Shown here one piece after another: positions 1-64,000 of a stretch of 64,000 nucleotides of DNA. A program made the position numbers and the translations under genes. Each line of letters starts with the position of its first letter. The first letter of the stretch is position 1. Under the pieces are notes generated by a model. The model made no database searches and was not told the DNA's origin. It saw only the letters and a list, made by a program, of their open reading frames with translations. The stretch is from Candidatus Cloacimonetes bacterium HGW-Cloacimonetes-3 (GTDB lineage: Bacteria > Cloacimonadota > Cloacimonadia > Cloacimonadales > Cloacimonadaceae): assembly GCA_002840645.1 (NCBI GenBank), contig PHBO01000003.1, forward strand, positions 1 through 64,000. The letters are read 5' to 3'.

Positions 1-166
1 AAAGCGACGAGCACCTTGATTGTGCACGTCGGAGCTTTTGCGGCAGTAGCGTGACAACTATTTCAGGACTTGACAAGGTGCAGGGAAAAAGAAACGCTGT
101 AACGAGGCTAAACTAAATAAGTTCAGCATGTTACAGCGTAAATAAAAGAGTGGGTTACTTTGGGTA

Positions 167-823
167 TTAAAGTCCGAAGAAAGAGTTTTTCTTCACGGCT
201 ACCTGACGTACATTAAGCACATTAAAAACATACTCATACTGGGTGTCAACACCGCCAACATTAACCGGTAGGCTTAGCTTCAGTTCCTTGCCCTGATAGC
301 GAACCGCAGAGGCGTAATCGACCGGCAGTAAAGGTGTGCGGGTGTAGATGCCAAGCACGGCGGAAAGGCTTACATGGTCTGCTGAGAAGATGGTTTCAAT
401 CAGATTTCCACGGGGGTTGATAACACTTGGAACCTGGGCTTTGTCTTTATCTGCATCCTTAGTTTTTGAGGGTAACAGACGATGACCGATGTTATCATAA
501 TCCAAGTATAAACCCTTATCCCAGTCAATGGTGATGATTTTATCCGAGGCATTGTACAGGGTAAGTTCGAAACCGTTTTCGCTGGCACTCCAGATGGTGC
601 GCATCAGGTCATCTTCATAGCGGTAACGTAGCTTATCCACCAAAGTTGTATCGGCGACAGGCGATTTTACCTTGCCCATAGCAGCATCAGCACGTGTGAC
701 CCTGGTAAGGGCGATATCATATCTGGTAACTAATTTGGTGGGGGAAGTTTCGGAATTTGTGGCACAGGCTGCCAAAGCAAGCAAAATGATGCCGGCAAGT
801 AGGAAGAAAATTAGCTTTCTCAT
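167..823 (-). CDS. Predicted lipoprotein of unknown function
   Basis: The product is 218 residues. It begins with a charged MRK start, a hydrophobic segment and a lipobox ending L-A-A-C at about residues 17-20, so it should be cut by signal peptidase II and lipidated. The mature part has no cysteine-rich or enzyme motif that I recognise; it is polar and probably beta-rich (several alternating hydrophobic strands after residue 70). The start is supported by GGAG about 6 nt upstream on the minus strand. It lies 77 nt downstream of the end of the long envelope operon (901-9063) and has its own TTGACA-like element near 877-882, so it may be transcribed separately. I do not recognise the family. 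Export is fairly certain; function is unknown. Confidence 0.75.
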   Translation of the reverse strand: MRKLIFFLLAGIILLALAACATNSETSPTKLVTRYDIALTRVTRADAAMGKVKSPVADTTLVDKLRYRYEDDLMRTIWSASENGFELTLYNASDKIITIDWDKGLYLDYDNIGHRLLPSKTKDADKDKAQVPSVINPRGNLIETIFSADHVSLSAVLGIYTRTPLLPVDYASAVRYQGKELKLSLPVNVGGVDTQYEYVFNVLNVRQVAVKKNSFFGL

Positions 824-900
824 GTTATTCTCCAGTATTGTGATTTTAATTGTAGTACTTACTGATAAGGTGATATTTTGTCAAGCTGATTATGGGGGAG

Positions 901-1491
901 CTAATCGGCAATGATAGCCGATAACCCGGCTTGGCAAATATCTTTTACCTTAAGATCGGTGTGCAGAAGATTGGGGAGGCTGATGGATACAGTGCCGGAG
1001 CCAACAATAAAACCAATAGTGTTGCCAGCGTCCATAGGTGCATCCTCGAAGCGGATTAAATGCCCTGCATCAAAGCGGAAGATCAGGTTGTGCTGCTGAT
1101 AGCTTACCCTTAAAGTATCTTCTTCCCAGGTGCTTGATGCATGGGGACTGCGGATTTCTATGAGGTCAAGAGGGCTTTTTGATATCTTCAGTAAACTGAT
1201 ATCCGAACTGGTTTTAAGGAAACGCACTCTGCCCGTTATGGGTGAAAGCAGGAGATCACCATCGGGAATGACGATGCGCTCCCTGAATCGGTAACAAATA
1301 CCCACATACAGATACCAGATGATGGCGATAAAAGAAAGAACCAGCGAGGGATAATGAAAGGCGAATAGGGGAACAGCAAAGCTGACAAGAAAGGACAGCG
1401 CCAGCAATGCCAACGGCGGAATCTGCTGCTGAAGCTGTCTTTTCTTTATCAGACGTAAGTATTTTATATCTGTGATTAAGGTTTTAGGCAT
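901..1491 (-). CDS. Phosphatidylserine decarboxylase-like membrane protein, catalytic motifs eroded
   Basis: The product is 196 residues, slightly shorter than short-form (PSD-A) phosphatidylserine decarboxylases. Two adjacent membrane segments (about residues 25-68) are followed by R-E-R-I-V-I-P-D-G-D and S-P-I-T-G-R-V, which match the family pattern F-R-D-P-E-R ... S-P-A-D-G-K-V. Near the C-terminus, D-A-G-N-T-I-G ... V-G-S-G-T-V ... S-L-P matches the family stretch that carries the G-S self-cleavage site and pyruvoyl serine. The conserved H-V-N-R-A-P region is not seen; at that place the protein reads I-R-S-P-H. Real PSD makes phosphatidylethanolamine from phosphatidylserine. Here loss of that motif suggests either an inactive or repurposed homologue. 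It is the last gene of the operon, 6 nt after the DUF2147 gene. The family call is inferred from motif order, not from a search. Confidence 0.55.
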   Translation of the reverse strand: MPKTLITDIKYLRLIKKRQLQQQIPPLALLALSFLVSFAVPLFAFHYPSLVLSFIAIIWYLYVGICYRFRERIVIPDGDLLLSPITGRVRFLKTSSDISLLKISKSPLDLIEIRSPHASSTWEEDTLRVSYQQHNLIFRFDAGHLIRFEDAPMDAGNTIGFIVGSGTVSISLPNLLHTDLKVKDICQAGLSAIIAD

Positions 1492-1497
1492 GAAGCT

Positions 1498-1947
1498 CTA
1501 TTTTGTGGTTCTGGTCCAGGTATCTGTTCTGCCTACTAAGGCTACACCGATAAATCCACGCAAAGCAAGGGTATTATTGTTGGTTAACTCGGCTTTGGCA
1601 GAGTAGGTTTTACCGCTTTTAGGATCGTATATTTTGCCGTTTTTATATTTGGTATTGCCATCGCTAACTAAGCCGGTGAGGATAACCAAATCCATAAGCG
1701 GGCGGTTTTGCAGTTTTTCTTCGGGATTTTTATGATCTACCTTGGGTTTGCCTGCTTCATTATTAGGCTCTTTCAGCCAGATAATCTTGCCGGCAAAGCT
1801 ACCGTTCTTGGTTTCGTATATTTCGATTTTGCTGGACTTTTCGCCATTGAACCAAACACCTGTTATGCGGTCGGGAGTCTTTTGGGCAAACAGGCACAGG
1901 GGAAGCAGCATGCCGATGGCAATCAGGATGATTATGATGTGTTTCAT
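1498..1947 (-). CDS. DUF2147 family secreted protein
   Basis: The product is 149 residues with an N-terminal signal peptide (hydrophobic core up to about residue 20, cleavage after F-A-Q likely). The mature protein starts with I-T-G-V-W and continues with a K-I-E-I-Y strand, then G-K-I-I-W-L, and later G-K-I-Y-D-P-K-S-G-K-T-Y and L-R-G-F-I. This order (GxW, KIxI, GKIxWL, GxIYDPxxGKxY, LxLRG) is typical of DUF2147 proteins, small periplasmic or surface proteins of unknown function in Gram-negative bacteria. Start is supported by AAGGAGAAAAC directly upstream. It sits between purB and the PSD-like gene with gaps of 13 and 6 nt, so it is co-transcribed with them. Confidence 0.75.
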   Translation of the reverse strand: MKHIIIILIAIGMLLPLCLFAQKTPDRITGVWFNGEKSSKIEIYETKNGSFAGKIIWLKEPNNEAGKPKVDHKNPEEKLQNRPLMDLVILTGLVSDGNTKYKNGKIYDPKSGKTYSAKAELTNNNTLALRGFIGVALVGRTDTWTRTTK

Positions 1948-1960
1948 GTTTTCTCCTTGT

Positions 1961-3256
1961 TTAAATGATGTTGCAACGCTTTATAATATAATCCACATTG
2001 CGCAAATAGCGATCATAGGAAAAGATATCCCTGATCTCACTTTCTGTAATAGCAGCCGTTATTTCGGCATTGGCAAGCACCAAAGCCAGGAAGTCGCTGC
2101 CTGTTTCCCAACTCTTCATGGCTTCTGTCTGCACCAATTGGTAGGCTTTTTCACGGCTAAGCCCGCTATTGGTGAGGTGTAGCAATAAGGCTTGGGAAAA
2201 TACAAGTCCTTTGGTTAAATCTATATTCTTTTGCATGTTTTCGGGGTAAACAATCAGGTTCTCTATCAGGTCGCAGCACTTTCCAATCATATAATGAGCA
2301 AGGATACAGGAATCAGGCAGAATGATGCGCTCCACACTGGAGTGCGAGATATCGCGCTCGTGCCACAGAGCATTGTTTTCGAAGCCACTGGAGGCATTGC
2401 TGCGCAGGACGCGTGCCAGCCCGCAAAGCTGTTCACTAACGATGGGGTTGCGCTTATGGGGCATGGCAGAAGAGCCTTTCTGCCCCTTGCTGAAGTTCTC
2501 TTCCGCTTCACGCACTTCGGTGCGCTGTAGATGGCGGATTTCCAGAGCTATTTTCTCGATACCGGAACCGATTAGAGCTATAATAGATAGGAAATATGCA
2601 TGGCGGTCACGCTGGATAACCTGTGTGGAAACATTAGCCGGGACTAAGCCCAGATACTTGCAGGCAAGCGTCTCTACTTCCGGGCTGAGATGGGCAAAGT
2701 TACCCACGGCACCGGATAACTGACCTACTCCAACTTCTGCAATAGCTTGCGTTAAGCGTTCTATATTGCGCTTGCTTTCTTCGTGCCAAATTGCAAACTT
2801 CAGCCCGAAAGATGTGGGCTCGGCGTGTATTCCATGCGAGCGTCCCATGCAAAGAGTATGCTTATACTGCCTTGCTTTAAGCTTCAGGATTTCGGTTAAT
2901 CTGCTAAGCTCGCTAAGAATAAGTTCACCGGCACTTTTAAGCTGCAAAGCAGTGGCGGTATCCAGTACGTCTGAAGATGTCATGCCATAATGTATCCAGC
3001 GGGAAGATGGTCCCACATACTCTGCTACATTAGTTAAAAATGCGATCACATCGTGTTTGGTAACAAGTTCAAGTTCGTCTATGCGGTCTGCATCAAAATC
3101 GGCTTTACTACTGATGTTTTCCCAATCAGCAGCAGGGATAATGCCCAGTTCATGCATAGCCCTGCAGGCAGCAAGCTCCACTTCCAGCCAGCATTCATAA
3201 CGGTTTTGGGTAGTCCAGATACGTTGCATTTCGGGGGTGGAATAACGAGGGATCAT
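1961..3256 (-). CDS. purB: Adenylosuccinate lyase
   Basis: The product is 431 residues, the normal length for bacterial PurB. The enzyme releases fumarate from SAICAR and from adenylosuccinate in purine and AMP synthesis, in the cytoplasm as a tetramer. The opening M-I-P-R-Y-S-T-P-E-M, the T-S-S-D-V-L-D-T segment, and the fumarase/aspartase superfamily signature G-S-S-A-M-P-H-K-R-N-P (about residues 262-272) are all present, with the catalytic serine loop intact. It is embedded in an envelope-biogenesis operon rather than with other pur genes; the preceding lipoprotein gene ends 12 nt upstream. Nothing in the protein looks damaged. Confidence 0.95.
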   Translation of the reverse strand: MIPRYSTPEMQRIWTTQNRYECWLEVELAACRAMHELGIIPAADWENISSKADFDADRIDELELVTKHDVIAFLTNVAEYVGPSSRWIHYGMTSSDVLDTATALQLKSAGELILSELSRLTEILKLKARQYKHTLCMGRSHGIHAEPTSFGLKFAIWHEESKRNIERLTQAIAEVGVGQLSGAVGNFAHLSPEVETLACKYLGLVPANVSTQVIQRDRHAYFLSIIALIGSGIEKIALEIRHLQRTEVREAEENFSKGQKGSSAMPHKRNPIVSEQLCGLARVLRSNASSGFENNALWHERDISHSSVERIILPDSCILAHYMIGKCCDLIENLIVYPENMQKNIDLTKGLVFSQALLLHLTNSGLSREKAYQLVQTEAMKSWETGSDFLALVLANAEITAAITESEIRDIFSYDRYLRNVDYIIKRCNII

Positions 3257-3268
3257 AACTAACAGCCT

Positions 3269-3988
3269 CTATTTATCCAGAAAGCTCTTTAATAATTGTT
3301 TAAAGTTCATGTTTTCGAAGGGGTTGCCATCTCCCCACCATGTCCCAGCACGAGGTTTGGGAAGGGGCGTTATCTCCGGTTCGGTATATTTAATTTGGTC
3401 GAAGATCAGCTTTACCTTCATATTATCGATGGCTTTCATTTCTAATGCCGCCAGTGTTTTATTGCTGCTATAGCTGGCTTGTAGCTCGGATTGAGTTCTG
3501 GGATCATACACCTTATCCAGCCGGTAATCCGGGAGGAAGCTAATCAACACGCTGTCTATCTCCAGTTTCTTAGTGCTAATAATGGTTTCACCATACTTAA
3601 AAAAGAGGGAATCGGCATTGCCAAAAAGATCAAGGCTTTGCGAGGGAATCAGATCAGTGGGATTAAGCATTTCCAGCATAGGCATATAAGGAGATTTCAG
3701 GGCAATATAATCTCCGCTATAGAAACTGATGAGCGGGACAGCTCCCGCACCCATAATGCCACCATCGATGATATCTATGCGCATTTGCTGATGGTTCTTG
3801 GACGCCACAAACATCTTTCGCAGCGAAAGCCCCATGTAGGATATCTCTACGATACCCTGGCTATCAAAGCTTTCCCATTTCTTCAGTTCTTTGCGTAACT
3901 TGTCCTGTTTAATCTGCTTGTTTGGTGCTGCACAGGAGCTAAGCAGGATTAGCAGAACCAGCAGCAGGATAGGAAAACTATGTTTCAA
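3269..3988 (-). CDS. Predicted LolA/LolB-like or DUF4292-like lipoprotein
   Basis: The product is 239 residues with a lipoprotein signal (hydrophobic core then L-L-S-S-C at about residues 15-19). The mature part begins with a helix and a strand reading S-F-D-S-Q-G-I-V-E-I-S-Y, then R-K-M-F-V-A-S-K and a long run of beta strands, the order expected for an open-barrel lipoprotein carrier fold (LolA/LolB, or the DUF4292 family of Bacteroidota). If so, it would handle lipids or lipoproteins at the outer membrane, which suits its position directly after lgt (18 nt gap). The assignment rests on strand pattern only and is tentative; lipidation is secure. Confidence 0.55.
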   Translation of the reverse strand: MKHSFPILLLVLLILLSSCAAPNKQIKQDKLRKELKKWESFDSQGIVEISYMGLSLRKMFVASKNHQQMRIDIIDGGIMGAGAVPLISFYSGDYIALKSPYMPMLEMLNPTDLIPSQSLDLFGNADSLFFKYGETIISTKKLEIDSVLISFLPDYRLDKVYDPRTQSELQASYSSNKTLAALEMKAIDNMKVKLIFDQIKYTEPEITPLPKPRAGTWWGDGNPFENMNFKQLLKSFLDK

Positions 3989-4006
3989 GTGTAACCTCAG
4001 TATGGT

Positions 4007-4825
4007 TTAGGTTATGGTTTCAATTGGCTGTTTGTTTATCTTCCAGATGCCCCAGGCAGCCACAAGAATCATCAGTAAGCTTAGGAAAGCTCCAATGCTC
4101 ATGAATCCAAAGATAAAGCCAAACATTTCGTAAAACTGAAGCTCATCAGGCTCACGGACAAATTCTATCAGGAAGCGAAATACCCCGTAAAGTCCAATGA
4201 AACTGTAAAAAACTAAGCCATTCCTTTTTAGTTTCCTAAGGAGAATGTAGCCGATAGTAGCCAGAACGATGCCTTCTAAAAATAGTTCGTATAACTGCGT
4301 GGGATGGCGTGGCACGCCGTCCGAACCGGGGAAAATCATTGCCCACGGTACAGAAGTAGGCTTGCCCCACAGCTCTGCATTTATAAAGTTACCCAGCCGT
4401 CCCAGCCCAAGCCCAATGGCAACAATCGGTATGGCTGCATCAGCAAGGGCGTAGAAATTCAGCTTGTTCTTTCTGGCATAAAGTAAGCCTGCAACAATCA
4501 CACCAATAGCACCTCCATGGAAACTCATGCCTCCTTCCATGGTAACAAGTATCTTCAAGGGATTTTGCAAGTAGTATAGAAGGTTGTAAAACAGCACATA
4601 CCCAAGCCTGCCACCCACAATAACCCCTACCATCACGTAGAAAATAGCGGATTCATATTGCTCGCGGTTCAGCCTGATCTTGCGGAACTTAAGGTTGTGC
4701 TTATACAGGAAATATGCGATGATAAAGCTAAGCACGTAAAACAAGCCATACCAGCGAACTTGCATGGGATAGCCGAAGAGGCTGAACTTTACTATATCCG
4801 GGCTGATATTGGGAAAGGCAATCAT
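4007..4825 (-). CDS. lgt: Prolipoprotein diacylglyceryl transferase
   Basis: The product is 272 residues with about seven membrane segments. Lgt moves diacylglycerol from phosphatidylglycerol onto the lipobox cysteine of prolipoproteins in the inner membrane, the first step of lipoprotein maturation. Diagnostic motifs are visible: G-G-M-S-F-H-G-G-A (about residues 98-106), the Lgt signature G-R-L-G-N-F-I-N-A-E-L-W-G (about 143-155), and R-H-P-T-Q-L-Y-E (about 172-179). Its start codon overlaps the stop of etfB by 4 nt (ATGA), indicating translational coupling. The lipoproteins in this window (167, 3269, 33359) are plausible clients. Confidence 0.95.
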   Translation of the reverse strand: MIAFPNISPDIVKFSLFGYPMQVRWYGLFYVLSFIIAYFLYKHNLKFRKIRLNREQYESAIFYVMVGVIVGGRLGYVLFYNLLYYLQNPLKILVTMEGGMSFHGGAIGVIVAGLLYARKNKLNFYALADAAIPIVAIGLGLGRLGNFINAELWGKPTSVPWAMIFPGSDGVPRHPTQLYELFLEGIVLATIGYILLRKLKRNGLVFYSFIGLYGVFRFLIEFVREPDELQFYEMFGFIFGFMSIGAFLSLLMILVAAWGIWKINKQPIETIT

Positions 4826-5607
4826 CGCTTGCTCATTTCCTGTAGGCGGGTAACAATAAGCTCTACCGCTTCATCGGTATTGCCATCAAACTTCTCCACT
4901 TTCTTGTCGTGATGTGGCGAGAAGATGTTCATCACTTGCGTGGGCGAGCCGTTCAAACCCGTAGCTTTTTCATCCAAGCCCAAATCATCACAGTTCCATA
5001 CGGTTAGTTCCACACTCTTGGCATTTTTCTTGCCTCTCAGCGATGGTAAACGGGGAGAATTGATTTCTTTAACCACGGAAATAACGCCGGGGAGCATCAT
5101 TTCCACACGGTCGTAACCATCTTCCATCAGCCTCTGCACTGTTGCCTTACAAGTATCGATTGTTTCTATCTTGCGCACAAAGCAAACTTGGGGAATATCC
5201 AGATGAGCAGCAATGCCGGGACCAACCTGAGCAGTATCTCCATCAATGGCTTGCTGACCGGTGAGGATAAGCGTATATGTGCCAAGTTTCTTGATTGCTG
5301 TTGCCAGAGTCAGGCTGGTAGCCCAGGTATCTGCGCCTGCAAATTTGCGATCAGAAAGCAGGATAATCTCATCCGCTCCCAAAGCTACTGCTTCACGCAA
5401 TGTAGATTCACACTGGGGCGGACCCATACTTATGGCAGTAACCTTGCCCCCATGTGCTTCTTTTAAGCGGACAGCTTCCTCTATGGCATAGGTATCGAAA
5501 GGATTGAGGATGCTTTCCACCCCTTCCCGGATAAGCGTGTTTGTTTTGGGATCAATCCTAATCTCTGTGGTATTGGGAACTTGCTTGATGCAAACGATAA
5601 AATGCAC
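4822..5607 (-). CDS. etfB: Electron transfer flavoprotein subunit beta
   Basis: The product is 261 residues, typical of EtfB/FixA. It forms a heterodimer with EtfA to carry electrons from dehydrogenases, or to bifurcate electrons in anaerobes. The start C-I-K-Q-V-P, N-P-F-D-T-Y-A-I-E-E-A and the EtfB signature running from V-Q-R-L-M-E-D-G to M-L-P-G-V-I-S-V (about residues 155-178) are clear. The alpha subunit is not adjacent and does not occur in this window, which is unusual because etfB and etfA are normally paired. The gene lies 9 nt after the aminotransferase gene and overlaps lgt by 4 nt. Whether it belongs to the bifurcating group cannot be told by eye. Confidence 0.92.
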   Translation of the reverse strand: MHFIVCIKQVPNTTEIRIDPKTNTLIREGVESILNPFDTYAIEEAVRLKEAHGGKVTAISMGPPQCESTLREAVALGADEIILLSDRKFAGADTWATSLTLATAIKKLGTYTLILTGQQAIDGDTAQVGPGIAAHLDIPQVCFVRKIETIDTCKATVQRLMEDGYDRVEMMLPGVISVVKEINSPRLPSLRGKKNAKSVELTVWNCDDLGLDEKATGLNGSPTQVMNIFSPHHDKKVEKFDGNTDEAVELIVTRLQEMSKR

Positions 5608-5616
5608 GGTAGCTCC

Positions 5617-6723
5617 TTAATTACGGTAAAAAGCGATGATAGCATCGCAAATATACTGTTTCTGTTCGGTGCTAAGCTCCGGGTAAATGGGTATGGATAG
5701 TACTTTCTTCGCCATTTCTTCGGAAACAGGCAAATCGCCTTCCTTGTAACCCAAGGAGCTAAAGCACTCTTGAACATGCAGGGGCAGGGGATAATAAACT
5801 GCACAGCCAATCCCCTTTTCCTGTAGGTAGCTTAGCAGTTCATCACGTTTCTCGCAGGTGAGAGTGTATTGGTTATAAATACTTACAGCTTTCGGATCTA
5901 TATACGGAGTAGTGATTCCTTTCACTCCCATCAGGTGGGTGTTGTAGAACTCTGCATTAGCACGGCGCGCTTTGCTCCAGTCTGCCAGAGCATCGAGCTT
6001 AACGCTTAATACTGCCGCTTGCATGGTATCTAAACGGCTGTTCAAGCCAACCCATTTATGGTAATACTTGGGGCTTTCGCCGTGCACGCGGAGCTGGCGC
6101 AGCTTGGCAGCAAGATCATCATCATTAGTCAGGCACATACCTGCATCGCCCATCGCTCCAAGATTCTTGGAAGGGAAGAAGGACAAGGTTCCTATATCGC
6201 CAAAGGAGCAGCTCATCTTGCCGTTCCATGTACCACCGATACCCTGGGCATTGTCTTCAATCACTTTTAGATTATGTTTTTTTGCAATTGCCATAATAGC
6301 TTCCATGTTAGTGCACTGACCAAAAAGATGCACAGGCATAATCGCCTTAGTATTCTTCGTGATGGAAGCTTCAATTTTGGCAGGATCAAGATTAAAGGTT
6401 TGGGGGTCTATATCTACAAACACCGGCTTGGCAAAGTTGCGCCAGATGGATGAAGCAGTGGCAAAGAAAGTGAAGGAAGTAGTGATAACTTCATCGCCTT
6501 CTCCAATGCCCAATGCCTTAATTGCTAAAACCAGTGCATCAGTTCCGGAAGCACAGCCTATAGCATGTTTAATGCCCAGATAAGCTGCCATTTTATCTTC
6601 CAGTTCTTTCACTTGGGGTCCCATTATATAATGGTGATCTGCGTAAACTCGCTCCATGGCTTCTCTAATCTTCGGCATCAGGGGCTCGTATTGTGCGTGT
6701 AAATCCAGCATCGGTACTTTCAT
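5617..6723 (-). CDS. DegT/DnrJ/EryC1/StrS family sugar aminotransferase
   Basis: The product is 368 residues from the preferred ATG at 6723, which has GGAG 9 nt upstream; a longer TTG-started reading to 6741 lacks such a site and would overlap the upstream gene. The family is PLP-dependent and makes amino sugars on nucleotide-linked keto-sugars for glycans. Opening M-L-D-L-H-A-Q-Y, the loop A-S-G-T-D-A-L, the E-D-N-A-Q-G cofactor region and the Schiff-base lysine in F-F-P-S-K-N-L-G-A-M-G-D-A-G (about residue 186) are intact. Its neighbours, an epimerase and an SLBB exporter, support surface-polysaccharide synthesis. The exact sugar cannot be read from sequence. Confidence 0.9.
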   Translation of the reverse strand: MKVPMLDLHAQYEPLMPKIREAMERVYADHHYIMGPQVKELEDKMAAYLGIKHAIGCASGTDALVLAIKALGIGEGDEVITTSFTFFATASSIWRNFAKPVFVDIDPQTFNLDPAKIEASITKNTKAIMPVHLFGQCTNMEAIMAIAKKHNLKVIEDNAQGIGGTWNGKMSCSFGDIGTLSFFPSKNLGAMGDAGMCLTNDDDLAAKLRQLRVHGESPKYYHKWVGLNSRLDTMQAAVLSVKLDALADWSKARRANAEFYNTHLMGVKGITTPYIDPKAVSIYNQYTLTCEKRDELLSYLQEKGIGCAVYYPLPLHVQECFSSLGYKEGDLPVSEEMAKKVLSIPIYPELSTEQKQYICDAIIAFYRN

Positions 6724-6737
6724 GAAATCTATCTCCT

Positions 6738-8114
6738 TCAATTTGTGCTAAGGGCGCGCAGCCCCACAATAATAGTTATTACTGAGGATAAAAGTGTTAT
6801 CCCTTCCTTAATATCTGTCCACAAAGCTCTATCGGACTGGCTGGGCACAAACAGAGTATCCCCTGCCATTATCTGAATTCTTTTTCCCGGTTTTATCCAG
6901 TTACCGCTATCGCCCCGGATCAACCTTCCTTTAGCATGTTTACGGTAATTAGTATAGCCACCTGCCTGTTCAACATAGTAATTCCAGTCTTTTCCCTGTA
7001 CCCATTGTATCAGCCCGGGATGGCGTACCTGTCCGCTTACGATTACCATATCCATCCTTTCAGGCACGAAAACACGATCTCCATCTCTAAGAATCGGATT
7101 GGCTTCTTTTCCTTCGGTTTCAGCAAATTTCTTCACATCGAAGCTGTATTTTCCCTTCATCTGCTGCAAATTTGTGCGTAAGTAGGTGTATTCCAGGGGG
7201 GTCATACTGCCCAGATTACTCTGCAGAAGCTGGTTTAAATAAGCATTGTTCCTCTCGTTAAGGTAGGAATTATAGTGTACGAGACTTGCCAAATCCCCTC
7301 TGGAATTAACTCCGCCTGCTTGTTGGATCAAATCGGCAAGAGTGGTTTTTGAAGTGATTATATATTCCCCGGGATGTTTTACTTGCCCGGATATTTTCAC
7401 CTTTTGTCTGTGTAACACATCACTAATCTGCGGAACCACACACACATCACCCGCTTGCAAAGCAAAACCATATTGGGCGGGATTTTGTAACAAATCCAGA
7501 GATATAAGCTTGAAATCAATCTTATTCTCTGCAAACCGGTAAATATTAACGGCACTTAGGTCTGCATCATAACTGGTGCCCTTGGCATAGTCAATTATGT
7601 CCTGTAGCTTATCCCCTGCATTGTATTGTATTTCACAGGGATAATTCACCCCTCCGGAAATGCTAACATATTCCATCACAGCAGAGATTAGCACTACATC
7701 GCCATCTTTCAGGAAAGGGTTCTGAGAGTCATCTCCCATGCGGTAGAACTTCAGAACATCATAGAACAGCTTTTTCCCTCCACGGCTAAGCTGAACGGTA
7801 CGCAATGCCATTGTTTTGGGGTAATCATATGGGCATTTCTCTTCCTTTAGTGAAGGTCCGGGTGTAACAACTTGGTTCGGAACAGATTCTTGAATTGAAT
7901 CATTTTTTGTTTCTTCAATACTTCGTGCCGGAACTCCACCACAGCACATAAGCAAATCTGAAAGACGGTTTACGGGCAGCATCTGATATACCCCGGGATT
8001 CTGCACAAACCCGGTGATGCTTACAGATATAGTAGGTCCCGCCTGCGGAGTAATTTCCGCTGCAAACATAGTGCATGCGCATAGAAGTATCAGTATTACA
8101 AATCTAATTCTCAT
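6738..8114 (-). CDS. SLBB-domain polysaccharide export protein
   Basis: The product is 458 residues with a signal peptide (cleavage after F-A-A likely). The rest is a series of SLBB/soluble-ligand-binding repeats: I-T-G-F-V-Q-N-P-G-V-Y at the N-terminus, I-S-G-G-V-N-Y-P-C near residue 150, I-S-G-Q-V-K-H-P-G-E-Y near 240 and V-S-G-Q-V-R-H-P-G near 365, each ending in a D-G-D/A-G-D-x-V-x-V-P turn. A final hydrophobic helix (about 435-455) could sit in a membrane. Related proteins (Wza-like or GumB-like) form export channels for exopolysaccharide. A classical Poly_export head domain is not obvious. It overlaps the epimerase gene by 11 nt and precedes the aminotransferase, so the three act together. 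Confidence 0.85.
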   Translation of the reverse strand: MRIRFVILILLCACTMFAAEITPQAGPTISVSITGFVQNPGVYQMLPVNRLSDLLMCCGGVPARSIEETKNDSIQESVPNQVVTPGPSLKEEKCPYDYPKTMALRTVQLSRGGKKLFYDVLKFYRMGDDSQNPFLKDGDVVLISAVMEYVSISGGVNYPCEIQYNAGDKLQDIIDYAKGTSYDADLSAVNIYRFAENKIDFKLISLDLLQNPAQYGFALQAGDVCVVPQISDVLHRQKVKISGQVKHPGEYIITSKTTLADLIQQAGGVNSRGDLASLVHYNSYLNERNNAYLNQLLQSNLGSMTPLEYTYLRTNLQQMKGKYSFDVKKFAETEGKEANPILRDGDRVFVPERMDMVIVSGQVRHPGLIQWVQGKDWNYYVEQAGGYTNYRKHAKGRLIRGDSGNWIKPGKRIQIMAGDTLFVPSQSDRALWTDIKEGITLLSSVITIIVGLRALSTN

Positions 8115-9063
8115 AGTATTGTATCATCCGGGTAATAATGTCGTCCAGGGTGTATTTGGGCTCATAACCGATAGCATCGGCTATTTTACTTAAGTCCGGC
8201 ATGCGGTTCATCATATCCTCAAAGCCTTCTTCAAAGGCATCGGCATAGCTCATGTATTCGATGCGGGATTTACTACCGCACATTTGCTTCACTTTGGTTG
8301 CCAAATCCTTGATAGAAATGGATTCAGTGGTTCCTACATTGTATATCTCGCCGGCACAGGCGGGAGTGTTCATCAGTTTTACAAAAGCCTCCACAACATC
8401 TGAGGCATCGGCAAAACAACGGGTCTGCTCTCCGCTCCCGTAAACAACGATAGGTTGATCTAACAGGGCTGCTTTAATAAACTTTGGCAGCACCATGCCA
8501 TACTGCCCGCTCTGGCGGGGACCTACTGTGTTAAAACAGCGGACTATCACCACGGGAAGTTTCTTTTCCCGGTAAAAGGCAAGTGCCAGGAATTCGTCTA
8601 TTGCCTTACTGCAGCTATAGCCCCAACGGCTAATGTGTGTAGAGCCTAAAAGTCTGTCATCCTGTTCGGCAAAGGGTACATTTTCACTCTTGCCATAAAT
8701 CTCGGAAGTAGAGGTAATCAGCACCTTCGCTTTGTATTTGTTGCAAAGCTCCAGCACGTTATCGGTACCAACGATATTGGTTTTGAGCGATAACAATGGG
8801 TTTTCGATGATGTATTTAACGCCAACAGCAGCAGCCAAATGATACACTTGGTCGCAGCCTGATATCAGCTTCTCCATCAGCTCCCGGTTCAGGATGCTGC
8901 CAATGGTGAAATGGAACTTTGGTTTATCTTTAAAAGTCTCAATGTTTTCCAGCCTTCCGGTGGAGAGGTTGTCTATTACATGAACCTCGTTTCCCTCCTC
9001 TAAAAGCTTTTCTGCCAAATGTGAACCGATAAAACCGGCTCCGCCTGTAATCAGGATTCTCAT
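8104..9063 (-). CDS. NAD-dependent sugar-nucleotide epimerase/dehydratase
   Basis: The product is 319 residues, an extended short-chain dehydrogenase. It starts with the NAD-binding T-G-G-A-G-F-I-G-S-H-L motif (residues 6-16), has the acidic residue of V-I-D-N-L-S-T-G for the ribose, the catalytic serine/threonine stretch S-T-S-E-I-Y-G (about 118-124) and the catalytic Y-S-C-S-K (about 148-152). Length and the R-C-F-N-T-V-G-P-R-Q segment fit UDP-glucose 4-epimerase or UDP-glucuronate decarboxylase relatives. It is the first gene of the operon; GGAGAATAA lies directly before the ATG. It would supply a nucleotide sugar for the polysaccharide exported by the next gene product. Confidence 0.9.
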   Translation of the reverse strand: MRILITGGAGFIGSHLAEKLLEEGNEVHVIDNLSTGRLENIETFKDKPKFHFTIGSILNRELMEKLISGCDQVYHLAAAVGVKYIIENPLLSLKTNIVGTDNVLELCNKYKAKVLITSTSEIYGKSENVPFAEQDDRLLGSTHISRWGYSCSKAIDEFLALAFYREKKLPVVIVRCFNTVGPRQSGQYGMVLPKFIKAALLDQPIVVYGSGEQTRCFADASDVVEAFVKLMNTPACAGEIYNVGTTESISIKDLATKVKQMCGSKSRIEYMSYADAFEEGFEDMMNRMPDLSKIADAIGYEPKYTLDDIITRMIQYYEN

Positions 9064-9706
9064 TTATTCTCCAACTATCTGTCGTTCAAGTTATAAGATA
9101 TTTACTCTTTGTAGGCAGCATGATTTATTGGCAGTTATTTTGTCAATGAGAAAGTCACATTAGCGTATTCCGGAGCATCTTCTATATCCACCAGTATTTT
9201 TTTGCCTTCATAGTAGTGTGGGGGACAGAATCCAAAATCAGGGACAGAATTTGGAATTATTTTTTGAAATGGTAGAGAAAATACTCTAAACAGATATCCG
9301 CAAATAATAGGTGGGGGAGAAACGTAGGGGCGTTTGGCTGAACGCCCTTAACCGGCATTCGTTTCAATCCTTGATTTAAGGGAAGAGGGGGGGGGTAAAT
9401 AGGCGTTAGGTTGCAGGTTACAGTGTTTTATTGTGGGCAGACATCATGCCCGCCAATAGCTTAGTTCAACTGTGATATAAATCGACCTACGGCACGAAGC
9501 CCTAAATAAAGTATAAGTTAATCATGGTTGTAAGTGTTTGCAGGTATTGTAAGGTTGATTTGTAAAAATATTGCCATGCGGTAAGAAATGATTTGACAGA
9601 ATAAGCAGCCTCTGTAGCTTTTGACAAGCTTGCGATATCGCCAGACCTTGATATCAAAGCCTGCCACAAGGAATATATTTCATAGCGTGAAGCTATAGGA
9701 GGTTAT
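9064..9706. other. 643-bp intergenic region with repeat remnants
   Basis: No gene is supported here. It separates the divergent envelope operon and the 9707 gene. It holds one copy of a degenerate two-part repeat (9209-9351, described separately), a short segment at 9402-9424 that recurs near 11459, and two TTGACA-like hexamers near 9594 and 9622 that could belong to promoters of the downstream gene. The last bases before 9707 are ATAGGAGGTTAT, a strong ribosome-binding site. Confidence 0.6.
9209..9351 (+). repeat. Copy A of a two-part dispersed repeat (IS or REP-element remnant)
   Basis: A 23-bp segment at 9209-9231 (it contains GTGTGGGGGACAGAAT) is followed by a second GGGACAGAATTTGGA motif and, 115 bp after the first base, by an imperfect hairpin at 9324-9351 (GTAGGGGCG ... 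CGCCC). The same two parts with the same spacing occur inverted at 62567-62709. No transposase is encoded between them. Such GACAG-rich ends occur beside some insertion sequences and REP-type elements, so a decayed end is a reasonable reading, but the parent element is not identified. Confidence 0.6.
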
Positions 9707-11224
9707 ATGCGCAGCACACTTGTATTCTGCTTGATTCTATTCGCAATTGTTACCAGCCTGAGAGCCACCACCGAATCCGAACCAAACAATACTCCCGGAG
9801 CGGTAGGTGTAGTCTGGTGCGAAAACGGGCAACACAACGGAGCTTTCTCTTATACGGGTGATCTTGATTATTGGTACTTTTACGGGTTCCCGGGTGATAC
9901 CGTGACAGTTTCAACCATGGGGCTTACTACCCTTGATACTATCATAGAAATAAGAAAAGAGAGCGGGGTTATCCTTGCTTCAAACGACAATTATGGGGGA
10001 ACAAATCAATCTTTGGTGACCTATACAACCGGCAATGATGAAATATACTACGTCCTGTTTCGTGAGAAGTACTCGCAAACCGGTTCCTATGGCTTTCAAA
10101 TAGCGGGAGAGTTTCTTTCCTACAATTCTGCGCCTGAAGCTCCACTTAATTTTAATGTTTCGAACGGAGCTACCGGTGTAAGCCCCTATATTTCCACTAT
10201 AAGCTGGAATTGGGGCGACGGATCTTATGGGGGGGACTGGGTATTCAATTTTGGCATCAGCCCGGAGAGTATGGTTCCCCTTAATGATACTCCCATAGAG
10301 ATACGCAACAGAAACGGAAGCATTGAACTGCCGGATGCCCTGATGGGAGGATTCACATATTTTTTCATTATAGATTTTAACGGTATGCTGGGTTATCCGG
10401 GTTCTATGCCGGTGTATAGTTTCACTACCGCACCGCTACACTTACCGGTTCCCTTCACAGAAAACTTTAATACTCCTGACTACATGTTTGCATGCACAAC
10501 ACCGGGAGCTCCCTGGATGAACGCTTCTCCTGAGGAAGGAAATCCCGGGGCAATGATGTCTATTGCCATGCCTGGTGTTACCTCCATCCTAATGGAAAAG
10601 GGGTGCCATAACCTGGTAGGAACCACGGGAGCTTACTTAACTTTCAGGCATATTGCCCTGATGGAGCCTGAAGATGACCATGCTTATGTGGAGTATTCTG
10701 CCGATGGCGGTACAACCTGGTCAATATTCCCTGTAAGTGCTTATCTTGGCACTGGCAACTATCGGTTACCCACGGGAAACAACCCGGAAGGTCCATGTTT
10801 TGATGCCGGTTCTTATGAAGGTTGGGCAGATTATGAGACTTTCTCCAGCACAACGGGTTATTGGCAAACAGAGACTTTTGATCTCACCCCCTGGGCTGGT
10901 TCTGCCAATTTCCGGGTACGTTTCCGCTCCGTTTACGACGAGGAAGAAATTGGTTTAGGTTGGATTGTGGATGATTTCATTATTCAAGCAACTGCTATTA
11001 CAGTACCAGACGCACCGCAGAACCTTAGTGTTAACCTCGTTGGTACGGAAATCCTGCTTCAGTGGAGCGCGGTGGAGGGGATTTCAGATTATAGAGTATA
11101 TAGTTCAACCGACCCCAATGGTACATTCTTAGAGGACTTTAGCGGCGTATATAATGCCAACAGCTGGACTGCACCAACCAATGCAGAGAGGTTATTCTAT
11201 CGCGTTGTGTCTGTAACAAATTGA
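9707..11224 (+). CDS. Secreted multidomain protein (PPC, adhesin-like and FN3 domains)
   Basis: The product is 505 residues with a signal peptide (cleavage near residue 20). From about residue 22, E-S-E-P-N-N-T-P-G-A starts a bacterial pre-peptidase C-terminal (PPC) domain, including D-L-D-Y-W-Y-F and I-L-A-S-N-D. A middle region (about 120-240) resembles an FN3 or Ig-like fold. Residues about 245-430 look like a MAM/cleaved-adhesin jelly roll (F-T-E-N-F-N at its start, V-D-D-F-I-I at its end). The last 75 residues form an FN3 domain ending F-Y-R-V-V-S-V-T-N. There is no Y-P-N-P sorting domain. The start has ATAGGAGG at ideal spacing. Likely role: cell-surface or secreted binding; no catalytic motif is visible. 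Confidence 0.85.
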   Translation: MRSTLVFCLILFAIVTSLRATTESEPNNTPGAVGVVWCENGQHNGAFSYTGDLDYWYFYGFPGDTVTVSTMGLTTLDTIIEIRKESGVILASNDNYGGTNQSLVTYTTGNDEIYYVLFREKYSQTGSYGFQIAGEFLSYNSAPEAPLNFNVSNGATGVSPYISTISWNWGDGSYGGDWVFNFGISPESMVPLNDTPIEIRNRNGSIELPDALMGGFTYFFIIDFNGMLGYPGSMPVYSFTTAPLHLPVPFTENFNTPDYMFACTTPGAPWMNASPEEGNPGAMMSIAMPGVTSILMEKGCHNLVGTTGAYLTFRHIALMEPEDDHAYVEYSADGGTTWSIFPVSAYLGTGNYRLPTGNNPEGPCFDAGSYEGWADYETFSSTTGYWQTETFDLTPWAGSANFRVRFRSVYDEEEIGLGWIVDDFIIQATAITVPDAPQNLSVNLVGTEILLQWSAVEGISDYRVYSSTDPNGTFLEDFSGVYNANSWTAPTNAERLFYRVVSVTN

Positions 11225-11552
11225 TAGAAGAGTGCAGGAAAGTAAAGAGCAGGGCTGTCAAGCTCCAGTTTGACAGTTAGATAGTTTAGCAACCCTAAGC
11301 TTTGTGGCAAACAGGAGCTTCTCACCCCAATACCAACGCAGAATCGATCTGCATCAAAAGATGCTTTTCCCTTGTGTGAAATACAGTATCATTGCCCACC
11401 CATTGCCCACAAAGAGGGCAATGGGTGGGCAATGATAGGGGCATGCTTGGCGCGTAGGAGTTAGGTTGCGGTTACAGGCTACATGCCAAACAAAACTTGA
11501 CAGAATCCTTATACTTCAGATTACTGCAAAAAACATAGCCATAGGAGGTTAT
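11225..11552. other. 328-bp intergenic region with a perfect palindrome
   Basis: No gene is supported. Besides the 49-bp palindrome at 11388-11436, it contains a short segment at 11459-11479 (GTTAGGTTGCGGTTACAG) that resembles 9405-9424 upstream of the previous gene, and a TTGACA hexamer at about 11506. The bases before 11553 repeat the ATAGGAGGTTAT leader seen before 9707. Confidence 0.55.
11388..11436. repeat. Perfect palindrome, 21-bp arms, 7-nt loop
   Basis: Arm 1 is 11388-11408 (begins ATCATTGCCC), loop 11409-11415, arm 2 is 11416-11436. The arms are exact reverse complements and each contains ATTGCCC twice. Arm 2 recurs exactly at 40770-40790. There is no T-run, so it is not a typical intrinsic terminator. 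Confidence 0.85.
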
Positions 11553-13247
11553 ATGTTAGTACCCCCAATTGTTCCCCCCGGTGGAACCCAAAAACACCAA
11601 GCTACCCGCATTGACGTGAAGTTGCCGAAGCTGAGTGTAATTCCTGCCCTCATTGCAAGTGTTTTAGTTATTTTATTTGTACTCTATTTTGTATTGCCGG
11701 TGCTCTCCCTGCGTTTTGTGGGCTGGATTGTACCGCTGGGATTCTGCGTGTTGCCCTTTATGCTCATTTCCAAATGGCAGAAGTTTGTTATGATTTTCAT
11801 GTTTGCCCTGGGAGCATGGCTGGTGTTAGTGCCCTTCTTTTCCACGGGCATCTTCCATGCCAAGAGCTATCGCGCCTTAATCGGGAAGGTGGAATCCACC
11901 AATTTTACTGAGCTTGTCTCCCCCGTTAATCCGGATCAGGTGCCGATTATCGACCGCACTTTTGCTGCCTCATTGGCAGAGAAGAAGCTGGGTGAGGATT
12001 TTGCTTTGGGCAGCCGGGTAACCCTGGGCTATCCTACCATTCAGATGGTGGACAAGCGTCTCTTTTGGGTGGTTCCCTTGTTGCACAGCGGTTTCTTTAA
12101 GTGGTTGGCGAATATTAATGAAGGCACTCCCGGTTACATCAAAGTATCTGCCACAAACCCGCAGGATATAACCTTCGTACGCGAACTGAACGGTAAGCCT
12201 ATCAAGATTAAATACCAGAAGAGTAGCTGCTTTAACCAGGATTTGTACCGTCACTTGTATATGAACGGCTTTTCCGGGGTAGGCTTGGCAGGTGATACAT
12301 TTGAGATAGACGATATGGGCGAACCTTATTGGACAATCACCACTTATACCCACAAGATAGGGGTGAAAGGCTCTGAAGCCACAGGTTTGGCTACTATCCA
12401 CGCCGGTACCGGAGAGATAAAGTACTATCCGCTGATCAAAACTGCCGACGGATTCAGCGATGCCAACATCCCCTCCTGGGTGGACAGGGTGCAGCCCGCA
12501 TACTTCGTGATGCCTCAGCTTTCCTGGTGGGGTAAATATGTGCGCGGATTCTGGAATACTCTGTTTGGCAAGCGCGACATGCTGATGGTAACCGATGGTT
12601 ACAATGTAATTTTTGGGCGTGACCAGCGCAGCTACATCTACACAGGCTTATCCAGCGTCGGCTCCGATGAGGGCACGGTTGGTTTCACCCTTATCGATAC
12701 CCGCAATAAGAGCACGCATCTTTACCTTGTTTCCGGTGCCACGGAATACGCCGCCATGAAATCTGCCGAGGGCAAAGTGCAGAACTTCAAATACTATGCC
12801 ACTTTCCCCATTCTGGTAAACATGAACGGTAACGCCACCTACTTTATGACCCTGAAGGATAGCGCAGGCTTGGTAAAGATGTTCTGCTTCGTATCCGTGA
12901 AGGATTTTTCCCTTGTAGGCGTGGGCGAAAGCGTTAAAGCAGCGCGGGATAACTTCCAGATGGCAATGGCGGGCAGCCGCATCGGCACCCTGCAAGAAGG
13001 CAGCATCGAAAAAGAAACCCTGGAAGGCACCGTAGCCCGCTTTGGCAGTGATATCAAAGATGGACGCACCTTCTATTATTTCAGTTTAACCGAAAAGCCG
13101 GGGAAAATCTATATCGCCACCAGCAACCTTAGCAGTTATCTGCCCCTAACCTCTATTGGCGATAGGATAAAAGTATCCTTTATGCGCAATACGGATAGCG
13201 AGATAAGCTTAACAGAACTGAAAAACCTTAGCTTAGGAGAGAAGTAG
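11553..13247 (+). CDS. Unrecognised membrane-anchored protein
   Basis: The product is 564 residues from the ATG at 11553, chosen because ATAGGAGG lies 5 nt upstream. The N-terminus has a short proline-rich stretch and then three or four closely spaced membrane helices (about residues 28-105). The remaining 450 residues are soluble, with no cysteine pattern and no nucleotide-binding motif that I recognise. Repeating features are aromatic-rich turns (G-F-F-K-W-L, L-S-W-W-G-K-Y-V) and an E-L-x-G-K-P segment. The end resembles an OB-like module (G-R-T-F-Y-Y-F-S-L then I-G-D-R-I-K-V-S-F). The gene stands alone and ends before a bidirectional-terminator-like hairpin. I cannot name a family. Confidence 0.8.
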   Translation: MLVPPIVPPGGTQKHQATRIDVKLPKLSVIPALIASVLVILFVLYFVLPVLSLRFVGWIVPLGFCVLPFMLISKWQKFVMIFMFALGAWLVLVPFFSTGIFHAKSYRALIGKVESTNFTELVSPVNPDQVPIIDRTFAASLAEKKLGEDFALGSRVTLGYPTIQMVDKRLFWVVPLLHSGFFKWLANINEGTPGYIKVSATNPQDITFVRELNGKPIKIKYQKSSCFNQDLYRHLYMNGFSGVGLAGDTFEIDDMGEPYWTITTYTHKIGVKGSEATGLATIHAGTGEIKYYPLIKTADGFSDANIPSWVDRVQPAYFVMPQLSWWGKYVRGFWNTLFGKRDMLMVTDGYNVIFGRDQRSYIYTGLSSVGSDEGTVGFTLIDTRNKSTHLYLVSGATEYAAMKSAEGKVQNFKYYATFPILVNMNGNATYFMTLKDSAGLVKMFCFVSVKDFSLVGVGESVKAARDNFQMAMAGSRIGTLQEGSIEKETLEGTVARFGSDIKDGRTFYYFSLTEKPGKIYIATSNLSSYLPLTSIGDRIKVSFMRNTDSEISLTELKNLSLGEK

Positions 13248-13257
13248 TTTGATAATT

Positions 13258-13334
13258 TACCACCGAGAACACCGAGAACACCGAAGAAAAACAGTTATTA
13301 TCATAATTCGGTGTCTTCGGTGTTCTCGGTGGTA
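13258..13334. terminator. Long inverted repeat between convergent genes, probable bidirectional terminator
   Basis: The left arm (from TACCACCGAGAACACC) and the right arm (ending GGTGTTCTCGGTGGTA) pair over about 26-28 bp with one or two mismatches around a loop of roughly 20-25 nt. It lies exactly between the plus-strand gene ending at 13247 and the minus-strand gene ending at 13342, where a shared terminator is expected. There is no long T-run, so termination may be inefficient. Confidence 0.55.
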
Positions 13335-13341
13335 GCCATAA

Positions 13342-14064
13342 TCAAAACAAGCAAAAGATAGTTAGCAGGATAAGCCCTGCAAGCATGAAAGCGTCGGCAA
13401 TACCGGCGCTTTTCTTGTGCAGAAAGCTGCGCTTACCCTTGCTGCGGAAGCCCCGCAATTCCAAGGCTATAGCGGCATAATTGCTGCCGTTGATGATTCC
13501 TGCCAAAGCTGCAACTGCCAAGAGCTTATATACAGCCATACGTTGCTTCCATGGTAGTTTGGATGGCTCTATGCCCCTCAGATGCAGACTTCGCACAAAG
13601 CCTTTCAGCTTGGCAGAAAAACCCGGGATAAGCTGCACTCCGTAGGATAGCATAAAGCTGAATTCCTCCGGTAAATGGACAAAGGCAAAGGCGGTTTGGA
13701 AATCCTGAAAGCTGCTGCGGGAAATGGCTTTGGCACATAGCAGCACCGTCGCCAGACGCAGGCTAAGCACCGTTGCCCAGAATATCCCCCCGCTGCTGAT
13801 GCTCAAGATGCCATAATGCCACCACTGCTCTCCCTCCTGACGAAAGATAAGCTGCAATACGGCTATAGACAAGATAAAAGGCAAGCTGCGCCACAGGCTA
13901 TAGAAGGTTCTACGCCAGCCATAACCAAGCCTGAGGGAGGAATACACGATGCTAAGCCCAAAGAAAAGGCAGAGCTGTGCTAAAGAGGCACTAACAAACA
14001 CCAAGCTGCTTAGAACCAGGCAGATAAGGATATGGCTTAGGGGGTGCAGATGCAGCTTAAGCAT
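13342..14064 (-). CDS. ECF transporter T component (EcfT/CbiQ family)
   Basis: The product is 240 residues with about five or six membrane helices. It is the transmembrane coupling subunit of an energy-coupling-factor importer. Two Ala-Arg-Gly-type coupling motifs are present in slightly altered form: S-L-H-L-R-G-I-E (about residues 163-170) and A-L-E-L-R-G-F-R (about 203-210), as expected for the long helices that touch the two ATPases. Its start overlaps the preceding ATPase gene by 8 nt. It is the last gene of the operon dcd-like deaminase, S, periplasmic protein, A', A, T. Confidence 0.85.
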   Translation of the reverse strand: MLKLHLHPLSHILICLVLSSLVFVSASLAQLCLFFGLSIVYSSLRLGYGWRRTFYSLWRSLPFILSIAVLQLIFRQEGEQWWHYGILSISSGGIFWATVLSLRLATVLLCAKAISRSSFQDFQTAFAFVHLPEEFSFMLSYGVQLIPGFSAKLKGFVRSLHLRGIEPSKLPWKQRMAVYKLLAVAALAGIINGSNYAAIALELRGFRSKGKRSFLHKKSAGIADAFMLAGLILLTIFCLF

Positions 14065-14671
14065 GGCGAAGCTCTTTTATGCTGCCCTCGGAAAGTTCCA
14101 GCACTCTGTCGAAGTGGCTTTCTTTATCACCCAGTTCGTGCGCCACTACCAGCATTCCCGGCTGTGCCTTTGTCTTTTTACAAACAAGCTCAAACAGAGC
14201 TTCACCTGCTTTTGTATCCAGCGAGGCGAAGGGTTCGTCCAGCAGCCAGTATTTGTGCATCAGATAGGGCAAGATGCGTTGGGAATCCTGCTTCTGCTCT
14301 CCGCCGGAGCGTTCGCTAAACAGCTCATCCGCTCTGTCAGTTAAAGCTGCCAACCCCGGTATGGCTATCCGCCACATCTGCCAATCCTGCTGCTGGCTTA
14401 TGCCCAAGAGGTTATCAGCAGTGCTCTGGCTTTGGTAAAACACGTGTTGAAATAACCCCGCATGCACCTTTGTAACCGGTTTACCGGCGATTGCTACCGT
14501 GCCGGACTGAGGGCTTAGGATGCCCATCATCAGCTTTAGCAGAGTGCTTTTCCCACAGCCATTCTCGCCCTTTAGCAGGATGTTCTCGCCCGGCTTTAGG
14601 TGCAGGCTAAGCATATTGAATAGCAATGCCTTGCCATCGTAGCCGAAGCAGAGTTTATCCAGATGGATCAT
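14057..14671 (-). CDS. ECF transporter ATPase (A component)
   Basis: The product is 204 residues, short for an ECF ATPase (usually 260-280). Walker A reads G-E-N-G-C-G-K-S-T (about residues 36-44), the Q-loop falls in Y-Q-S-Q-S-T, and Walker B reads W-L-L-D-E-P (about 143-148) with the catalytic Glu present. The signature is R-S-G-G-E-Q-K-Q, with one extra residue relative to S-G-G-Q-K-Q, a small departure. The C-terminal region typical of long EcfA proteins is missing. It overlaps the other ATPase gene by 17 nt and the T gene by 8 nt, so the subunits are made together. Confidence 0.85.
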   Translation of the reverse strand: MIHLDKLCFGYDGKALLFNMLSLHLKPGENILLKGENGCGKSTLLKLMMGILSPQSGTVAIAGKPVTKVHAGLFQHVFYQSQSTADNLLGISQQQDWQMWRIAIPGLAALTDRADELFSERSGGEQKQDSQRILPYLMHKYWLLDEPFASLDTKAGEALFELVCKKTKAQPGMLVVAHELGDKESHFDRVLELSEGSIKELRHA

Positions 14672-15317
14672 GCTGTGCTCTCTCCATCTGTATCACTACA
14701 TCTGCCATGCTGATCACGGCAGGATGGTGTTCGGCAATCATAACAATGCTCCCTCCTGCTTTAAGCTGATTCAGCCACCTGCAAAGCAATTCCAGGGATG
14801 CTCCAGATAAACCGCTTGCAGGCTCGTCTAACAAGTATAAACCCGGCGCAAGTGCTTTCCCGACAGCGCAAAGCAGCAAACGCTTCTGCCCGCCGCTTAG
14901 AGTTAAAGGAGAGCTTTGCATAGCGTGGCTCAAGCCGAAGTATGCCGCAGCTTCGCTTATTCTGGTGCTAATCTCCGCAGCGGGAATAGCTTTGTTTTCC
15001 AGCGCAAAGGCAAGCTCTGCCTCGCAGGTGGGGAAGAAGAACTGTGTATCCGTATCGCTGCCGGCATGCCACAGATAATGGAATTTTTCCTTAAGAGGAA
15101 TACTGCGCAAGTCTATATCATTAAAGCGGATATCGCCTGTAACTTCTGCGCTGATGTGTTCAGGGATTATGCCGCTGACCGCAGAGAGCAAAGTGCTTTT
15201 ACCGCTGCCGTTTGCCCCGCTTAACACGCATATAGTTCCCTCGCCAAGCGTCAGCTTAAAGCCGCTTAAAACGCTTTTATCGCCGTATGAAACGCTAAGC
15301 TTGCTGATTTGCAGCAT
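14655..15317 (-). CDS. ECF transporter ATPase (A' component)
   Basis: The product is 220 residues. Walker A is G-A-N-G-S-G-K-S-T (about residues 34-42), the signature L-S-G-G-Q-K-R is canonical, and Walker B is L-Y-L-L-D-E-P. Paired with the neighbouring ATPase it forms the motor that drives an ECF-type vitamin or metal importer. Both ATPases are compact, so together they resemble one long EcfA split in two. The stop overlaps the next gene by 17 nt, and its start directly touches the stop of the periplasmic protein gene at 15317. Confidence 0.87.
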   Translation of the reverse strand: MLQISKLSVSYGDKSVLSGFKLTLGEGTICVLSGANGSGKSTLLSAVSGIIPEHISAEVTGDIRFNDIDLRSIPLKEKFHYLWHAGSDTDTQFFFPTCEAELAFALENKAIPAAEISTRISEAAAYFGLSHAMQSSPLTLSGGQKRLLLCAVGKALAPGLYLLDEPASGLSGASLELLCRWLNQLKAGGSIVMIAEHHPAVISMADVVIQMERAQHDPSG

Positions 15318-16246
15318 TATTTAAGCTCGAAGAACAAGGCTCCTTCGAATACCTGAGGCTCTGCCAAAGCATCGGCAAAGCCAAGCTGCAACACCTCATC
15401 TGCCTTATGAATGCTGAAACTCAAGCCCGGATTGCTGTCCCAACCCAGCAGTTTATGCAAGGCTATCAGGCTATTCAGGCTGCTCTGCTCGATCAAGGCT
15501 GTGCCGTCGCATTGCAGGTAAACGATATCCCTTAACCACATTCCCCCCGGTATCTGCGGGCTTTTTAGGTTATAGGTGTCCTCTTTGGTCTTTTCCAACA
15601 CCGCCCCTTCCAGATGGTAAGGATAGTTCAGGTTTTGCTTCAAGCCATCACGGCTGTAAAACACCACCTGATGCTCCTTACTCTCAGAGAGCTGGGGCAG
15701 AAACTCGCTAAAATACCAGCCCTCGGTGTTCACAAAAGGCTTTGGCTCATTCAGCAGATTCTGGCTATCCAGAAATGGCTTCATCAGCATGAACTTAGAG
15801 GGATACGGCAGAGCTTTAAAATTCTCCAGCACCACCCGGCTTAGATCACGCACCCACTGCATTTCACGCAGGCTGGGAAATATCAGACGCAGAGAATTGC
15901 CTTCAAAATCCTTCTCATCCTGCGCCACCACAATCCAGCTTTCCATCGCCTGAAACTCTTCGCTGCTAAGTGTAACCAGATATTTATCTTCCGATTCGAA
16001 ACGGATATTGCTAAACTGTCCCAAGTCTTGCTCTTTAAGCCACACATCAAAGCGGAAGCCCTGCCAGTTATTAAGGCGCACCACTCCGTCTTTCTCGCGG
16101 CTGGTTTTCAGTTCTTGTCTTTCGTGTTTGTACAGCCCTGCATTGTCATATTCTTTGCTGATGCCGTTAGTGTTTATTATCTCCAGCGCATTCACGCTGA
16201 TGCAAATACAAGTGAAGAGCATAGTTAGTAGATAGAATCGTGTCAT
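15317..16246 (-). CDS. Exported protein with two tandem sulfite-oxidase-fold-like halves, in ECF operon
   Basis: The product is 309 residues with a signal peptide (cleavage after V-N-A). Two similar halves can be seen. The first has G-F-R-F-D-V-W-L, then F-E-S-E-D-K-Y-L-V-T-L, then N-S-L-R-L-I-F-P and W-V-R-D-L-S-R-V (about residues 60-140). The second has G-W-Y-F-S-E-F-L, V-V-F-Y-S-R-D-G-L-K-Q, and G-G-M-W-L-R-D-I-V-Y-L (about 175-255). The order (ligand loop, D-G-Y strand, L-R-L-x-x-P, W-V-R-x-I) resembles the molybdopterin-binding fold of the sulfite oxidase family. The catalytic cysteine of that family is absent, so it is unlikely to be an oxidoreductase. Being between S and A genes (4-nt overlap with S), it may present substrate to the importer. 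Function is inference. Confidence 0.6.
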   Translation of the reverse strand: MTRFYLLTMLFTCICISVNALEIINTNGISKEYDNAGLYKHERQELKTSREKDGVVRLNNWQGFRFDVWLKEQDLGQFSNIRFESEDKYLVTLSSEEFQAMESWIVVAQDEKDFEGNSLRLIFPSLREMQWVRDLSRVVLENFKALPYPSKFMLMKPFLDSQNLLNEPKPFVNTEGWYFSEFLPQLSESKEHQVVFYSRDGLKQNLNYPYHLEGAVLEKTKEDTYNLKSPQIPGGMWLRDIVYLQCDGTALIEQSSLNSLIALHKLLGWDSNPGLSFSIHKADEVLQLGFADALAEPQVFEGALFFELK

Positions 16247-16782
16247 TTTATTATCCTTGCTGTTTTTAAAGCCTGATAGGTACCGTATGCCAGATAGCCG
16301 CCCATGATGCCGGAAGCAGTGGCAAAAGCGAAGTTTATTCCCACCATAAGCGCAGGAAGTTTAAAGAAGAATAGAGCAGTAGCCATCGAACCTGTCAAGT
16401 TTGCCACAACCCCCAGGCTCAAGTGTGTTATCAGCTTGTGGCGGTGCTTTATCAGGTGAAACACGATATCTGCCATTATCCCCGGCAAGCTGTAACTAAC
16501 AAGGGAAAAGGCACCCTGTTTACCCGCCATGCCTACCAACAGCACCAGCACCGCCTGCAGAATGCCAAACACCGTACCCGTATATTTCTTGTTCACGATG
16601 GTTACCGCCAACACCAGCCACATCATATAGAAACCGCCGGCAAGCGAACCGCCCGGAATCCCCAGAGGAGTAGAGATAAACTTCGAGATTGGACCCACAA
16701 TGGGCTTAACGGCTATTCCCAAAGCTGCCACGGAGGCAATAATAATCAAATCCGCTGCACTGAACCGCTTCAATACGCTCAC
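16243..16782 (-). CDS. ECF transporter substrate-binding (S) component, substrate unknown
   Basis: The product is 179 residues and strongly hydrophobic, with about six membrane helices, the size and form of ECF S components. A small-residue-rich N-terminal helix (A-S-V-A-A-L-G-I-A) provides the usual docking surface for EcfT. P-G-G-S-L-A-G-G-F-Y-M-M-W-L (about residues 43-56) and a N-L-T-G-S segment are likely to line the binding site. It does not show the known signatures of BioY, ThiT or RibU that I could recognise. The neighbouring riboswitch makes a corrinoid-related substrate possible but not shown. The gene follows the deaminase gene by 4 nt. Confidence 0.72.
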   Translation of the reverse strand: MSVLKRFSAADLIIIASVAALGIAVKPIVGPISKFISTPLGIPGGSLAGGFYMMWLVLAVTIVNKKYTGTVFGILQAVLVLLVGMAGKQGAFSLVSYSLPGIMADIVFHLIKHRHKLITHLSLGVVANLTGSMATALFFFKLPALMVGINFAFATASGIMGGYLAYGTYQALKTARIIK

Positions 16783-16786
16783 TGTG

Positions 16787-17263
16787 CTAAACCAGCTTCT
16801 TCAATTCGTTGCTGCCGAGAGCATATTGCACCAGTTCCACTCCCGCCTCGCGGAATAACTGCTCTCCCAATGCATCAGGATAGGCTTCGCTAACGAACAC
16901 GGTCTTAATCTCGGCATTGATAATCAGCCGCGCACATATGCTGCAAGGCTGATGCGTGCAATACAGCGAAGCACCACGCGTGGAATTGCCATTTATTGCC
17001 GCTTGAATGATGGCATTCTGTTCTGCATGCACACCCCGGCAAAGCTCGTGCCTTTCACCGGAAGGAACATTTTGCTGCTCCCGCAGGCAACCGGTATCCG
17101 CGCAGTGCGGAACGCCTTTGGGGCTACCATTATAGCCCGTGGAGATAATCTGATTATCCCGTATCAAAACTGCTCCCACGGCACGCCGCAGGCAGGTGCT
17201 GCGCTTGGAAGCAAGGTATGCCATCTGCATAAAATACTGTTGCCAGGAGGGTCGTGTTTCCAT
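16787..17263 (-). CDS. dCMP/cytidine deaminase family protein (ComEB-like)
   Basis: The product is 158 residues, matching deoxycytidylate deaminases. These zinc enzymes convert dCMP to dUMP for dTTP synthesis. Zinc ligands and the proton-shuttle glutamate are intact: [11 protein letters not shown] (about residues 73-83) and P-C-S-I-C-A-R (about 106-112). [13 protein letters not shown] is the typical substrate loop. The start has AAGGAGTTTTAT upstream. It is the first gene of the ECF transporter operon (4 nt from the S gene), an association I cannot explain biochemically. Confidence 0.9.
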
Positions 17264-17797
17264 ATAAAACTCCTTCGCTTGGTTTAGTTAGACCAGCTTT
17301 TTAGGTTCGCTTCTTTCTGTCAAGCGAAGCAACAGGCTTAGCTTGTTAAACATGTCTTAGCCAATATCTACCGGTGCGGGCAGAACCCCGGCAGTTCCTG
17401 TAAACACCTCCGCCATAACATCTTATCCACTGCAATATAGCACTTTATACCACACATAAGGCTATCAATATGCTCGGGTATTTTGCTTACATTTCCGTAT
17501 AGCTGTTTCCTCGCCACCCCTTCTGCTACATTTAAGCTCCATCTCTGTTACACACAATAATTCGCATACCACACATAGGTGATCCTGCCACGACCCTGCC
17601 GCATTGCGGCAGGGTCGTGGCAGGATTGTGGCAGGATGATATGATAGTTTCTGCGTCTAATAGAGATGGAGCTTAAATGGGTCAGAGGGGGGAGATAAGG
17701 TGAAATCCGGAAAGTGAAGGAGTTAACAGGAAGTAACAAAAATCTTGGCTGGCATTGTGTAAGGTGTTGGTATTAAGAGGGCTGGGTTCCCGCCTCC
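17264..17797. other. Intergenic region with a 45-bp perfect palindrome
   Basis: No gene is supported between the deaminase and the minisatellite. The segment contains a TTGACA-like element (minus strand, near 17318-17323) that could start the deaminase/ECF operon, two copies of TACCACACATA (17451 and 17568), and the palindrome at 17582-17626. The bases around 17785-17805 form a small TTCCCGC ... GCGGGAA hairpin at the edge of the tandem repeat. Confidence 0.5.
17582..17626. repeat. Perfect palindrome, 21-bp arms, 3-nt loop
   Basis: Arm 1 is 17582-17602 (begins ATCCTGCCAC), the loop is ATT, and arm 2 is 17606-17626. The arms are exact reverse complements; each contains CCTGCC twice. It is followed by a partial extra copy, GTGGCAGGAT, at 17629-17638. 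Its geometry matches the palindromes at 11388, 27022 and 35522, but the sequence is unrelated. Confidence 0.88.
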
Positions 17798-17798
17798 G

Positions 17799-17925
17799 CG
17801 GGAAAGACAAGAGGGGGAAGCGGGAAAGACAAGAGGGGAGAGCGGGAAAGACAAGAGGGGGAAGCGGGAAAGACAAGAGGGGAGAGCGGGAAAGACAAGA
17901 GGGGGAAGCGGGAAGGACAAACAGG
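17799..17925. repeat. 22-bp minisatellite with alternating unit types
   Basis: Five exact 22-bp units start at 17799, 17821, 17843, 17865 and 17887, followed by a degenerate partial unit at 17909. All begin CGGGAAAGACAAGAGGGG; they alternate between endings GAAG and AGAG, giving a 44-bp higher-order period. The repeat is purine-rich on the plus strand. There are no unique spacers, so it is not a CRISPR array. It ends about 75 bp before the cobalamin riboswitch. Confidence 0.92.
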
Positions 17926-17999
17926 TAAAGTATGAGATAAAAAATGGGAAAGCAGGAAAGGCTTGACTTTTTTGGGGGATATAGATTTCTTTACCGGGT

Positions 18000-18172
18000 G
18001 ACTTGATGGTGCTTAGCACAAGGTAATAGGGAATTCCGTTAGATTCGGAAGCGGTCTCCGCCACTGTAAGCAGCAAATAGGTTAAAGACGTCACTGTCCG
18101 GTAGATGGGAAGGTGTCTTTAGGCTAAATATAGCCAGCCGCTGCAAGCCAGGAAACCTGCCACAAGTTTGGG
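18000..18172 (+). promoter_or_regulatory. Cobalamin riboswitch
   Basis: The conserved aptamer core is present in order: GATGGTGCTTAGCAC, the G-rich stretch AATAGGGAATTCCG, GAAGCGGTCTCCGCCACTGTAA (18048-18069), and the B12-box-like AAGCCAGGAAACCTGCC at about 18145-18161. These are the hallmark elements of the adenosylcobalamin/hydroxocobalamin aptamer that usually lowers expression of B12 uptake and synthesis genes when the ligand is plentiful. It is followed by a small AGCCT ... AGGCT hairpin (about 18176-18195) and a GAGGTGA ribosome-binding site. Lack of a clear T-run favours control of translation. It points at the beta-propeller gene at 18247. Confidence 0.93.
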
Positions 18173-18246
18173 AAAAGCCTGCGGGGAATAGGCTGAAGCC
18201 AAAGGTTCATCTTTAGGTCACAATATAACGAACGAGGTGAACACCA

Positions 18247-19515
18247 TTGAAACCAATAAAACGTATAAACTCTCTTAACAAAGCCTTCTTCGCAGTTGTA
18301 TTCGTGCTTTCTGCCTATGCTGCTTATGCAGAAACCTTGTATGTGGTAAATTCACAATCCCGCACCCTAAGCAAGATTGACACAAGCACCGATGCCGTTA
18401 ACAACAGCTTTGCAGCGCTGGGAAGTGTTCCCAACAAGATCGTGGTGGATACGGATTACATCTGGTCGGTAAACTCCGGTGATAACGCCGTGCAAAAGAT
18501 ATCCCGCACGACAGGCGCAACGCTGGCAAACATCTTTGTGGGGGCAAGCAGTAATCCCTGGGATGCGGTGAAACATCAGGAAAACCTGTATGTAAGCGGC
18601 TTGTTTACCGGGAAAGTGTATCGGATCAACACCATCAGCGGGGCAGTTACAGGCAGTGTGACGGTTGGCACAGCTCCTGAAGCGCTCCATGTGGTGGGCA
18701 ATAAGCTTTATGTAACCAATGCGGGGAGTTATGCGCAGAACTATGCGGGTAGCTCTGTGTCGGTGATAGATATCAGCAGCTTCAGCGTGCAAAGCACCAT
18801 CCCCGTGAATGCGAATCCGCAGTATCTTGCCTCAGCAAACGGCATGCTGCATGTGTCTTGTACTGGGAATTGGACTGATGTTGCAGGGGCGGTATGCATC
18901 ATTGATACAGTTACGGATACGGTGATACATACCGTCAATACAGGCGGAACTCCGGGATGCTTGTGGCTGGCGAGTACGGAGCTTGCCCTGGTAGCGGACA
19001 GCAATGGAACAAACCTATTTAGCTATAACACCAGTACTTATCAGCTTCTGCACGGGGTGTCCAATCCCTTGTCTAATGGCGGGTCTGAGGTAGTGGGCAA
19101 CAGTACTTTTGTGGCGGTGTTAAGCCCTAATTGGGGTGAGAATGGCACAGTTAAGCTTCTGCATGCGGACTTAAGCCCCTGGAAGCAATATTCAGTTGCC
19201 TTGATGCCGACGGATATGAAGCTGGGCAGCAGTGCTTCCGGTAATGAAGATTTGCTTACTGCTGTAAACAGCCTGATAGCTTATCCCAATCCCGTGAGAC
19301 AAGGATCAGCACTTAAGTTCTCCGGCTTTATAGCTATGCATGGTGAACTGGGCATCTTCAATCTTAAAGGGCAGAAGGTGGCAAGCTATCCCTTTGTGGG
19401 TAAGGAAATTAGCGTGCCGGAATTGAATCTGCCAAGCGGGCTGTATTTCTATCGTGTGCGGGATGATAAAGCCGGTGGGGATACAAGTGTGGGGAAATTC
19501 CTTATTCTGAAGTAG
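18247..19515 (+). CDS. Secreted YncE/YVTN-type beta-propeller, putative BtuG-like corrinoid-binding protein
   Basis: The product is 422 residues. A signal peptide (cleavage after A-Y-A) is followed by about seven propeller blades with the repeated patterns L-Y-V-V-N/L-Y-V-T-N, V-x-V-I-D and I-P-V-N, covering about residues 30-325. The last 85 residues are a sorting domain (Y-P-N-P, G-I-F-N-L-K-G-Q-K-V, L-P-S-G-L-Y-F-Y). It begins with TTG, 7 nt after GAGGTG. In Bacteroides, the surface propeller BtuG captures vitamin B12 with extreme affinity and its locus is riboswitch-controlled. Here the riboswitch directly upstream makes the same role likely, with sorting-domain export replacing a lipid anchor. 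No TonB receptor (BtuB) lies beside it. Fold: sure; ligand: inferred from regulation. Confidence 0.8.
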   Translation: MKPIKRINSLNKAFFAVVFVLSAYAAYAETLYVVNSQSRTLSKIDTSTDAVNNSFAALGSVPNKIVVDTDYIWSVNSGDNAVQKISRTTGATLANIFVGASSNPWDAVKHQENLYVSGLFTGKVYRINTISGAVTGSVTVGTAPEALHVVGNKLYVTNAGSYAQNYAGSSVSVIDISSFSVQSTIPVNANPQYLASANGMLHVSCTGNWTDVAGAVCIIDTVTDTVIHTVNTGGTPGCLWLASTELALVADSNGTNLFSYNTSTYQLLHGVSNPLSNGGSEVVGNSTFVAVLSPNWGENGTVKLLHADLSPWKQYSVALMPTDMKLGSSASGNEDLLTAVNSLIAYPNPVRQGSALKFSGFIAMHGELGIFNLKGQKVASYPFVGKEISVPELNLPSGLYFYRVRDDKAGGDTSVGKFLILK

Positions 19516-19597
19516 CTGAGGGGCTTGAGAAAGATAATAGGAATGCAGATGGGGCGGATTTAGATTGGGCTTGACAATAACAGCTATCCCGGGAATG

Positions 19598-19614
19598 TTG
19601 CAACTGATTCTCAA
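19598..19614. promoter_or_regulatory. Possible Fur box before fur-feoB-feoA
   Basis: TTGCAACTGATTCTCAA is an imperfect dyad resembling the Fur consensus (5 of 8 half-site positions symmetrical). It lies 22 nt downstream of a TTGACA hexamer at 19571-19576 and just ahead of the fur-like start, where an iron-dependent operator would be expected. The match is weak. Confidence 0.35.
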
Positions 19615-19629
19615 TACAAGGAAGTGATC

Positions 19630-20088
19630 ATGCAGGATTATGAAAAGATATTCAAGGCATTCCTTGCCGGAAAAGGGCTGAAGCTTACCATGCCGCGTAG
19701 ATACATTCTGGAAGAAGTGTTCAGGTTACATGAGCATTTCAATGCTGAGGATTTGTATGCCAAAGTGAAGCTGGTTACCCGCGATGTGTCTCTTGCCACT
19801 GTGTACCGCACTTTGCCTCTGCTGATGGAGGCAGGGCTGGTGCAGCATGCTTTACGCAGCTCGGGAAGAGACAGGTTTGAGCATATCTACGGTCATCCGA
19901 AACATGTACACTGGTTATGCCGTAATTGTGGAGCGATTCAGGAGACAGATTTGCAGGCTCTGATGCCGGTAATAAAGAAACAAGCAGATGCAATTCGCTT
20001 TAAAACCGATGATATAGAGCTAAGCATCAGGGGCATATGCTGGAAATGTGCGTTACTTGAGAATGAGAATCATATTGAAAAAGAATAA
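19630..20088 (+). CDS. Fur-family metal-dependent transcriptional regulator
   Basis: The product is 152 residues from the ATG at 19630, which has AAGGAAG upstream; a GTG two codons earlier is too close to that site. The N-terminal winged helix contains L-T-M-P-R-R-Y-I-L and the recognition region V-S-L-A-T-V-Y-R-T-L (about residues 54-63). The metal-binding part has H-V-H-W-L-C-R-N-C-G and a C-terminal C-W-K-C pair, giving a structural zinc site. The operon with feoB and feoA shows that the likely signal is ferrous iron. Its 3' end overlaps feoB by about 26 nt. Confidence 0.9.
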   Translation: MQDYEKIFKAFLAGKGLKLTMPRRYILEEVFRLHEHFNAEDLYAKVKLVTRDVSLATVYRTLPLLMEAGLVQHALRSSGRDRFEHIYGHPKHVHWLCRNCGAIQETDLQALMPVIKKQADAIRFKTDDIELSIRGICWKCALLENENHIEKE

Positions 20089-22261
20089 GCCAATAATTGC
20101 CCTTGCGGGAAACCCCAATGTGGGCAAAACTACCCTTTTCAATGCCTTAACGGGGGCAAGACAAACCGTTGGCAATTGGCCGGGAGTAACCGTGGAGCAC
20201 AAATCCGGTGTTTGCAAATACAAGGGTGAGAGCTTTGAGATTATTGATCTACCGGGTATTTACTCCCTTTCGGGCGGAAGTCCTGACGAACAGGTGGCAC
20301 GTTCGTATATCATGAACGAAAAGCCGGATTTGGTTATCAACATCGTGGATGCCGGCAATCTGGAGCGTAACCTGTACTTAACCGTGCAGCTCATGGAACT
20401 TGGCGCACCGCTTTTGATGTGCCTCAGTATGAGCGACATTGCTGCTCAAAACGGGATTAGTATAGATTCGGCTCATTTGGCTTCGCACTTGGGGTTTGAT
20501 GCTGTTCCGTTGGTGCTGAATAAGCAATTAGATATCGATACGCTAATGGGCAAAATCGGGGATAACCTTGCTCAACCATCTGTGCCACAGTGTATTCATT
20601 ACGATGAGGTGGTGGAGCTTCACCTGGATAATATCCTGCGCATTTCAGCCGAAGCAGGGATGTATCGGGATGAAAAGCTCTCTGTTGCCGAGGGGAAAAG
20701 CGTTAACACGGCTGAGGTTTACAGTTCCCTGATGCAGAGCAGATGGCTGGCTGTGAAGCTGATAGAGGGTGATGCGGAGTTTATGGGGGCTGTGCCTGAA
20801 GCCATAAAGCCTGCCATAACCAAAGAAATTGCGGCTATATCCAAACATCGCGGGCAGGAACCTGCAGCGGTGATTGCCGACGACAGATATGGCTTTATCC
20901 GCGGTTTGGTAAAGGACGTGGTGAAACGCAGCAGAGTAAGCCGCTGGACATTCTCTGATGCCGTGGACAGAGTGGTTCTTAGCGGGCTGCTTGGCTTGCC
21001 CATCTTCTTTGCCGTGATGTATTTGGTATTCCTGATTGCAGTGCGGGCAAGCAGCCCTGTTATCACGCTGATAGATGGCTCTTTAACCTGGCTGTTTGTG
21101 GATAAGTTCGGGGCTTTGCTAAGCATGTTGGCAGCTCCGCATTGGCTGAATTATATGCTAAGCGACGCAATTGGCGGGGGGATAGCCACGATAGGCTCTT
21201 TTGTGCCGCCGATATTCTTTATTTACATCAGCTTATCTATACTGGAAGATTCAGGTTATATGGCGCGGGCGGCGTTTATTGCCGATAAATTTATGCGTAA
21301 GATCGGGCTGCCGGGAAAGGCATTTATCCCTTTGTTAGTGGGCTTTGGTTGCACTGTTCCGGCGATTATGGCTACACGGACGCTGGAAAGCCCCAGGGAC
21401 AGAGTGTTTGCATCCATTTTAACGCCCTTTGTTTCCTGTGGGGCGAAGCTGCCTGTTTATACGTTTCTGGGGATGCTGTTCTTTCCCCAAAGGGCGGATC
21501 TGGTGATATTCGGGCTGTATATGTTCGGGATAGTGATGGCAATGCTGACCGGCTTTATGCTAAAAAAGACGGTGTTCCGCAGTGAACCGGGCAACTTTGT
21601 GATGGAGCTACCGCCTTACCATGTGCCAACCTTTAATGCGATTATGTTGCATACCTGGCATAGGCTGAAGGATTTTATCCTGCGGGCAGGCAAGACTATT
21701 CTGTTGGTGATAGTGGTGATCAATATCTTGCAGGCAGTTACCTTGCCAGTGGGTAAGGATAAAGAGCCTGTAGCAGTGCTTGAACTAAGCGGTAAAGCTA
21801 TCACACCGCTGCTTGCTCCCATGGGGATAAAGCAGGATAACTGGCAGGCGAGTGTGGCGTTGATTAGCGGACTTTTTGCCAAAGAAGCGATAGTGGGAAC
21901 AATGCAAAGCCTGTATCAGGGCGGGGCAAAAGATGCGCAGGGTAGTGATGCTACGCCTGGGTATGCAAGGAACATCATGGCAGGATTTGGGAGCAGTGCA
22001 TCGGCTATCTCTTTTCTGGTGTTTGTGCTGTTGTATTCGCCATGTGCAGCTGCGCTTACCATGCTGTTTAAGGAGCATGGTTATCAGTGGATGTTGTTTG
22101 CGTTTGGATATTTAACTGCCTTGGCATGGATGGTGGCGACGCTTGTATATCAAATCCTTGCTTTTAATACTTCTTCTATGTACTGGATTGTAAGCTGTGT
22201 GGGCTTCTTTGCCCTTATCTACTATAACCTGCGGAGTATCGGGAGGAAGCATGCTGAGTAA
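20063..22261 (+). CDS. feoB: Ferrous iron transport protein B
   Basis: The product is 732 residues from the ATG at 20063; a GTG at 20048 or a TTG at 20075 are alternatives because no strong ribosome-binding site decides. The N-terminal G domain has G-N-P-N-V-G-K-T (G1), the T-V-G-N-W-P-G-V-T-V switch region and D-L-P-G (G3). The G4 position, usually N-x-x-D, reads S-M-S-D, which may alter guanine recognition. The membrane part has two Gate domains; G-C-T-V-P-A-I-M-A-T-R-T-L (about residues 430-442) carries the conserved cysteine. FeoB imports Fe2+ across the inner membrane under anoxic conditions. Placed between a fur-like regulator and feoA. Confidence 0.95.
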   Translation: MRIILKKNKPIIALAGNPNVGKTTLFNALTGARQTVGNWPGVTVEHKSGVCKYKGESFEIIDLPGIYSLSGGSPDEQVARSYIMNEKPDLVINIVDAGNLERNLYLTVQLMELGAPLLMCLSMSDIAAQNGISIDSAHLASHLGFDAVPLVLNKQLDIDTLMGKIGDNLAQPSVPQCIHYDEVVELHLDNILRISAEAGMYRDEKLSVAEGKSVNTAEVYSSLMQSRWLAVKLIEGDAEFMGAVPEAIKPAITKEIAAISKHRGQEPAAVIADDRYGFIRGLVKDVVKRSRVSRWTFSDAVDRVVLSGLLGLPIFFAVMYLVFLIAVRASSPVITLIDGSLTWLFVDKFGALLSMLAAPHWLNYMLSDAIGGGIATIGSFVPPIFFIYISLSILEDSGYMARAAFIADKFMRKIGLPGKAFIPLLVGFGCTVPAIMATRTLESPRDRVFASILTPFVSCGAKLPVYTFLGMLFFPQRADLVIFGLYMFGIVMAMLTGFMLKKTVFRSEPGNFVMELPPYHVPTFNAIMLHTWHRLKDFILRAGKTILLVIVVINILQAVTLPVGKDKEPVAVLELSGKAITPLLAPMGIKQDNWQASVALISGLFAKEAIVGTMQSLYQGGAKDAQGSDATPGYARNIMAGFGSSASAISFLVFVLLYSPCAAALTMLFKEHGYQWMLFAFGYLTALAWMVATLVYQILAFNTSSMYWIVSCVGFFALIYYNLRSIGRKHAE

Positions 22262-22553
22262 CCGTAATCGTGCCAGATTGCACCGTTTTGGCAGACGATT
22301 CATGCGCAGAAATATGCAATGTCCATGTGCTGTGGGCGAATGCTTAAGTCTGGCGCAGGTTCCTGAAGGTAACAAAGCAATAATATCCTGCAATAAGAAC
22401 CTACAGACGATTGAGCGTGGCTTGTATCTGGGAATGCAGATTAGCATGTTCAGGAATGATACAACCGAACCGAATCTGATAATAGCAGTGGGCGATGCAC
22501 GCTATGTATTAGATAGGCGCATCGCCCACGAGATAAGGGTTAAAATAGTATAG
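22251..22553 (+). CDS. feoA: FeoA domain protein
   Basis: The product is 100 residues. GGGAGG precedes the ATG at 22251, which overlaps the end of feoB by 11 nt. The last 70 residues have the FeoA SH3-like pattern: a start L-S-L-A-Q-V, then E-R-G-L-Y-L-G-M-Q-I, and a final strand pair ending I-R-V-K-I. FeoA binds FeoB and is needed for iron uptake. The basic N-terminus (R-R-F-M-R-R) and a C-P-C-A-V-G-E-C cluster at about 22-29 are not usual for FeoA. The coding sequence contains an 11-bp perfect inverted repeat (22488-22498 with 22519-22529). Confidence 0.75.
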   Translation: MLSNRNRARLHRFGRRFMRRNMQCPCAVGECLSLAQVPEGNKAIISCNKNLQTIERGLYLGMQISMFRNDTTEPNLIIAVGDARYVLDRRIAHEIRVKIV

Positions 22554-22573
22554 CCGTTAATGGGCTTTACCTG

Positions 22574-25500
22574 TTAATTAAGTGCTGTTACCTTATAGAA
22601 CTTCTTTGCCATGGAGGCTGCTTCACTCCAGTACAGATTGGCAGTTGTACCCAGTAGGCTGAAACCATTGTAGGGGTTATCCGAGGATTCGATTCTGTAG
22701 CTTGTGGCACCACTAACTTCATCCCAACTTAAGGTAATAGTATCACTTTCAATACTTATTGTCACTACCGGTGTATCCAGAGTTAGAGGAGTTTGCAGTA
22801 AGTCTATTTCCAAGGTGCCTGTACCGCTTAAACCACTGAGAGTTACAGATGTTTGTGTGGTTGTGGGAGTAAACACAGTGGCACTTGTTTCCACACTGTT
22901 GAACCTGTAAAGCAGAGTGGCAGGAACAAAGCCAAGACCGGCGTGATTTAGAACGTAAGCACCATTATAAGCACTATTGTTGGAGCTTGTGATGCTGAAC
23001 CTGACACCATCTGTTATCGTGCTAACTGTTACAATGAAATCATCACTGCTGCTAACTGCGGGGTCGATAGTTAGGTTATTGTTGCTGAAGCCGGTAAGAA
23101 CTGGAATCAGCACGGTAGAGGATGCACCGCCAATAGCAGTGTTAGCTCCTGTTCCGGCGGTAACTGCGGTGGTGGAAACCAGAATGGTGTTGGAGTTATC
23201 GCTTGTATCGCCGGTGTTTACGGCACGTACGCGGTAGCTGTAGTCTGTTTCGGGATCAAGACCGGATACACGTGCAACATTGCCGCTAACAGCCAAATCC
23301 TGATACCCAGCCACGGGACTGGAAGCTCCTATGCCGTGAGTACCTAAGCCATCCACGGTATCAATGGGAAAGGAATCCCACTCTGTGGCTAAGGTGGGGA
23401 ATCCGGCATCGTTAGCGAGATCGACTGTAACTCCACTAAGAACCGAGCTTTTTCGGCGTAAAGTCTGGTTCGTTGCGCTAATCGGTGCGCTTGCCCAGTA
23501 GTCTCCATTGCCGATGTTGCCAAAAATATCCACAAATACTTCAGGATCGCCCTTTACTATGGCGATAGCATCATTTCCATTAAAATTTGTGGTAGTGCTG
23601 GCAGTGGCAGTTACTCCTTCCGGTAGCGTTAGAGTAGCACTGCTGTTTTTGAACACTAAGCAGGCGTTGTTAGGAAGAGTTCCGGTTAAAGCTTGCGTGT
23701 TGAATGCCGATGTAGCTGCATTGGGATAAAGCTTAATTTTGTAAGAGGAGAGATCCACAGTAGCACCTGTACCATTGTAGATTTCCAAATACTTATTGTT
23801 GCTGCTGCCTTCCACATACTCACTAATGATAAGATCCGTTGTGGTGCCGCCGTCGCCTGAATATACATCTATGCGGTAGCCTTCTGCGCCTGTTACAGCT
23901 TCCCATCTGGCAGTGAATCCCTCGTGGGATACTGCTGTAGCATCAGTAGCAAGTGGAGCATCAAGATAGGTGATGGCATCAGTTTGGGTGCTGATTACGT
24001 TTGAATACACGGAATAAGCCAAATCCAGCATGGTTTTCACCCGGTAATAGTAAGTTATACCGCTGCTTAAGCCTGAAATGAGCAGAGAGGTGGAGCTTAC
24101 AGGATAATTCTGATAAGCACCCACATAAGTGGCGAAAGTGGGAGAAAGGGATAGGTCAAACTGATAATTAGCAAATCCGGGAACTGCATTCCAGTTAGCT
24201 GTAAAGCCTGTGAAGCCAATACCGGAGGCTGCAATTGCCACAGGTGCGGGAATTGCCGAAGTGGAAGCAGTAATCGTGCCGGAGCTTAGCCCGGTACCAT
24301 CGTTGTAAAGTGCCCTTACGCGGTAGTAATAGGTGGTTCCGGCATTTAGTCCGCTGATAAGCTGGCTTGTAGCAGATACAGGGTAGTTTTCGTACGAACC
24401 CACGAAGCTGGAGAAAGAGGAGGAAGTGGAAAGATCAAATTCGTAGTCGCTAATTCCACTTGCAGCGTTCCAATTGGCGGTAAAGCCGTTATAGCCAATT
24501 GCCGTGGCTGCAGTTGCCACAACTGTAGGGATATCGTTATCTTCTATTTCCAGATTGAAGCTGCCGTAGTTACCTATCATTGCGCTGTTGCCACCGCTAA
24601 CATTAATTAAAGAGAAGATAAGGCTTTCGGTGCCTTCCAGTAGTGTGTCGTTAGTGATTGTAACGCTTATGCTTTGGTTGCTGCTGCTGCCCGCCGGGAA
24701 ACTAATGCTGCGGGTAACAAAGTTGCCTACATCGCTGGCAGAACCATCGGTTAAGGCTATTTGTGCAGTAGTGGCTACTGTTGCGCTGGGATTGGTTATT
24801 TGCACCGTTAGGCTTACGCTTCCATCAGCTTCGTTTACAATGGCGCTTGCGGGGCTAAATTGGATAACAGTGGATGCCGTACTTCCTCCCCAGATGGAAG
24901 CTACATATTCGGGATGATCCACAAAGGGGTTACGGTTTCCCTGATGGTTGTACACCGCTGTATTACGGGTAAGCTCAGCAGCATCAACAGGATCGGCATT
25001 GTGCCAGGTAATCAATGTCTCCAGCATATCAACTCCCCCTTGGGAAAGCGTCATGTTATAACGTGTATTAAAATACAGCATTGCACGGGCAAGGTTACCT
25101 TTATGTTGGTCGGCAGGTTCCCACACAGTTTGTCCATCAGAATTTGTACCTCTTTTACTTACATAACCATTGGCATATGTATAAGTATTAGAAACATTGG
25201 TAACAACATCAAAGGGATAATTGCTACGGGACGAGTTTACACTCATAGTGGTGATAAACAAATGGTGCACATCGGCTTTTTTGATACTTTCTTCTGCAGT
25301 GCCAAACCAGCTTTGAGCGTAAGTATGTTCGGTGTTGGGATCGCTGCTGCCATTGTAGGAACTGTTGATGGTGTAATCGTGCCCGGTATATACGCAGCGG
25401 ACTACTCCACTGTTGTTATCCAAGGTTTGGAACAAAAAGGTCTTAGCACCATCGTAATTGGAATAAGTGTTATTGTCTATCAGATCATGCAGTCCAGATT

Positions 25501-26650
25501 GCAAGGCAGTTCCAGATAAGCCTGCCACAGGTGCATAATATGCTGCATAGGGATCATTGGCAAGAGTTGTTGTGCTGATGGTAGAGGAATTTGCGCTTGT
25601 TCCGAAAGTGTTGTAAGCACGCACGCGGTAATAGTAATTTGTGCTTGCATTTAGCCCGCTTACAGTTTGGCTGGTGGAGGCTACAGTAAGGTTATTGTAT
25701 CCCGATAGCATCGTTCCGAATGTGTTTGAAGTAGATACATCAAGCCGGTAGCTGACGGCACCTAAGGCTGCACCCCAATTAGCAATGAATGAGTTTATGC
25801 CTACATTGGTAGCGGCTGTAGCTGTTGGTACTGCCGGGGGAGAATTGCCGGATGTAGAAAAGCTATATTCCTCGCCGTAGGCTGTGCCCTGGCTGTTGGT
25901 GGCATACGCGCGGTAGTAATAAAGGGTGGAAGCTGTAAGGCTGCTGAGGTTGCTTACAAAGCTGCCTGTCCCCGTTCCATCGGAAGTGAAGCTGTTACTG
26001 ATAGTGGGATTGGCTGATGTGTCCCAGCATACACCACGGGCGGTTACTACTGCTCCGCCATCCGAAGTGATGGTTCCACCGCTAACAGCAGTTGTATTTG
26101 TAATCGAACTCACCACCGCGGTAGAAAGCACTGCCAGCGTGGGAGAGCCGCCTGCATAATCAGTGATAATTATGTCGTGCACATATATTGCAGCACTTGC
26201 TGAGGCTAATCTGATAGTAGCAGAACTAAGGGTGTTTACATCATAATAGTGGGTGGTGCCTGTTGTTCCTATTCCTGTGAAGCTGGTTATGTCATCCCAA
26301 GTAGAACCGTTGAAGGATCTTAGTACTACCGTTCTTCCTGCTGCTCCGGCTGCGAGATGAAACTCAACCCTGCCAATTGATGGTAAAGCAGGAAGCTCCA
26401 ATACGCCGGTGCTGGCTTTCAGCTGGACACGTCCGGCAGAGCCGGTGCCGGTAGCTGAGGCAGAATTTGCCACAATACAATCTGTCATAGAGACATTAGC
26501 TGTACCTGTACCTACCGTAATTGATTGTGTGTAGCTACCATAGCTATTATGGTTTGTCCAGGTACTAATATCGTCGTCAATTATGGTGGTCTGTCCCCAA
26601 ATCAGGCTAACAGCCATCAGGACAAGTGCTAACAGTATGAAACGTTTCAT
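22574..26650 (-). CDS. Giant secreted endonuclease I-family protein with FN3, Calx-beta and lamin-tail domains
   Basis: The product is 1358 residues from the ATG at 26650 (AAGGAG lies 9 nt upstream; an ATG 6 nt earlier is possible). Order: signal peptide; a jelly-roll-like domain (to about 170); two FN3-like domains; an endonuclease I domain (about 370-585) with N-T-E-H-T-Y-A-Q-S-W-F, K-A-D-V-H-H-L-F, D-Q-H-K-G-N-L-A-R-A and W-H-N-A-D-P; a Calx-beta domain (about 590-705); two or three FN3 domains; a lamin-tail domain (L-I-I-S-E-Y-V-E-G); and a final FN3 ending F-Y-K-V-T-A-L-N. The nuclease would cut DNA outside the cell, perhaps for nutrient recovery. It lacks the Y-P-N-P sorting domain, as the 9707 protein does. 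Confidence 0.88.
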   Translation of the reverse strand: MKRFILLALVLMAVSLIWGQTTIIDDDISTWTNHNSYGSYTQSITVGTGTANVSMTDCIVANSASATGTGSAGRVQLKASTGVLELPALPSIGRVEFHLAAGAAGRTVVLRSFNGSTWDDITSFTGIGTTGTTHYYDVNTLSSATIRLASASAAIYVHDIIITDYAGGSPTLAVLSTAVVSSITNTTAVSGGTITSDGGAVVTARGVCWDTSANPTISNSFTSDGTGTGSFVSNLSSLTASTLYYYRAYATNSQGTAYGEEYSFSTSGNSPPAVPTATAATNVGINSFIANWGAALGAVSYRLDVSTSNTFGTMLSGYNNLTVASTSQTVSGLNASTNYYYRVRAYNTFGTSANSSTISTTTLANDPYAAYYAPVAGLSGTALQSGLHDLIDNNTYSNYDGAKTFLFQTLDNNSGVVRCVYTGHDYTINSSYNGSSDPNTEHTYAQSWFGTAEESIKKADVHHLFITTMSVNSSRSNYPFDVVTNVSNTYTYANGYVSKRGTNSDGQTVWEPADQHKGNLARAMLYFNTRYNMTLSQGGVDMLETLITWHNADPVDAAELTRNTAVYNHQGNRNPFVDHPEYVASIWGGSTASTVIQFSPASAIVNEADGSVSLTVQITNPSATVATTAQIALTDGSASDVGNFVTRSISFPAGSSSNQSISVTITNDTLLEGTESLIFSLINVSGGNSAMIGNYGSFNLEIEDNDIPTVVATAATAIGYNGFTANWNAASGISDYEFDLSTSSSFSSFVGSYENYPVSATSQLISGLNAGTTYYYRVRALYNDGTGLSSGTITASTSAIPAPVAIAASGIGFTGFTANWNAVPGFANYQFDLSLSPTFATYVGAYQNYPVSSTSLLISGLSSGITYYYRVKTMLDLAYSVYSNVISTQTDAITYLDAPLATDATAVSHEGFTARWEAVTGAEGYRIDVYSGDGGTTTDLIISEYVEGSSNNKYLEIYNGTGATVDLSSYKIKLYPNAATSAFNTQALTGTLPNNACLVFKNSSATLTLPEGVTATASTTTNFNGNDAIAIVKGDPEVFVDIFGNIGNGDYWASAPISATNQTLRRKSSVLSGVTVDLANDAGFPTLATEWDSFPIDTVDGLGTHGIGASSPVAGYQDLAVSGNVARVSGLDPETDYSYRVRAVNTGDTSDNSNTILVSTTAVTAGTGANTAIGGASSTVLIPVLTGFSNNNLTIDPAVSSSDDFIVTVSTITDGVRFSITSSNNSAYNGAYVLNHAGLGFVPATLLYRFNSVETSATVFTPTTTQTSVTLSGLSGTGTLEIDLLQTPLTLDTPVVTISIESDTITLSWDEVSGATSYRIESSDNPYNGFSLLGTTANLYWSEAASMAKKFYKVTALN

Positions 26651-27306
26651 TATCATTTGCTCCTTAAGCATAATACTATTTAACATCCCCTACGTCAAGC
26701 TCCGACATAGGGGCTAAACATACATACAAATTACGTTCCATAAGCGTAAATAAACATGATAATGCGTTTATGCCGTTCTGCAAACATACAAATCATGTAT
26801 CACTGTCCAATCTCCCTTGTTTATCCGCAAAAGTACCATGGGTAAACTAAGTAAGCTAAAACACGGTTAGATCAAGATCAGTTCAGGGTCGGCACTGTAT
26901 CGGACAGCAGGTTAGTCACAAGGACACCCCCTGTAGCAAAAAGGGGACAGGCAGGTCTTAATGGCTCACTTTCAAACTTTATAGTAAACTCTATATTCAG
27001 CCTTGCTTGCAGACCATATCCTTCCCATAACCCTCCCGTATCGGATATGGGAGGGTTATGGGAATCTTTACAGCTATGTGTGGTCTAAATCTATGATTGT
27101 AGTCACGGGGGAATACATGGCTTTAAATACATGGCTGGTGGCACAATCCCGGATGGGGTACACATCAACTAATACCAAGTCACTTGAAAGTGAGCTAACT
27201 TTATAGCTCCAAGATTTAGCAAATATTAAGAAAAGTATTGCTTACGGGAAGGAAACACAGTAGATTATTAGAAAACTCGTATATTTACGGATAAAAGGAT
27301 GGGAGA
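26651..27306. other. 656-bp intergenic region between divergent genes
   Basis: No gene is supported. It should hold promoters for both flanking genes. It contains the palindrome at 27022-27064, which is itself inside a wider pair AGACCATA ... TATGTGTGGTCT (27011-27084). A short near-repeat, AATACATGG, occurs at about 27112 and 27126. The rest is A+T-rich and not recognised. Confidence 0.5.
27022..27064. repeat. Near-perfect palindrome, 21-bp arms, 1-nt loop
   Basis: Arm 1 is 27022-27042 (begins TTCCCATAAC) and arm 2 is 27044-27064, with one mismatch that would form a G-T pair in RNA. Geometry matches the palindromes at 11388, 17582 and 35522. The flank TATGTGTGGT is the reverse complement of the ACCACACATA seen beside the 17582 palindrome. 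Confidence 0.82.
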
Positions 27307-28062
27307 ATGCAAGTACCTTTTAACATGAAGCGTTTGATTGATACGGAAATACGCTTTCCACAGCGGTTTACTACCATGGTTACGAAAAACTGGGGCTTTA
27401 TTTTCTGGAATGAGGGTAACAAAGCCTCGCACGACAGCAATCATGCGGTTATTACAGATACTATTGGGGTGGAAAGCTCGGTTAGGGAACTGGAGTTTTT
27501 CTACAAAAGCAAAGGTATTTCCCCACGCGTGTATTCCGCATTGAAGGCAAATGAATTGGAGCGTATCCGTCCGGCACTGGATGGGCATGGTTTTACCATT
27601 GATATTATGAATGATGAGTACTTTGTTCACGATCATGAAAGTGTCCTGCACCCCGTGGAAGAGCTTCATATTGATAGGGTAAAGAAGCTGGACATCGATA
27701 TGATGGAAACTATTGCCGTGGAGTTTGGCGGGGACTGGACTATCAAGGTGGTGGAGAAACACTTGCAGCATCCCTCTTATCACTTGTTAGGCGGTTTTGT
27801 GGATGGAGAGCTTGCCTCTCTTGCTTCAGTAAGTGTATTTGCCGGTTACAGCAGAGTGGATGATGTGTTTACCCGTAACATGTTCCGTGGTAAGGGTTTT
27901 GCCGGCGCAATGATCCACCATCTGATAAACTACCATCGTGGTATCTCCGATAACTATCTGTACCTTTATTCGAACAATCCCGCGGCGATTAAGATATATG
28001 AAAAAGCCGGGTTCTCCCGTGTACCTCAGGATTTTAAAACCTGGATAGCCTATAAAGAATAG
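27307..28062 (+). CDS. GNAT-family N-acetyltransferase
   Basis: The product is 251 residues. The GNAT domain lies in the C-terminal half: a strand D-D-V-F-T-R-N-M-F-R-G-K-G-F-A-G-A-M (about residues 197-214) carries the acetyl-CoA pyrophosphate-binding R-G-K-G-F-A loop, and Y-L-Y-S-N-N-P-A-A-I-K-I-Y-E-K-A-G-F is the typical end of the fold. The N-terminal 120 residues look like a divergent second GNAT-like half or a substrate domain. The substrate is unknown. It stands alone, converging with the cyclophilin gene (4-nt gap), and diverges from the nuclease gene. Confidence 0.88.
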   Translation: MQVPFNMKRLIDTEIRFPQRFTTMVTKNWGFIFWNEGNKASHDSNHAVITDTIGVESSVRELEFFYKSKGISPRVYSALKANELERIRPALDGHGFTIDIMNDEYFVHDHESVLHPVEELHIDRVKKLDIDMMETIAVEFGGDWTIKVVEKHLQHPSYHLLGGFVDGELASLASVSVFAGYSRVDDVFTRNMFRGKGFAGAMIHHLINYHRGISDNYLYLYSNNPAAIKIYEKAGFSRVPQDFKTWIAYKE

Positions 28063-28066
28063 GGGG

Positions 28067-29164
28067 TCAATCCCTAAGTAGCATACTTTTGCGGATAATG
28101 GTGTTTGCGCCTGCTTTCATGCGGATTATGTAAACACCGGAGGGGCATGGTTTGCCTTTTTCATCCTTAGTGTCCCAGCTTTCTTTCCAGTATCCCGCAG
28201 CCTTTCTTGCCGGGCTGAAGCTTGTAACCTTCTGTCCTTTAAGGTTAAACACTTCAAAGCTCACTTCCGCATCTTGTTTCAGGGTGTAGTCTATTTCCAG
28301 GTTGTTACGGAAAGGATTGGGATAGCAAGTCAAGCTTGGCATAGCGATGGCAGGATTTAGATTATCACTGTTGGCTACACCGGATTGCACAGTCCACTCC
28401 ACATTATAAGCGATGCTATCCGAAGAACTTACCATGCAGCGAACCATGTTGCTTCCAATACTCGGAAAAGCGTTTTCAAATATCATGTCATTCTGCCCAC
28501 TTTGCAGATTATCGTTTATGTACCAGCTGTAGCTAAGCTGGGCTGTATTAGTGTAGGCTTCCACCATGAAGCTAATGGTTTCTCCGGGATTATAGGCAAC
28601 AGCGGCGGAATTATCGGGATATACGCTGCTGATTTGCAAATCCAGCATGCGAAGTTGTAAAATATTTACGGGTGTTATGGGTTTGCTATTAGCATCAACT
28701 GGTACCAAACCTATTGCAAGGACGTTTTCCAAACCTTCGATAATCTTGCCAAATACGGCATAGTTGCCATTTAAATTGGGAGTTGGCTCCAGAGTAATAT
28801 AATACTGGCTTCCTGCGCTGTTGGGAGCTGAGGTTTTTGCCATAGCCAGAGTGCCTGCCTGATTGTGGTTCAAGAGGGGGCTTATCTCATCCACAATCGT
28901 CCATCCCGGTCCGCCATATCCCGTACCGTAAGGACAGCCATCCTGAATCACAAATCCTGCTACCACACGATGGAATATCTTGTTGTTGTAAAAGCCGTTA
29001 TTGGTAAGCAAGATAAAGTTGTTGGCGGTGATGGGAACAATCTCGTTGTATAGCTCTGCCGTGAAGCTACCCATGGATGTATGCCAACGGGCGAAAGCTA
29101 ACCCCGATAAAGGGGTGCTAATAATGGCGATAACGAACACAATGGCGATTAAAAATCTCATCAC
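28067..29164 (-). CDS. Secreted cyclophilin-type peptidyl-prolyl isomerase with sorting domain
   Basis: The product is 365 residues. After a signal peptide (to about residue 25) comes a cyclophilin domain to about residue 172: the catalytic F-H-R-V-V-A-G-F-V-I-Q-D-G, then G-G-P-G-W-T-I-V-D-E, and S-A-G-S-Q-Y-Y-I-T-L. A PKD/Ig-like stretch (about 175-265) follows, then a sorting domain with C-Y-P-N-P-F, F-N-L-K-G-Q-K-V and P-S-G-V-Y-I-I-R-M. It should speed proline isomerisation in proteins outside the cell or on its surface. Most bacterial cyclophilins are cytoplasmic or periplasmic, so a sorted form is unusual. Confidence 0.92.
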   Translation of the reverse strand: MMRFLIAIVFVIAIISTPLSGLAFARWHTSMGSFTAELYNEIVPITANNFILLTNNGFYNNKIFHRVVAGFVIQDGCPYGTGYGGPGWTIVDEISPLLNHNQAGTLAMAKTSAPNSAGSQYYITLEPTPNLNGNYAVFGKIIEGLENVLAIGLVPVDANSKPITPVNILQLRMLDLQISSVYPDNSAAVAYNPGETISFMVEAYTNTAQLSYSWYINDNLQSGQNDMIFENAFPSIGSNMVRCMVSSSDSIAYNVEWTVQSGVANSDNLNPAIAMPSLTCYPNPFRNNLEIDYTLKQDAEVSFEVFNLKGQKVTSFSPARKAAGYWKESWDTKDEKGKPCPSGVYIIRMKAGANTIIRKSMLLRD

Positions 29165-29190
29165 GATCCTCCTCTAAAGATAGTTTGGGG

Positions 29191-29223
29191 AAAGAAAAGA
29201 AGCCGATACATTGTACCGGCTTC
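29191..29223 (-). terminator. Intrinsic terminator after tldD
   Basis: On the minus strand a 10-bp stem (GAAGCCGGTA with TATCGGCTTC, one G-T pair) and a short loop are followed by TTTTCTTT. It lies just after the stop of the TldD gene (29237) and before the cyclophilin gene. Confidence 0.8.
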
Positions 29224-29236
29224 AAGTTTGGTGTGG

Positions 29237-30676
29237 TTACATCTTTACGCTAACGTTTATATTCTTGAATCTGGCGGGGGCTACACCATGGGATAGCTGC
29301 ATAACCTGCCCTGGCTCGCCTTTACCGCAATGGAAGGTGCTGTAATAGCCCCATTCCTCTTCTCCGCAAATTGCATCGCAGGCATTCCAGAAGTCCTTGG
29401 TGATGCCAAAGTAAGTAGGCTCTTTTACTATGCCTACTATGCTGCCATCTTTAATCTTATAACCAATTTCGGTGGTAAACTGGAAGTTATTGCGGTTGTC
29501 GTCTATGCTCCATGTCTTAGTGAAATCCAGATAATAGCCATTTTCGGTGGACTTGATAAGGTCTTCCAGGCTTCCCTTTCCGGGGGCGATACATAGATTA
29601 GTCATGCGCACCAGCGGGAAATCATCTGCATAAGAGCCTTTCATATTGGAGGAAGGCTGCAAGCCAAGCATATGGGCGATATGGCGGGATGTCTGCTGGT
29701 CTACCAGCACACCATTGCGGATGATGTCCATCTTTCTGCCGGGGACACCTTCGTCATCCATGGGGTGGTAGCCTAAGCCCTTGGGATCGGTGCTGTCGGA
29801 GTAGATATTCACAATCGGTGAACCATACTGGTAGTTACCCAGCATCTCAGGCTTTACAAAGGTCTTGCCTGCGTAGGAGATCTCCATGCCGAAGATGCGG
29901 TCTGCTTCGGTGGCATGACCCACAGATTCATGTAACTGAAGAGCAAGATGTCCGTTGCCGATAATGATATCGGCTTTCTCTTCGGTAATCGTAGGAGCAG
30001 TAAGCAAGTCCATTGCTTCTTTGATAATCCGGTCTGTGTTTTCGGCAAACTGCTGCTCGTAGAAAAGCTCGAATCCGGCACGTCCGGCGCTCATATGCCC
30101 CGGCCATGTACGGGATTGAACTTGCCCGGAATCTGCTGCCACTACCATCATGATCGGCAGGGTGTTATAATACGAAGTGTGGCTGTAGCTTCCTTCAGAA
30201 TTGGCATAGAACTTCTCCTGCCTCACAAACTCTGCCGCCACGTAAGAATGGACAATTTTACCTATGGGAGCGATGGCAGTTGCCAGCTTGCCCAGGTAAT
30301 CCATCTTTTCTTCTCTTGGCATGGTAAAGGGGTTTATTTTTGGCTGGTGGTGGTATTCTGCTATCGTGGCAGGTAGAGATGGGAAAGCTACTTTTTCCTT
30401 TAGGAAATTAGAGCCTTGCACAGCATTGCTCTTTGCCAGTTTTATCATCCGGTCTATAGATGCATCGGAGAGGTCTTTAGAGCCTGCAAAGCCCCAACAG
30501 CCGTTAATAAGCACCCTTACCCCAAGCGCAGGAGAACCGTTGGAACTGCTGTAATTACGCAGGTGTTCGTTGTTGAAGCCTATGCTTTCGCTGTCTGTAA
30601 TTGTAGCCCGTACATCGGCAAACTGGATATCGGGAGTGTTCAGGCGGGAGATAATCTTCTTTATCTTTTGTTCCAT
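29237..30676 (-). CDS. tldD: TldD-family metallopeptidase
   Basis: The product is 479 residues, the usual TldD length. The zinc-binding H-E-S-V-G-H motif (H-E-x-x-x-H, about residues 252-257) followed by A-T-E-A-D identifies the catalytic partner of the TldD/TldE heterodimer, which degrades or trims unfolded and modified peptides. D-F-P-L-V-R-M-T-N-L and the C-terminal G-E-P-G-Q segment are family-typical. It follows tldE by 9 nt. No ribosomal peptide precursor is evident nearby, so its role here may be general peptide turnover. Confidence 0.92.
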   Translation of the reverse strand: MEQKIKKIISRLNTPDIQFADVRATITDSESIGFNNEHLRNYSSSNGSPALGVRVLINGCWGFAGSKDLSDASIDRMIKLAKSNAVQGSNFLKEKVAFPSLPATIAEYHHQPKINPFTMPREEKMDYLGKLATAIAPIGKIVHSYVAAEFVRQEKFYANSEGSYSHTSYYNTLPIMMVVAADSGQVQSRTWPGHMSAGRAGFELFYEQQFAENTDRIIKEAMDLLTAPTITEEKADIIIGNGHLALQLHESVGHATEADRIFGMEISYAGKTFVKPEMLGNYQYGSPIVNIYSDSTDPKGLGYHPMDDEGVPGRKMDIIRNGVLVDQQTSRHIAHMLGLQPSSNMKGSYADDFPLVRMTNLCIAPGKGSLEDLIKSTENGYYLDFTKTWSIDDNRNNFQFTTEIGYKIKDGSIVGIVKEPTYFGITKDFWNACDAICGEEEWGYYSTFHCGKGEPGQVMQLSHGVAPARFKNINVSVKM

Positions 30677-30685
30677 TATATAGTC

Positions 30686-32014
30686 CTAAATTGTATTGGT
30701 GGATGATGTGATGTTAAATCCGGTAACCAAGGCATGTGGTGCTTTCACCGTTTCGATATCAAAGCTTTCATAGTTCTCGGAGAAGGGGATGGTGTAAGCT
30801 CTGTTTTCCAGTGCTACCACGTTTTTAAGGATGCGTTCAATGCGCTCTGTGAAACGCAGGTTCATTACTACTTTGGTAATCTTGCCATCCTCAATCAGGA
30901 ATGTGCCATCTCTGGTAAGTCCCGTCAGAGAAGTCTCCTTCGGGTTTATGAAGTTCATATAGTGCAGACTGGAGATATACAAGCCTTTCTTAACTTTGCC
31001 GATCAGTTCTTCCACACTGTTTTGCCCCGGAGCAATCTTGAGGCAGGAGGCGGTATTGCCATTCTTGGGAAGCCCTGTTTTATGGTGGTAATACTGGTTA
31101 CAGGTAAAGTTTCGGAAATAGCCTTTACTTATCAGCTCCAGGGGTTTGTAAATATGCCCGCCGGAACCGTAATCCATGCGGATCATTTCGGGATCACCGG
31201 GGTCATCCACGATGTTTATCATCTCAGGGAATACTTGTTGATCTATCTTGCCTTCAAAGTAGCTGCTGTGCTGATCCAAAGCTCTTGCGCTCATGCCATA
31301 ACCGAGGTATTGCACAAACTCCGCCACGCAACGGGGAGCCAACACCACATCATAGGTGCCTGCTTCCACATCGGTAACTTCATTGGTGCAGAACTCAATC
31401 TTCTTCATCAGCCGGCTGCGGAAATCTTCCAGATCTAAGTAGGCAAAGTCATCCCCGCCAAATGTTTCCATCACGGTTAGCTGGCTTTTGTTATGTACGG
31501 CTTTGATCTCTAGGTAGATGGGTGAACCGCTGCTGCTTTTATCCAGCTTGTTGCTGTTCATCATTCTGCCGGAGCTATAATTGCAGATAAAGGTTCCGTA
31601 GAGCTCAAAATCGTGCTTAGCTGCACTTGCAGCAAGTGAAGCAAGGATATCCGTCTTTTTCTGCAAAGGTATGGCAAGAATATTATTAGTGGTCGGACGG
31701 CTTTCTGCAAGGGTCAGGTCATCCTCCACATCCACGAAATCCGGGTCTTCCGGCAGGCTGTCTATAATAGAAAGAGCGTTCAGCATGGCAGCGTCAATCT
31801 TCTCATTAGTTGGGTCGTCGATGCTGAAGCTGAAGGACTTCTTGTCCTTATACAGCCCCGCAGACAGGTTCACATTGTTCTTGCTGATGTTATAATTTGT
31901 CTGGCTGTGGTAAAAACGGAGGAAATCCGTTTGCCAGCTACTTTGATCGATGGAGAACTTCAGCTCCGGGTGCTTATCCAGAGCTGCTTTCAGGTACAGC
32001 AGTTGTTCATGCAT
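30686..32014 (-). CDS. tldE: TldE/PmbA-family protein
   Basis: The product is 442 residues, homologous to TldD but without the H-E-x-x-x-H motif, as expected for the non-catalytic partner that shapes the active chamber. Visible family features are V-V-L-A-P-R-C-V-A-E-F-V-Q-Y-L (about residues 223-237), Q-V-F-P-E-M-I-N-I-V-D-D-P and a C-terminal G-L-T-R-D-G-T-F-L-I-E-D-G-K. A ribosome-binding site AAGGAT precedes the ATG. It lies 17 nt after the dihydroorotase-like gene and 9 nt before tldD, so all three are co-expressed. Confidence 0.88.
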   Translation of the reverse strand: MHEQLLYLKAALDKHPELKFSIDQSSWQTDFLRFYHSQTNYNISKNNVNLSAGLYKDKKSFSFSIDDPTNEKIDAAMLNALSIIDSLPEDPDFVDVEDDLTLAESRPTTNNILAIPLQKKTDILASLAASAAKHDFELYGTFICNYSSGRMMNSNKLDKSSSGSPIYLEIKAVHNKSQLTVMETFGGDDFAYLDLEDFRSRLMKKIEFCTNEVTDVEAGTYDVVLAPRCVAEFVQYLGYGMSARALDQHSSYFEGKIDQQVFPEMINIVDDPGDPEMIRMDYGSGGHIYKPLELISKGYFRNFTCNQYYHHKTGLPKNGNTASCLKIAPGQNSVEELIGKVKKGLYISSLHYMNFINPKETSLTGLTRDGTFLIEDGKITKVVMNLRFTERIERILKNVVALENRAYTIPFSENYESFDIETVKAPHALVTGFNITSSTNTI

Positions 32015-32031
32015 TTTTATATCCTTATCTT

Positions 32032-33309
32032 TTATATCCAGGTACGGTTGTTATGCCGGCGTTTGGGATTAGTGCTGCGCGTTAGGAAAGCGCCGCGCCG
32101 CAGGGTCTTGAACTTGTCTCCTGCCACTTGTTCACCTTTCACATACACGGCAGTGAAGCTACCGGTAAGCTCCACCTTTTGCCCTTCGGGGCTGATGAAA
32201 TGACTGTTTACATCAGGGTTGTAAAACACGAAATCCGCATCCGAACCGGGGTCAATACTACCTTTCTGTGGGTATATGCCTAAGCGTTTTGCAGCGTTCT
32301 CACTGGTCATTTTTATGCACGTTGCAAGCGGTACTTTGCGGTTCTTCCATAGCTCGGAAAGTACCCATAGATAGCTGTAGGCAAGGGATTCCGGTGCGCT
32401 TCCCCTAAACACTTCTGCATGCCCCGTATCTTCCCGTGGCAGGGATGTGCAATTGGAAAGCAAGTATATCTTATTGGTGCGGACAAGTTCGAACAACAGC
32501 TCGAGCGATTCCGCAAAATCACAGGCATGATCAGTTTTGAAGTAATCAGGACTGAATACCGACATAAAATCGTTTACACAAATAGCGAACGAAATGTCGC
32601 TACGCTTGGAAATAGTATTAATAAACTCTATCGTGGGAAAGGACGACACCCGGGGGATATGGATGGGGTTTTCCTGCATACGCCGCAAGATTTTCTTGAT
32701 GGCATCCATCTGGGCAATAAAGCTGTATTCAGGGTGGTTTTCATGATCATAACCCTGGAAGGCAAAGGCAGTGTCACTCTCGTAGATATCCAGAAACAAA
32801 TCCATTATCTCTGTAAAACTGATTTCAGATATCGCCGGATTTGGGGCAGGTGCAGCCAGAGCTAAACCTACTATTCCTTTCGACCACAGTTCCTGCGCAG
32901 CTTCCGCATGGTAGGGATAGTCTGTGATATCCACATGTCCCCACAGTGCTGTAGCAGTGTAGGCATGCTCATCGAATAGCAGCTTTTTCTTCTCCACATC
33001 TTCGGGGCTAAACACCGGGCTTTGGGTGTAATAGCTTAATTCTCCGATGGTTGTCCAACCACCCTCGAGGGCAGCCTTGGTAATGCGGGCAATATCTTTA
33101 GTGGCTGTAGCATCTTCTCCCAGTATATGAAGGTGGGGATCAACACCACCGGGCAACAGCACCAGCCCTTTGGCATCTATGATCTCCGTTCCCTCTTCCG
33201 TTGGGATATCATCGGCGGATATCTTGATGATCTTTTCATCAAACAACATGTTCACTCGCTTGAAAGCAGCGGATGAAGTGGGCAGTGAAGCGTTTATAAT
33301 CAGTTTCAT
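32032..33309 (-). CDS. Dihydroorotase/hydantoinase-like amidohydrolase with missing metal ligands
   Basis: The product is 425 residues with the overall plan of cyclic amidohydrolases: L-P-G-G-V-D-P-H-L-H (H59, H61), a C-terminal K-M-T-S-E-N-A-A-K-R-L-G segment and G-S-I-D-P-G-S-D-A-D-F-V (about 349-361). Several expected ligands are not found. The region of the carboxylated lysine (normally G-x-x-x-F-K) reads G-I-V-G-L-A-L. The usual H-V-S-S reads R-V-S-S (about 220-223). The D-H-x-P motif is replaced by S-N-C-T-S-L-P. Such changes are seen in non-catalytic relatives, so it may act as a structural or binding partner. It sits between the TPR lipoprotein gene and tldE. Family sure; activity doubtful. 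Confidence 0.8.
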   Translation of the reverse strand: MKLIINASLPTSSAAFKRVNMLFDEKIIKISADDIPTEEGTEIIDAKGLVLLPGGVDPHLHILGEDATATKDIARITKAALEGGWTTIGELSYYTQSPVFSPEDVEKKKLLFDEHAYTATALWGHVDITDYPYHAEAAQELWSKGIVGLALAAPAPNPAISEISFTEIMDLFLDIYESDTAFAFQGYDHENHPEYSFIAQMDAIKKILRRMQENPIHIPRVSSFPTIEFINTISKRSDISFAICVNDFMSVFSPDYFKTDHACDFAESLELLFELVRTNKIYLLSNCTSLPREDTGHAEVFRGSAPESLAYSYLWVLSELWKNRKVPLATCIKMTSENAAKRLGIYPQKGSIDPGSDADFVFYNPDVNSHFISPEGQKVELTGSFTAVYVKGEQVAGDKFKTLRRGAFLTRSTNPKRRHNNRTWI

Positions 33310-33358
33310 AGCTTAGTTGCCATGAGGTGCTTACCTGTTAAAACTGTAAAAATCATGG

Positions 33359-34213
33359 CTATTCTCCTTTGAGACGAACAATCTCTTGTGCAACCGCTAC
33401 TAATGCGGCTTCGTCATTTAGTGCGCCAAATATTATTTCTGCTTTTCTAAGGCTTGCCAGGGCTTTGTCCCCTTGGTTTTGCATATGCTCCACCTGCCCT
33501 TGCAGCCAGTATGCGTGTCCCAATCCGCTGTTGTTGCTATAGCGGTAATCCCAATCTTTCACCAATGCCAGATAATCCTGTGCCTGTGCATAATCACTTG
33601 CAGTGAAATGATAATACCCCAATGCATACCAGGCAGCAGAAAGTAATTCCGGGTTTCCGGTGTGTTTCTTGGTTATTTGTTTACGGTATGCCTTGGTAAT
33701 CTTGTCCAGTTCCTTCGCCATAAGTGGTGTGGCAAGCTTCCGATAGCTATCCGCCTGCATTTTGGCAGTTGCAAGCTGGATGCAAACCGATGGGGGGTAT
33801 TCAGGCTTTGCAACGGAGATTGATGAGATAGTAGCATAATCTTTCCTGCGTTGCAGGTCAAACACATTCAGCAGCAGCACATGATAGCTCAAATCGGGGG
33901 CAATTTCTCTAACTATCTGCTGCATCCTGCTTTCTATATTCTGGTATTCTGTTCTGTCATTCTCCGCCAAAGCCAATCTGCCAAGTCCGCTAAGGCATGC
34001 TAACTGCCCTTCAATGCCCGCATGGCTTTCGTATAGCCGCATGGCATAATGATAGCTTTCAGTGGCTTGTTTGGTGTTCCGGGAGCTTTCCAGTTCCTGC
34101 GCCAATTGCAGCATGCTGTCTGCATCCTGTTTACTTAGCGGTTCTTTAGGTTGTTTTATGCTGGAGCATGCCGCCAGAAGGATTATTAACAATGCGATAA
34201 TACTAATGCGCAT
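33359..34213 (-). CDS. TPR-like lipoprotein
   Basis: The product is 284 residues from the ATG at 34213, which has GAGG 6 nt upstream; a start 12 nt earlier lacks a site. The lipobox L-L-A-A-C ends at about residue 16. The mature protein is helical with repeated tetratricopeptide-like pairs (A-T-E-S-Y-H-Y-A-M-R-L-Y-E, A-W-Y-A-L-G-Y-Y-H-F, L-G-H-A-Y-W-L-Q-G-Q-V-E). It probably acts as a scaffold at the inner leaflet of the outer membrane. Its start overlaps the end of the MlaD-like gene, so it may be the outer-membrane partner of that lipid-transport system. Confidence 0.82.
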   Translation of the reverse strand: MRISIIALLIILLAACSSIKQPKEPLSKQDADSMLQLAQELESSRNTKQATESYHYAMRLYESHAGIEGQLACLSGLGRLALAENDRTEYQNIESRMQQIVREIAPDLSYHVLLLNVFDLQRRKDYATISSISVAKPEYPPSVCIQLATAKMQADSYRKLATPLMAKELDKITKAYRKQITKKHTGNPELLSAAWYALGYYHFTASDYAQAQDYLALVKDWDYRYSNNSGLGHAYWLQGQVEHMQNQGDKALASLRKAEIIFGALNDEAALVAVAQEIVRLKGE

Positions 34214-35285
34214 CAGGAACCTCATGCATCCGTTCAGATGCAGAACTTTTGCGCATTTGAGAGGGGCTTATGCCCTTTCGTAACAAGGGATTATTGTTAA
34301 GTGCTTCCAGGGTTTGCCGTGCCTTTCCCAGGCTTTGGTTCAAATTATTCAGCATCAAACGCAGTTCCGGGTTGTTCACAGTATTTAGAATTCCGCCCAG
34401 TTCAGTGGTAGCACCGGTTAAACTGTTAAGCGTATTAGTAAGCGGAGTTATCAGCAAGTCCCGATTCGGGTCTATCATCTTTATAAGAAGCGAATCCGGA
34501 CTGGAGTAATTGTCTATACTTGTCTGAATTCCTTTCATAATGCCGTCCACTTCATCCAGCCGGCTATTCAAACCCTGGCTTAAGTTGGCAAGGTTGTTCA
34601 ATGCTCGCAGCAGCACTCCGCTATCGGCATTGTTGTCTCTATTCAGATTTTGGGCAAGACGGCTAAGCTCCGTCATGATGCTTTGTGCCTGAATCAGCCC
34701 TGCATTCGCCTTCTCGGAAGCATCTGCCATGTTTATTATTAGCCTTTGTATAGCTCCGCTATCTGCATTATTGTCCAGATTCAGTTCGCGGGTAAAAGTT
34801 GCCAGATTGTTTATGATAGCGGCTATGGGATCTGTCTGTTGGGGTGCAATGCGCCGAAGCTGCATTCTGCCTTCCTCAAAATCTGATGAAGGTACGTTTC
34901 CCTCCACAGGTAGCGGAATAGTGGACAAGGGATCACGAATAAATTCCAGAGTAGTTTTGTTGGTAATAGGGTTTGTATTGCGCACCAGGATGGAGCCTCT
35001 AACTACTATGTTTTTGTATCGCTTAAATACAAAGAACTCCAGTCCGATGTTGCCGTCTGCTTCCAAAGTAAAGCTACGCACCCGCCCCACTTCAAATCCG
35101 CGGTATAAAACCGGTGTCTGAGTGGAAATTCCCAAAGCATTTGTCACTGTAGAGTGATAAATATACTTCTTCTCCAGCAGATTTTGGCGGATAGCAATAA
35201 AAACAAGCGCTGCTATCAACACGATCAGCGGGATGCCAATAAAGGCGGAAACTATCTGTTTTGCGTACTTTATCTTATAGCTCAT
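34203..35285 (-). CDS. MlaD/MCE-family lipid transport protein
   Basis: The product is 360 residues with one N-terminal membrane anchor (about residues 17-33) and a single MCE domain (about 37-120) containing V-L-Y-R-G-F-E-V-G-R-V, the G-x-x-V-G-x-V pattern of MlaD-type substrate-binding subunits. The rest is long amphipathic helix with repeated N-L-N/N-L-A-N segments (D-N-N-A-D-S-G occurs twice, about 165 and 222), likely a coiled tube as in larger MCE proteins. It probably shuttles phospholipids across the periplasm with MlaE (36297). A promoter is visible upstream at 35311-35341. Confidence 0.88.
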   Translation of the reverse strand: MSYKIKYAKQIVSAFIGIPLIVLIAALVFIAIRQNLLEKKYIYHSTVTNALGISTQTPVLYRGFEVGRVRSFTLEADGNIGLEFFVFKRYKNIVVRGSILVRNTNPITNKTTLEFIRDPLSTIPLPVEGNVPSSDFEEGRMQLRRIAPQQTDPIAAIINNLATFTRELNLDNNADSGAIQRLIINMADASEKANAGLIQAQSIMTELSRLAQNLNRDNNADSGVLLRALNNLANLSQGLNSRLDEVDGIMKGIQTSIDNYSSPDSLLIKMIDPNRDLLITPLTNTLNSLTGATTELGGILNTVNNPELRLMLNNLNQSLGKARQTLEALNNNPLLRKGISPSQMRKSSASERMHEVPDAH

Positions 35286-35310
35286 AATTTTAACTCTATT
35301 TTAGGCTGGT

Positions 35311-35341
35311 ATTATACTTTTCAGCTACGCTTTTTTGTCAA
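35311..35341 (-). promoter_or_regulatory. Sigma-70-type promoter for the mlaD operon
   Basis: On the minus strand TTGACA (35341-35336) and TATAAT (35316-35311) are both perfect, separated by 19 nt, 26 nt upstream of the mlaD-like start. The spacing is longer than the usual 17, which may be tolerated or lower its strength. Confidence 0.65.
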
Positions 35342-35521
35342 GCTTTTGCTGTGTTTCATGGGCAGAAACACCAAAATACCGATTTTACTCTATGCTCCTT
35401 GTTGCTATTCTCAATGGTTTAGGCTGTATACTTAAAAGGGTGACTCTCCAAACACCATTTAATGAGACGTTACTCGTTTTCGCTAACTTCTTCCTTACTT
35501 CACGGTGTTAATTACTTCTTA

Positions 35522-35570
35522 ATCCCCTCTTAATCAAGCGTTAATAGTTAACGCTTGATTAAGAGGGGAT
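35522..35570. repeat. Perfect palindrome, 23-bp arms, 3-nt loop
   Basis: Arm 1 is 35522-35544 (begins ATCCCCTCTTAATC), loop TAG, arm 2 is 35548-35570. The arms are exact reverse complements. It lies 100 nt downstream of the ATPase-like gene stop on that gene's strand, so it could act as a transcript end, but it has no T-run. Confidence 0.88.
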
Positions 35571-35667
35571 AATCACTTGATTAACGCTTTGGAGCAAGGG
35601 AGATGCAAAAGGGAGAAGATGGTAGTTTTATCGGGATAGAACAGAGGGAACCTTAAGCAGACGGGTC

Positions 35668-36300
35668 TTAAGGTGTTGCAGACAAATCAATTACATTTGA
35701 GCCAAACCCGCTCAGGAACTCATCATCGGCACTGGCGATCAGCATTTCCTGCTCGCTTTTAAGGATTTGCAGGAAGCTGAAAATCCTTTGACGTTCGGTT
35801 TTATTGAACAGATAAAACGGGTCATCTATCAGCAGCAGCTTTGGTTTCAGCATCACCCCGCGGATGAAGCCGAGGAACTTCTTATGGGCAGGGCTAATGA
35901 AAGCGGGGCGCAGGTTCAAGTCGCAATCCAGCTCCAAGCGCTGCATCCAGGCATGGAGTTCACCGTTAAAGGTGGTGATATCCATATTAGGAAAGCGTAT
36001 CTTCCATGGCAGCATCAGGTTTTCGCGGATTGTGAGATTAGAAAGCATGATGCCTTCATCGAAAGCAAGTGCAAAAGTAGAAATAAGCCTGTGTTTCAGG
36101 AAATAATCGTCATAAGGAATACCATCCAGGAGCACAATTCCGGCATCGATATTATCCAAACCGATTAAAGCGGAAAGAATGCTGGTAGAGATGTGCTCTG
36201 TGGGGTCATAGATAACCGTGCAGCCATTTACAACAAAATCAAGGCTGAAGCAGTTCAGATTATTGGCAGAACAAACTTCGGACATACTTATATGCATCAT
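35668..36300 (-). CDS. Degenerate ABC ATPase in Mla-type locus
   Basis: The product is 210 residues and has the layout of an MlaF-type ABC ATPase, but the nucleotide motifs are gone. At the Walker A place (about residues 31-40) it reads Y-D-P-T-E-H-I-S-T-S with no G-K. The signature is I-S-P-A-H-K-K-F (about 136-143) instead of L-S-G-G-Q. Walker B reads L-L-L-I-D-D-P (about 155-161), with Asp for the catalytic Glu. N-L-T-I-R-E-N-L-M-L-P (about 88-98) preserves the typical link to MlaE. Since the fold is intact and the gene overlaps mlaE by 4 nt, it is likely made as a non-hydrolysing partner rather than being a pseudogene. Confidence 0.78.
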   Translation of the reverse strand: MMHISMSEVCSANNLNCFSLDFVVNGCTVIYDPTEHISTSILSALIGLDNIDAGIVLLDGIPYDDYFLKHRLISTFALAFDEGIMLSNLTIRENLMLPWKIRFPNMDITTFNGELHAWMQRLELDCDLNLRPAFISPAHKKFLGFIRGVMLKPKLLLIDDPFYLFNKTERQRIFSFLQILKSEQEMLIASADDEFLSGFGSNVIDLSATP

Positions 36301-37061
36301 TGCAGCATCCAGAATAACCAGGAGATCACAATATCCGTGATTATCACGGCAAAGATGGAGCTTACCACTGCGCGGATAGTGCGTTGTGGCACTTCGGTGG
36401 AGGCTTTCTGTACACTCATACCGTGATAGGAGGCGGTGATGGCGATGATGAAACCAAAAAGAATAGATTTAACGAAGCTCATCAGAATGTAGGAGAGCTT
36501 TAGCACAGAGATGAAGTCGTTCATGAAAGCTCGGAACTCCAGATGATTGAACAACTGCGAGAACATCCAGCCGCCAAGCACGGCAACTATATTAAAATAA
36601 AGCGTTAACACCACCATGGCAATAACCACACCGATAATGCGGGAAACGCCAAGATACACCAGAGGAGATATGCCAAAGGACTTCAGCAGGCTCATTTCGC
36701 GGCTAACCACCATGTTGCCCAGTTCCGTAGAGATAGCCGTTCCGCTGCGGGCAATCACCACCAATGCGGTGAGAATGCCGCTAAGCTCAATTACAACTAC
36801 TCGCACCAGGATGATATGCACCCAGATGCCCTGCCCGAAGTTGCTCAGCAGTTCGTAGCCCTGCATAATCACCAAACCGCCAATCGCCAGGGCAATGAAG
36901 CTGATAAGGGGCAATGCCTCCACCCCGGTGAACAGGATTTGACGAAAGACCACCACATTGCTTACATGGCGGTTAGCCCGGACATTTAGCAATTCGGAGA
37001 CTGTCTGGGCGAAAAACAAAAAAAAGTCCATTACGGACTTTTCTTGTGAAACTCTATTCAT
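36297..37061 (-). CDS. MlaE-family ABC permease
   Basis: The product is 254 residues with five or six membrane helices, typical for the permease of the Mla/MCE retrograde or anterograde lipid transporter. Family features include F-R-Q-I-L-F-T-G-V-E-A-L-P near residue 45, A-R-S-G-T-A-I-S-T-E-L-G-N-M (about 123-136, a conserved coupling segment) and G-x-x-A-S-T-E-V-P-Q-R-T near the end. The first 14 codons coincide with a terminator-like hairpin (37018-37042). An in-frame ATG ten codons in (37031) could be used instead. It overlaps the ATPase-like gene by 4 nt. Confidence 0.9.
   Translation of the reverse strand: MNRVSQEKSVMDFFLFFAQTVSELLNVRANRHVSNVVVFRQILFTGVEALPLISFIALAIGGLVIMQGYELLSNFGQGIWVHIILVRVVVIELSGILTALVVIARSGTAISTELGNMVVSREMSLLKSFGISPLVYLGVSRIIGVVIAMVVLTLYFNIVAVLGGWMFSQLFNHLEFRAFMNDFISVLKLSYILMSFVKSILFGFIIAITASYHGMSVQKASTEVPQRTIRAVVSSIFAVIITDIVISWLFWMLQ
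37018..37042 (-). terminator. Terminator-like hairpin inside the start of the mlaE gene
   Basis: On the minus strand AAAAGTCC, a 5-nt loop and GGACTTTT are followed by a run making eight T in total, then GTTTTTC. This is the form of an intrinsic terminator, but it lies in codons 7-15 of the MlaE-like gene. It could attenuate read-through from the gene upstream. Confidence 0.45.
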
Positions 37062-37086
37062 GGAGATTCGGGTGCACCTAATTAAA

Positions 37087-37446
37087 CTATTTCAAGATCA
37101 CTGTCTTTTTAGTGGAAGTGTAACGATTATCGTAATTAAGCGTTACATAATACTTACCAGCCGGCACATAAGCACCGGAATTGGATAGCCTGTCCCAAGT
37201 ACACGAGATAGTCTTGTTCACATTTCCACTGTAAAGGGTACTGACCAGTTCACCCTCGAGGGTTTCGATCTGCAAATTTATAGAAACGTAACCGGGAGTT
37301 TGAAAAACGACAGAAACAGTGCAGTATTTATCCATAGGATTGGGGCTTACCTCAAAACTAAGCAGATTATCAGTCTTTGCGAAAGCTGCGCTTGCAACAA
37401 GCATTAGTGCCATCAGCAACACAGCGGTTATCATTGTTTTTCTCAT
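37087..37446 (-). CDS. Small secreted protein made only of a sorting-domain-like module
   Basis: The product is 119 residues: a signal peptide (cleavage after A-F-A) and one FlgD/T9SS-like Ig module. It shows V-S-P-N-P-M in place of Y-P-N-P-F, an I-E-T-L-E-G-E-L-V strand in place of F-N-L-K-G-Q-x-V, and a final V-P-A-G-K-Y-Y-V-T-L ... K-K-T-V-I-L-K matching the S-G-x-Y-x-x-x-x ... K-x-x-L-x-K ending. There is no cargo domain. It may be a stand-alone pilin-like or adaptor protein for the secretion system. It lies 25 nt ahead of mlaE. Confidence 0.8.
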   Translation of the reverse strand: MRKTMITAVLLMALMLVASAAFAKTDNLLSFEVSPNPMDKYCTVSVVFQTPGYVSINLQIETLEGELVSTLYSGNVNKTISCTWDRLSNSGAYVPAGKYYVTLNYDNRYTSTKKTVILK

Positions 37447-37564
37447 GTCTCACTCCATACTTTCATTTATGTTAAACGTTAACAAGTTAGCTGCTAATCC
37501 AATTCGGCTGTCCTGAACAGGGCATCTAACACTTAACATATACGCTGTTTAGTAAATGCAAGTT

Positions 37565-38473
37565 TCATTCCCAAGTGGGTGATATTCCTTGCTGTGCTAA
37601 TTGAAGGGCACCAAATACTCCTGCTTCATTGCCATGAAAAGCTTTTACTATTCGTACTTTTCCCTTATTTGCTAATGGCAGGCAGAGGATAATATCTTTT
37701 TCTATGGCAGTGATATCATACATGTTTGCGTCCATGGCACCTCCACCTATAATCACGCAATCCAGATCAAGCATGGTAACTAAGTTTACAATTGCGGTAA
37801 CTAACATTGCACTACCTTCGGAGATATAGCGCATAATCCTGCTGTCATGCAGTTTTAGAAGCTCGGATAACTCATACGAGGCAAAGGATGTGTCCATTGC
37901 TGCCAACCTTCTGCGAATGCCATCTACTGAGGCATAAGCTTCCAGGCAACCCTTTCGTCCGCAGTTGCACAGGATGCCTTCCTCCACCATGCACATATGC
38001 CCGAGTTCTCCGGCATAGCCGTGAGCGCCGTGATATATGGCACTGTTTAACACCAAGCCTCCTCCGATTCCACTGCCAATTGTTATGCCTAATGCATTGT
38101 TGGATTTGTAATGTTGCGCTTCTGCCATAGCCATCAGATTTGCGTCGTTGTCGTAGAATACGGGGATGTTTAGCTCGGCTGGGATTAATTCAGCGGGACA
38201 GTGGTCTGTCCAGAAGGGGAGATTGGGGTTCACACCGGTTATCTTCCCGGTGCTTCTGTCGATTGTACCGGGAGAACCTATGCCGATTGCGCGCAAGTTA
38301 CTTAGCCCGATTTCCCTGTCCGTTGCTTCCAGTATCCTCGTCACAACTTGCTTGAAGTGTTCCAAGGTTTTAATGGTTATTGCCATAGAAGCAAAGTAGT
38401 GTAATCCATTCGGATAGCACCATCCAAATTTTATACTGGAACCACCGATGTCCATACCAAGAAAAGCACTCAT
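37565..38473 (-). CDS. ROK-family sugar kinase (glucokinase-like)
   Basis: The product is 302 residues. The ATP-phosphate loop L-G-M-D-I-G-G-S-S-I-K (residues 5-15), the sugar-binding F-Y-D-N-D-A-N-L-M-A (about 103-112), G-S-G-I-G-G-G-L-V and the ROK zinc motif C-N-C-G-R-K-G-C-L-E-A-Y (about 169-180) are all intact. It should phosphorylate glucose or a related hexose in the cytoplasm. No DNA-binding domain is fused, so it is a kinase, not a repressor. It stands alone, with a tRNA cluster upstream. Confidence 0.9.
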   Translation of the reverse strand: MSAFLGMDIGGSSIKFGWCYPNGLHYFASMAITIKTLEHFKQVVTRILEATDREIGLSNLRAIGIGSPGTIDRSTGKITGVNPNLPFWTDHCPAELIPAELNIPVFYDNDANLMAMAEAQHYKSNNALGITIGSGIGGGLVLNSAIYHGAHGYAGELGHMCMVEEGILCNCGRKGCLEAYASVDGIRRRLAAMDTSFASYELSELLKLHDSRIMRYISEGSAMLVTAIVNLVTMLDLDCVIIGGGAMDANMYDITAIEKDIILCLPLANKGKVRIVKAFHGNEAGVFGALQLAQQGISPTWE

Positions 38474-38568
38474 TGCTGTTTCCTTTGCTAAATATTCTGT
38501 GATTTAGTTTACAGTTTTCCGAAGATGCAATAATTGAACCAGAGAGAAAAGGGGTTTTCGGTAATAAG

Positions 38569-38644
38569 TGGGGTGGGTGATGGGACTCGAACCCACAACG
38601 CCCGGAACCACAATCCGGTGCTCTACCATTGAACTACACCCACC
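38569..38644 (-). tRNA. tRNA-His (GTG)
   Basis: The minus strand folds into a cloverleaf with acceptor GTGGGTG/CACCCAC, anticodon loop TTGTGGT (anticodon GTG), T-arm GTGGG-TTCGAGT-CCCAT, an encoded CCA (38569-38571) and a genomic C on the plus strand at 38644 that gives the G-1 typical of tRNA-His. Last of four tRNAs in one cluster. Confidence 0.95.
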
Positions 38645-38683
38645 ACGGTGCGATATTCATATACGGGAAAACGGAACTTTAAA

Positions 38684-38760
38684 TGGCACGCCAGAAGGGA
38701 TTCGAACCCCTGACCCGCAGCTTAGAAGGCTGCTGCTCTATCCTACTGAGCTACTGGCGC
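38684..38760 (-). tRNA. tRNA-Arg (TCT)
   Basis: Minus-strand cloverleaf with acceptor start GCGCCAG, anticodon stem GCAGC/GCTGC around loop CTTCTAA (anticodon TCT), T-loop TTCGAAT and encoded CCA. It reads AGA codons. Third in the cluster order fMet, Met, Arg, His. Confidence 0.95.
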
Positions 38761-38771
38761 ATAAAAAAAAC

Positions 38772-38849
38772 TGGTAGCGGCGCAGGGATTTGAACCCCGG
38801 ACCTACGGATTATGATTCCGACGCTCTAACCAGACTGAGCTACACCGCC
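38772..38849 (-). tRNA. tRNA-Met (CAT), elongator type
   Basis: Minus-strand cloverleaf, acceptor GGCGGTG with a G-T first pair, anticodon loop ATCATAA (anticodon CAT), T-loop TTCAAAT and encoded CCA. It lacks the three G-C pairs of an initiator anticodon stem. A CAT anticodon could also be converted to lysidine for Ile AUA; sequence alone does not decide. Confidence 0.88.
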
Positions 38850-38900
38850 ACAGTTCTATGGAAAAAAGAGCCTCGCCTTCAGCCAAACTCTTCAAAAATG

Positions 38901-38976
<76 letters not shown>

Positions 38977-39038
38977 TCATCGTTTGGTCATGAAAACAGA
39001 GGGCGGGTTTCTGTCAAGCAGAAAGTTAGTTTCAGCAG

Positions 39039-40718
39039 CTATATTCTGCTCAGTTTCCTATATGTGATGCGTTTAGGGACAAGCTCGGAGATGCCCAGAC
39101 GCTTTAGCTTCTCTTCTTCGTAGTCGCTAAAGTTACCTTCGCACCACATAACCTTGCTATCACCTTCGAAGGCGAGGATATGGGTGCAGACCCTGTCTAA
39201 GAAATAGCGGTCGTGGCTTATCACCACAGCGCAACCGGCGAAAGCCAGCAGTGCCTCTTCCAGAGCGTGGATGGTGTAAACATCCAGATCGTTGGTTGGT
39301 TCGTCCAGCAGCAGGACATTGCCGCCAACCTGAAGCGTAAGCGCAAGATACGCCCGGTTCTTTTCTCCGCCGCTGAGGATGTTCACGGGCTTTATGTGTT
39401 CCTTGGATGAGAAATTGAACTTGCTAAGGTATTCCCTCACATTCATTTCCCTCTCGCCAACCTTCATGATGTCTCTGCCTTCGCCAATCATTTCCAGCAA
39501 GGTTCTTTCCTGATTCATGATGCGGGACTGATCTACATAGGAGAACTTCACCGTTTCTCCAATAATGAACTCACCGCTATCGGGCTGTTGATTGCCCATT
39601 ATCATGTTAAAGAGCGTGGTTTTACCTGCGCCATTGGCACCGATAACCCCGATGATGCCACCTGCGGGCAGGTCAAAACACAGGTCTTCATACAGCAATT
39701 TATCTTCGTAACCTTTCGATATATCAATCGCCTGGATCACTTTATTCCCCAGCCTTGGTCCGATGGGGATGGAAAGCTGGTCGGTGGCGTTATCCTTCTT
39801 ATATTCGGCGGAAGCCATCTTCTCATAGTTCTCTATTCTGGCTTTGCTCTTTGCCCGGCGGGCTTTGGGACTGCTGCGAATCCAATCCAGTTCTTCCGCA
39901 AGTGCTTTCTGGCGTTTGCTTTCGGTCTTGGTTTCGTTAGCCAGGGCATTCTGTTTCTGCTCCAGCCACGAGGAGTAATTGCCCTTGTAGGGAATACCTT
40001 CGCCTCTGTCCAGCTCCAGAATCCACTGCGCCACGTTATCCAGAAAATAGCGGTCATGCGTAACTGCTATTACAGTCCCCTTATACTGGTGCAAATGATG
40101 TTCCAGCCACAGGATAAGCTCTGCATCGAGATGGTTGGTAGGCTCGTCCAGCAGCAGGATATCCGGCTCCTGAAGCAGCAATCTGCATAAGGCAACCCTA
40201 CGCCTTTCGCCGCCGGAGATCACACTCACGGGCAAATTACCGGGCGGGCAGCGCAGCGCATCCATTGCCTGCTCCAGCCTGCTATCAATGTCCCAGGCGT
40301 TGCAGGCATCCAGCTTATCCTGAATCTTGCCCTGCTCGTCCAGCAGCTTATTCATCGCATCATCGTCCATCGGTTCCATGAACTTCATGTTAATCTCTTC
40401 GTACTTCTGCAGCAGCGTCATAGCCTCAGCCACGCCTTCCTGAACTATTTCCAGCACGGTTTTGGTGTCATCCACCAGCGGGTCTTGCTCCAGATATCCG
40501 ATCGTGTAGCCCTTAGCCATGGCAACATCGCCGATGTAGTCATTATCCAAGCCTGCCATAATCTTCAGCAGCGTGCTTTTACCTGAGCCGTTCAAGCCCA
40601 CCACGCCAATTTTTGCGCCGTAGTAATAGCCCAGATATATGTCCTTCAGGATTTGCTTGTTGCCGTCCACTACCTTGCCAATGCCATTCATGGTGTATAT
40701 AACTTTGTTTTCTTCCAT
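39039..40718 (-). CDS. ettA: ABC-F ATPase, energy-dependent translational throttle EttA
   Basis: The product is 559 residues, the length of EttA. Two ABC domains are joined by a charged linker. Domain 1 has G-L-N-G-S-G-K-S-T, signature V-S-G-G-E-R-R-R-V-A and L-L-D-E-P-T-N-H-L-D; domain 2 has G-A-N-G-A-G-K-T-T, L-S-G-G-E-K-N-R and L-L-D-E-P-T-N-D-L-D. The insert with W-I-R-S-S-P-K-A-R-R-A-K-S-K-A-R is the P-site tRNA-interaction motif region. EttA binds the ribosomal E site and gates early elongation with the ATP/ADP ratio. It is monocistronic, next to the tRNA cluster. Confidence 0.95.
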   Translation of the reverse strand: MEENKVIYTMNGIGKVVDGNKQILKDIYLGYYYGAKIGVVGLNGSGKSTLLKIMAGLDNDYIGDVAMAKGYTIGYLEQDPLVDDTKTVLEIVQEGVAEAMTLLQKYEEINMKFMEPMDDDAMNKLLDEQGKIQDKLDACNAWDIDSRLEQAMDALRCPPGNLPVSVISGGERRRVALCRLLLQEPDILLLDEPTNHLDAELILWLEHHLHQYKGTVIAVTHDRYFLDNVAQWILELDRGEGIPYKGNYSSWLEQKQNALANETKTESKRQKALAEELDWIRSSPKARRAKSKARIENYEKMASAEYKKDNATDQLSIPIGPRLGNKVIQAIDISKGYEDKLLYEDLCFDLPAGGIIGVIGANGAGKTTLFNMIMGNQQPDSGEFIIGETVKFSYVDQSRIMNQERTLLEMIGEGRDIMKVGEREMNVREYLSKFNFSSKEHIKPVNILSGGEKNRAYLALTLQVGGNVLLLDEPTNDLDVYTIHALEEALLAFAGCAVVISHDRYFLDRVCTHILAFEGDSKVMWCEGNFSDYEEEKLKRLGISELVPKRITYRKLSRI

Positions 40719-41063
40719 TTCTTCCTCTTTTATTATGCTCTATCAAACCCCACTCATTCCCCTCTTTGTGGGCAATGGGTGGGCAATGATAGGGGAATGC
40801 TCGCAGGGAACTAATTCTTGGGCAGAGCTTTCACAAGGGGCAAATGGTGTCAAGCCCTGTTTCATTTCTTGCTGCGGAATTAAGTGAATAGCCTGTTAGT
40901 AACATTGATTGAGAATTGAGAATGGAGAATTGAGAATGCACTCCATATACAACATTGTCTCCTGTATCTTAGCCTATTTTTGAAAGAGAAAACAATAGCT
41001 ACAGAATTGCTAAATACATTCCCTGATTGGGAAGTTATGAGCGTTTGTGTGCTTTGATGTAGC
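40719..41063. other. 345-bp intergenic region with partial palindrome
   Basis: No gene is supported. At 40755-40799 CATTCCCCT and AGGGGAATG flank a segment whose 40770-40790 part is identical to one arm of the 11388 palindrome. Short direct repeats of GAGAATTGAGAATG occur at about 40909-40936. A TTGACA (minus strand, about 40849) may belong to an ettA promoter. Confidence 0.5.
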
Positions 41064-42080
41064 TTATAGCTTAACTACCTTCTGCAAGGTGCTTTTGTTT
41101 CCCTGCACGGCTTTCACGAAGTATATCCCGCTGTTACAGGCAATGCCTTTTGTGTCTTTGCCATCCCAAACGTATTCACTTGTTACAATGGCTTGGGTTA
41201 CACTTTGCCCTTTTAGGTTGTATATGGTAATGGAGACAGGCTTTTGGGAATCCGAAGCAATTTTAATACATTCTCTGAAAGGATTGGGGCTGGCGGTAAG
41301 CTTCAGTTGGGGGCTATCAACCTGTAGCGGATCAGCGGTGGCGGAAGGGGCGATATTAAAAGTAACAGGATTGCCCACTGCGGGTTCGCCGTTACACAAA
41401 AGGTGCACTTGCGCAACATGAGAGCCGACTGCAAGCGGAGTAGAGGTGTAATACTCCACGTCTTCCGTGTGGGTGCCCCATGGGTCTATTGTAATGGCAT
41501 AGCTCATCGGTATATAGAAAACCTCGGGACGATTTCCATCCACTCTAATCTCCGCAACAGGGAGATTCGGGAATCCCATTTGCCATTGTGCATCATTGTT
41601 GTTGTGCATGGTAAGGATGCCTGTAACATACTGAACATTTACAGATGAAATCCCCAAATCATAGCTTAAGTCGTTTACATCGTTTAAAGTAGTTCCATAT
41701 TGAAATGTTACGGGGGCACCGGCGGGTGGGGAGTTGCTGAGTACAAACCTTGCTTGGGCAGTGTGTTCACCGCTGCCAAGCGGGGTAAAACTGATATGGG
41801 AAACACCAATTACTATGGTGCTGTTTGCCGGAACAGTGAAGCTGGTAAGAATATCAAAATAACATACAGCAGATCCGGTTCCATCCACCCAGAGGTCAAA
41901 CTGTCCGCTGGAAGGGAAGTCCCAAGTTACAGGGGTGTTTGCATTATTGGTAATGGTGAGGCTTCCGTTTACCGTGCTTGAACTTACATCGATAATTTCC
42001 AATTGAATAGTGACTCCAAAGATGGGTATCACCATAAAAAAAGTGACAAGCACCGCAATACTGAAAGCAAGCTTGTTCAT
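41064..42080 (-). CDS. Secreted protein with two BsuPI-like domains and a sorting domain
   Basis: The product is 338 residues: signal peptide (cleavage near F-G-V), then two similar Ig-like repeats. The first has V-N-G-S-L-T-I-T-N-N-A-N-T-P-V-T-W-D-F-P-S-S-G-Q (about residues 37-60, split here by its own turns), the second V-T-G-I-L-T-M-H-N-N-N-D-A-Q-W. This strand-plus-F-P-S-S-G-Q pattern resembles the BsuPI/intracellular proteinase inhibitor family. A sorting domain follows: S-P-N-P-F, Y-N-L-K-G-Q-S-V and N-S-G-I-Y-F-V-K. It may bind or inhibit proteases at the cell surface; this is inference. GGAGGTTCGT precedes the ATG. Confidence 0.82.
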   Translation of the reverse strand: MNKLAFSIAVLVTFFMVIPIFGVTIQLEIIDVSSSTVNGSLTITNNANTPVTWDFPSSGQFDLWVDGTGSAVCYFDILTSFTVPANSTIVIGVSHISFTPLGSGEHTAQARFVLSNSPPAGAPVTFQYGTTLNDVNDLSYDLGISSVNVQYVTGILTMHNNNDAQWQMGFPNLPVAEIRVDGNRPEVFYIPMSYAITIDPWGTHTEDVEYYTSTPLAVGSHVAQVHLLCNGEPAVGNPVTFNIAPSATADPLQVDSPQLKLTASPNPFRECIKIASDSQKPVSITIYNLKGQSVTQAIVTSEYVWDGKDTKGIACNSGIYFVKAVQGNKSTLQKVVKL

Positions 42081-42260
42081 ACGAACCTCCTGTTGTTATA
42101 GCCTGAGCAAAAGCTGCAAAGCAGCCACAGCAGAAGCGTGAGTATCTACAGTACAATCTTTGTAGCTTGGGGTTTATTTGTCAAGCTTAATTTGCCTTGC
42201 TTGGCTTGAAACTTGCAATAGCTGAAAACCAGCCTATTATATGTTAAGGGTTGATAATTA

Positions 42261-42752
42261 ATGAAGAAAGAGCTGTTTGAAGCATTTCTAACCACTAACG
42301 AGAAGCGCATCTACCGCTATTTGATGAACTTGTGCGCAAATGAACAAGATGCTTTGGATGTTCTCCAAACCGTCTTTATAGCGGTGTATCAAAATTTGGA
42401 GAGGATAGAAGATGCCACGGCTCTCGCTTATACCTACAAAATAGCCCATAACAAATGCATGAGCTTTCTGAAAAACAAATCCCGCTACATAAGTGTTGAT
42501 CCCGTTTCATTTGTAAATATCCCGGATACAAATGTTCCGGCTATAGAACCCGATTACCACATACTGAACTCCGCCATGGCAGAATTGCCCCCCAAACTGG
42601 CAGCCGTTATCCAGCTACAATATTACGAGAAGCTATCTTATAAGGATATCTCGGCGCAGTTGGGAATCAGCGTTAAAGCAGTAGAATCTCTTCTGGTTCG
42701 GGCAAAACGCATTCTTCGTAAAATAATCTTGCAGGGAACTGACAAGTTATGA
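42261..42752 (+). CDS. ECF-family RNA polymerase sigma factor
   Basis: The product is 163 residues. Region 2 covers about residues 10-75 (I-Y-R-Y-L-M-N-L, D-A-L-D-V-L-Q-T-V-F-I-A-V-Y) and region 4 about 100-160 (L-P-P-K-L-A-A-V-I-Q-L, Y-K-D-I-S-A-Q-L-G-I-S-V-K-A-V-E-S-L-L-V-R-A-K). It directs polymerase to stress promoters under the control of the anti-sigma factor encoded next. An operon of four follows: sigma, anti-sigma, and two Spy-like proteins. Confidence 0.93.
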   Translation: MKKELFEAFLTTNEKRIYRYLMNLCANEQDALDVLQTVFIAVYQNLERIEDATALAYTYKIAHNKCMSFLKNKSRYISVDPVSFVNIPDTNVPAIEPDYHILNSAMAELPPKLAAVIQLQYYEKLSYKDISAQLGISVKAVESLLVRAKRILRKIILQGTDKL

Positions 42753-42806
42753 GTATCATTAGTAGAATCCCCAACGGGAAGCTAAATAAATAAAAGGAGC
42801 AGAACC

Positions 42807-43247
42807 ATGAGATGCAGCACAGCACAACGCTACATAGACCTGAAACTTGATGGCGAACTAAAACCACGTCACCTTCCTGTATTAACCAAGCATCTTTCCG
42901 CCTGCAAGGCATGCCAAACCAGGCAAGCTGATGCAGCCAGGTTGCAGCAGATTCTGGCAAATGCTCCTGCTCCCGAACCGCCTGCCTGGGTGCATGCCCA
43001 GATTATGGACAAAGTACAGCGGATGGGCAAAGCCCGTCCTACCTTTGCCCGCAGATTCCAGCTAAGCACAGCTACCGCGGTGGTGGCGATATTCTTCAGC
43101 TTTATAGCCGGTACACAGATAGGGGTAAGAAGCTTTAAAACCGAAGCCGAGGTTGCCCCAACTACTACTGTAAGCGAAAGCACCATAGCCTTTGGTGAAA
43201 ACACCCTGCTGGACACTTACGAGAGCACGGGAGGCTCCAATGAGTAA
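42807..43247 (+). CDS. Zinc-finger anti-sigma factor
   Basis: The product is 146 residues. The N-terminus has C3 and the H-L-S-A-C-K-A-C-Q motif (about residues 30-38), giving the H-x3-C-x2-C zinc-binding anti-sigma pattern. One membrane helix lies at about residues 82-104, and the last 40 residues are periplasmic. It should hold the preceding sigma factor inactive until an envelope or metal signal arrives. AAGGAG lies upstream; the 3' end overlaps the next gene by 8 nt. Confidence 0.9.
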   Translation: MRCSTAQRYIDLKLDGELKPRHLPVLTKHLSACKACQTRQADAARLQQILANAPAPEPPAWVHAQIMDKVQRMGKARPTFARRFQLSTATAVVAIFFSFIAGTQIGVRSFKTEAEVAPTTTVSESTIAFGENTLLDTYESTGGSNE

Positions 43248-43692
43248 GCGTTGGCTGGTAATTATACTGTTCATCTCACTCAGCTTTAATCTGGCTGTGC
43301 TAAGCAGTTACTTTTACTTCAAGCTAATTATGCCACCCCCATGCCCGATGCCTCCGGAAGCACCCCACATGCAACAGGGCATGCCACAGGAACATAGGTT
43401 TATGATGGGTAATCCGGAGATTAAGAAACTGCATGACCGCTTTAATGAAACAAAACGGAACCTGATGCAAGAGCTTGCCAAAGACCCTATCAACGAAGCC
43501 AAAATAACAAGTATCATAGATTCTTCCCTTATTGCGCAAAACCAGCTGGAGCGCACTTTGGGAGCTAACCTCCTCGCTTACCGTAAAACATTGAGCGCAA
43601 AGGAAGCCAGAGAACACTTCCAACGCCGTATTGAAAGAGTTGATCCGCGTTCTCAAAGAAATGATAACTACAGAAACAGGAGAAAACCATGA
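43240..43692 (+). CDS. Membrane-anchored Spy/CpxP-like (metal-resistance family) protein
   Basis: The product is 150 residues from the ATG at 43240 (GGAGG is 5 nt upstream). An N-terminal anchor (about 5-30) is followed by a Met/Pro/His-rich stretch (P-P-P-C-P-M-P-P, H-M-Q-Q-G-M-P-Q) and a long helical hairpin like that of periplasmic metal sensors and Spy/CpxP/ZraP chaperones. Such proteins beside a sigma/anti-sigma pair often feel metal or misfolded protein. Methionine and histidine enrichment suggests copper, silver or zinc, but this is inference. Confidence 0.75.
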   Translation: MSKRWLVIILFISLSFNLAVLSSYFYFKLIMPPPCPMPPEAPHMQQGMPQEHRFMMGNPEIKKLHDRFNETKRNLMQELAKDPINEAKITSIIDSSLIAQNQLERTLGANLLAYRKTLSAKEAREHFQRRIERVDPRSQRNDNYRNRRKP

Positions 43693-44327
43693 GAAAACTA
43701 ATAATACTATCAATCGCACTACTGCTTATAAGCGGTGTGCTCGTAGCCCAACACCCCGGAATGAAAGGTGATATGCCAAATAAGCCCATGATGCAAAAAC
43801 CAATGGACAAAGGCATGGGCATGAAAATGGACTGTATGGAAGAAATGAAGCTCACCGATGCGCAAAAGAAGAAATTCGAAGAGCTTAGAACTGCCTTCAA
43901 CAAAACCGAAAACACCGTAAGCGCAGAAATTGAAAACCTGAAAATAGACCTGCACACGGCATTGCGTGCAGAAAACTTCAGCGAAGCCAAAAAGCTGACC
44001 AAGCAGATCGCCACAAAGGAAAACCTGATGGCTGATGCAAGAATAGACTTCATGTCTGCCCGCCTGAAAGAACTCACCCCTGCCCAGAAAGAAATCATGA
44101 AAAGCAACATGAAGCAATTCATGGGACCAAATCACCAGATGAAGGGCATGCAGGGTGGCAAAGGTATGCAAGGCGGCATGGGTATGCAAGATGGAAAGGG
44201 CATGGGCATGCACAAACAGAAGGAAGACTGTGGCAATTGCGAAGACGGTAAAGAAGGCTACAGCGACTGTGACAGCCCCAAAGATAATCCTCAAGTACAC
44301 AAAAACAACAAGACAATGAATAAATAA
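43689..44327 (+). CDS. Periplasmic Spy/CpxP-like protein with Met/Cys-rich tail
   Basis: The product is 212 residues with a signal peptide (cleavage after V-L-V-A). A Met-rich start (M-M-Q-K-P-M-D-K-G-M-G-M-K-M) is followed by the Spy-like helices with L-T-D-A-Q-K-K-K-F and L-T-P-A-Q-K-E (the LTxxQ repeats of the family, about residues 55-62 and 131-137). The tail has many M-G and M-Q-G units, H-K-Q-K and C-G-N-C, a plausible soft-metal site. It overlaps the upstream gene by 4 nt and ends in a strong terminator. Confidence 0.83.
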   Translation: MRKLIILSIALLLISGVLVAQHPGMKGDMPNKPMMQKPMDKGMGMKMDCMEEMKLTDAQKKKFEELRTAFNKTENTVSAEIENLKIDLHTALRAENFSEAKKLTKQIATKENLMADARIDFMSARLKELTPAQKEIMKSNMKQFMGPNHQMKGMQGGKGMQGGMGMQDGKGMGMHKQKEDCGNCEDGKEGYSDCDSPKDNPQVHKNNKTMNK

Positions 44328-44354
44328 TACCCCTCCTCAGCAACACACAAACGA

Positions 44355-44388
44355 AGCCACGGGAATAGCTTTCCGTGGCTCTTTTTTT
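44355..44388 (+). terminator. Intrinsic terminator of the sigma/Spy operon
   Basis: AGCCACGG and CCGTGGCT form a perfect 8-bp stem with a 10-nt loop, followed by CTTTTTTT. It lies 28 nt after the operon stop. Confidence 0.93.
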
Positions 44389-44406
44389 GTATTAGCAAAA
44401 ACTCGC

Positions 44407-44436
44407 TTGACAGAAAGCCTTGGCTATAAATATTGT
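44407..44436 (+). promoter_or_regulatory. Probable promoter of the DUF47-PiT-AEC operon
   Basis: TTGACA (44407-44412) is separated by 18 nt from TATTGT (44431-44436), 41 nt upstream of the DUF47 start. The -35 is perfect; the -10 is weak. Confidence 0.5.
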
Positions 44437-44477
44437 AAAGGTTACTCCAGTTTGTTATACTGTTATCGGGAGAGAAG

Positions 44478-45122
44478 ATGCCACTTATATTAAAAACCAC
44501 CCGCTTCATAGAAGCACAACTTGATACGTTCCTGGACATTGTTAGCGATTCCGCAATGATGTTTCAGCTTGCTATGGATGACTATCTTAGTGGAAGGCTG
44601 GAACAGTTCGAGGAAAGGCTAAGCCAGATTCGTGATAATGAACACAGGGCAGATGATTTGCGCGTGGGTATCGAACGCTTTCTGTACGAACGTACTTTGA
44701 TCCCGGAAAACAGAGGTGATGTGCTGGCTATCCTGGAAAACACAGATGAAGTAATAGATAACATGAAGGATTCCCTCGCCCAGTTTTCCATCGAAATGCC
44801 GGATATACCGTCCGAGCTTGATGACCTTTGGATGCAAACCACCCGGGCTTCCGTAGCTGCCGTGGAGCAGCTTGTTTATGCTGTACGATCATTCTTCCGC
44901 GATCTATCTGCGGTGAATAATTACATCCACAAGGTTTACTTCTTCGAGAGGGAAGCAGACCAATTAGGCGAGAAGCTGCGCAGGCAGATATTTGCCATGG
45001 ATATAGATCTTTCCCGCAAGAGCCAGCTTCGTTTTTTTGCCATACATATAGAGAAAATCTCGGATTATGCTCAGGCAGTATGCGACCGTCTCTCAATATA
45101 TACCATTAAGCGCCAACTGTAA
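44478..45122 (+). CDS. DUF47/PhoU-like phosphate transport accessory protein
   Basis: The product is 214 residues, all helical, with the PhoU-related DUF47 pattern: a start helix, E-H-R-A-D-D-L (about residues 55-61), E-N-T-D-E-V-I-D-N-M (about 85-94), F-E-R-E-A-D-Q-L (about 155-162) and I-S-D-Y-A-Q-A-V-C-D at the end. These acidic motifs bind metals in PhoU. Family members are usually encoded directly before PiT permeases and regulate them. Here the permease gene begins 3 nt after the stop. Confidence 0.92.
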   Translation: MPLILKTTRFIEAQLDTFLDIVSDSAMMFQLAMDDYLSGRLEQFEERLSQIRDNEHRADDLRVGIERFLYERTLIPENRGDVLAILENTDEVIDNMKDSLAQFSIEMPDIPSELDDLWMQTTRASVAAVEQLVYAVRSFFRDLSAVNNYIHKVYFFEREADQLGEKLRRQIFAMDIDLSRKSQLRFFAIHIEKISDYAQAVCDRLSIYTIKRQL

Positions 45123-45125
45123 GTA

Positions 45126-46616
45126 ATGATCTTCATTTACCTGCTTAGCGGACTTTTCCTCGGCTGGTCTTTTGGTGCCAAAGATACCGGCAATATCTTC
45201 GGTGCAGCGGTGGAAACCAAGATGATCACCTTTAAGAAAGCAGCGCTGATAGCTGCAATATTCGTTACTCTTGGTGCCGTTTTGGATGGCAGTGGACCAT
45301 CTCAAACCCTTAGCAAGCTGGGCTCTGTTAATGCGCTTGGTGGTGCTTTCACAGTAGCCTTAGCCGCAGCTATCACTATCACGCTGATGGTAAGGATCGG
45401 CGTTCCTGTTGCCACCTCGCAAACTTTGGCAGGGGCAATTATCGGCTGGAACTACTTTGCCGGACGGCTGACAGATTACAGCAGCCTGGCAGCTATTGCC
45501 ATAAGCTGGCTGCTTGCTCCCGTATTAGGTGCCATCTTTGCTGCACTACTGTTCTTCATCTTTCGAAGCTATCTGGGAAAGGTGAAAGTACACATGCTGG
45601 AGCAGGATGTCTGGACACGCTTCTGGCTGGTTATTATCGGTGCATTTGGGGCATATTCTCTGGGTGCTAATAATATCGCCAACATCGTGGGTGTGTTTGT
45701 GCCGGTGAACCCTTTCAAAGATATTGCCATCCCCTGGATTGGCACGGTTAGCGGTATTACCCAGCTTTTTTTGCTCGGCTCTGTTTCCATAGTTGTGGGT
45801 ATATATACCTATTCATACAAGATTATGAAAACAGTGGGCAAAGAGCTATTCAATTTATCCCCCATCACGGCGTTAATCGCTGTATTAGCCGAAGCAATCG
45901 TGCTGTTTCTGTTCTCTTCCAAAGGCTTGCATGGCTTGTTAGTAAGCCTCCACATTCCGCCCATTCCGCTGGTTCCTGTGTCTGCTTCCCAGATTATCGT
46001 AGGTTCCGTGCTGGGGATTGGGCTTGCCAAAGGCGGCAAGAATATCCGCTATAACATGCTGGGTAAGATATCCTTAGGGTGGGTGGCAGCCCCTTTGATG
46101 GCGTTCTTTTTCTCTTTCGTAGCCCTGTTTATCATTCAGAATGTCTTCGAGCAACAGGTGAATGTGGATACCAGGTATGTGTTTGATCGCCAGACAATTA
46201 CCCAAATTGAAAAGAACGGGCTGGATACCAAATACCTTTCCACTGTGAACGGACGCACCTTCGAAAACGAATTAGCATTGTACAACGAGCTGAAAAAACA
46301 GAGTAATTTCGATCGGGAGCAACTGCTGGAAATACTATTTATCACAGAGATACACCCCATGAAGGTGAATACCGGTATCTTGCGTGAAAATGGCTTGTAC
46401 AAACGCTTCAGCCGGGCACAATGGGAAGCTTTGAAGAGCTTGGAGAATCGTAAATATAATCATAAATGGCAACTGGCAGATACACTTGCTAAACACCCCA
46501 GCTGGCAATATCGGGATTTAGCCAATTCCAAACCAACTGAGAACTTTAACAAAAACCTCAGCGAGCTTCTGGACATCCTCAACCGTAGTTTTTACAGCCC
46601 TGAGAATACTAAGTGA
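45126..46616 (+). CDS. PiT-family inorganic anion permease with C-terminal extension
   Basis: The product is 496 residues. Two inverted PiT repeats are present: G-A-K-D-T-G-N-I-F-G (residues 16-25) and G-A-N-N-I-A-N-I-V-G (about 180-189), with about ten membrane helices up to residue 340. Canonical repeats read G-A-N-D-x-x-N, so both copies differ by one residue. The last 155 residues are soluble, helical and not typical of PiT proteins. Phosphate is the default substrate, supported by the DUF47 gene, but sulfate-transporting relatives exist. The stop overlaps the next gene by 4 nt. Confidence 0.88.
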   Translation: MIFIYLLSGLFLGWSFGAKDTGNIFGAAVETKMITFKKAALIAAIFVTLGAVLDGSGPSQTLSKLGSVNALGGAFTVALAAAITITLMVRIGVPVATSQTLAGAIIGWNYFAGRLTDYSSLAAIAISWLLAPVLGAIFAALLFFIFRSYLGKVKVHMLEQDVWTRFWLVIIGAFGAYSLGANNIANIVGVFVPVNPFKDIAIPWIGTVSGITQLFLLGSVSIVVGIYTYSYKIMKTVGKELFNLSPITALIAVLAEAIVLFLFSSKGLHGLLVSLHIPPIPLVPVSASQIIVGSVLGIGLAKGGKNIRYNMLGKISLGWVAAPLMAFFFSFVALFIIQNVFEQQVNVDTRYVFDRQTITQIEKNGLDTKYLSTVNGRTFENELALYNELKKQSNFDREQLLEILFITEIHPMKVNTGILRENGLYKRFSRAQWEALKSLENRKYNHKWQLADTLAKHPSWQYRDLANSKPTENFNKNLSELLDILNRSFYSPENTK

Positions 46617-47518
46617 ATCCATTTGTAGAAAAGATTATCCCCCTTATCCTGGCATTCTTTGCCGGTATATTGTTCAAACAGCTTAAGCTGCTTACTAAAG
46701 ATGATGCGTCCGTACTGCTACGCTTGGTACTAACCGTTACGCTTCCTGCCCTTACAATAATCGCTATTTCCAATGTGAAGCTTGTAGCGGATATGATCTA
46801 TATACCTTTCCTGGCAGTTGCCATTGTTTTATCTATGTACTTTATCTCCGGTGCAATAGGCAAACGCCTGAAGATGCCGGGGCCAATGTTCGGCAGCTTT
46901 TTGGTGGGGACGATGATCATGAATACAGCTTATTCGCTGCCCTTTTTTGCCGCTGCTTTCGGTAATGAGGGATTGGCAAGAGCAACGCTGTTTGATATTG
47001 GCAACACTTTTATGATCTTCACTTTCACCTATTACAATGCTATAAAATACGGCGATAACACTCACACAGACAAGATTAACTGGGGGAAATTCCTGCGCTT
47101 GCCTCCGCTGTGGGCAATGGCGATAGCCTTTGGTTGGAAGCTTGGTGGTGTGTCGCTACCTCCTCTGGCGTTTAATTTTCTGAACCTTATCGGGCAACCC
47201 ACAGTTCCGCTCGTGATGATAGCTTTGGGGCTATATTTTGAGCCAAAGATGAACAATCTCGGCAAAGCCCTGTTAGCTGTGTTTATCCGAATGGGAATCG
47301 GTTTGGGGATAGGCATACTTCTGGCTACCGTGCTTGGTTTGCAGGGGCTTACCCGTACGGTGGTGATAGTAAATTCTGCCTTACCCATCGGCTTTAACAC
47401 CCTGATATTCGCTAATCTGGAAAACATGGACAGGGAGTTTGCCGCTACCTGCGTTTCTATCTCCATCTTTATCGCATTGTTCTACATCCCTTTGCTGATT
47501 TATCTTTTCCGTCCTTAG
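46613..47518 (+). CDS. AEC-family (auxin efflux carrier-like) transporter
   Basis: The product is 301 residues from a GTG start that overlaps the previous stop (GTGA). It has about ten membrane helices in the two-fold arrangement of AEC proteins; helix-breaking prolines in L-T-V-T-L-P-A-L-T (about residues 37-45) and N-S-A-L-P-I-G-F-N (about 255-263) match the crossover sites. Bacterial members move malate, malonate or other organic acids. Its link to phosphate transport is by operon only. Confidence 0.87.
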   Translation: MNPFVEKIIPLILAFFAGILFKQLKLLTKDDASVLLRLVLTVTLPALTIIAISNVKLVADMIYIPFLAVAIVLSMYFISGAIGKRLKMPGPMFGSFLVGTMIMNTAYSLPFFAAAFGNEGLARATLFDIGNTFMIFTFTYYNAIKYGDNTHTDKINWGKFLRLPPLWAMAIAFGWKLGGVSLPPLAFNFLNLIGQPTVPLVMIALGLYFEPKMNNLGKALLAVFIRMGIGLGIGILLATVLGLQGLTRTVVIVNSALPIGFNTLIFANLENMDREFAATCVSISIFIALFYIPLLIYLFRP

Positions 47519-47557
47519 CTTCTCTCACCGGCTTTTAGAAATAGCACAAGAGTAATA

Positions 47558-48811
47558 ATGAAGAATAACAGCGTAATCTATCTTGCTTTCAAATACCTCA
47601 GCGGTAGAAAAGTCCGCGGGCTAAGCCCTACGCATTATTTAAGCCTGGCAGGGATAAGCCTTGGAGTGATGGCACTTATTTGTGTTAGCTCCGTGATGAA
47701 TGGCTTCCGCTATGATATCCGCAACCGCATTGTGGGCACTTTTTCCGAAATCCGCCTCAGCAATAATGACGGCACTACCATAGCAAACTACCCCCAGCTG
47801 GTAAAACAATTGGAAGCAAAAGGCTTTAATGCCTCTCCCGTGGTTCGCAACGAGCTGTTGCTGAAACGTGGGTTTGTGGTTGTCCCCAGCCTTAGCTTCG
47901 GGATTGATCTGCCTCTCCAACAGCAGGTATCCGGCACCCTGCTGAAACCTGATGTTAAAGGTGATGATGTGATGCAGGGGCTTGTGGCGGGAAATCTGAG
48001 CAACGCAGAATTCCGGGAAGGCGGGATAGCCTTAGGCGCAGGCTTGGCGGGTAAACTGGGAGCTTATCTGGGTGATGATATTCAGGTGCTGTCCCCGATG
48101 TTCAGCGTCCCCACTGCCTTTGGGATGATACCTAAAGTGCGGTATCTGAAGGTATTGGCTATATTCACCGCCGGTATGCCGGAGTATGACCAAAGCTACA
48201 GCTACATACCCTTTTCCGAGGCTTGTTTCTTTGCTTCAGGCAGAAATGCTGCGGACTACATAGAGATCAAAACACCTTCTTTTACCCACTCACAGCGTTA
48301 TCTGAACAAGCTTCGTAATTTGCTACCCAAGCATCAGTTGGAGGATTGGAGCAGCTTCGATTCCAGCCTGTATGCCGCAGTGCGTTTCGAGAAATTTATC
48401 ATGTTTGTAATCATGCTTTTCATGTTTATCATCGCCAGCTTTAACCTCACCGGCAACCTGCTGAAGGCAATAACGCAAAAGAAGCGTGAACTGGGATTGT
48501 TAAAAGCTCTGGGACTTTCAGACAGAGATTTGCAGCGCTTGTTTATGATTCAATCGCTTATCCTGTGCAGCCTGGGGATAATAATAGGCTTGGGAACAGG
48601 GAGTGCGCTGATGCTGCTACAGGAAATAACAGGCTTGGTGAAGCTTGGCATGGGTGACACGGGAGCTATTACATTACCGGTAAAGATGATGCTGATGGAT
48701 TATCTGCTGATTACCGTGGTGGCGTATTTGATAACGGTGCTTAGTATTCTTGTACCGCTTAAGCGGATTGGCAAGATTAATGCCGTGGAGCTTATCCGCC
48801 GGACTGCATAG
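47558..48811 (+). CDS. LolC/LolE-family ABC permease
   Basis: The product is 417 residues: one N-terminal helix (about residues 23-45), a large periplasmic domain (about 50-270) and three C-terminal helices with the FtsX-like fold. The opening L-A-F-K-Y-L-S-G-R, M-A-L-I-C-V-S-S-V-M-N-G-F and the C-terminal K-K-R-E-L-G-L-L-K-A-L-G segment are typical of the lipoprotein-release permeases. It should extract lipoproteins from the inner membrane for transfer to the outer membrane. The ATPase LolD is not in this window. Confidence 0.88.
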   Translation: MKNNSVIYLAFKYLSGRKVRGLSPTHYLSLAGISLGVMALICVSSVMNGFRYDIRNRIVGTFSEIRLSNNDGTTIANYPQLVKQLEAKGFNASPVVRNELLLKRGFVVVPSLSFGIDLPLQQQVSGTLLKPDVKGDDVMQGLVAGNLSNAEFREGGIALGAGLAGKLGAYLGDDIQVLSPMFSVPTAFGMIPKVRYLKVLAIFTAGMPEYDQSYSYIPFSEACFFASGRNAADYIEIKTPSFTHSQRYLNKLRNLLPKHQLEDWSSFDSSLYAAVRFEKFIMFVIMLFMFIIASFNLTGNLLKAITQKKRELGLLKALGLSDRDLQRLFMIQSLILCSLGIIIGLGTGSALMLLQEITGLVKLGMGDTGAITLPVKMMLMDYLLITVVAYLITVLSILVPLKRIGKINAVELIRRTA

Positions 48812-48870
48812 TTCCAGGCGTGGCTAAACTAACACATCTGATTATCTTTTTAGTTATAGAGAGGTGACAC

Positions 48871-49338
48871 ATGACCAGACAAGAAAGCTACCGCATCGTT
48901 ATAGAGGCGGAAATTCGTTCCCGAATGCTGTATGAGGCTTTGGCAAAGAGCTTCGCTAATGATGAGACAGACAGCGTGTTTCACGAGCTGATAATCTACG
49001 AGAAAGCACATGAAGATAAAGTACGTGCTGCCTTTGCCGTAGAGTTTCCGGATGAAGAGCTAAAGCTGATGAGCACTTTCAAACTGGAAATGCCGGGAGT
49101 GAACCTCAGCGATCCCAAAGAAGTACTGGAATTTGCTATAAGCAGGGAAGAGCTGGCAAACAGCATCTATCTTAGCATGGCAGCAGAAACAAAAGATGAA
49201 GGCATCAAAGCCATGATGCTGCAATTCGCAGAAGAAGAAACAAAGCACAAAACATTGCTTTTAGCTGAAATACAGCGTCTTCAAGGTGCTTTTCAATGGT
49301 ACGATCCTTCCGAACTAAACGGCATGATGGAGGATTGA
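48871..49338 (+). CDS. Ferritin-like diiron-family protein
   Basis: The product is 155 residues, a four-helix bundle. The metal-ligand pattern is visible as E (about residue 13, in I-E-A-E-I-R), Y-E-K-A-H (about 48-52), S-R-E-E-L (about 91-95) and E-E-E-T-K-H (about 115-120), the E-x-x-H pairs of rubrerythrin-like proteins. There is no C-terminal rubredoxin domain. It may reduce peroxide or store iron in this anaerobe. GAGGTGACAC precedes the ATG. Monocistronic or co-transcribed with rarA, 15 nt downstream. Confidence 0.85.
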   Translation: MTRQESYRIVIEAEIRSRMLYEALAKSFANDETDSVFHELIIYEKAHEDKVRAAFAVEFPDEELKLMSTFKLEMPGVNLSDPKEVLEFAISREELANSIYLSMAAETKDEGIKAMMLQFAEEETKHKTLLLAEIQRLQGAFQWYDPSELNGMMED

Positions 49339-49353
49339 GGCTCTTAAGGTACG

Positions 49354-50673
49354 ATGGCAAGAAAAGACCAAAGCACTCTCTTTGAAAGTGATGAAGTAAG
49401 CGTTAAGACAGTACCTCTTGCGGAGAAGCTGCGCCCCGGTACCCTTGAAGAGCTGCGGGGTCAGGCAAAGCTGATAGCATCCAATTCCCTCTTGCATCAA
49501 ATGATAGCAAGCGGCGAATACCATTCCTTTATCTTGTGGGGACCACCCGGAACGGGGAAAACTACCATCGCGCGGATTATTGAGAAGCTGAGCGGTTTAC
49601 ACTTTATCACCTTCTCGGCGGTACTTTCCAGCATAAACGATGTGAAAGGCGTGATGAAGGATGCGGACTATATGCACCGCACTCAGAATCAGCGCAGCAT
49701 CTTGTTTATAGACGAGATTCACCGCTTTAACAAGTCTCAGCAGGACGCCTTCCTGCCCTATGTGGAGAGCGGAGCTGTAATCCTTATCGGGGCAACCACG
49801 GAGAACCCATCTTTTGAAGTAATCCCCGCCCTGCTTTCGCGCTGCCATGTGTTTGTGTTGGAGCACCTGAAGGAAGAAGACCTGAAGGAGATTCTGGCAA
49901 AGGGTTTTGCAGAGCTGAAGCTGGAGGTGGATGAAGACATAATCGGCTGGATGGCGCAAAACAGCGGAGGAGATGCCAGAAGAGCACTTAATGAACTGGA
50001 ACTGATACAGGCATACTTGCTGCAAAACCCACATCCGCCTATTGCCGAACTGGCGAAAACCCTGGCAAAAAAGACCATGTTCTACGACAAAAACAGAGAA
50101 GAGCACTACAACATTATTTCCGCCTTGCACAAGTCCTTAAGAGGCTCAGACCCGCAGGCAGCACTCTACTGGCTGGCAAGGATGCTGGAAGCAGGAGAAG
50201 ACCCCCGCTATCTGGTGCGGCGTTTAATCCGCTTTGCCAGTGAGGATATCGGGCTTGCTGATCCTCAGGCATTAGTGCAGGCGATTGCCGCCAAGGATGC
50301 CCTGCTCTTTATTGGAATGCCGGAAGCCAGCAATGCTTTGGCACAGTTGGTGGTATATCTTGCCACTGCCCCCAAGAGCAACAGCCTTTATACTGCATAC
50401 AAAGCAGCAGCAGCTGATGCGCTTAAAACCAGCCATTACGGCGTACCCCTGCATATCAGGAATGCCCCCACCAAGCTGATGAAAGACCTGGATTATGGCA
50501 AAGAATACCATTATGATCACGAATTTGAGAATAAATACTACTATCAGAACTACTTTCCCGACAAAATGAAAGAAAAGACTTACTATGAACCCGGCCAATT
50601 CGGCTTTGAGAAGGAAATACAGAAGCGGATAGACTGGTGGAAAAAGCTCCGCACCAAGCAGAGTGATAGTTAG
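49354..50673 (+). CDS. rarA: Replication-associated recombination protein A (RarA/MgsA)
   Basis: The product is 439 residues, an AAA+ clamp-loader-like ATPase. L-A-E-K-L-R-P-x-T-L-E-E at the start, Walker A G-P-P-G-T-G-K-T (about residues 63-70), Walker B F-I-D-E-I-H-R-F-N-K-S-Q-Q-D (about 119-132), sensor 1 G-A-T-T-E-N-P-S-F and the arginine-finger L-S-R-C are intact. The C-terminal tetramerisation part has N-A-P-T-K-L-M-K. RarA acts at stalled replication forks in the cytoplasm. Confidence 0.95.
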   Translation: MARKDQSTLFESDEVSVKTVPLAEKLRPGTLEELRGQAKLIASNSLLHQMIASGEYHSFILWGPPGTGKTTIARIIEKLSGLHFITFSAVLSSINDVKGVMKDADYMHRTQNQRSILFIDEIHRFNKSQQDAFLPYVESGAVILIGATTENPSFEVIPALLSRCHVFVLEHLKEEDLKEILAKGFAELKLEVDEDIIGWMAQNSGGDARRALNELELIQAYLLQNPHPPIAELAKTLAKKTMFYDKNREEHYNIISALHKSLRGSDPQAALYWLARMLEAGEDPRYLVRRLIRFASEDIGLADPQALVQAIAAKDALLFIGMPEASNALAQLVVYLATAPKSNSLYTAYKAAAADALKTSHYGVPLHIRNAPTKLMKDLDYGKEYHYDHEFENKYYYQNYFPDKMKEKTYYEPGQFGFEKEIQKRIDWWKKLRTKQSDS

Positions 50674-51839
50674 GAGCTATACTTTTCCGGCATTATCAAT
50701 GTAAAAATACTGCCCTTGTTCAATTTACTGTTCACGCTAAGCTGTGCCCCAAGCTTATCCGCAAAATCCTTTGCCAATATCAGCCCTAACCCGCTTCCGG
50801 GTTCTTTTTTTGTCCCCGGCATGCGAACATCGTTATCGAGGCTGAATATTTTCCTCAAGTTACGCTTCGAGATTCCAATCCCTTTATCCGTTACTTCCAG
50901 ATACACGGTGTCCTGTTGTTGGAACAGGTAGATGCTTACCACCGTATTAGGGTGGGAATACTTGATAGCATTGGATATCAGGTTGCGAATCACGGAAGTA
51001 AGCAAGTGTGAATCGCTTTCCACCATGATATCGTCTGTAACGATGAACTCCAGAGACACGTGTTTCTCTTTGGCAGAGGTCTGGAACTGATCAATAAGGA
51101 AAGATACCAGCTTGGGCAGGGAAAGATATTCAATTTGTACCTTTATCTTGCCGGTTTGGGATTTTGTCCAATCCAGCAGGTTTTCTAACAGGGTATAAAT
51201 ACCCTTTGCGGATAGCTGAATTTGTGTGGCAAAACTGGTCAAATCTGCCGGGCTAAGGTTTTGGATATTGGCAGCGAGAAATTCGGATAAGGATAATATA
51301 GCATACACAGGATTCTGCAGGTCATGAGCAATCAGGGAGAAAAACTTATCCTTCGTGGCGTTTATCTCCACCATGCTTTTCGCCACCTGTTTAATCTCTT
51401 CTTCTATTTGTTTGCGGGAAGTTATCTCGGCTATGTATCCATCCAGAAACATCACGGTGTTATCGACACTATATATGGCGTTCCCTTGCTCCCACACCCA
51501 ACGGATATCGCCGTCCCTGCCCACAATGCGGTATTCCATTTGGAAACGCGTGCGGCTGTTTATGGCTTCCTCCACACACAGGCGCACATAGTCCCTGTCT
51601 TCCTCGTATATGAGGTCATTGTAAGATACAGAGGCGTTTTGTAACAATTCAGACGCCAAAAATCCGGTTACGGAAAAGCAGCCTTCGGATAAGAATATCA
51701 TTGTCCAAAATTCATCATTCTTACACCGATAAGCCATCCCCGGAAGATTGCGCATCAGATTTGCAACAAGCTCCGGAAGCATGCTTCCGGCTTTGGTTTC
51801 AGGCATATCTAATTCTAGGAGATTCTCTTTTTTTTTCAT
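50670..51839 (-). CDS. PAS-domain sensor histidine kinase (orphan)
   Basis: The product is 389 residues with no membrane helix, so it senses an internal signal. A PAS domain (about residues 28-140, ending with the PAC-like F-Q-M-E-Y-R-I-V-G-R-D-G-D) is followed by the HisKA helix with A-H-D-L-Q-N-P-V (phospho-acceptor H at about 170) and an ATPase domain: N-L-I-S-N-A-I-K-Y-S, D-K-G-I-G-I-S, and G-S-G-L-G-L. No response regulator is encoded nearby. A TTGACA at 51875-51870 lies 31 nt upstream of the ATG. Its 3' end overlaps rarA by 4 nt tail to tail. Confidence 0.92.
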   Translation of the reverse strand: MKKKENLLELDMPETKAGSMLPELVANLMRNLPGMAYRCKNDEFWTMIFLSEGCFSVTGFLASELLQNASVSYNDLIYEEDRDYVRLCVEEAINSRTRFQMEYRIVGRDGDIRWVWEQGNAIYSVDNTVMFLDGYIAEITSRKQIEEEIKQVAKSMVEINATKDKFFSLIAHDLQNPVYAILSLSEFLAANIQNLSPADLTSFATQIQLSAKGIYTLLENLLDWTKSQTGKIKVQIEYLSLPKLVSFLIDQFQTSAKEKHVSLEFIVTDDIMVESDSHLLTSVIRNLISNAIKYSHPNTVVSIYLFQQQDTVYLEVTDKGIGISKRNLRKIFSLDNDVRMPGTKKEPGSGLGLILAKDFADKLGAQLSVNSKLNKGSIFTLIMPEKYSS

Positions 51840-52391
51840 GAAATCTAATTATGATACCATGCTATTGTTTGTCAATAAAAAAAAGCAGATCACCTCCTAA
51901 GCCCCTTGCTGGAATTACCGTAGCAATACGGATGAAATACGCATCGCATCCGTAATTCATGCGTAATGCATAAGTAATACAAGCAAGAAGCATGACCCGT
52001 AGGGGCGGACGCCGATTAGCCCAGTCGAGGCGATTGGGTTTACGTGAACACTCCCACCCCGGAATTGCATGCGTCCCTGCATGCACGGCTAGGAGTCGTC
52101 TCGACTCGCCTCTGCACTTCAATCGTCACAGTTCTACACCGTTCTCGTAACTACATTCAGGCAAGATGCCTGCTTTCCCAGTGCAAGCGGGACGCATGCA
52201 ACTCCTGTAAGCATACACTTCCAGCTCCCCATCACCCAATCACCTCTGCGCGCCGGTTCGGAGAGTTACGCAGGATAAAGCAATTGACAAAATTGATAAT
52301 CCTAAAAGGCTGGCGTGCATTCTCCCCAAAACTATTTAGGCTTGGTATCAAGCGACTGAAGCAAGGGAGATGAAGTAAATTTTGGAGTATT
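51840..52391. other. 552-bp intergenic region with repeats and a GC-rich stretch
   Basis: No protein-coding gene is supported. It holds the kinase promoter, a palindromic repeat copy at 51912-51979, a GTAGGGGCGGACGCC motif near 52001, and a locally GC-rich and structured stretch (about 52020-52275) with inverted pairs such as GCATGCGTCC (52067) against GGACGCATGC (52189). The latter could be an unannotated RNA or another repeat. GAAGCAAGGGAGATG at about 52358 recurs near 35585. Confidence 0.45.
51912..51979. repeat. Dispersed imperfect palindrome, copy 1
   Basis: About 68 bp beginning GAATTACCGTAGCAATACGG. Two arms of about 30 bp pair imperfectly around CATCGCATC. The reverse complement of 61041-61109 aligns to it along its whole length with few differences, so the two are copies in opposite orientation. 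Confidence 0.72.
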
Positions 52392-54143
52392 ATGCGTACC
52401 TTCGATGCAATCCTTCCCTATCTGAAGAAAAGCTATGCACGTATCGGCGTGGGCATTGTGATGCTTATTCTGGTGGATGTAGTCCAGTTAGCCGTTCCCA
52501 AGGTGATGCAATATGCAATAGACCATATTCAGGAGAGAACCATTGATAGCTCCGGCTTGGCGTGGATCGGGCTGATAATCTTCGGGCTTGCCATAGCAGT
52601 TATGATCCTGCGTTATTTCTGGCGCGTGCTGATTATCGGCAATTCCTTCCAGATTGAAAAGAGCCTGAGGCAGGATTTTTACAATCACCTGCTGAAGCTA
52701 TCCCAGAATTTCTTCAATAAAAGCAAAACCGGCGACCTCATGGCTTACGCCACCAATGATCTGAATGCAGTAAGAATGCTGTTCGGCATCGGTTTGATTG
52801 CAGCCATGGATATTGTCTTTATGACGGTTGCATCATTCTCCTTCATGGTGTCTATAAACTGGCGTTTAACCGTGCTGGCGATATTACCCATGCCGTTTTT
52901 AACCATTACTATCCGTTATTTCGGCAAGAAGATGCACAAGCGTTTTGCCGAAGTGCAGAAAAGCTTTGCCACTCTTAGCGGCAGAGTTCAGGAAAGTATC
53001 TCCGGTATTCGTATCGTGAAAGCCTTTGTGCAGGAAAAGCCGGAGCTGGAAAAGATAGATGAAGTCTCCCGGGAATTTGTGAAGCAGAACATGGCGCTTG
53101 CCAGGATTGCCGGCGTATTCCATCCCTTCATGGGCTTCGTGATAAGTACCAGTATAGTTATCACGCTGTACTTTGGCGGACGCGCAGCCATACGCGGAGA
53201 GATCACCATTGGCGGCTTTATAGCCTTTTTCCAGTACCTTGGCATGTTGGTTTGGCCCATGATCGCCATCGGCTGGATTGTGGATATGTACCAACGGGGA
53301 ACTGCCTCGCTGAAACGCCTGAATGAGATATTCGAGGTAAACCCCGAAGTGAATGACGATAAAGCAGATCAAAGCATCAGCTCCTTGCAGGGTGCCATCC
53401 GCTTGCAGAACTTAAGCTTCAGTTATGGCGAAGGCTTGCCTAAGATATTCAACGATATCACTATGAGTATCGATGCAGGTAAAACTCTGGCTGTTGTAGG
53501 ACCCACAGGTTGCGGTAAAACCAGCCTTATCGAACTGCTGGTGCGCATATACAATCCCGAATCCAATAGTATTTTTATAGACGACCACGAGCTATATACC
53601 ATACCTCTGCAAGTGCTGCGCAGAGATGCCGTGCTTGTGCCCCAAGATATCTTCCTGTTTTCCGACACTATTGCTAATAACATCCGTCTGGGTAATCCCG
53701 ATACCACCGATGAAGCTGTATATGAAGCTGCGCGTGTGGCTCAGGTTTATGAAGAGATAATGGATTTTGACCATAAGTTCGATACTATGGTTGGCGAGCG
53801 CGGGATAACCCTTTCCGGGGGACAGAAACAGCGGGTAGCCATTGCCAGAGCATTACTTACTAATCCACAAATACTGATTCTGGACGATGCACTTTCTGCG
53901 GTGGATACAAAAACCGAACGCTTCATTCTGGAACGCTTGATTGAATTGCGCCGTGGGAAAACTACCATAATAATTGCCCACCGCATATCCTCTATCCAGC
54001 ATGCCGATAAAATTATCGTGCTTGGCGATGCGATTATAGCTGAACGCGGTAACCATAAGGATTTGATTCAGCAGGGAGGCTTGTATAACGACCTCTATGA
54101 GAAACAACGAATCAGAGCCAGACTGGAAGGGGAGGAGTTATGA
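52392..54143 (+). CDS. Heterodimeric ABC exporter, degenerate-site subunit
   Basis: The product is 583 residues: six membrane helices (to about residue 310) fused to an ATPase. Walker A is G-P-T-G-C-G-K-T, the signature L-S-G-G-Q-K-Q-R is canonical, but Walker B reads L-I-L-D-D-A, with Asp for the catalytic Glu. This matches the degenerate half of TM287/288- and TmrAB-like heterodimers. The partner gene starts inside its stop codon (4-nt overlap). Substrates of such exporters are drugs, lipids or peptides; nothing here tells which. Confidence 0.92.
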   Translation: MRTFDAILPYLKKSYARIGVGIVMLILVDVVQLAVPKVMQYAIDHIQERTIDSSGLAWIGLIIFGLAIAVMILRYFWRVLIIGNSFQIEKSLRQDFYNHLLKLSQNFFNKSKTGDLMAYATNDLNAVRMLFGIGLIAAMDIVFMTVASFSFMVSINWRLTVLAILPMPFLTITIRYFGKKMHKRFAEVQKSFATLSGRVQESISGIRIVKAFVQEKPELEKIDEVSREFVKQNMALARIAGVFHPFMGFVISTSIVITLYFGGRAAIRGEITIGGFIAFFQYLGMLVWPMIAIGWIVDMYQRGTASLKRLNEIFEVNPEVNDDKADQSISSLQGAIRLQNLSFSYGEGLPKIFNDITMSIDAGKTLAVVGPTGCGKTSLIELLVRIYNPESNSIFIDDHELYTIPLQVLRRDAVLVPQDIFLFSDTIANNIRLGNPDTTDEAVYEAARVAQVYEEIMDFDHKFDTMVGERGITLSGGQKQRVAIARALLTNPQILILDDALSAVDTKTERFILERLIELRRGKTTIIIAHRISSIQHADKIIVLGDAIIAERGNHKDLIQQGGLYNDLYEKQRIRARLEGEEL

Positions 54144-56311
54144 TGCACGGCGGTGGCGGCGGTGGAGCTCGTGGCGGGGGATTCGGCAACGATGAACTGA
54201 AAAACAAGATTTATGACCGCAGACTCTTTGGCAGAATGCTGCACTACCTGAAACCATACCTCAAATGGGTGGTTTTGTCTTTCTTCATTCTGATGCTGGT
54301 ATCCGGTGCAGAAGTAGTGTTGCCCCTTATCCAACGCTCTGCTATAGATGACTATATCATTTCGGATAAGTCCATTGCGATATTTACCGATGAGGCAGCT
54401 TATAACGACTTTTACCAGCGTTACCATAAGCTGAAGTTCAAGGAATATGCTCAGGGTAACAGCCATTTCATAATCTTGAGCGCAAAAGATAATAACAAGA
54501 TAAACCGTAGTGATCTGGAAGAACTGAAAACACAGGGTATTCTTGGCTACAGCACGGTTCATCTCATCACCGATAAGCCTAATCATATAGCTATCCTAAA
54601 TCAGTACCTAAGCGAAAACATGCTTCCCACTGCCTCGCAAGAAGGCATGAAAGGCTGGTTCAAACTCGGCTCTGGTAAGATAGCCGTGGCAAAGGACGAG
54701 TTGCTGACATTGCCCAGAAAGGATCGTCTTGCGGTACGCAGCGATGCCTCGCGCAGTCTTTTCTACCTGGCGCTAATCTTCTTTGGGATCATTACTTTGC
54801 GCTTGGTAACCAGCTATCTGCAATCTGTTATCACAGCTTACTTCTCCCAGAAAGCAATGGCAGACCTGCGCCATGATGTGTTTGCCCACCTGCAGAAGAT
54901 GCCTACCAAGTACTTTGACCAAAACCCTGTAGGACGGCTTGTCACCCGCGTTACAAATGACATCAGGGCTATTGATGAGATGCTTGCTTCCGGGGTTATC
55001 ACCATTATCCAGGATGTGATACTTATAATTGCCATAGTTACACTTATGTTGGTGCTGAACTGGCAGCTTGCATTGGTAAGTTTTACTATTTTGCCTTTGG
55101 TAGTGTGGATTATCCTCATTTATCGCCGTAAGACCAGAGTTATATACCGGGAAGTACGCCGGCATCTTGCCTCGCTGAACGCAGCCCTGTCCGAGCATAT
55201 TGCCGGGCAGAAGATAATCCAGCTTTTTAACCAGTACTTCCACAAGAGGCAGGAGTTCTCGGATATAAATCATGATTACTTCGTAGCTTCTGTGAAACAG
55301 CTTAAGCTCTTTGCCTTCTTCAGACCTATTATCCATGTGTCGTCTCAGGTAGCTGTAGCGATAATTATCTGGTACGGTGGCGGACAGATATTGCATAATA
55401 TGATTACCATTGGTTTGCTGATGGCTTTCACGCAGTATATACACAAGCTTTTTGAGCCGATTAATGACTTTTCCGAGAAGTTCAATATCCTGCAGGGTGC
55501 TCTTGCAGGGGCAGAACGGATATTTGACCTGATGGAAATGGAGCCCGATGATTACCGCGAGGACATGCACCATGGTCTGAAAATGGAAGGCGAGATAGAG
55601 TTCGACGGTGTGTGGCTGGCTTACAACCCTGATGAATGGGTGCTGAAAGATGTGTCCTTCAAGATCAAAGCCGGCGAGAAGGTTGCTTTGGTTGGGCATA
55701 CAGGAAGTGGTAAGACTTCCATAGCAAACCTGATTCTGGGCATGTATCCCTATCAAAAGGGGCACATCAGGATAGACGGCAAGGAGCTAAACCAATATTC
55801 GCTTGCCGATCTGCGCTTGAACGTGGGGATCGTGCAGCAGGATGTGTTTATTTTCAGTGGTGATATTAGCGAGAACATAGCGCTTAACAATAGCAAGCTT
55901 ACGCCTGAAGAGATTGTGCAGGTTGCGAAATACGTGAATGCCGATAAGTTTATCAGCAAGCTCCCCGAAGGGTACAATGAGCCGGTTATGGAGCGCGGTG
56001 CAACCCTCTCCACAGGGCAAAGGCAGCTTATCGCCTTTGCACGTGTGCTGGCATACAATCCTTCTATCTTTATTCTTGATGAGGCTACTTCCAATATAGA
56101 CACCGAAACCGAGATTCTGATCCAGGATGCACTGCTAAAGATTATAGAAAAGCGTACGTCCATCATGATCGCTCACCGGCTTTCCACCATCCAGCATGTG
56201 GATAGAATCCTGGTGCTGCACAAAGGTGAGGTGGTGGAAGAGGGATCACATTTCAGCCTTCTGGACAAGAAGGGGCTTTATTACGATCTGTACAGATTGC
56301 AATATACATAG
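54140..56311 (+). CDS. Heterodimeric ABC exporter, catalytic subunit with large external loop
   Basis: The product is 723 residues. A Gly-rich start (H-G-G-G-G-G-G) precedes helix 1 (about 40-60). About 130 residues (70-200) between helices 1 and 2 form an extra domain outside the membrane, including Y-H-K-L-K-F-K-E-Y and a polar strand-rich part. The ATPase has G-H-T-G-S-G-K-T, Walker B F-I-L-D-E-A with the catalytic Glu, and an altered signature L-S-T-G-Q. Combined with its partner, one ATP site is complete and the other degenerate. The external domain is unusual in length and may select substrate or close the outer gate. Confidence 0.92.
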   Translation: MMHGGGGGGARGGGFGNDELKNKIYDRRLFGRMLHYLKPYLKWVVLSFFILMLVSGAEVVLPLIQRSAIDDYIISDKSIAIFTDEAAYNDFYQRYHKLKFKEYAQGNSHFIILSAKDNNKINRSDLEELKTQGILGYSTVHLITDKPNHIAILNQYLSENMLPTASQEGMKGWFKLGSGKIAVAKDELLTLPRKDRLAVRSDASRSLFYLALIFFGIITLRLVTSYLQSVITAYFSQKAMADLRHDVFAHLQKMPTKYFDQNPVGRLVTRVTNDIRAIDEMLASGVITIIQDVILIIAIVTLMLVLNWQLALVSFTILPLVVWIILIYRRKTRVIYREVRRHLASLNAALSEHIAGQKIIQLFNQYFHKRQEFSDINHDYFVASVKQLKLFAFFRPIIHVSSQVAVAIIIWYGGGQILHNMITIGLLMAFTQYIHKLFEPINDFSEKFNILQGALAGAERIFDLMEMEPDDYREDMHHGLKMEGEIEFDGVWLAYNPDEWVLKDVSFKIKAGEKVALVGHTGSGKTSIANLILGMYPYQKGHIRIDGKELNQYSLADLRLNVGIVQQDVFIFSGDISENIALNNSKLTPEEIVQVAKYVNADKFISKLPEGYNEPVMERGATLSTGQRQLIAFARVLAYNPSIFILDEATSNIDTETEILIQDALLKIIEKRTSIMIAHRLSTIQHVDRILVLHKGEVVEEGSHFSLLDKKGLYYDLYRLQYT

Positions 56312-56338
56312 GCTGTTTCTTCTGGTTTTAATACTTAG

Positions 56339-56372
56339 GCAGGTTATATTTTGAGTATAGCCTGCTTTTTTT
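56339..56372 (+). terminator. Intrinsic terminator of the ABC exporter operon
   Basis: GCAGGTTATA pairs with TATAGCCTGC (one G-T pair) around a 7-nt loop, followed by seven T. It is 27 nt after the exporter stop. Confidence 0.88.
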
Positions 56373-56472
56373 GCTTGTAGCTTAGCACTGCACAAAAAAT
56401 AGATTGACAAAATTCTGGTACGTAAAATGCTATGAATAGTGATAGAATAACACTGGATCTTTAGGAGGATCA

Positions 56473-59265
56473 ATGAAAAAGTACTTGCTTATAATTATGG
56501 CACTTGCAATGCTAACTGCCGTATTTGCTAACGGTAGCCGCTTTGAAGTGGTTGCCTGGCAAGAGGATTTTGAATCAGGAGCACCCGGCTGGTCACACTA
56601 TGATGGCATGGGTAGCCCCAACAATTGGCATATTTATGACAACGGCGATCAACATGGAAATGTATGGTGGATGGGAAACCCAGATCTGGCTACCGGTACT
56701 AACATAGGTGGCTATCTTAACTCCCAATATTTAGTATTGGATACTCCTGCCCGCATGATAGATGCAACCAATGCTACACTTACTTTCAGCCTTCGTTACA
56801 AAGTGGAAGCAATCGCTGGCGCAACAGCCCCATACAACGGCTGGGATGCCTGTAATGTTCGCTATTCCTCAAATGATGGACCATGGATTCCTTTAACCGG
56901 AACTCCTGCTTACAACATGACATCTTCATTTGCCTTTGGCGACGAACATGGTGAAGGTGCCAATATCCCCGGTTGGGGTGGAGCACAGACAGCTTGGGTT
57001 AATGCCACTTTTGACCTTAGTGCCCAAGCCGGAAGAAACGTAAGAATCCGTTTCGCTTTCGCTTCTGATCCAGCTTATGACACAGAAAGCGACAGAACAA
57101 TGTTTGGTATGATGGTGGATGATATTTCTTTCGGCGGTTATACAAACAATGGTGTGGATGACGGACAAATGACATGGGCGAGCATGGTTAATCCAGGCCC
57201 AGACCTATGGCACATTGCCACTGTAACCGATGCCCCATCACCTACTCACATCATGGCTTGTCAAAACGCAGCCCTTACCTACGAACCTAACATGATGAAC
57301 TATCTGGAAAGCCCTTCCATCACCCTGCCAAGCAGCGGTGACATCTCGGTTGATTTCATGATCAAATCGGACTTCACAGATACCAGTGCTTGGCCTGATC
57401 AAGAGTACTTTGGGTTCTGGATTTCGCCTGATAATGGATTAACTTGGAACTATATGAGTAACCCCTATGCGGATCCTGCGCTTGATAATTATGTCTTCAC
57501 AGGTGCCGCAGCCGAATGGACTACATGGTCTGAAGGCTGGGGATACGAAGGTCTTATCAGCGATTTTGCCGGACAAACCATTAAGCTCCGCTGGGTATTC
57601 AGAGCAGATGACGATACTCCGATCGGTGCCGGCATAGTAATAGACGATGTAAAAATCTACAACGACCTCTTTGTTGCACCCCCGGAAAACTTAGCCGGTG
57701 TTGTTACCGGTAATACAGTCGCACTTAGCTGGGCTGCTCCCGGTAGCGGCGGTGGCGGTGGCGAACCCGGTTGGCTTACATATAGTGCCGAACCCAATGG
57801 CAATTCCATCGGAACTAATGGCGTGGCAGATTTTGATGTTGCCGCCAAATGGGATCCCGTCGGTGCTACAAACAGCATCTACCCCTACATCGGTATGAAC
57901 ATTACCAAGATTCAGTTCGTTCCCATGTCTGCAGATGCTACTTATGCAGCACGTATCTGGACAGGTGGAACTGCAGTATTAGCAGTTGACCAAGCTGTCA
58001 CTAATCCCGTAATTGGACAATGGAACGAAGTGATACTTACCACTCCTCACACCATTCAGGCTGCAACCCAGCTTATGGCTGGTTTCCGTTGTAATTCCAC
58101 ATTAGGATACCCTGCCGGTTGCGATGAGGGTCCACAGGTGGAAGGCTATGGTAATATGATGCGTTGGAACAACGTATGGCAACCTCTTACTACTGTTCTT
58201 GCTACTGCTACTTACAACTGGAACATCAAAATTTACGTTGCAGATGCCGCAGGCAGAGAATATGTGATGGGCGAACTTCCTCAGAATTATCAGGCTCCCA
58301 CATCAAATCTTGATGCAAGCATTGTTACCCGCGACCGCGACGTAACAGCATACAAAGTATTCCGTAATAATGTGTTGCTTGCCGAAGTTCCCGGAACTCA
58401 GCTTACTTATACTGATACCAACGTTCCCGGTGGCGTGCAGAATTACACTGTTACAGCACTGTTTGGCACCTACGAATCCTTAGCCTCCAACGTGGCTTCC
58501 GTATTTGTTTATCCTGCCAGCTATGTTGAGCTTGGTTACGATGATGGCACCCCGGAACTTGGATACAATGTAGGTCCCACCAAACGTATGGGTGTAAAAT
58601 TCACCTATCCTCATACAGTTCTCGTGAAGAATGCCAAAGTATATGTGCACACGGTTGGATCAGCTAACATGATCTTCCATCTTTTCGATGCAAGTGGTGG
58701 GGATGGCATGCCCGGAGTGCAATTAGCCCAGTATCAGCTTGCTTCAGCATCCATTGTCCAGGGATGGAATACCATTACCTGGCCTACAGAAGTAACAATC
58801 GCTGATGGTGCTTTCTACATCACCATTCTTGAAACAGCTAATGCTTCTGCTATCGGTATGGATACCAACAGCAACGGTCACAGCTACAAGAAAATCGGCA
58901 CAGCATGGGAACCAGTTACCGAAGGTGAAGTGATGATTCATGCCATCTTTGATACTGCTGTTTCCAATGAAGATGATGTGACCCCTGTTATTGTGCTCGA
59001 TGCAAATAACTATCCCAACCCCTTCAACCCGGAGACCACCATTTCCTTCGCACTGCCCACAAGCGGTGCCACAAGCCTGAAGATATTCAATCTTAAGGGT
59101 CAGCTGGTCCGCAGCCTCGTTAATCGTGATATGGCTGCCGGAACCCAGAGAGTTGTTTGGAATGGTATGGACGACAACAACAGACCAGTCTCCAGCGGTC
59201 TATATTTCTACCAGGTAAGTAACGCCGGTAAGAGCATCACTCGTAAGATGCTGCTGGCAAAATAA
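56473..59265 (+). CDS. Large secreted surface protein with adhesin-like jelly rolls and sorting domain
   Basis: The product is 930 residues. Signal peptide (cleavage near F-A-N); two cleaved-adhesin/MAM-like jelly rolls (about 28-225, starting W-Q-E-D-F-E-S-G and ending M-M-V-D-D-I-S-F; and about 230-395, ending I-V-I-D-D-V-K-I). Then an FN3 start (P-E-N-L-A-G-V ... V-A-L-S-W) breaks off at a Gly-rich linker, continues with about 170 residues of another beta domain, and resumes (V-T-A-Y-K-V-F-R-N-N-V-L to N-Y-T-V-T-A-L). A fourth beta domain and a sorting domain (Y-P-N-P-F-N-P, F-N-L-K-G-Q-L-V, S-S-G-L-Y-F-Y) follow. AGGAGGATCA precedes the ATG, and a TTGACA lies at 56404. Probably an abundant adhesin or binding protein. 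Confidence 0.9.
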   Translation: MKKYLLIIMALAMLTAVFANGSRFEVVAWQEDFESGAPGWSHYDGMGSPNNWHIYDNGDQHGNVWWMGNPDLATGTNIGGYLNSQYLVLDTPARMIDATNATLTFSLRYKVEAIAGATAPYNGWDACNVRYSSNDGPWIPLTGTPAYNMTSSFAFGDEHGEGANIPGWGGAQTAWVNATFDLSAQAGRNVRIRFAFASDPAYDTESDRTMFGMMVDDISFGGYTNNGVDDGQMTWASMVNPGPDLWHIATVTDAPSPTHIMACQNAALTYEPNMMNYLESPSITLPSSGDISVDFMIKSDFTDTSAWPDQEYFGFWISPDNGLTWNYMSNPYADPALDNYVFTGAAAEWTTWSEGWGYEGLISDFAGQTIKLRWVFRADDDTPIGAGIVIDDVKIYNDLFVAPPENLAGVVTGNTVALSWAAPGSGGGGGEPGWLTYSAEPNGNSIGTNGVADFDVAAKWDPVGATNSIYPYIGMNITKIQFVPMSADATYAARIWTGGTAVLAVDQAVTNPVIGQWNEVILTTPHTIQAATQLMAGFRCNSTLGYPAGCDEGPQVEGYGNMMRWNNVWQPLTTVLATATYNWNIKIYVADAAGREYVMGELPQNYQAPTSNLDASIVTRDRDVTAYKVFRNNVLLAEVPGTQLTYTDTNVPGGVQNYTVTALFGTYESLASNVASVFVYPASYVELGYDDGTPELGYNVGPTKRMGVKFTYPHTVLVKNAKVYVHTVGSANMIFHLFDASGGDGMPGVQLAQYQLASASIVQGWNTITWPTEVTIADGAFYITILETANASAIGMDTNSNGHSYKKIGTAWEPVTEGEVMIHAIFDTAVSNEDDVTPVIVLDANNYPNPFNPETTISFALPTSGATSLKIFNLKGQLVRSLVNRDMAAGTQRVVWNGMDDNNRPVSSGLYFYQVSNAGKSITRKMLLAK

Positions 59266-59323
59266 GATACAACATTGCCAAGGCTGTATAAACACAGCCT
59301 GAACAATAGAATAATACAAGTGA

Positions 59324-59359
59324 AACCCAAGGTTGAGCAATCAGCCTTGGGTTTTTTCT
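59324..59359 (+). terminator. Intrinsic terminator after the 930-residue surface protein gene
   Basis: AACCCAAGG and CCTTGGGTT form a perfect 9-bp stem with a 12-nt loop, followed by a run of T. It is 58 nt after the stop. Confidence 0.93.
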
Positions 59360-59425
59360 TGCAGTAAATACCCCTTTTATTTGTATGGTCTAATAAACTC
59401 AAAGATTCGGTTCAGGAGAGAGAGA

Positions 59426-60892
59426 ATGTTCAAACGCCTGTTTCTTAGCGCAGTGTCCATTAGCCTTGTTATACTAACTTTTGCCCTAAAGCCCGATCCC
59501 AAAGCCATTGTGGCAAAGGTGGGAGACCGCAGCTACACCTACAAAAGCTATAACGACGGCTTTATCGCCTATCAAAGCTATAATCTGGGCGGAACGACAC
59601 TAACTGCGCTGGACAGCATCCGTCTGAACGACCAGTATTGGAGCGAATTGGTGGGCTTATACATCTATGATCAGGCAATTAAAGCCGGCAAGGTGAAGGT
59701 GACTGATGCAGAGGTAGAACAAGATATTATCGCCAATCCACCCGATGGAGTGAAGATAATAAAGGACTTCCACACCAACGGAGTTTTTGATACCAAGAAG
59801 TATAGACAAGCATTGAAGGATAGACCGGATTTCAAGAAATCTGCCATTGATCTCAGCCGCAGCCTCTATACCTATGAGAAGCTTGTCCGCACCATAAAAA
59901 ATGAAGCTTACATAAATCCCGATAGCATTAAGGCAGAGTGGATTAAAGAAAATGACAAAGCCGATGCCACAGTACTGATTTTCGATTATAGCCGCATGAG
60001 GCATATCAGCTCCACCGAAACAGAACTGGAACAACATTATCAGCAAAACCTACCGGATTACAAGCGCGAGAATGGACGGAATTATCTTTATGTCCGCTTT
60101 AGCCCCAACGAAACAGAAGGCGATAATCTGGAAAATCAGCTTAAGAACATGAAAAACAAAAGCTCTGCGCTTCTTGCACGCGCTAAGCAGATAGGTTTAA
60201 CAGAGGCGGCAAAAGAAGCAGGACTAAAAGTGGAAGAAAGTGGATTCTTTAGCAGCACTGCCAAAGAAATCCCCCGGATTGGTGCCAGCCCCAACCTTGT
60301 CGGCTTTGCCTTTGCCAATGCTAAGGGCGCGGTACCTTCAGTGTATTTTGCTCCGGGCGGAGATCAATACGTATGCGAAGTTAATGCCGAAATGCCGGAA
60401 TTCTATCTTGACTATGAATCTCAGAAAGTAGCTATCGGCAAGCAGCTTAGCCTGAAAAAACGCATTGCCCATATGCGCGAATATGCCCAATCCTTCCGGT
60501 TGCAGCAAAGCCGGGATACTTTTCTGGAAGCTGCTAACAAGGACAGCCTTATCGTTATCGATGCTCCGGGAATAACCTATGATTCTATAATAAAGACAGT
60601 TGGCAGGATACCTACCCTGAATCAGGCTATTCTAAATACCGCTGAAGGTAGCTTCACTCCGCTGATAGAAAAGGAAAATCGCTGGCTGCTGGCTATGGTG
60701 AACAAGCGTTTTCCGCCTGATATGGCAGTGTGGGACAAAGATAAAGCAAACATTATCGCCGCAGCTACCACTAAAAAACAGCAGCAACACCTGAATAAAT
60801 GGTATTTGGAAGAGTATAACAAGCTGGAAATAATAGACAACCGTAAGGATTTCTATTCTCTCGTTCGCCCCCCGAATCCGCAAAATAAATAA
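59426..60892 (+). CDS. SurA/PpiD-like periplasmic foldase
   Basis: The product is 488 residues from the ATG at 59426, preceded by AGGAGAGAGAG; a longer reading upstream overlaps the terminator and is not likely. A signal or anchor helix (about 5-22) precedes A-I-V-A-K-V-G-D-R-S-Y-T-Y, the start of a SurA_N-type chaperone domain with long helices to about residue 190. The middle (about 200-345) resembles a PPIC rotamase but lacks its clear signature, so isomerase activity is doubtful. The end returns to helices (A-V-W-D-K-D-K-A-N-I). It probably chaperones exported or outer-membrane proteins, fitting its place between two surface-protein genes. Confidence 0.78.
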   Translation: MFKRLFLSAVSISLVILTFALKPDPKAIVAKVGDRSYTYKSYNDGFIAYQSYNLGGTTLTALDSIRLNDQYWSELVGLYIYDQAIKAGKVKVTDAEVEQDIIANPPDGVKIIKDFHTNGVFDTKKYRQALKDRPDFKKSAIDLSRSLYTYEKLVRTIKNEAYINPDSIKAEWIKENDKADATVLIFDYSRMRHISSTETELEQHYQQNLPDYKRENGRNYLYVRFSPNETEGDNLENQLKNMKNKSSALLARAKQIGLTEAAKEAGLKVEESGFFSSTAKEIPRIGASPNLVGFAFANAKGAVPSVYFAPGGDQYVCEVNAEMPEFYLDYESQKVAIGKQLSLKKRIAHMREYAQSFRLQQSRDTFLEAANKDSLIVIDAPGITYDSIIKTVGRIPTLNQAILNTAEGSFTPLIEKENRWLLAMVNKRFPPDMAVWDKDKANIIAAATTKKQQQHLNKWYLEEYNKLEIIDNRKDFYSLVRPPNPQNK

Positions 60893-61462
60893 TTACCGGA
60901 AACAGCACATAGAACCATTATCAACGGCGAAATCAACCATGCTTGCATCGCATAAACTTGCCATGGCTTTCATTGTTTCACCTGCCGGTTTCTTCGTATC
61001 GGCATTGTTGCATAAGCATTTCACAAGCCAAGCAAAATCGAATTACGGTAGCATTACGCATGAATTACGGATGAGATGCGTATTTCATGCGTAATGCTAT
61101 GGCAATTCATGTAGGAAGGAACAGCGATAGTAATGACATATTATATCTAAGGTGTTAGGTGTCAGGGCTTGATAAACAAGAAATCCGGTAGAGCACCATT
61201 CTAATGCCGACAGCAAACAAGCGTTAGCAGATGGCACATGATGACAGCCACTTACGCATGCTGGCTTGGGAATCAATAGCTGGAATAGCCTAAGAGTGCA
61301 TCTATGGTGGCTATAAATAAATACCGTGCAGAAAATACTAAGATTATTGTAATAGTACTTGACGAGATTATTAGCTTCACAATTTATAAGAACAAGTGGA
61401 ATAAGTACATGAAAACTACCCATAGTGTATGCGAAATCCATGTATTCAGAGGATGGTGAGCA
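60893..61462. other. 570-bp intergenic region with dispersed palindrome
   Basis: No gene is supported. The palindromic repeat copy at 61041-61109 is the main structure. Further right, a TTGACGAGATTATTAG-like sequence near 61359 may belong to the promoter of the 61463 gene. Open frames on the minus strand here have no ribosome-binding site or recognisable domain. Confidence 0.5.
61041..61109. repeat. Dispersed imperfect palindrome, copy 2
   Basis: About 69 bp beginning GAATTACGGTAGCATTACGC; arms of about 30 bp pair with few mismatches around GATGAGATG. It is the inverted relative of 51912-51979. Confidence 0.75.
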
Positions 61463-62476
61463 ATGAAAAGAATTTTGTTAGTCTTGGCTATATGTGAGCT
61501 ATTGGTGAGCTTTCTGTATGCTGGGGACATGGGGTCTTCTCGATCATACGCTGCGAAAGAAGCAGTAATAGTTGATTCATTAATTGCTGTTGATCAACTC
61601 AGCGGGTCAATATTCTATCAGCAAAACTATGTTACCGTCGATGCTAATTGGATGGAAGACGCAATGTATCTTGGCGATTATTATGATATGGGTTGGATGG
61701 TTCATTTTGCCTGCATTGGCTATCTTTCCTTTGAGTTGCCAATTATACCGGAAGGCTATCAACTGAGCATTGCCAGATTGGTGATATATGTATTTTCTAC
61801 TACAGGTAATTCATATTTGGGGGGATATCCTGTTTTCAATAATGGAAGTACTGCTACCTATCCTGATGGCATTCTTGAGCATATAGATTATGGAAATATC
61901 TTTAACTCTAACGATGTAATCCCTACTTCCATTTATGGATCATATACACTTTTCCGTCATGGTTCCTTAGTTCCACCTTGTTTGATTAGTTATGACGTAA
62001 CCGATTGTCTTTTAAGTGATCTCGCCAATAATAGGTCGCTTAGCCAGTATCGCATCTATTTACAGGGGTTTTCCGATTGGGATGCTTGGGATGATTTTGT
62101 TGCAATTGGATTATATAGTATCCCGAACAGCATTTATTCGCCTAAGATACATTATACATTGTCTGATGGCACATCAAACAATGACCCAACTATTCCACCA
62201 ACCCTACTAACAATATCATGCTATCCTAATCCTTTCTCAGATATAAGCACCATAACTGTTAAAGCATCTGAACCGGGCTATAGTAAGCTAAAAATCTATA
62301 ACACTAAAGGGCAGTTAGTTAGAACCTATAGCAATAATGGGGGGAATTCTGGCGAACAAACATTTAACTGGGATGGAAGAGACTATGCAGGCAAACAGGT
62401 AAGCGGAGGCATATACTTAGCGGTGGTTGAAGCTGGGAAGAATACGGCAAGAAGTAAGATATTGTATGTGAAATGA
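61463..62476 (+). CDS. Secreted protein with one beta-sandwich domain and a sorting domain
   Basis: The product is 337 residues: signal peptide (cleavage after L-Y-A), a beta-rich domain (about residues 45-235) that resembles the DNRLRE/CBM96-type sandwich (A-R-L-V-I-Y-V-F strand, Y-D-V-T-D-C-L turn, and the final A-I-G-L-Y-S-I-P ... P-K-I-H-Y-T-L), and a sorting domain with C-Y-P-N-P-F, Y-N-T-K-G-Q-L-V-R and S-G-G-I-Y-L-A-V. The domain identity is tentative. Its codon use looks more A+T-rich than the neighbours, which might reflect recent arrival. Confidence 0.8.
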   Translation: MKRILLVLAICELLVSFLYAGDMGSSRSYAAKEAVIVDSLIAVDQLSGSIFYQQNYVTVDANWMEDAMYLGDYYDMGWMVHFACIGYLSFELPIIPEGYQLSIARLVIYVFSTTGNSYLGGYPVFNNGSTATYPDGILEHIDYGNIFNSNDVIPTSIYGSYTLFRHGSLVPPCLISYDVTDCLLSDLANNRSLSQYRIYLQGFSDWDAWDDFVAIGLYSIPNSIYSPKIHYTLSDGTSNNDPTIPPTLLTISCYPNPFSDISTITVKASEPGYSKLKIYNTKGQLVRTYSNNGGNSGEQTFNWDGRDYAGKQVSGGIYLAVVEAGKNTARSKILYVK

Positions 62477-62834
62477 CAGGGAGTGTTTTGCGATTTCAGC
62501 ATCTATGCATAACACTAAGTATTATCATAGCTCTTTCCTCTTTACCTCTTTGTTACAATCAATCCTTTAGGGCGTTCAGCCGAACACCCCTACCGCTAAG
62601 CCCTGCTTTTCTCAGTGGTTTTGTAAGAAATCTTCACATTTACCCCAAGTTCTGTAAATAAATCCAAAATCTGTCCCAAAATCCCAATTCTGTCCCCCAC
62701 ACTACTATGTAGGCAGGAAAATGCCATATTGCAAAAGCATAAAAGCATTGACATTTATGCCAATCCGAAAATCATGGATAGGCTAAGATAAGTATAAATA
62801 CATAAATAAAATAGACACCCTACAGGAGGATCAA
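62477..62834. other. 358-bp intergenic region with copy B repeat and kdd promoter region
   Basis: No gene is supported. It holds the inverted repeat copy at 62567-62709 and, further right, a TTGACA hexamer (about 62748) that may start transcription of the lysine-fermentation genes. CAGGAGGATCAA directly precedes the ATG at 62835. Confidence 0.55.
62567..62709 (-). repeat. Copy B of the two-part dispersed repeat (inverted)
   Basis: The 23-bp segment at 62687-62709 is the exact reverse complement of 9209-9231; the imperfect hairpin (GGGCGTTCAGCCGAACACCCC) core at 62570-62590 corresponds to 9324-9351. The distance between the two parts is almost the same (about 115 bp) in both copies, while the interior has diverged. 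Confidence 0.65.
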
Positions 62835-63893
62835 ATGAAAGCAAACGGTTGCCGTTACGGAACACATCGGGTTATGGAACCCAAGGGGGTGCTACCCCAA
62901 CCTGCAAGAGTGCTGAATAATGACATGAGCGAGATTTGGGATAACGAGCTGTTGCTTGATGTAATCCGTCTGAATGTTGATTCTGCCTCATTTCACCAGA
63001 TAAAGACCAAGCTGAAAGCCCAGGGGCATAGCGATATGGAAAAAGCCTTTGCGGAGCATGCCATAGATCTCACCACCCGCACCGGAAAGCACAAGAACGA
63101 AGATACAGGCTCCGGCGGGATGCTGATTGGCAAAGTTGTTGCTATTGGCGATAAGTTCGAACAAAAGGAAGCTATCAAAGTGGGCGATAAGATTGCCAGT
63201 TTGGTTTCGCTTTCCCTTACTCCCTTGAAGATTAAACAAGTAAAAAGAGTGCTTCTGGATAAAGACCAGGTGGAGATTGAAGGTCAGGCAATTCTTTTCA
63301 GCAGTGGTATATATGCCAAGCTGCCGGATGATATGGACGAGAACCTTGCCCTCTCCGTTTTGGACGTTGCCGGTGCGCCCGCACAGGTGGAACGTCTGGT
63401 GAAACCCGGTGACACAGTGGTTATCATTGGTGCCAACGGTAAAAGCGGTATTCTATGCAACGCTGTGGCTCGCGAAAGAGCCGGAGTTTCGGGCAAAGTG
63501 ATTGGTATCGTGCGCAATGAAAGCTATATCCAAACCTGTAAAGACACGGGCTGTCACGAAGTGATAATCGCCAGTGCCACCGATGCCATTACCATAGAGA
63601 AAGAGGTTTCCCGCCTCACGAATGGCAAGATGGCTGATGTGGTGATAAACGTGGTGAACATAGAAGATACCGAGCTTCCCACCATTATGGCTTGTAAGGA
63701 CAGGGGCTTGGTTTACTACTTCTCCATGGCAACTTCCTTCACGAAGGCTGCTTTAGGTGCGGAAGGCATTGGTGCGGATGTGGATATGATTCTTGGCAAC
63801 GGCTATGCACACCATCACGCTGCCATCTCTATAGATTTGCTACGCAGGAATCCTGTATTAATGAAGCTTTTCAAAGAACGCTACACAGACTAA
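62835..63893 (+). CDS. kdd: L-erythro-3,5-diaminohexanoate dehydrogenase
   Basis: The product is 352 residues, close to known Kdd proteins. The enzyme oxidatively deaminates 3,5-diaminohexanoate to 5-amino-3-oxohexanoate with NAD(P), the third step of lysine fermentation to acetate and butyrate. The start G-C-R-Y-G-T-H-R-V and the nucleotide-binding V-V-I-I-G-A-N-G-K-S-G (about residues 194-204) are visible, in a medium-chain-dehydrogenase-like fold. The kamA gene follows after 12 nt, confirming the pathway. Confidence 0.9.
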   Translation: MKANGCRYGTHRVMEPKGVLPQPARVLNNDMSEIWDNELLLDVIRLNVDSASFHQIKTKLKAQGHSDMEKAFAEHAIDLTTRTGKHKNEDTGSGGMLIGKVVAIGDKFEQKEAIKVGDKIASLVSLSLTPLKIKQVKRVLLDKDQVEIEGQAILFSSGIYAKLPDDMDENLALSVLDVAGAPAQVERLVKPGDTVVIIGANGKSGILCNAVARERAGVSGKVIGIVRNESYIQTCKDTGCHEVIIASATDAITIEKEVSRLTNGKMADVVINVVNIEDTELPTIMACKDRGLVYYFSMATSFTKAALGAEGIGADVDMILGNGYAHHHAAISIDLLRRNPVLMKLFKERYTD

Positions 63894-63905
63894 GCCGGAG
63901 CTGAA

Positions 63906-64000
63906 ATGGCTAAGATAATTGATATTAAAAGCATTGCCACAGATGAACAGTGGAACGACTGGCATTGGCAGCTGCGGAATCGCATCACCTCTTTTGAGGA
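63906..64000 (+). CDS. kamA: Lysine 2,3-aminomutase, N-terminal fragment (cut by window edge)
   Basis: Only the first 31 codons are inside the window, beginning M-A-K-I-I-D-I-K and continuing D-E-Q-W-N-D-W-H-W-Q-L-R-N-R-I. The D-W-x-W-Q-x-x-N/R pattern is typical of the N-terminus of KamA, the radical-SAM, PLP-dependent enzyme that starts lysine fermentation. Its iron-sulfur motif lies beyond the edge. Proximity to kdd supports the call. Confidence 0.85.
   Translation, partial: MAKIIDIKSIATDEQWNDWHWQLRNRITSFE

Follow-up and report, generated by a model that had tools for sequence, protein, structure and literature searches.

The 422-aa protein described here is, in all likelihood, a B12-repressed surface corrinoid-capture protein that would be paired with a BtuB-type TonB-dependent receptor and would constitute a BtuG-like variant exported by type IX secretion (T9SS). 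Its gene lies behind a cobalamin riboswitch in the window, i.e. the whole 64,000-nucleotide stretch of DNA that was analysed. An original prediction, made from the letters of this DNA, had proposed BtuG-like B12 capture by a riboswitch-controlled, secreted propeller. The predicted fold, the riboswitch, and the way in which the gene is linked to and co-occurs with that of a BtuB-like receptor all point to such a role. Taken as a whole, that interpretation was supported in part; its core idea has good support and extends further than had been proposed.

The riboswitch, the propeller gene and their genome

The features of the propeller gene and its leader are listed in Table 1.

Table 1. Positions of the leader elements and protein domains in the window
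Feature	Position	Strand	Evidence
Cobalamin riboswitch aptamer, RF00174	17990-18178	+	cmscan, 83.8 bits, model 1-189 (full length)
Putative hairpin AGCCU-GCGGGGAAU-AGGCU at the 3' edge of the aptamer	18176-18194	+	sequence reading
Anti-SD arm GUUCAUCUU of the candidate expression-platform hairpin	18205-18213	+	RNAfold of the leader; pairing in 31 leaders
SD-containing arm (ribosome-binding site) GAGGUGAAC	18234-18242	+	pairs with 18205-18213
BtuG-like secreted propeller, 422 aa, TTG start	18247-19515	+	
Signal peptide, residues 1-28, no lipobox cysteine	18247-18330	+	sequence reading; AlphaFold helix 9-24
Seven-bladed beta-propeller, residues 29-332	18331-19242	+	AlphaFold, Foldseek
C-terminal T9SS type A sorting domain, residues 340-422	19264-19512	+	TIGR04183; sequence match to 8glj

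The cobalamin riboswitch was confirmed by the covariance-model check. A cmscan of the whole window returned a single one, well over the gathering cut-off (83.8 vs 31.5 bits, E 3.7e-19) and at full model length, and the 2.68 Mb assembly contained two, this one included. The aptamer ended 68 nt before the TTG start codon. The GAAU loop of the putative hairpin at its 3' edge is complementary to AUUC at 18043-18046 and is a candidate partner of loop L5. Just 5' of the riboswitch, a 22-bp unit, GCGGGAAAGACAAGAGGGGGAA, was repeated in tandem (5.6 copies, 17798-17920).

The two arms of the candidate expression-platform hairpin can form a 9-bp helix, found by RNAfold in the window leader, which would cover the ribosome-binding site (SD GAGGTG, 18234-18239). 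Among 31 distinct leaders, gathered family-wide from propeller genes as well as btuB genes, 91 % of the cells of this SD-hiding helix were paired, against 37-50 % when the partner was slid. Covariation was weak because the leader sequence hardly varies, and the conservation of the SD itself therefore contributes to the 91 %. No terminator-like site was found on the + strand between 18178 and 18247. Such a hairpin makes translational control the best reading, with a direction of regulation and a ligand response that would follow those of known cobalamin riboswitches.

The protein had been described as a signal-peptide protein with about seven YVTN blades and a C-terminal sorting domain, and each of these parts was recovered. 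The end of the signal peptide was read by eye between AYA and E, approximately, and cysteine was absent there. An AlphaFold model built on a 73-member alignment (mean pLDDT 93.2, propeller mostly >95) placed 28 strands within residues 29-328, in keeping with seven blades of four strands each, followed by a low-confidence linker (333-338) and a separate beta domain. The YVTN repeat model TIGR02276 and the T9SS type A sorting domain TIGR04183 both scored above cut-off (50.7 vs 27.85 and 30.1 vs 23 bits), Pfam Por_Secre_tail PF18962 scored just below it (24.7 vs 27), and the tail matched, by sequence, the solved Por sorting domain 8glj. Conservation was concentrated in the loops of one face of the propeller, its 40 most conserved residues all lying outside the AB/CD loops, and the propeller domain was acidic in all 73 family members. 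Other matches to the propeller-family profile in the window were limited to the tail.

The second cobalamin riboswitch of the assembly (C21:31854-32042) preceded a 726-aa TonB-dependent receptor. Its best sequence match in the PDB was E. coli BtuB (E 1.4e-12), followed by 8bmx, a Bacteroides receptor that is part of a B12 transporter-lipoprotein complex; its best NCBIfam model was TonB-B12, with a score well below the equivalog cut-off. The btuB and propeller genes of this genome are on separate contigs, each with a riboswitch. The genome yielded a single propeller homolog, along with a btuF-btuC pair and four proteins with a B12-binding domain above cut-off. Matches to Por-type sorting tails numbered 119 and the SprA translocon gene was present (a 2095-aa frame, 451.5 bits, cut-off 200), so that type IX secretion is probably available.

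A divergent operon on the - strand (13342-17263) encodes a dCMP deaminase, an ECF S component (PF09819), a 309-aa protein, two ABC ATPases and a CbiQ-type T component, and is probably an ECF importer for a vitamin or a metal. Its transporter genes (13342-16782: PF09819, two ATPases, CbiQ) were considered as the inner-membrane B12 importer and set aside, because no riboswitch stands in front of them and a btuF-btuC pair occurs elsewhere in the genome.

Distribution in Cloacimonadota and other phyla

RF00174 was detected in 101 of 125 Cloacimonadota genomes; most of the riboswitch loci were fetched and their genes clustered. The count of next genes comprised 104 hits in which that gene could be read, one locus giving two, and the propeller came first behind the riboswitch in 38 of them. 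The first gene was btuF in 43 cases, btuB in 15, btuD in three and another gene in five. Gene order differed between groups. Within the family to which the window belongs, propellers mostly stood behind a riboswitch of their own; the order riboswitch-btuB-riboswitch-propeller was displayed by G034, G037, G038 and G042, and riboswitch-btuB-propeller by G012, G029 and G030. In other families, a single riboswitch was followed by btuF-btuC, three genes on the opposite strand and then btuD-btuB-propeller. NifU-, NifS- and Rrf2-like genes, named by sequence reading, lay on the opposite strand within the btu locus of many Cloacimonadota (L118:4093-6333 and similar).

The original prediction had noted the lack of an adjacent btuB. 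This held for the present genome and failed for many relatives, where btuB was immediately upstream of the propeller; since the two genes adjoin there, the missing neighbour is a local separation and not a property of the system. Roughly one propeller per genome was the rule across Cloacimonadota. Exactly one was found in 45 of 50 family genomes and a btuB-profile match in all 50 (a few fragmentary or weak), while the 32 good-quality family genomes all contained both. In five genomes from the same genus as the window (G001, G003, G004, G005 and G008; L218-L222), no cobalamin riboswitch was detectable, and the propeller and a btuB homolog were kept. Their blade-2 motif is SGAN in place of SGDN, and the two changes may reflect altered regulation and ligand.

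Several other genes stood behind cobalamin riboswitches. At L061:1-678 (- strand), the gene behind the riboswitch encodes a secreted protein that repeats a WAGxGxxQxxLxIDW...FAWGY-like motif, matches nothing in Pfam and may be a further surface protein related to B12. The remaining ones, named from their sequences, resembled a fused succinyl-CoA synthetase (sucC/sucD; L060, L062), ribonucleotide reductase (L067) and cobQ (L063).

Named genomes were scanned and yielded propeller relatives from Zixiibacteriota, Calditrichota, WOR-3, KSB1 and GN15 records. A BtuB-like gene was located upstream of the propeller in 23 of 24 loci outside Cloacimonadota, the exception beginning at a contig end; in L196, L197, L198 and L215 an extra tail-bearing frame lay between the two genes. 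Cobalamin riboswitches were found in 14 of the 15 searched loci whose sequence continued 5' of btuB (one of the 14 being weak). Two WOR-3 loci (L196:8684-11251, L198:5043-7514) displayed a tandem propeller pair after btuB. In the homologs of L204 (Zixiibacteriota) and L209, the C-terminus matched dockerin type I weakly and carried no sorting tail.

BtuG homologs were described as exclusive to Bacteroidetes, on the basis of a BlastP cut-off applied to human gut genomes (PMC6143338). The divergent family studied here, whose hosts lie outside that gut set, would have been missed by such a search. The literature search retrieved no report joining YVTN and cobalamin, nor a cobalamin riboswitch with propeller and btuB. 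In the passages retrieved, a paper on Caldithrix abyssi describes a btuB-btuF operon under a riboswitch and no propeller.

Comparison with BtuG and other known systems

BtuG (BtuG1, BtuG2 and BtuG3 of Bacteroides thetaiotaomicron; PMC6143338, PMC10404256) is, like the present protein, a seven-bladed propeller and was its best whole-fold match among solved structures. In the structure comparison proposed as a check, Foldseek ranks 2-17 against the PDB were all BtuG-type entries, mostly at 2.9-3.7 A r.m.s.d. and with target TM of 0.74-0.79 (the longer BtuB1G1 chain excepted); later folds were clearly worse. The top match, both by Foldseek E-value and by sequence, was the archaeal YVTN protein 1l0q, whose whole-chain superposition was poor (15.9 A); repeat proteins inflate similarity scores. 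A profile search of PDB sequences likewise placed BtuG-type chains at ranks 2-13. Sequence identity to BtuG was 17-21 %. Global alignment to BtuG2 and BtuG3 blades 1-3 gave z-scores of 6-7 against shuffles, with blade 1 as the best register for the window protein, a result whose weight is limited by repeat symmetry. DUF5074 (PF16819), which the BtuG1 and BtuG2 fragments match above cut-off, was matched by 10 of the 73 family members (best E 3.4e-7) and not by the window protein.

The resemblance extends to context. Both are encoded with btuB in cobalamin-riboswitch loci, as seen in relatives and in other phyla (the genes being unlinked in this genome), and the acidic propeller domain recalls BtuG2, whose binding face was reported to be acidic (PMC10404256). 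The propeller differs from BtuG in occurring outside Bacteroidota, often under its own riboswitch, and in having no counterpart of the BtuG linker as an N-terminal tether. It also lacks a lipobox cysteine or lipoprotein export signal and ends in a T9SS sorting domain instead, and the different anchoring route of the original prediction was thereby upheld. As the literature treats the lipoprotein anchor as part of BtuG, the protein is best called a BtuG-like, T9SS-sorted variant and not a BtuG. The further suggestion of an independent version of the same idea is unproven. BtuG provided the best whole-propeller match among solved structures and some members match DUF5074; a divergent, T9SS-sorted relative of BtuG is for these reasons at least as likely as convergence, and homology is favoured.

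The other known systems were more distant. The best models of the partner gene were B12 receptors, here and in relatives, which brings it close to BtuB, the TonB-dependent B12 receptor of E. coli and Bacteroides; it differs by a weak N-terminal CarboxypepD_reg-like stretch and by scores far below the BtuB equivalog cut-offs. The YVTN surface-layer propeller 1l0q and YncE share the YVTN repeat sequence. The former did not superpose globally, the latter was absent among the 50 folds listed, and neither is tied to B12 in the sources used. BtuH and BtuJ are accessory B12-binding surface lipoproteins of riboswitch-regulated loci, and DUF4465 (BtuJ-type) proteins were reported from several phyla (PMC8941943, PMC13398666); these consist of unrelated domains and, unlike the window protein, are not propellers.

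Alternative readings and proposed mechanism

The neighbourhood of the gene raises the question of iron. fur (19624) and feoB (20048) are encoded on the same strand, starting ~110 nt past the propeller stop, and BtuF/TonB-type proteins resemble heme systems too, from which an iron or heme acquisition protein could be imagined. However, fur and feoB did not lie downstream of the propeller in surveyed relatives, the riboswitch family senses cobalamin and the best models of btuB are B12 receptors. A functional link to Fur/FeoB was rejected, as this neighbourhood was not conserved beside the propeller, and an iron or heme role appears very improbable; the view that the riboswitch heads the propeller gene alone was retained.

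Two other readings leave the propeller in the B12 regulon. It could act as a released corrinophore, secreted and off the receptor, that binds environmental corrinoids and returns to BtuB like a protein siderophore. The T9SS tail in place of a lipid anchor, the frequent riboswitch of its own apart from btuB and the missing N-terminal tether would suit such a cycle, but T9SS type A cargo is generally retained at the cell surface, and the btuB adjacency in other families and phyla fits a stable complex better. Release is accordingly considered rather unlikely. The propeller might instead bind no corrinoid and serve the receptor in another way, for example as an adhesin, a scaffold or a structural lid, as its low identity to BtuG and its generic YVTN similarity would allow. 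Against this stand the strong conservation confined to one face and the acidic domain that is shared with the reported BtuG2 binding face (PMC10404256), and a non-binding role is regarded as distinctly doubtful.

Under the preferred reading, surface capture of corrinoids in partnership with BtuB, low intracellular cobalamin would let the riboswitch leave the ribosome-binding site free and the propeller would be made. The signal peptide would take it over the inner membrane and T9SS over the outer membrane, guided by the C-terminal sorting domain. At the cell surface, the acidic propeller would bind corrinoid on the face with conserved loops and hand it to the BtuB-like receptor encoded on C21, the second riboswitch target, from which BtuFCD-type proteins would move it inward. 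With plentiful cobalamin, aptamer binding would favour the hairpin that hides the ribosome-binding site. Points that weigh against this reading are the separate contigs of btuB and propeller in this genome, the missing DUF5074 match of the window protein, the top rank of 1l0q and the close relatives in which no riboswitch was detectable.

We give about even chances to a broader proposal, namely that these proteins form a second branch of propeller-assisted B12 uptake, sorted by T9SS, across Cloacimonadota, Calditrichota, Zixiibacteriota, WOR-3 and related phyla. This branch would dispense with the N-terminal lipid hinge, the propeller being either a C-terminally anchored BtuB lid or a released, reusable B12 collector. 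Since its anchor is of a different type and at the opposite end, the T9SS-sorted propeller would put to the test the need for a lipid-anchored 'pedal-bin' hinge. For the genome of the window, with its four B12-binding-domain matches, the finding points to B12 scavenging. Many of the host organisms are known from metagenomes only. If true, the occurrence of the btuB-propeller pair in several phyla would turn a speciality of gut Bacteroides into a widespread uptake strategy.
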